Below, one piece after another: positions 1 through 7,647 of a stretch of 7,647 nt of DNA. The DNA is from Ignavibacteria bacterium (GTDB taxonomy: Bacteria > Bacteroidota > Ignavibacteria > Ignavibacteriales > Melioribacteraceae). The position numbers and the translations under genes are program-made. Location of the stretch: NCBI GenBank assembly GCA_027347545.1, contig DAIEQT010000036.1, positions 1-7,647 of the forward strand. Direction: 5' to 3'. Each line of letters opens with the position of its first letter. Within the stretch, counting starts at the first letter, position 1. The notes below the pieces were generated by a model. The model was not told where the DNA came from. It did not search any database and was given only the letters and a program-made list of their open reading frames with translations.

Positions 1-861
1 AATGTAGTGATACCCGGCAAACAACTCATCTCCACCTTCTCCGCTAAAGACCTCTTCTACAAATTCCGAAGCCAATTGCGCAACAAGGTAATTCATTATA
101 CTTGAGCGAACCAATAAAGCATCAAAGGATTCTAGGTGATAAATAACGTAAGGGAGAACTTTAATTATATCTTCAAATGAGATAAGTCTTTCGTGATGGG
201 TTGAACGAATATGTTCAGCAACAATTTTAGCGTATTTAAGATCTTCTGCTTCCGGAAAGCCAATTGCGAATGTATGAAGTACATCAACATGAGGACGAAG
301 CAAAGCGGAAATCACACTCGAATCTAATCCACCGGATAGCCACGCCCCAACCGGATGGCTGTTTAATCTTCTTGTAACAGCTTTCGATAGAGTTTCTTTC
401 AATAATACACTTACGTCTTTCTGATTGCTTAATAGCGAACTTGCTTTTTGCAGTTCGTAATATTTTCTTAGTTCAAAATTATCAAGAATATATCCCGGTT
501 CAAGTTCATGAATTGGAGACTTGAATTCCAGCAGAGCTTTAACTTCCGAGGCAAACGCAATTTTTTTATCCGCCAGTATCGCATAATAAAGCGGCTCTAC
601 CCCATATCTATCTCTTTTAAGAATAATATTTTTGTCTGCAATCTCTACCGATGTAGCATCTTCACGATTTGATAATGCAAAAATGTTTGTATTCTTTACG
701 TCGCTGCTAAATGAATCAAGATTATTCGATGCAACTCCAATAGTTATTCCATCTTTTAACAGAATTATATTATGTTTATTTCCTCTATGCGCAATTTTTG
801 AAAGCATATCGTGAGCAACTTTACTCTGATGATTTCCATGAATTCCGATTATACCAGCCAT
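1..861 (-). CDS. Asparagine-synthetase (AsnB)-family amide ligase with degenerate glutaminase domain, 3' part missing
   Basis: The frame is open from ATG at 861 to the window edge, giving 287 residues with the C-terminus outside. The ATP-pyrophosphatase signature SGGLDSS lies at residues 176-182 and the second synthetase motif SGEGGDELFAGY at 273-284, so the carboxylate-adenylating half looks functional. The N-terminal glutaminase half is degraded. It begins MAGIIGIHG, so the usual Cys2 nucleophile is Ala. The RGPD motif reads RGNK, no NGEIYN motif is present, and SGGLDSS comes about 55-60 residues earlier than in E. coli AsnB. The late glutaminase-domain motif DRYGVEPLYY (84-93) survives. 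AsnB relatives with dead glutaminase domains either use free ammonia or, like beta-lactam synthetase and carbapenam synthetase, close an amide with an amine of the substrate. The start is supported by AGAGGAGG six bases upstream. The gene begins one base after the B12 protein's stop, so it is translationally coupled. Family is sure; substrate is unknown. Confidence 0.93.
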   Translation of the reverse strand, partial: MAGIIGIHGNHQSKVAHDMLSKIAHRGNKHNIILLKDGITIGVASNNLDSFSSDVKNTNIFALSNREDATSVEIADKNIILKRDRYGVEPLYYAILADKKIAFASEVKALLEFKSPIHELEPGYILDNFELRKYYELQKASSLLSNQKDVSVLLKETLSKAVTRRLNSHPVGAWLSGGLDSSVISALLRPHVDVLHTFAIGFPEAEDLKYAKIVAEHIRSTHHERLISFEDIIKVLPYVIYHLESFDALLVRSSIMNYLVAQLASEFVEEVFSGEGGDELFAGYHYI

Positions 862-862
862 A

Positions 863-2506
863 TTAAGCCTCCTCTGTTTTAATTAGTTCTGTTCGTTGTT
901 TTTCTGTTAGTATTTTTCCATTTGTCGGATCTACTGCGTACCAAGCGCCGTTTATTAATTGTGTTGAAATACTGCCACAGAGATGAGGATTTCCTTTAAA
1001 GTGTGGTGTATCTAACAGACCGGATTTAATCGCATTAGCAATTGTTTGCGGGTCTGTAAGAGGATCGGCAAGTGATTTCTGCGCAGAATTTTGTATTGCA
1101 TCTAATAATGTATGAGCCTCATAGATTAGCTCAATTTTTCTTTTCTGCACTTCCCCATCAGCAGCAAGATTTGGTAATCCATGCAAACTATTATGCAGCA
1201 CTCCATGAATTATTTTACAACTCTCAATCAGTTCTTCAGGTAAAATGGCATGATTCCCTTCGCTAAAACCAACCACATGTAAAATGTGAGGATTCAATGC
1301 AAGTGAAATAACTGCCGAAGCCGATAACTGACCTTTTGCCATTAATGGATCGGCAGAAAAATGCGCAATACCGGCTCTAACCTCGGTAAAGGATTCAAAG
1401 CTCGAATCATGAAGCGATTGGATGAGTTCTTTTTTGGCAAGCATTTTTGCTAAATCCATCTTTGGAGATGTACCGGGTGGTGTGTTAAACATATATTGCG
1501 CTACATAATTTTTCACACCAACACTTTTTGCATTCATCGCCGCCAAATAAGCCATAGTAACTGCAAGAGAATCATGAGCATCGCGAAGACTCCATTGATG
1601 TGATTCATTAACTTCTACCGGAATTCCCTTTTCTGCATACCATTGCATTACATTTTTATTTTCCGAAATAGCTTCTTTGAGTGCTCTTTTTGATCTGCCA
1701 TCCAGCACGCTGTACCAGGTAAGCGGAATTGCAGCCCAAGCGTTGTTAATTGTTTCAACACTCATTTCAGCCCACCTTTGTAATTCATTTGTTCCGCTAT
1801 AACAACGCATTAGTGGATAATTTCCACAACGAGAAGCTTGATAAATTTCGGCAAGTTCATTTTTACTTCTTATAGGAACGCCACCCGCTCCATCTAGTGA
1901 AGGAATCATATTCTCTGGGTAAAAAAAGTGCTCTTGTGCATTCTGGTCTGTTCCGAGAGAAATCACATCAAGAATTTCTGCTTCAGCTATTTTTTTTACT
2001 CCAAGAATTGTTTCACTTACGGTCGGCCTTCCAAAATGATGACGCAGTATTGGGTATGGATATTTAGCTTTTATACGCTCGATAAGTGTTTGAGGAAATA
2101 GTGCTTGCAAATTTTCAGAATAGCTTCCACGCAAATATTTTTTTATTTCACCTTGGGAATCCTCACCGGTAAAAACTTTTTTGAAGAAGGAATACTCTTT
2201 GGCAACTGCTGCAACAGGTGAAGTCCCACCAAAAATAAACTCTGCTTTACCTAAATCGTTTTCCTCTATTAGATTAGTTAGTTGATCAAAGAGGTTCTTA
2301 GCATTTTCGGGAGTTAGCCTATAACTCAACGCTACTATACCGGGACTATTAATTATGATTTCGTCAATAAGTCTGCTAAGTGGAACTGCCGGACCTAAAA
2401 ACACAATTTCATAACCCTCTGCTTCTGCTAACTTTAGAAAATGATACAACCCGCCCACATGTACACAGTTACCAATTGATGCGCCTAATATTTTTTTCGT
2501 TTTCAA
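863..2506 (-). CDS. Fused cobalamin-binding / glutamate-mutase-E-like protein, substrate unknown
   Basis: About 547 residues in two parts. Residues 1-125 resemble a B12-binding Rossmann domain. CVHVGG (14-19) sits at the DxHxxG position and keeps the His that would ligate cobalt, but has Cys for Asp. ALSYRL (60-65) sits at the SxL position and a GG (93-94) follows as expected. The remainder resembles the E subunit of glutamate (methylaspartate) mutase. Shared patterns are a GNYPLMRCYSGTN strand, a YAEKGIPVEVNE...TMAYLAAMNAKSVGVKNY block, and a C-terminal block from AIKSGLLDTPHFKG to ILTEKQR. In classical glutamate mutase the two parts are separate proteins. A carbon-skeleton or amino-group rearrangement of an amino acid is the likely chemistry, but the substrate cannot be read. 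I prefer TTG at 2506, with GGAG six bases upstream; GTG at 2518 would add four residues but lacks a well-placed site. It is the second gene of the operon, 17 bases after the dehydrogenase stop. Confidence 0.85.
   Translation of the reverse strand: MKTKKILGASIGNCVHVGGLYHFLKLAEAEGYEIVFLGPAVPLSRLIDEIIINSPGIVALSYRLTPENAKNLFDQLTNLIEENDLGKAEFIFGGTSPVAAVAKEYSFFKKVFTGEDSQGEIKKYLRGSYSENLQALFPQTLIERIKAKYPYPILRHHFGRPTVSETILGVKKIAEAEILDVISLGTDQNAQEHFFYPENMIPSLDGAGGVPIRSKNELAEIYQASRCGNYPLMRCYSGTNELQRWAEMSVETINNAWAAIPLTWYSVLDGRSKRALKEAISENKNVMQWYAEKGIPVEVNESHQWSLRDAHDSLAVTMAYLAAMNAKSVGVKNYVAQYMFNTPPGTSPKMDLAKMLAKKELIQSLHDSSFESFTEVRAGIAHFSADPLMAKGQLSASAVISLALNPHILHVVGFSEGNHAILPEELIESCKIIHGVLHNSLHGLPNLAADGEVQKRKIELIYEAHTLLDAIQNSAQKSLADPLTDPQTIANAIKSGLLDTPHFKGNPHLCGSISTQLINGAWYAVDPTNGKILTEKQRTELIKTEEA
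868..874 (-). promoter_or_regulatory. Shine-Dalgarno site of the AsnB-like gene
   Basis: On the minus strand GAGGAGG stands six bases before the ATG at 861. It lies inside the last codons of the upstream B12 protein gene, so ribosomes finishing that gene can restart here. This fixes the ATG and shows that the Met-Ala start, without Cys, is not a mis-called start. Confidence 0.8.
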
Positions 2507-2512
2507 TTTTTT

Positions 2513-2516
2513 CTCC
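2513..2516 (-). promoter_or_regulatory. Ribosome binding site favouring a TTG start
   Basis: On the minus strand GTGGAG is followed by six A residues and then TTG at 2506. The GGAG core is at ideal spacing for the TTG. The same GTG could itself be read as an in-frame start at 2518, but its nearest purine-rich site (AGGAG) is about 16 bases away. Confidence 0.5.
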
Positions 2517-2523
2517 ACTTGAG

Positions 2524-3627
2524 TTACAATTTTTCTCCTATTGCAAGTAGTCTTAATTCTCTAAGGGACATTTCGGCTATTTGCAGTTTTTCAACAGTTC
2601 TGCCAATTGACCAATAATCGGTGTTATTAATAGTTGAAGCAATTTCAATGATAGAATTTATTGTAGGTGTTGGAATGCCGAACTTATTACCAATAGATGC
2701 CATTGGTACTAAGCTGCTGGGAACATCTTCACTTATATAGCGGATAGAAAGCCTGTTCGGCGCCATAATTCCGCGATAGCCGGGATTAGCTCTCATAGAT
2801 TCGCGTAAATCATTTCCCTGCGCACCATAAGCTAAATACAACCACTCTTTTGCGCTCATGGCTCTAATTCCCAGCGATTCCGCAACCCTAATTCTTTCTA
2901 AATCTACCTTTTCAAGTACACGGGCAACCGATTCTGTTACACCTTCTAAATAGAATTGAAACTCTGCGTCATCTTCAATCCATCCAGAATTAAGCACGCA
3001 AATTGCGGGATGGAAGACTGCCCCGATATTATCAAAGCTAGTTTTGAAAATATTGTCTCCGGCAACAAATTGAGGATATGCTATCCTAAGCCGCCCCAAT
3101 ACTTTCGGAATTAAATAAGCCCTTATAGATGCAACCGGTATAGAGTTTTTTATTCTGTAGATATGTGCTTGTGCGGGTCCATTAACCCTAGAAGCATAAA
3201 TAAATGTTTGTGCTTCGGCAATAATTACATCGGAAGTGTTTCCCATTTTCTTAACCACTTGCTTAAATTCCAATGCGCCAAGCGTCCTACCGGGATTAAG
3301 AATTACAATTTGACCATCACGTAAATATGGTGCACATTGTTCGGCAATGAATTCATGAGCAGTTGCAGGAACGACAACCATGATAATTTCCGCATCCTCA
3401 ATTACCTCTTTCATGTTCGTTGAAGCAACGTCTATCTTAGCAAATCCTTCTATCTCACCTTCGAGTGTAATGCCTCTCATGGATTTTACGCCCCAAAGTC
3501 TTTCTTCGGAACGATTGTAGAGTTTGACTTCAAATCCCATTAATGCCAGATGTCCAGCCATAGCTAAACCGCCATGCCCAGCACCAAGTACGGCAAATTT
3601 TGGCTTATTGGTTTTAGTAGCAGTCAT
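2524..3627 (-). CDS. NAD(P)-dependent opine dehydrogenase, octopine/nopaline dehydrogenase family
   Basis: This 367-residue protein has the length and layout of the octopine/nopaline dehydrogenase family. The N-terminal Rossmann fold has the dinucleotide motif GAGHGG (15-20), a second strand ending VKLYNRS, and VVVPATAH (84-91). The C-terminal helical domain has GAVFHP (202-207), whose His206 matches the catalytic His, and RYISEDVP (296-303), whose Asp301 matches the partner Asp. Family members reductively condense an amino acid amine with an alpha-keto acid to a secondary-amine dicarboxylate (an opine), or run the reverse oxidation. Residues for substrate choice cannot be read. The start is ATG at 3627 because AAGGAGG lies five bases upstream; an in-frame ATG at 3657 would add ten residues but would place this site inside the gene. 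It is the first gene of the three-gene operon. Family is confident; the real substrates are unknown. Confidence 0.93.
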   Translation of the reverse strand: MTATKTNKPKFAVLGAGHGGLAMAGHLALMGFEVKLYNRSEERLWGVKSMRGITLEGEIEGFAKIDVASTNMKEVIEDAEIIMVVVPATAHEFIAEQCAPYLRDGQIVILNPGRTLGALEFKQVVKKMGNTSDVIIAEAQTFIYASRVNGPAQAHIYRIKNSIPVASIRAYLIPKVLGRLRIAYPQFVAGDNIFKTSFDNIGAVFHPAICVLNSGWIEDDAEFQFYLEGVTESVARVLEKVDLERIRVAESLGIRAMSAKEWLYLAYGAQGNDLRESMRANPGYRGIMAPNRLSIRYISEDVPSSLVPMASIGNKFGIPTPTINSIIEIASTINNTDYWSIGRTVEKLQIAEMSLRELRLLAIGEKL

Positions 3628-3632
3628 AATAT

Positions 3633-3639
3633 CCTCCTT
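3633..3639 (-). promoter_or_regulatory. Shine-Dalgarno site that decides the opine dehydrogenase start
   Basis: On the minus strand AAGGAGG is followed by five bases and the ATG at 3627. The match to the anti-Shine-Dalgarno sequence is complete, and it argues against the longer form starting at 3657. Confidence 0.8.
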
Positions 3640-3804
3640 GGAAAAAATATTCTCCACTGAACAAATTAAAAGCCTTTAAGCTGCTTGTTTAAAAGCCTGT
3701 GCTTCTGATTCACTGAAAACTGTCTGTTTCAAGTATATTACTTGTAATGGACTGTGCTGAGAAATTAATCCATTAAAGCTTCTGGTTAATAACTAGTAAA
3801 GGAA

Positions 3805-4158
3805 TTAAGAAATTGTCGGAGGAGCTTTATTAGAGAGTGTAAATAATATTGAGGACTTGTAATTTATGATGAGTGGAAATTCATAAACATCATTTCCATC
3901 CAATTTGCCGTGTGAAAAACTGTCTTGAAACAATAAAGGAAAAAGCTTACCGAGCTCAATTTTCTTTACTAACGGTAAATGCCTTCTGGGAAGGATAAAT
4001 GAATTTTGACTCTTTGAAAAATTTGTTTCCGATATCTGCGGGAAAGTATTAAACGAAATTTTTAGAAAAATTGGTGGTGTGTGAATTAGCCTGCTATATA
4101 CGTGCGTTATATAGATTATGGCTAAAAAGACAATTAATATTTTTTTGAATTTGTTCAT
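3805..4158 (-). CDS. Small exported hypothetical protein
   Basis: A 117-residue frame starting MNKFKKILIVFLAIIYITHV has a positively charged N-terminus followed by a hydrophobic stretch, as in a signal peptide or single membrane anchor. The remainder is rich in Ser, Phe, Leu and Lys and ends NKAPPTIS. I recognise no domain. The open frame extends upstream to an ATG at 4227, but that adds 23 residues that would bury the signal-like segment, so I prefer the inner ATG at 4158. No convincing Shine-Dalgarno site precedes either start. It points the same way as the opine dehydrogenase but is separated from it by about 180 bases. It could be a real short secreted protein or a chance frame in AT-rich DNA; the well-placed signal-like start is the main reason to keep it. 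Confidence 0.4.
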   Translation of the reverse strand: MNKFKKILIVFLAIIYITHVYSRLIHTPPIFLKISFNTFPQISETNFSKSQNSFILPRRHLPLVKKIELGKLFPLLFQDSFSHGKLDGNDVYEFPLIINYKSSILFTLSNKAPPTIS

Positions 4159-4368
4159 TACTATTAAAAATATATGGCTTTTGAAAAGGAACCGCAAGGT
4201 GAAATAAAAGTCACATTTTAAGTTCATTTATGCTTATAGAATTCCTAAGCGATCAGATTATTTTCATTTACAATAAAAACTGAGCAACCTGACTCTTTTG
4301 CAGTATGAAAAATATTAGCTTCTCTCAAATCAGTAAATTCACACTAGCCAACCCAAATGACGAGCCGC

Positions 4369-4384
4369 TCGACAATCAAGTCGA
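4369..4384. repeat. Inverted repeat TCGAC-N6-GTCGA
   Basis: Two perfect five-base arms are separated by six bases, roughly 120 bases before the calcium-loop protein gene. The size suits a dimeric regulator's operator, but such a short palindrome can arise by chance. Confidence 0.3.
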
Positions 4385-4454
4385 AAGTTTAACAAATCCT
4401 TTTTTGCTGAATCGTTTTTTCACCTTAAACACAACTAATTTGATGGCACAGATA

Positions 4455-4469
4455 TTAGTTAATTACTAA
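4455..4469. repeat. Inverted repeat TTAGT-N5-ACTAA before the calcium-loop protein gene
   Basis: Perfect five-base arms flank TAATT, about 35 bases upstream of the ATG at 4504, where a promoter or operator is expected. It is AT-rich and therefore weak evidence on its own. Confidence 0.25.
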
Positions 4470-4503
4470 CGGAATCAATAACTCAATAATCAAAGAGGAA
4501 AAA

Positions 4504-4914
4504 ATGAAAAAGTTAGTAACACTTATTATGCTTCTCGGGGTTTTTGCAATGTACGCAGAAATTTCCGCACAGACCACAACAACACCGCCAACTCAGCATG
4601 GAAAAAACTTTGTTGATAAAAATGGCGATGGCTACAACGATAACGCACCAGACCATGATGGTGACGGGATTCCAAATGGTGTTGATCCGGATTATACCGG
4701 CGCTAAAGTTCAAAAGAATAAGTTTGTTGATTTGAACGGCGACGGTATTAATGACAATGCCGGCAAAGGAAAGAAAGGCGGCAAAACTGGTAAAGGTGGT
4801 TTAGGTGCAGCCGGTAAGGGAATGAAAAACGGCACACAAAACTGTACTACAACTGGAACGCAAACCGGAACACAAAGCGGTAGCGGAAACGGTTATAGAG
4901 GCGGCAGAAAGTAA
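4504..4914 (+). CDS. Small secreted protein with three Asp-rich calcium-binding-type loops and a Gly/Lys/Thr-rich tail
   Basis: 136 residues. A signal peptide (1-22, ending EISA) would be cleaved before Gln23. The mature part carries a 13-residue unit, FVDxNGDGxNDNA, twice (36-48 and 74-86). Between them is a third loop, DHDGDGIPNGVDPD (50-63). Spaced Asp/Asn side chains around DG are typical of calcium loops in EF-hand, dockerin and thrombospondin type 3 repeats, so calcium binding outside the cytoplasm is likely but inferred. From residue 87 the chain is low-complexity: Gly-Lys runs, then TGTQTGTQSGSG, with one Cys (113) and a basic end, GGRK. No enzymatic domain is present. The start has AAGAGGA four bases before the ATG. 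A strong terminator follows 19 bases after the stop, so the gene is probably its own transcript. Its role is unknown; a cell-surface or matrix component is possible. Confidence 0.88.
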   Translation: MKKLVTLIMLLGVFAMYAEISAQTTTTPPTQHGKNFVDKNGDGYNDNAPDHDGDGIPNGVDPDYTGAKVQKNKFVDLNGDGINDNAGKGKKGGKTGKGGLGAAGKGMKNGTQNCTTTGTQTGTQSGSGNGYRGGRK

Positions 4915-4933
4915 GTTAAATAGTTTTCTTAAC

Positions 4934-4959
4934 GGGACTCTCTGGAGTCCCATTTTTTT
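4934..4959 (+). terminator. Intrinsic terminator after the calcium-loop protein gene
   Basis: GGGACTC (4934-4940), a four-base loop TCTG, and GAGTCCC (4945-4951) form a perfect seven-base-pair stem followed by A and seven T residues. It ends nine bases before the ATG of the next gene. The beta-barrel gene would therefore depend on read-through or on a promoter overlapping the hairpin. Confidence 0.9.
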
Positions 4960-4968
4960 GGTGCAAAA

Positions 4969-6102
4969 ATGAAAATCGCTAGTAAAATATTTATTGCAAT
5001 ATTCTTTTCAACTTTGGTTTCTTCTACAATTCTTGGGCAATGGAGTTTTGGTTTATCAACCGAACAAGAGTATAACGACAATCCATTCCGTTCTAAACTA
5101 GCCGAGAAAGCTCTTGTTTCTTCTTTTAGCGGAAACGCCGGATATGACTTTGACTTTCTCAAAGTAGGATATGCTGGAAGTTTAATTTCGTTTGATGTTT
5201 TACCGGAAAGAAATTTCTACTTGCATCAAGCAGCGGCCTGGATGGAATTTGAATCATCATCACTTGGCGTCTCATTCGAACAAAGATTAAACAAAGATAT
5301 CTACACATATTTCGATTACGATAATTTTTCTCTCTACTACAATCAGCAGTCTGAGCTTGAAAATTTTCACATCACTCTTGCACCATATACCAGCTTCACC
5401 CAATACAAGAACATTCCAATTCTTGATAATTTACAAACTAGTTTAAGCGCAACAGTAAACAGAGGCTTTGAAACCGGAACTACAGTAATTTTAGGCGGTG
5501 CGCTTAATTACAAGAAATACACTTCCCCAATTCAAAGCGGAACATATTCTTATTTTGATGAAACAAACACACTGGTTACAGAATCTTATAAAGACAAAAA
5601 TGTTTCCTCAGTTACGCAAGTACTAACCTTTGCGCGTGTTGCGCAATCAATAACAGAAACAACCGGGCTTGCAACTCAGTTTACTAATAGAAGCATCTTA
5701 AGCGGTTTTGGTGCTTTTGTAAAAGACTTGAACGTTGTTTACGGCGATGAATCAGAAATGTTTGATGATCCGGTGAACTATGAAGGAAATAATTTCTCTA
5801 TTGAGCTAACACAAATTCTATTTGAAGATTTTCAGATTAAAGCTGGTTACTATTTGAATAAGAAGAACTATCCTTCTCAGGGTATTTACGACGAACTGCT
5901 TGCTTACAATACAGGCTTAATGAGAAGTGATACCCAAAATATTTTCAGCTTATCGGTAAAGAAAAATATCTCTCTGGATTCCGCAAGCGGACTAAATCTA
6001 TCCGTCGGTTTGAACTATCAGATGATTAACAATAAATCCAACAGCTATTTGTTTGATTATAAAAGCAATTCAATCAATCTAAATCTTGGCTTCGAGCTTT
6101 AG
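4969..6102 (+). CDS. Exported outer-membrane beta-barrel-like protein, function unknown
   Basis: 377 residues. A signal peptide (about 1-23) is followed by Gln24 and WSFGLSTEQEYNDNPFRS, a typical first strand and loop of outer-membrane barrels. The mature chain is almost all alternating polar/hydrophobic strands with many Tyr, Phe, Asn and Ser, for example LSLYYNQQS-like and NLSVGLNYQMINNKSN segments. It ends INLNLGFEL, a plausible last strand although the final residue is Leu rather than Phe. There is no plug, TonB box, OmpA peptidoglycan motif or enzyme motif. The likely place is the outer membrane, as a pore or structural protein. The start ATG follows a T-tract and GGTG with no strong Shine-Dalgarno site, but it begins the signal peptide exactly. 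It lies between the calcium-loop protein and the histidine kinase on the same strand, 115 bases before the kinase. No family name can be given from sequence alone. Confidence 0.85.
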   Translation: MKIASKIFIAIFFSTLVSSTILGQWSFGLSTEQEYNDNPFRSKLAEKALVSSFSGNAGYDFDFLKVGYAGSLISFDVLPERNFYLHQAAAWMEFESSSLGVSFEQRLNKDIYTYFDYDNFSLYYNQQSELENFHITLAPYTSFTQYKNIPILDNLQTSLSATVNRGFETGTTVILGGALNYKKYTSPIQSGTYSYFDETNTLVTESYKDKNVSSVTQVLTFARVAQSITETTGLATQFTNRSILSGFGAFVKDLNVVYGDESEMFDDPVNYEGNNFSIELTQILFEDFQIKAGYYLNKKNYPSQGIYDELLAYNTGLMRSDTQNIFSLSVKKNISLDSASGLNLSVGLNYQMINNKSNSYLFDYKSNSINLNLGFEL

Positions 6103-6217
6103 GAATAATACCGAAGAATTATCACTTGTCGCTGCAACAGCAAAAATACTTTGAACTCATTTAAAGAGCTTTGCATCTTATTGTTAACCGGATTTTTGTA
6201 AATTGAGTGAGTATTTA

Positions 6218-7647
6218 ATGACAGAGAAAGTGAAGCTCTTTAAGAATATTTTGGTTCACCCGAAAAGCCTTCTTCTCATCTTGCTTGTAACAGCTATCAT
6301 TGTAGCTGCATCAGTCACTATTGAACTGAATCAGAGTAAAAGTGAAATGCTTGAGTTGATGGAAAAGCAAGGACATTCACTTCTCGAAACACTCCTTACA
6401 TCTTCTCAACATGCGCTGCTTTCCTACAATAAAATTGAAGCCGAAGTTAAGCAGAGACTTCTTAGTAACGCAGTTATGATAAAACTGCTTTACGAAAAAA
6501 GAATGGTTAGCGATGATTTGTTAAGCAAGATTGCTAACGACAATAAAATCTTCCGGATTAATATTTTTGATAAGAGCGGCAGAAAACGTTTCAGCAGCAA
6601 TAAAGAAATTCACATCGGTTTAACACCGCAAAATAGCCCGATGGATTATTTGGCACCAATTTTTGAAGGTGATGAGGATACAATAATTATCGGGATGAAA
6701 CGGGCAAGATTTCTTGATGAACAACGATATGCTTTAGCTGTTTCTGCAAATGATAGAAGCGCAATTGTACTCAACATCAACGCCGAAGAGCTGCTTAATT
6801 TCCGTCAACAAGTTGGTTTTGGTATCCTTCTTAGAAATGTAACAGAGAACAAGCAGATTGTTTATGCCGCGCTTCAAGATGAAAAAGGAATTATTGCCGG
6901 CTCGGGCAACATCAGCAATTTAGAAAGCATTGATTCATCCGCGTTGTTAAAAGAAATTGTTGCTAAGAATAATTACAGATGGCGGATCGCGGAACATTCA
7001 AGCGTAAAAGTTTTTGAACTGCTGCATTCATTCATCTTCGAAGGAAAGGTAATCGGGATTTTCCGCTTGGGTTTATCTTTAGAACCGTTGGATAAGATAA
7101 ACGATAGATTAACCCGCCGTCTAATTTTTCTCGGAATTATTTTCTTAGTATTTGGCTTTATAACTCTTTCGATGATTTTCATTCGCCAGAATTTTGATTT
7201 GCTCTCAAAAAAATTCAAAGTGATCGAATCATACTCCTCCCAAATAATTGAAAACGTGAGTGACGGAATTATTGTTTTAGATAAGCAAAGGAAAGTTAAA
7301 TCAATAAACAGTTCGGCTGAAAAACTTCTTAACGTTGCAGGCAAAGAAATTGGCGGCGCAGATTTTAAAATATTATTTACCGGCAGCGGATGTGAATTTT
7401 TGCTCGATGATGAATCTACTATTGCCGATGTTGAATGTATAATTGCCGGGAGAAAAAGAATTCTGCTGATTTCTAAAAGTGTTTTTACGGATGAGAATCA
7501 TGATGATAATATGATTCTTGTAATTAGAGATTTGACAGAACAGAAAAGACTGGAAGAACAAATTATACGCGGAGAGCGGTTAACAGCTATGGGCGAGCTT
7601 GCTTCATCAGTTGCTCACGAAATTCGAAATCCGCTTAATTCGATTGG
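6218..7647 (+). CDS. Membrane-bound sensor histidine kinase (Cache-like sensor, PAS, HisKA), 3' part missing
   Basis: Open from ATG at 6218 to the window end, 476 codons so far. The order is: cytoplasmic start; TM1 (about 18-37); a large periplasmic sensor (about 38-300) whose IFRINIFDKSGRKRF and YAALQDEKGIIAGSGN segments resemble Cache/PAS-like strands; TM2 (about 301-322); a cytoplasmic PAS domain (about 335-440, with NVSDGIIVLDKQRKVKSIN and ending ILVIRDLTEQKR); then HisKA with LTAMGELASSVAHEIRNPLNSI (455-476). His467 is the phospho-acceptor. The ATP-binding domain should follow beyond the window. The H-box style resembles NtrB/ZraS-type kinases, which often pair with NtrC-type sigma-54 activators, so a response regulator gene just downstream is expected but unseen. 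The signal is unknown. The ribosome binding site is weak (GAGTGAG). No terminator separates it from the barrel gene, so co-transcription is possible. Confidence 0.95.
   Translation, partial: MTEKVKLFKNILVHPKSLLLILLVTAIIVAASVTIELNQSKSEMLELMEKQGHSLLETLLTSSQHALLSYNKIEAEVKQRLLSNAVMIKLLYEKRMVSDDLLSKIANDNKIFRINIFDKSGRKRFSSNKEIHIGLTPQNSPMDYLAPIFEGDEDTIIIGMKRARFLDEQRYALAVSANDRSAIVLNINAEELLNFRQQVGFGILLRNVTENKQIVYAALQDEKGIIAGSGNISNLESIDSSALLKEIVAKNNYRWRIAEHSSVKVFELLHSFIFEGKVIGIFRLGLSLEPLDKINDRLTRRLIFLGIIFLVFGFITLSMIFIRQNFDLLSKKFKVIESYSSQIIENVSDGIIVLDKQRKVKSINSSAEKLLNVAGKEIGGADFKILFTGSGCEFLLDDESTIADVECIIAGRKRILLISKSVFTDENHDDNMILVIRDLTEQKRLEEQIIRGERLTAMGELASSVAHEIRNPLNSI

What the first reader, a model, noticed from the sequence alone, without database searches (positions are those of the whole stretch)
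1..3627. Operon pairing an opine dehydrogenase, a fused B12 mutase-like protein and a glutaminase-dead AsnB-type ligase
Seen: three minus-strand genes with 17- and 1-base gaps and coupled ribosome binding sites. Known: octopine-family dehydrogenases form N-carboxyalkyl amino acids; glutamate-mutase E proteins rearrange amino acid skeletons; AsnB relatives with dead glutaminase domains (beta-lactam and carbapenam synthetases) form amides without glutamine, and beta-lactam synthetase acts on N2-(2-carboxyethyl)arginine, an opine-like compound. Inferred: the three could make a rearranged, N-carboxyalkylated and amidated or lactam-closed amino acid metabolite. I know of no described pathway with this gene set, though I cannot search.
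Basis: partly seen in the sequence, partly recalled or inferred. Interest (0 to 1): 0.75.

Follow-up and report, generated by a model that had tools for sequence, protein, structure and literature searches.

The report
B12-dependent opine-amide salt-protection operon
Three neighbouring genes whose relatives recur together in distant bacterial phyla, encoding a predicted vitamin B12 mutase, an opine dehydrogenase predicted to use aspartate-like amino acids, and here an asparagine-synthetase relative that lacks its glutamine-splitting residue, likely build a small amidated amino acid that would help cells withstand salt.

Summary
In detail: an opine dehydrogenase (ODH), a B12-domain/glutamate-mutase-fold fusion and an AsnB-type ligase without its N-terminal Cys are tightly packed on the minus strand; the ligase runs off the contig. 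The set is not local: ODH accompanies the B12 gene in 32 of 37 loci, the ligase in 23 of 37. Nor is the association new: a 2009 paper reported a B12 family next to ODH, with asparagine synthase and D-Ala-D-Ala ligase nearby, function unknown (PMC2667541). New here: (1) ODH carries the Arg/Gly pair that switched a characterised ODH to aspartate (31/31 and 30/30 readable copies); (2) in the same operon the ligase is glutaminase-intact (10) or glutaminase-lost (12), always with AsnB's Glu, which speaks for amide and against lactam formation; (3) MarC (neutral amino acid transporter family) directly follows the ligase in 8 of 25 genomes; (4) Na+-II riboswitch matches precede three gene starts in two genomes. 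Best reading: a salt-responsive pathway to an amidated aspartate-type opine, the mutase supplying the aspartate unit (perhaps 3-methylaspartate). Substrates and product are inferred. The window itself shows no Na+ switch and ends before any fourth gene.

The parts
2524..3627 (-). Opine dehydrogenase (PF02317), aspartate-type subclass by R114 and G202; catalytic H206 and D301
   Evidence: substrate prediction from PMC10787698
863..2506 (-). Fusion of an N-terminal B12-binding domain (about residues 1-128) with a glutamate-mutase-E-type barrel (about residues 134-547)
1..861 (-). AsnB-type ligase, first 287 residues only (contig end); glutaminase Cys replaced by Ala and glutaminase domain shortened
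2507..2523 (-). 17-base ODH/B12 gap; GGAG ribosome-binding site lies before the TTG 2506 start
   Evidence: read from sequence
862..880 (-). B12/ligase junction: 1-base gap, AGGAGG-like ribosome-binding site inside the end of the B12 gene
   Evidence: read from sequence
3628..3645 (-). Ribosome-binding site (AGGAGG) of the dehydrogenase gene
   Evidence: read from sequence

Best explanation
The three genes most likely encode a short salt-responsive pathway in which a predicted B12-dependent mutase would supply or reshape an aspartate-type amino acid, the opine dehydrogenase would join it to pyruvate, and the AsnB-type ligase would turn one carboxylate into an amide, giving a compatible solute. 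Proposed steps: (1) mutase, adenosylcobalamin-dependent, L-glutamate to 3-methyl-L-aspartate or a close analogue (inferred from fold; least certain step). (2) ODH + NADPH + pyruvate gives N-(1-carboxyethyl)-(3-methyl)aspartate (inferred from the Arg/Gly specificity pair proved by mutagenesis in a related enzyme). (3) Ligase + ATP adenylates a carboxylate and adds ammonia: from glutamine where the glutaminase is intact, from free ammonia (or another amine) in the window's form, where it is lost (inferred from conserved catalytic residues). (4) In eight relatives a MarC-family protein follows and would move the product; in two genomes a Na+ riboswitch would switch the genes on under salt. Shown directly: gene order and its conservation, the residue signatures, the two ligase states, MarC linkage, riboswitch matches. 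Not shown: any activity, substrate or product.
Against: No riboswitch match lies upstream of the window's ODH, and only 2 of 37 loci show the Na+ switch. The window ends inside the ligase, so its next gene is unseen; the one MarC found in its assembly is on another contig (C130), and in its relative G001 MarC is also elsewhere. MscS is at the operon in only 2 of 22 genomes that have one. The glutamate 'arginine claw' is not kept at aligned positions: R66, R100 and R149 fall on H157, A190 and Y236, with low to middling alignment confidence; invariant R155 and R234 sit two residues away, R100 has no Arg near, so glutamate may not be the substrate. 12 of 37 loci have no AsnB-type ligase in the stretch held; several of these sit among polysaccharide genes with an ATP-grasp enzyme. 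The characterised aspartate ODH is slow on aspartate (Km 25 mM, kcat 0.9 per s), so Asp itself may not be the natural substrate. AsnB's Thr-Thr before the Arg is changed to Leu-Leu, Pro-Leu or similar. A D-Ala-D-Ala dipeptidase gene lies upstream of ODH in L059, which would fit a cell-wall role better.
Confidence: 0.45

Rival explanations
1. Surface building block: the opine-type acid is made to be attached to polysaccharide or another cell-surface polymer, as the Bacteroidales versions suggest.
For: L077 (polysaccharide export and polymerase Pfams), L079 and L081 (polysaccharide deacetylase Pfam) and, by shared sequence families or by eye, L021 and L082 place ODH + B12 among polysaccharide genes, with ATP-grasp enzymes. 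A D-Ala-D-Ala dipeptidase lies upstream of ODH in L059 and an acyltransferase-like gene beside L060.
Against: Among the neighbours of ligase-bearing operons that were given to Pfam (a selection), no polysaccharide polymerase, export or glycosyltransferase family came up; Na+ switches and MarC do not fit an attached residue well.
Confidence: 0.17
2. Breakdown or redox shunt: ODH runs towards opine cleavage and the mutase feeds 3-methylaspartate back to glutamate.
For: ODH and glutamate mutase reactions are reversible (recalled); two divergent B12 genes lie beside Na+:alanine symporters (L042, L044).
Against: An ATP-spending ligase is biosynthetic; Arg at ODH residue 39 falls, by my alignment, on the published NADPH marker position.
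Confidence: 0.13
3. Exported chelator or signal: N-(1-carboxyethyl)aspartate-type compounds bind metals and the product is a metallophore-like molecule.
For: Opine dehydrogenases make zincophores elsewhere (PMC7438024, passages); MarC could export; an AcrB-type pump gene lies upstream of the operon in L066.
Against: Those systems use a different dehydrogenase family (recalled); no metal receptor or ABC importer was among the selected neighbours given to Pfam.
Confidence: 0.1
4. One reading: a lactam-closed, antibiotic-like metabolite made by a beta-lactam-synthetase-like ligase.
For: Glutaminase loss as in beta-lactam and carbapenam synthetases; opine-like substrate.
Against: AsnB Glu kept in 23/23, not Tyr; higher fold score to AsnB; intact glutaminases in 10 sister operons.
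Confidence: 0.07

Closest known systems
Predicted B12-dependent family next to pfam02317 (BMC Genomics 2009, PMC2667541)
   Same: B12 gene adjacent to octopine/nopaline dehydrogenase, with asparagine synthase or D-Ala-D-Ala ligase nearby; several phyla
   Different: That report gave 11 genomes of Clostridia, Lactobacillales, Chloroflexi and Thermotogae and no function; glutaminase loss, ODH specificity pair, MarC, Na+ switches and the glutamate-mutase relation are not in the section read; no sequence comparison with theirs was possible
Hot-spring aspartate opine dehydrogenases, mODHs (PMC10787698)
   Same: Arg and Gly at ArODH positions 111 and 198; Arg at position 35 by my alignment; His/Asp pair
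   Different: Gene context is not mentioned in the sections read; the ODHs of this report were not assayed
Glutamate mutase GlmES (1cb7/6h9e)
   Same: Barrel fold over 373 residues and collinear profile match
   Different: B12 domain fused at the N-terminus; Cys-x-His-x-x-Gly instead of Asp-x-His-x-x-Gly; arginine claw not kept at the aligned places
Asparagine synthetase B (1ct9)
   Same: Synthetase domain, ATP loop, catalytic Glu and Lys
   Different: N-terminal Cys lost and glutaminase domain shortened in the window; TTIR motif replaced by LLVR
Beta-lactam / carbapenam synthetases (1jgt, 1q15)
   Same: AsnB relatives without glutaminase; opine-like substrate in one (recalled)
   Different: Where carbapenam synthetase has Tyr these ligases have Glu
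beta-Lysine and beta-glutamate osmolyte genes associated with Na+ riboswitches (PMC9337991)
   Same: Amino-acid-rearranging enzyme with a Na+ riboswitch
   Different: Radical-SAM aminomutases (recalled) and Na+-I switches, not B12 mutase plus ODH plus ligase with Na+-II

Membership tests
Opine dehydrogenase PF02317, aspartate-type (mODH) subclass | Pfam PF02317 above cut-off | tested here: met
   153.9 bits against 30
Opine dehydrogenase PF02317, aspartate-type (mODH) subclass | Catalytic His/Asp pair | tested here: met
   H206, D301 in the window; 30/30 and 31/31 readable of 32 copies, L010's Asp unsure
Opine dehydrogenase PF02317, aspartate-type (mODH) subclass | Arg at ArODH 111 and Gly at ArODH 198 | tested here: met
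   R114, G202; 31/31 and 30/30 readable of 32
Opine dehydrogenase PF02317, aspartate-type (mODH) subclass | Activity with L-aspartate and pyruvate | not testable with these tools
   needs enzyme assay
Glutamate mutase | E-subunit barrel fold | tested here: met
Glutamate mutase | Pfam PF06368 match | tested here: not met
   no match at E 0.001 for the window protein; 1 of 120 listed relatives carries the label; a PF06368 search of 11 carrier genomes hit only a separate, ordinary glutamate mutase in G427
Glutamate mutase | DxHxxG B12-binding motif | tested here: not met
   CxHxxG in the main group, window included; the six divergent members have DxHxLG
Glutamate mutase | Arginine claw R66/R100/R149 | tested here: inconclusive
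   aligned to H157/A190/Y236 with low to middling confidence; invariant R155 and R234 two residues off
PLP-dependent aminomutases (lysine 5,6-, ornithine 4,5-) | PLP-binding Lys 11 residues after the B12 His (position recalled) | tested here: not met
   position 27 is A/C/S/T in 53 main members, L in 6 divergent ones
Glutamine-hydrolysing asparagine synthetase | N-terminal catalytic Cys | tested here: not met
   Ala in the window
Glutamine-hydrolysing asparagine synthetase | ATP loop, catalytic Glu and Lys of the synthetase site | tested here: met
   loop SGGxDSS and Glu 23/23; Lys 22/22 readable, the window being cut before it
Beta-lactam/carbapenam synthetase | Tyr at the AsnB Glu348 site | tested here: not met
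   Glu in 23/23; CarA has Tyr; the beta-lactam synthetase residue is recalled
Na+-riboswitch-associated osmolyte genes | Na+ riboswitch upstream | tested here: not met
   none at the window; met in relatives L065 and L066

The most novel reading that the evidence does not exclude
A new class of compatible solute: an amidated opine built on 3-methylaspartate, made by a B12 mutase, an aspartate-type opine dehydrogenase and an AsnB-type ligase, switched on by sodium through a riboswitch, and moved by a MarC-family transporter; in one lineage the ligase dropped glutamine and runs on free ammonia.
Probability: 0.22. Interest if true: 0.85.

Novelty: new variant of a known kind. Interest (0 to 1): 0.66.

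Why it matters
The association of a B12 protein with an opine dehydrogenase was printed in 2009 without a function. The residue pair in the dehydrogenase, the two ligase states, the MarC linkage and the Na+ switches turn it into a testable pathway with a named substrate class and a named inducer, and one carrier (Rosettibacter firmus) is a named species rather than only a metagenome bin. If right, it adds a B12-dependent route to osmolytes and a physiological substrate for the slow aspartate opine dehydrogenases.

Tried and rejected
Lactam closure: rejected on the Glu/Tyr site and the intact glutaminases. PLP aminomutase: the expected Lys is absent. Direct profile comparison of the 26-row alignment with one glutamate mutase E protein gave nothing (probability 0.3), and the global mode of the deeper comparison gave nothing (E 0.39); only the local mode with 59 and 120 sequences matched. 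Cobalamin riboswitch near the operon: none among Rfam matches in 36 of 37 loci (L079 was left out for size but searched with model R1). A model built from the three Na+-switch hits found no further good match in 37 loci (best other E 0.2). Sub-threshold Rfam search upstream of ODH in L008 and in the window: only chance-level matches. Promoter/terminator scan upstream of ODH: fewer promoter-like sites than in shuffles, no terminator. No plasmid record encodes a relative at E 1e-5. A weak corrinoid-protein hit (G014, L006, E 4.4e-5) was dropped. Paper searches combining opine dehydrogenase, glutamate mutase, asparagine synthetase, cobalamin and related words listed no paper with this pathway that I recognised; one search gave PMC2667541. 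An osmolyte/amidotransferase search was seen as a listing only. Recalled, not from a call: the numbers Glu348 and Lys449 of AsnB, the catalytic role of the His202/Asp297 numbers in ArODH, the aminomutase Lys position, the Tyr of beta-lactam synthetase, the radical-SAM nature of ablA/eam; the letters at the sites in AsnB, CarA and ArODH come. One wording in PMC10787698 gives Ala for ArODH at position 35 while I count Ile in the chain; the order in their sentence may be reversed, so the NADPH marker is less certain than the 111/198 pair.
Full report
What is in the window. The window is one whole 7647-base contig (G000:C96) of an unnamed, fragmented genome (530 contigs, 75% complete). On the minus strand lie ODH (2524-3627), a B12 protein (863-2506) and an AsnB-type ligase (1-861, cut by the contig end). 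Gaps are 17 bases and 1 base, with ribosome-binding sites before each gene.

Conservation. I collected the places found at E <= 1e-30 in six genome searches (5 of 395, 11 of 247, 12 of 391, 2 of 2, 2 of 45 and 9 of 393 genomes; the sets overlap, and one hit is a duplicate that I did not fetch again) plus the strong ones: 37 distinct loci with the window. ODH lies with the B12 gene on the same strand in 32 of 37. Of the other five, three (L012, L039, L080) reach a contig end beside the B12 gene and two (L042, L044) lack it in the stretch held. The ligase is present in 23 of 37 (in L065 2.1 kb away, beyond a CBS-domain gene and an antiporter gene), two loci (L062, L080) are cut, and 12 lack it in the stretch held. 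Named carriers are Stygiobacter, a Bacteroidales bacterium, Aminicenantes, Desantisbacteria and Firestonebacteria, and Rosettibacter firmus (P0036; its contig length equals that of G011:C2). The pattern is patchy in the phyla searched, which would fit movement between lineages or frequent loss.

Print. The 2009 paper PMC2667541 (section 8 read whole) predicted a B12-dependent family always adjacent to pfam02317, with D-Ala-D-Ala ligase and asparagine synthase in the vicinity in several organisms, in 11 bacteria. It gave no function. I take this to be the same kind of gene set; I could not compare sequences with theirs.

Dehydrogenase. It matches Arthrobacter opine dehydrogenase along its whole length (E 1.3e-72). 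A 2024 study (PMC10787698; abstract and sections 24, 25, 28, 30 read) found hot-spring enzymes that prefer L-Asp with pyruvate, and showed that exchanging positions 111 and 198 together (Ala/Asn against Arg/Gly) switches between Phe and Asp. The window ODH has Arg and Gly there; so do 31 of 31 and 30 of 30 readable copies of 32, including those next to the divergent mutases and among polysaccharide genes. Arg at the cofactor position (31 of 31) matches their NADPH marker by my alignment; one wording in their text does not agree with my count of the Arthrobacter chain, so this is weaker.

Ligase. Of 23 ligases, 10 keep Cys at the N-terminus with a full glutaminase, 12 (the window among them) have Ala, Gly, Ser or Thr there or, in L040, a changed start, with a shortened domain, and one (L010) is masked there. 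On a tree the 12 are one side of a branch (99/98): one change suffices on the unrooted tree; with the midpoint root that is drawn, L065 falls beside the intact group and would be a second loss. The lost form occurs with both mutase groups (L040 carries the divergent one). Since both forms sit with the same partners, the same product with a change of nitrogen source is the simplest reading. The catalytic Glu is AsnB-like in 23 of 23. The residues before the conserved Arg (TTIR in AsnB) are LLVR, PLVR and similar, so the substrate is probably not plain aspartate.

Neighbours. MarC directly follows the ligase in 8 of 25 carrier genomes, which is 8 of 18 MarC copies above the cut-off; about 0.06 would be expected in 10-kb neighbourhoods (related genomes are not independent). 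MarC and SnatA belong to the neutral amino acid transporter family (PMC12003319, passages). DUF389 genes lie near in 5 genomes, 5 of 13 copies. Mechanosensitive-channel, ClC and Na+/H+ antiporter genes recur; for PF00924, 2 of 22 genomes with a copy have it at the operon, which is suggestive only. Only selected neighbours were given to Pfam. Others that came up and that I cannot place: DUF5698/DUF2179 protein right after the ligase in one genus (L020, also L061 and L064), D-Ala-D-Ala dipeptidase upstream of ODH in L059, acyltransferase-like gene by L060, AcrB-type pump upstream in L066, GNAT acetyltransferase in L007, phosphotransacetylase in L013, alpha-fucosidase in L012. In one case ODH carries an N-terminal PTS EIIA domain (L040).

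Sodium switches. Rfam's nhaA-I family, called Na+-II riboswitch in PMC9337991 (passages), matches above its cut-off three times in the stretches searched: 46 bases before ODH and again 240 bases before the ligase in L065, and before the B12 gene in L066. In each a terminator-like hairpin with a T run overlaps the 3' arm (folding of two). The other 34 loci searched at the gathering threshold have none, the window included (with the other six loci); L079 was checked only with a model built from the three hits. The same paper reports Na+-I riboswitches with genes for beta-lysine and beta-glutamate, named there as osmoprotectants or their precursors.

Variants. In loci from the order of the Bacteroidales genome the pair often has an ATP-grasp enzyme within two genes: Pfam shows it in L021, L077, L078 and L082, sequence family membership in L079 and L081. 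Polysaccharide genes lie alongside in L077, L079 and L081 by Pfam and in L021 and L082 by shared families or by eye. L078's enzyme is of the D-Ala-D-Ala ligase type, as in the 2009 report. This suggests that the ODH-mutase product can be put to different uses, and is the main reason for the surface-polymer rival.

Verdict. Real, conserved and functionally coherent; association known since 2009, function unknown. The best reading is an amidated aspartate-type opine serving salt tolerance, with moderate confidence for the class and low confidence for the exact molecule.

Noticed in passing
window 3805-4227 (-): A 140-residue ORF just upstream of ODH has a 50% identical counterpart at the same place in L011 (8308-8739); no Pfam match.
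   Followed up: partly
window 4504-4914 (+): Small secreted-looking protein with two DxNGDGxxD-type calcium-binding-like repeats; no Pfam match.
   Followed up: no
window 4969-6102 (+): 377-residue protein with a signal-like start, perhaps an outer-membrane barrel by eye; no Pfam match.
   Followed up: no
window 6203-7645 (+): Sensor histidine kinase (PAS and the start of HisKA), cut by the contig end.
   Followed up: no
L040 10680-12299 (-): Opine dehydrogenase fused to an N-terminal PTS EIIA type 2 domain, a possible link to nitrogen or potassium regulation.
   Followed up: partly
L041 and L043: ODH plus divergent mutase followed by genes of families shared with the regulator-like genes of L009 and L011, and no ligase.
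   Followed up: no
L042 and L044: Divergent B12 mutase without ODH, beside a Na+:alanine symporter (and TauE in L044).
   Followed up: partly
L078 12692-14083 (+): Radical SAM protein with a B12-binding domain in the same run of genes as ODH, divergent mutase and a D-Ala-D-Ala-ligase-type enzyme.
   Followed up: no
L035, L036, L037, L038, L009: DUF389 membrane protein genes near the operon; 5 of 13 copies in 25 genomes lie there.
   Followed up: partly
L020, L061, L064 (right after the ligase): A DUF5698/DUF2179 protein gene follows the ligase in three genomes of one genus.
   Followed up: no
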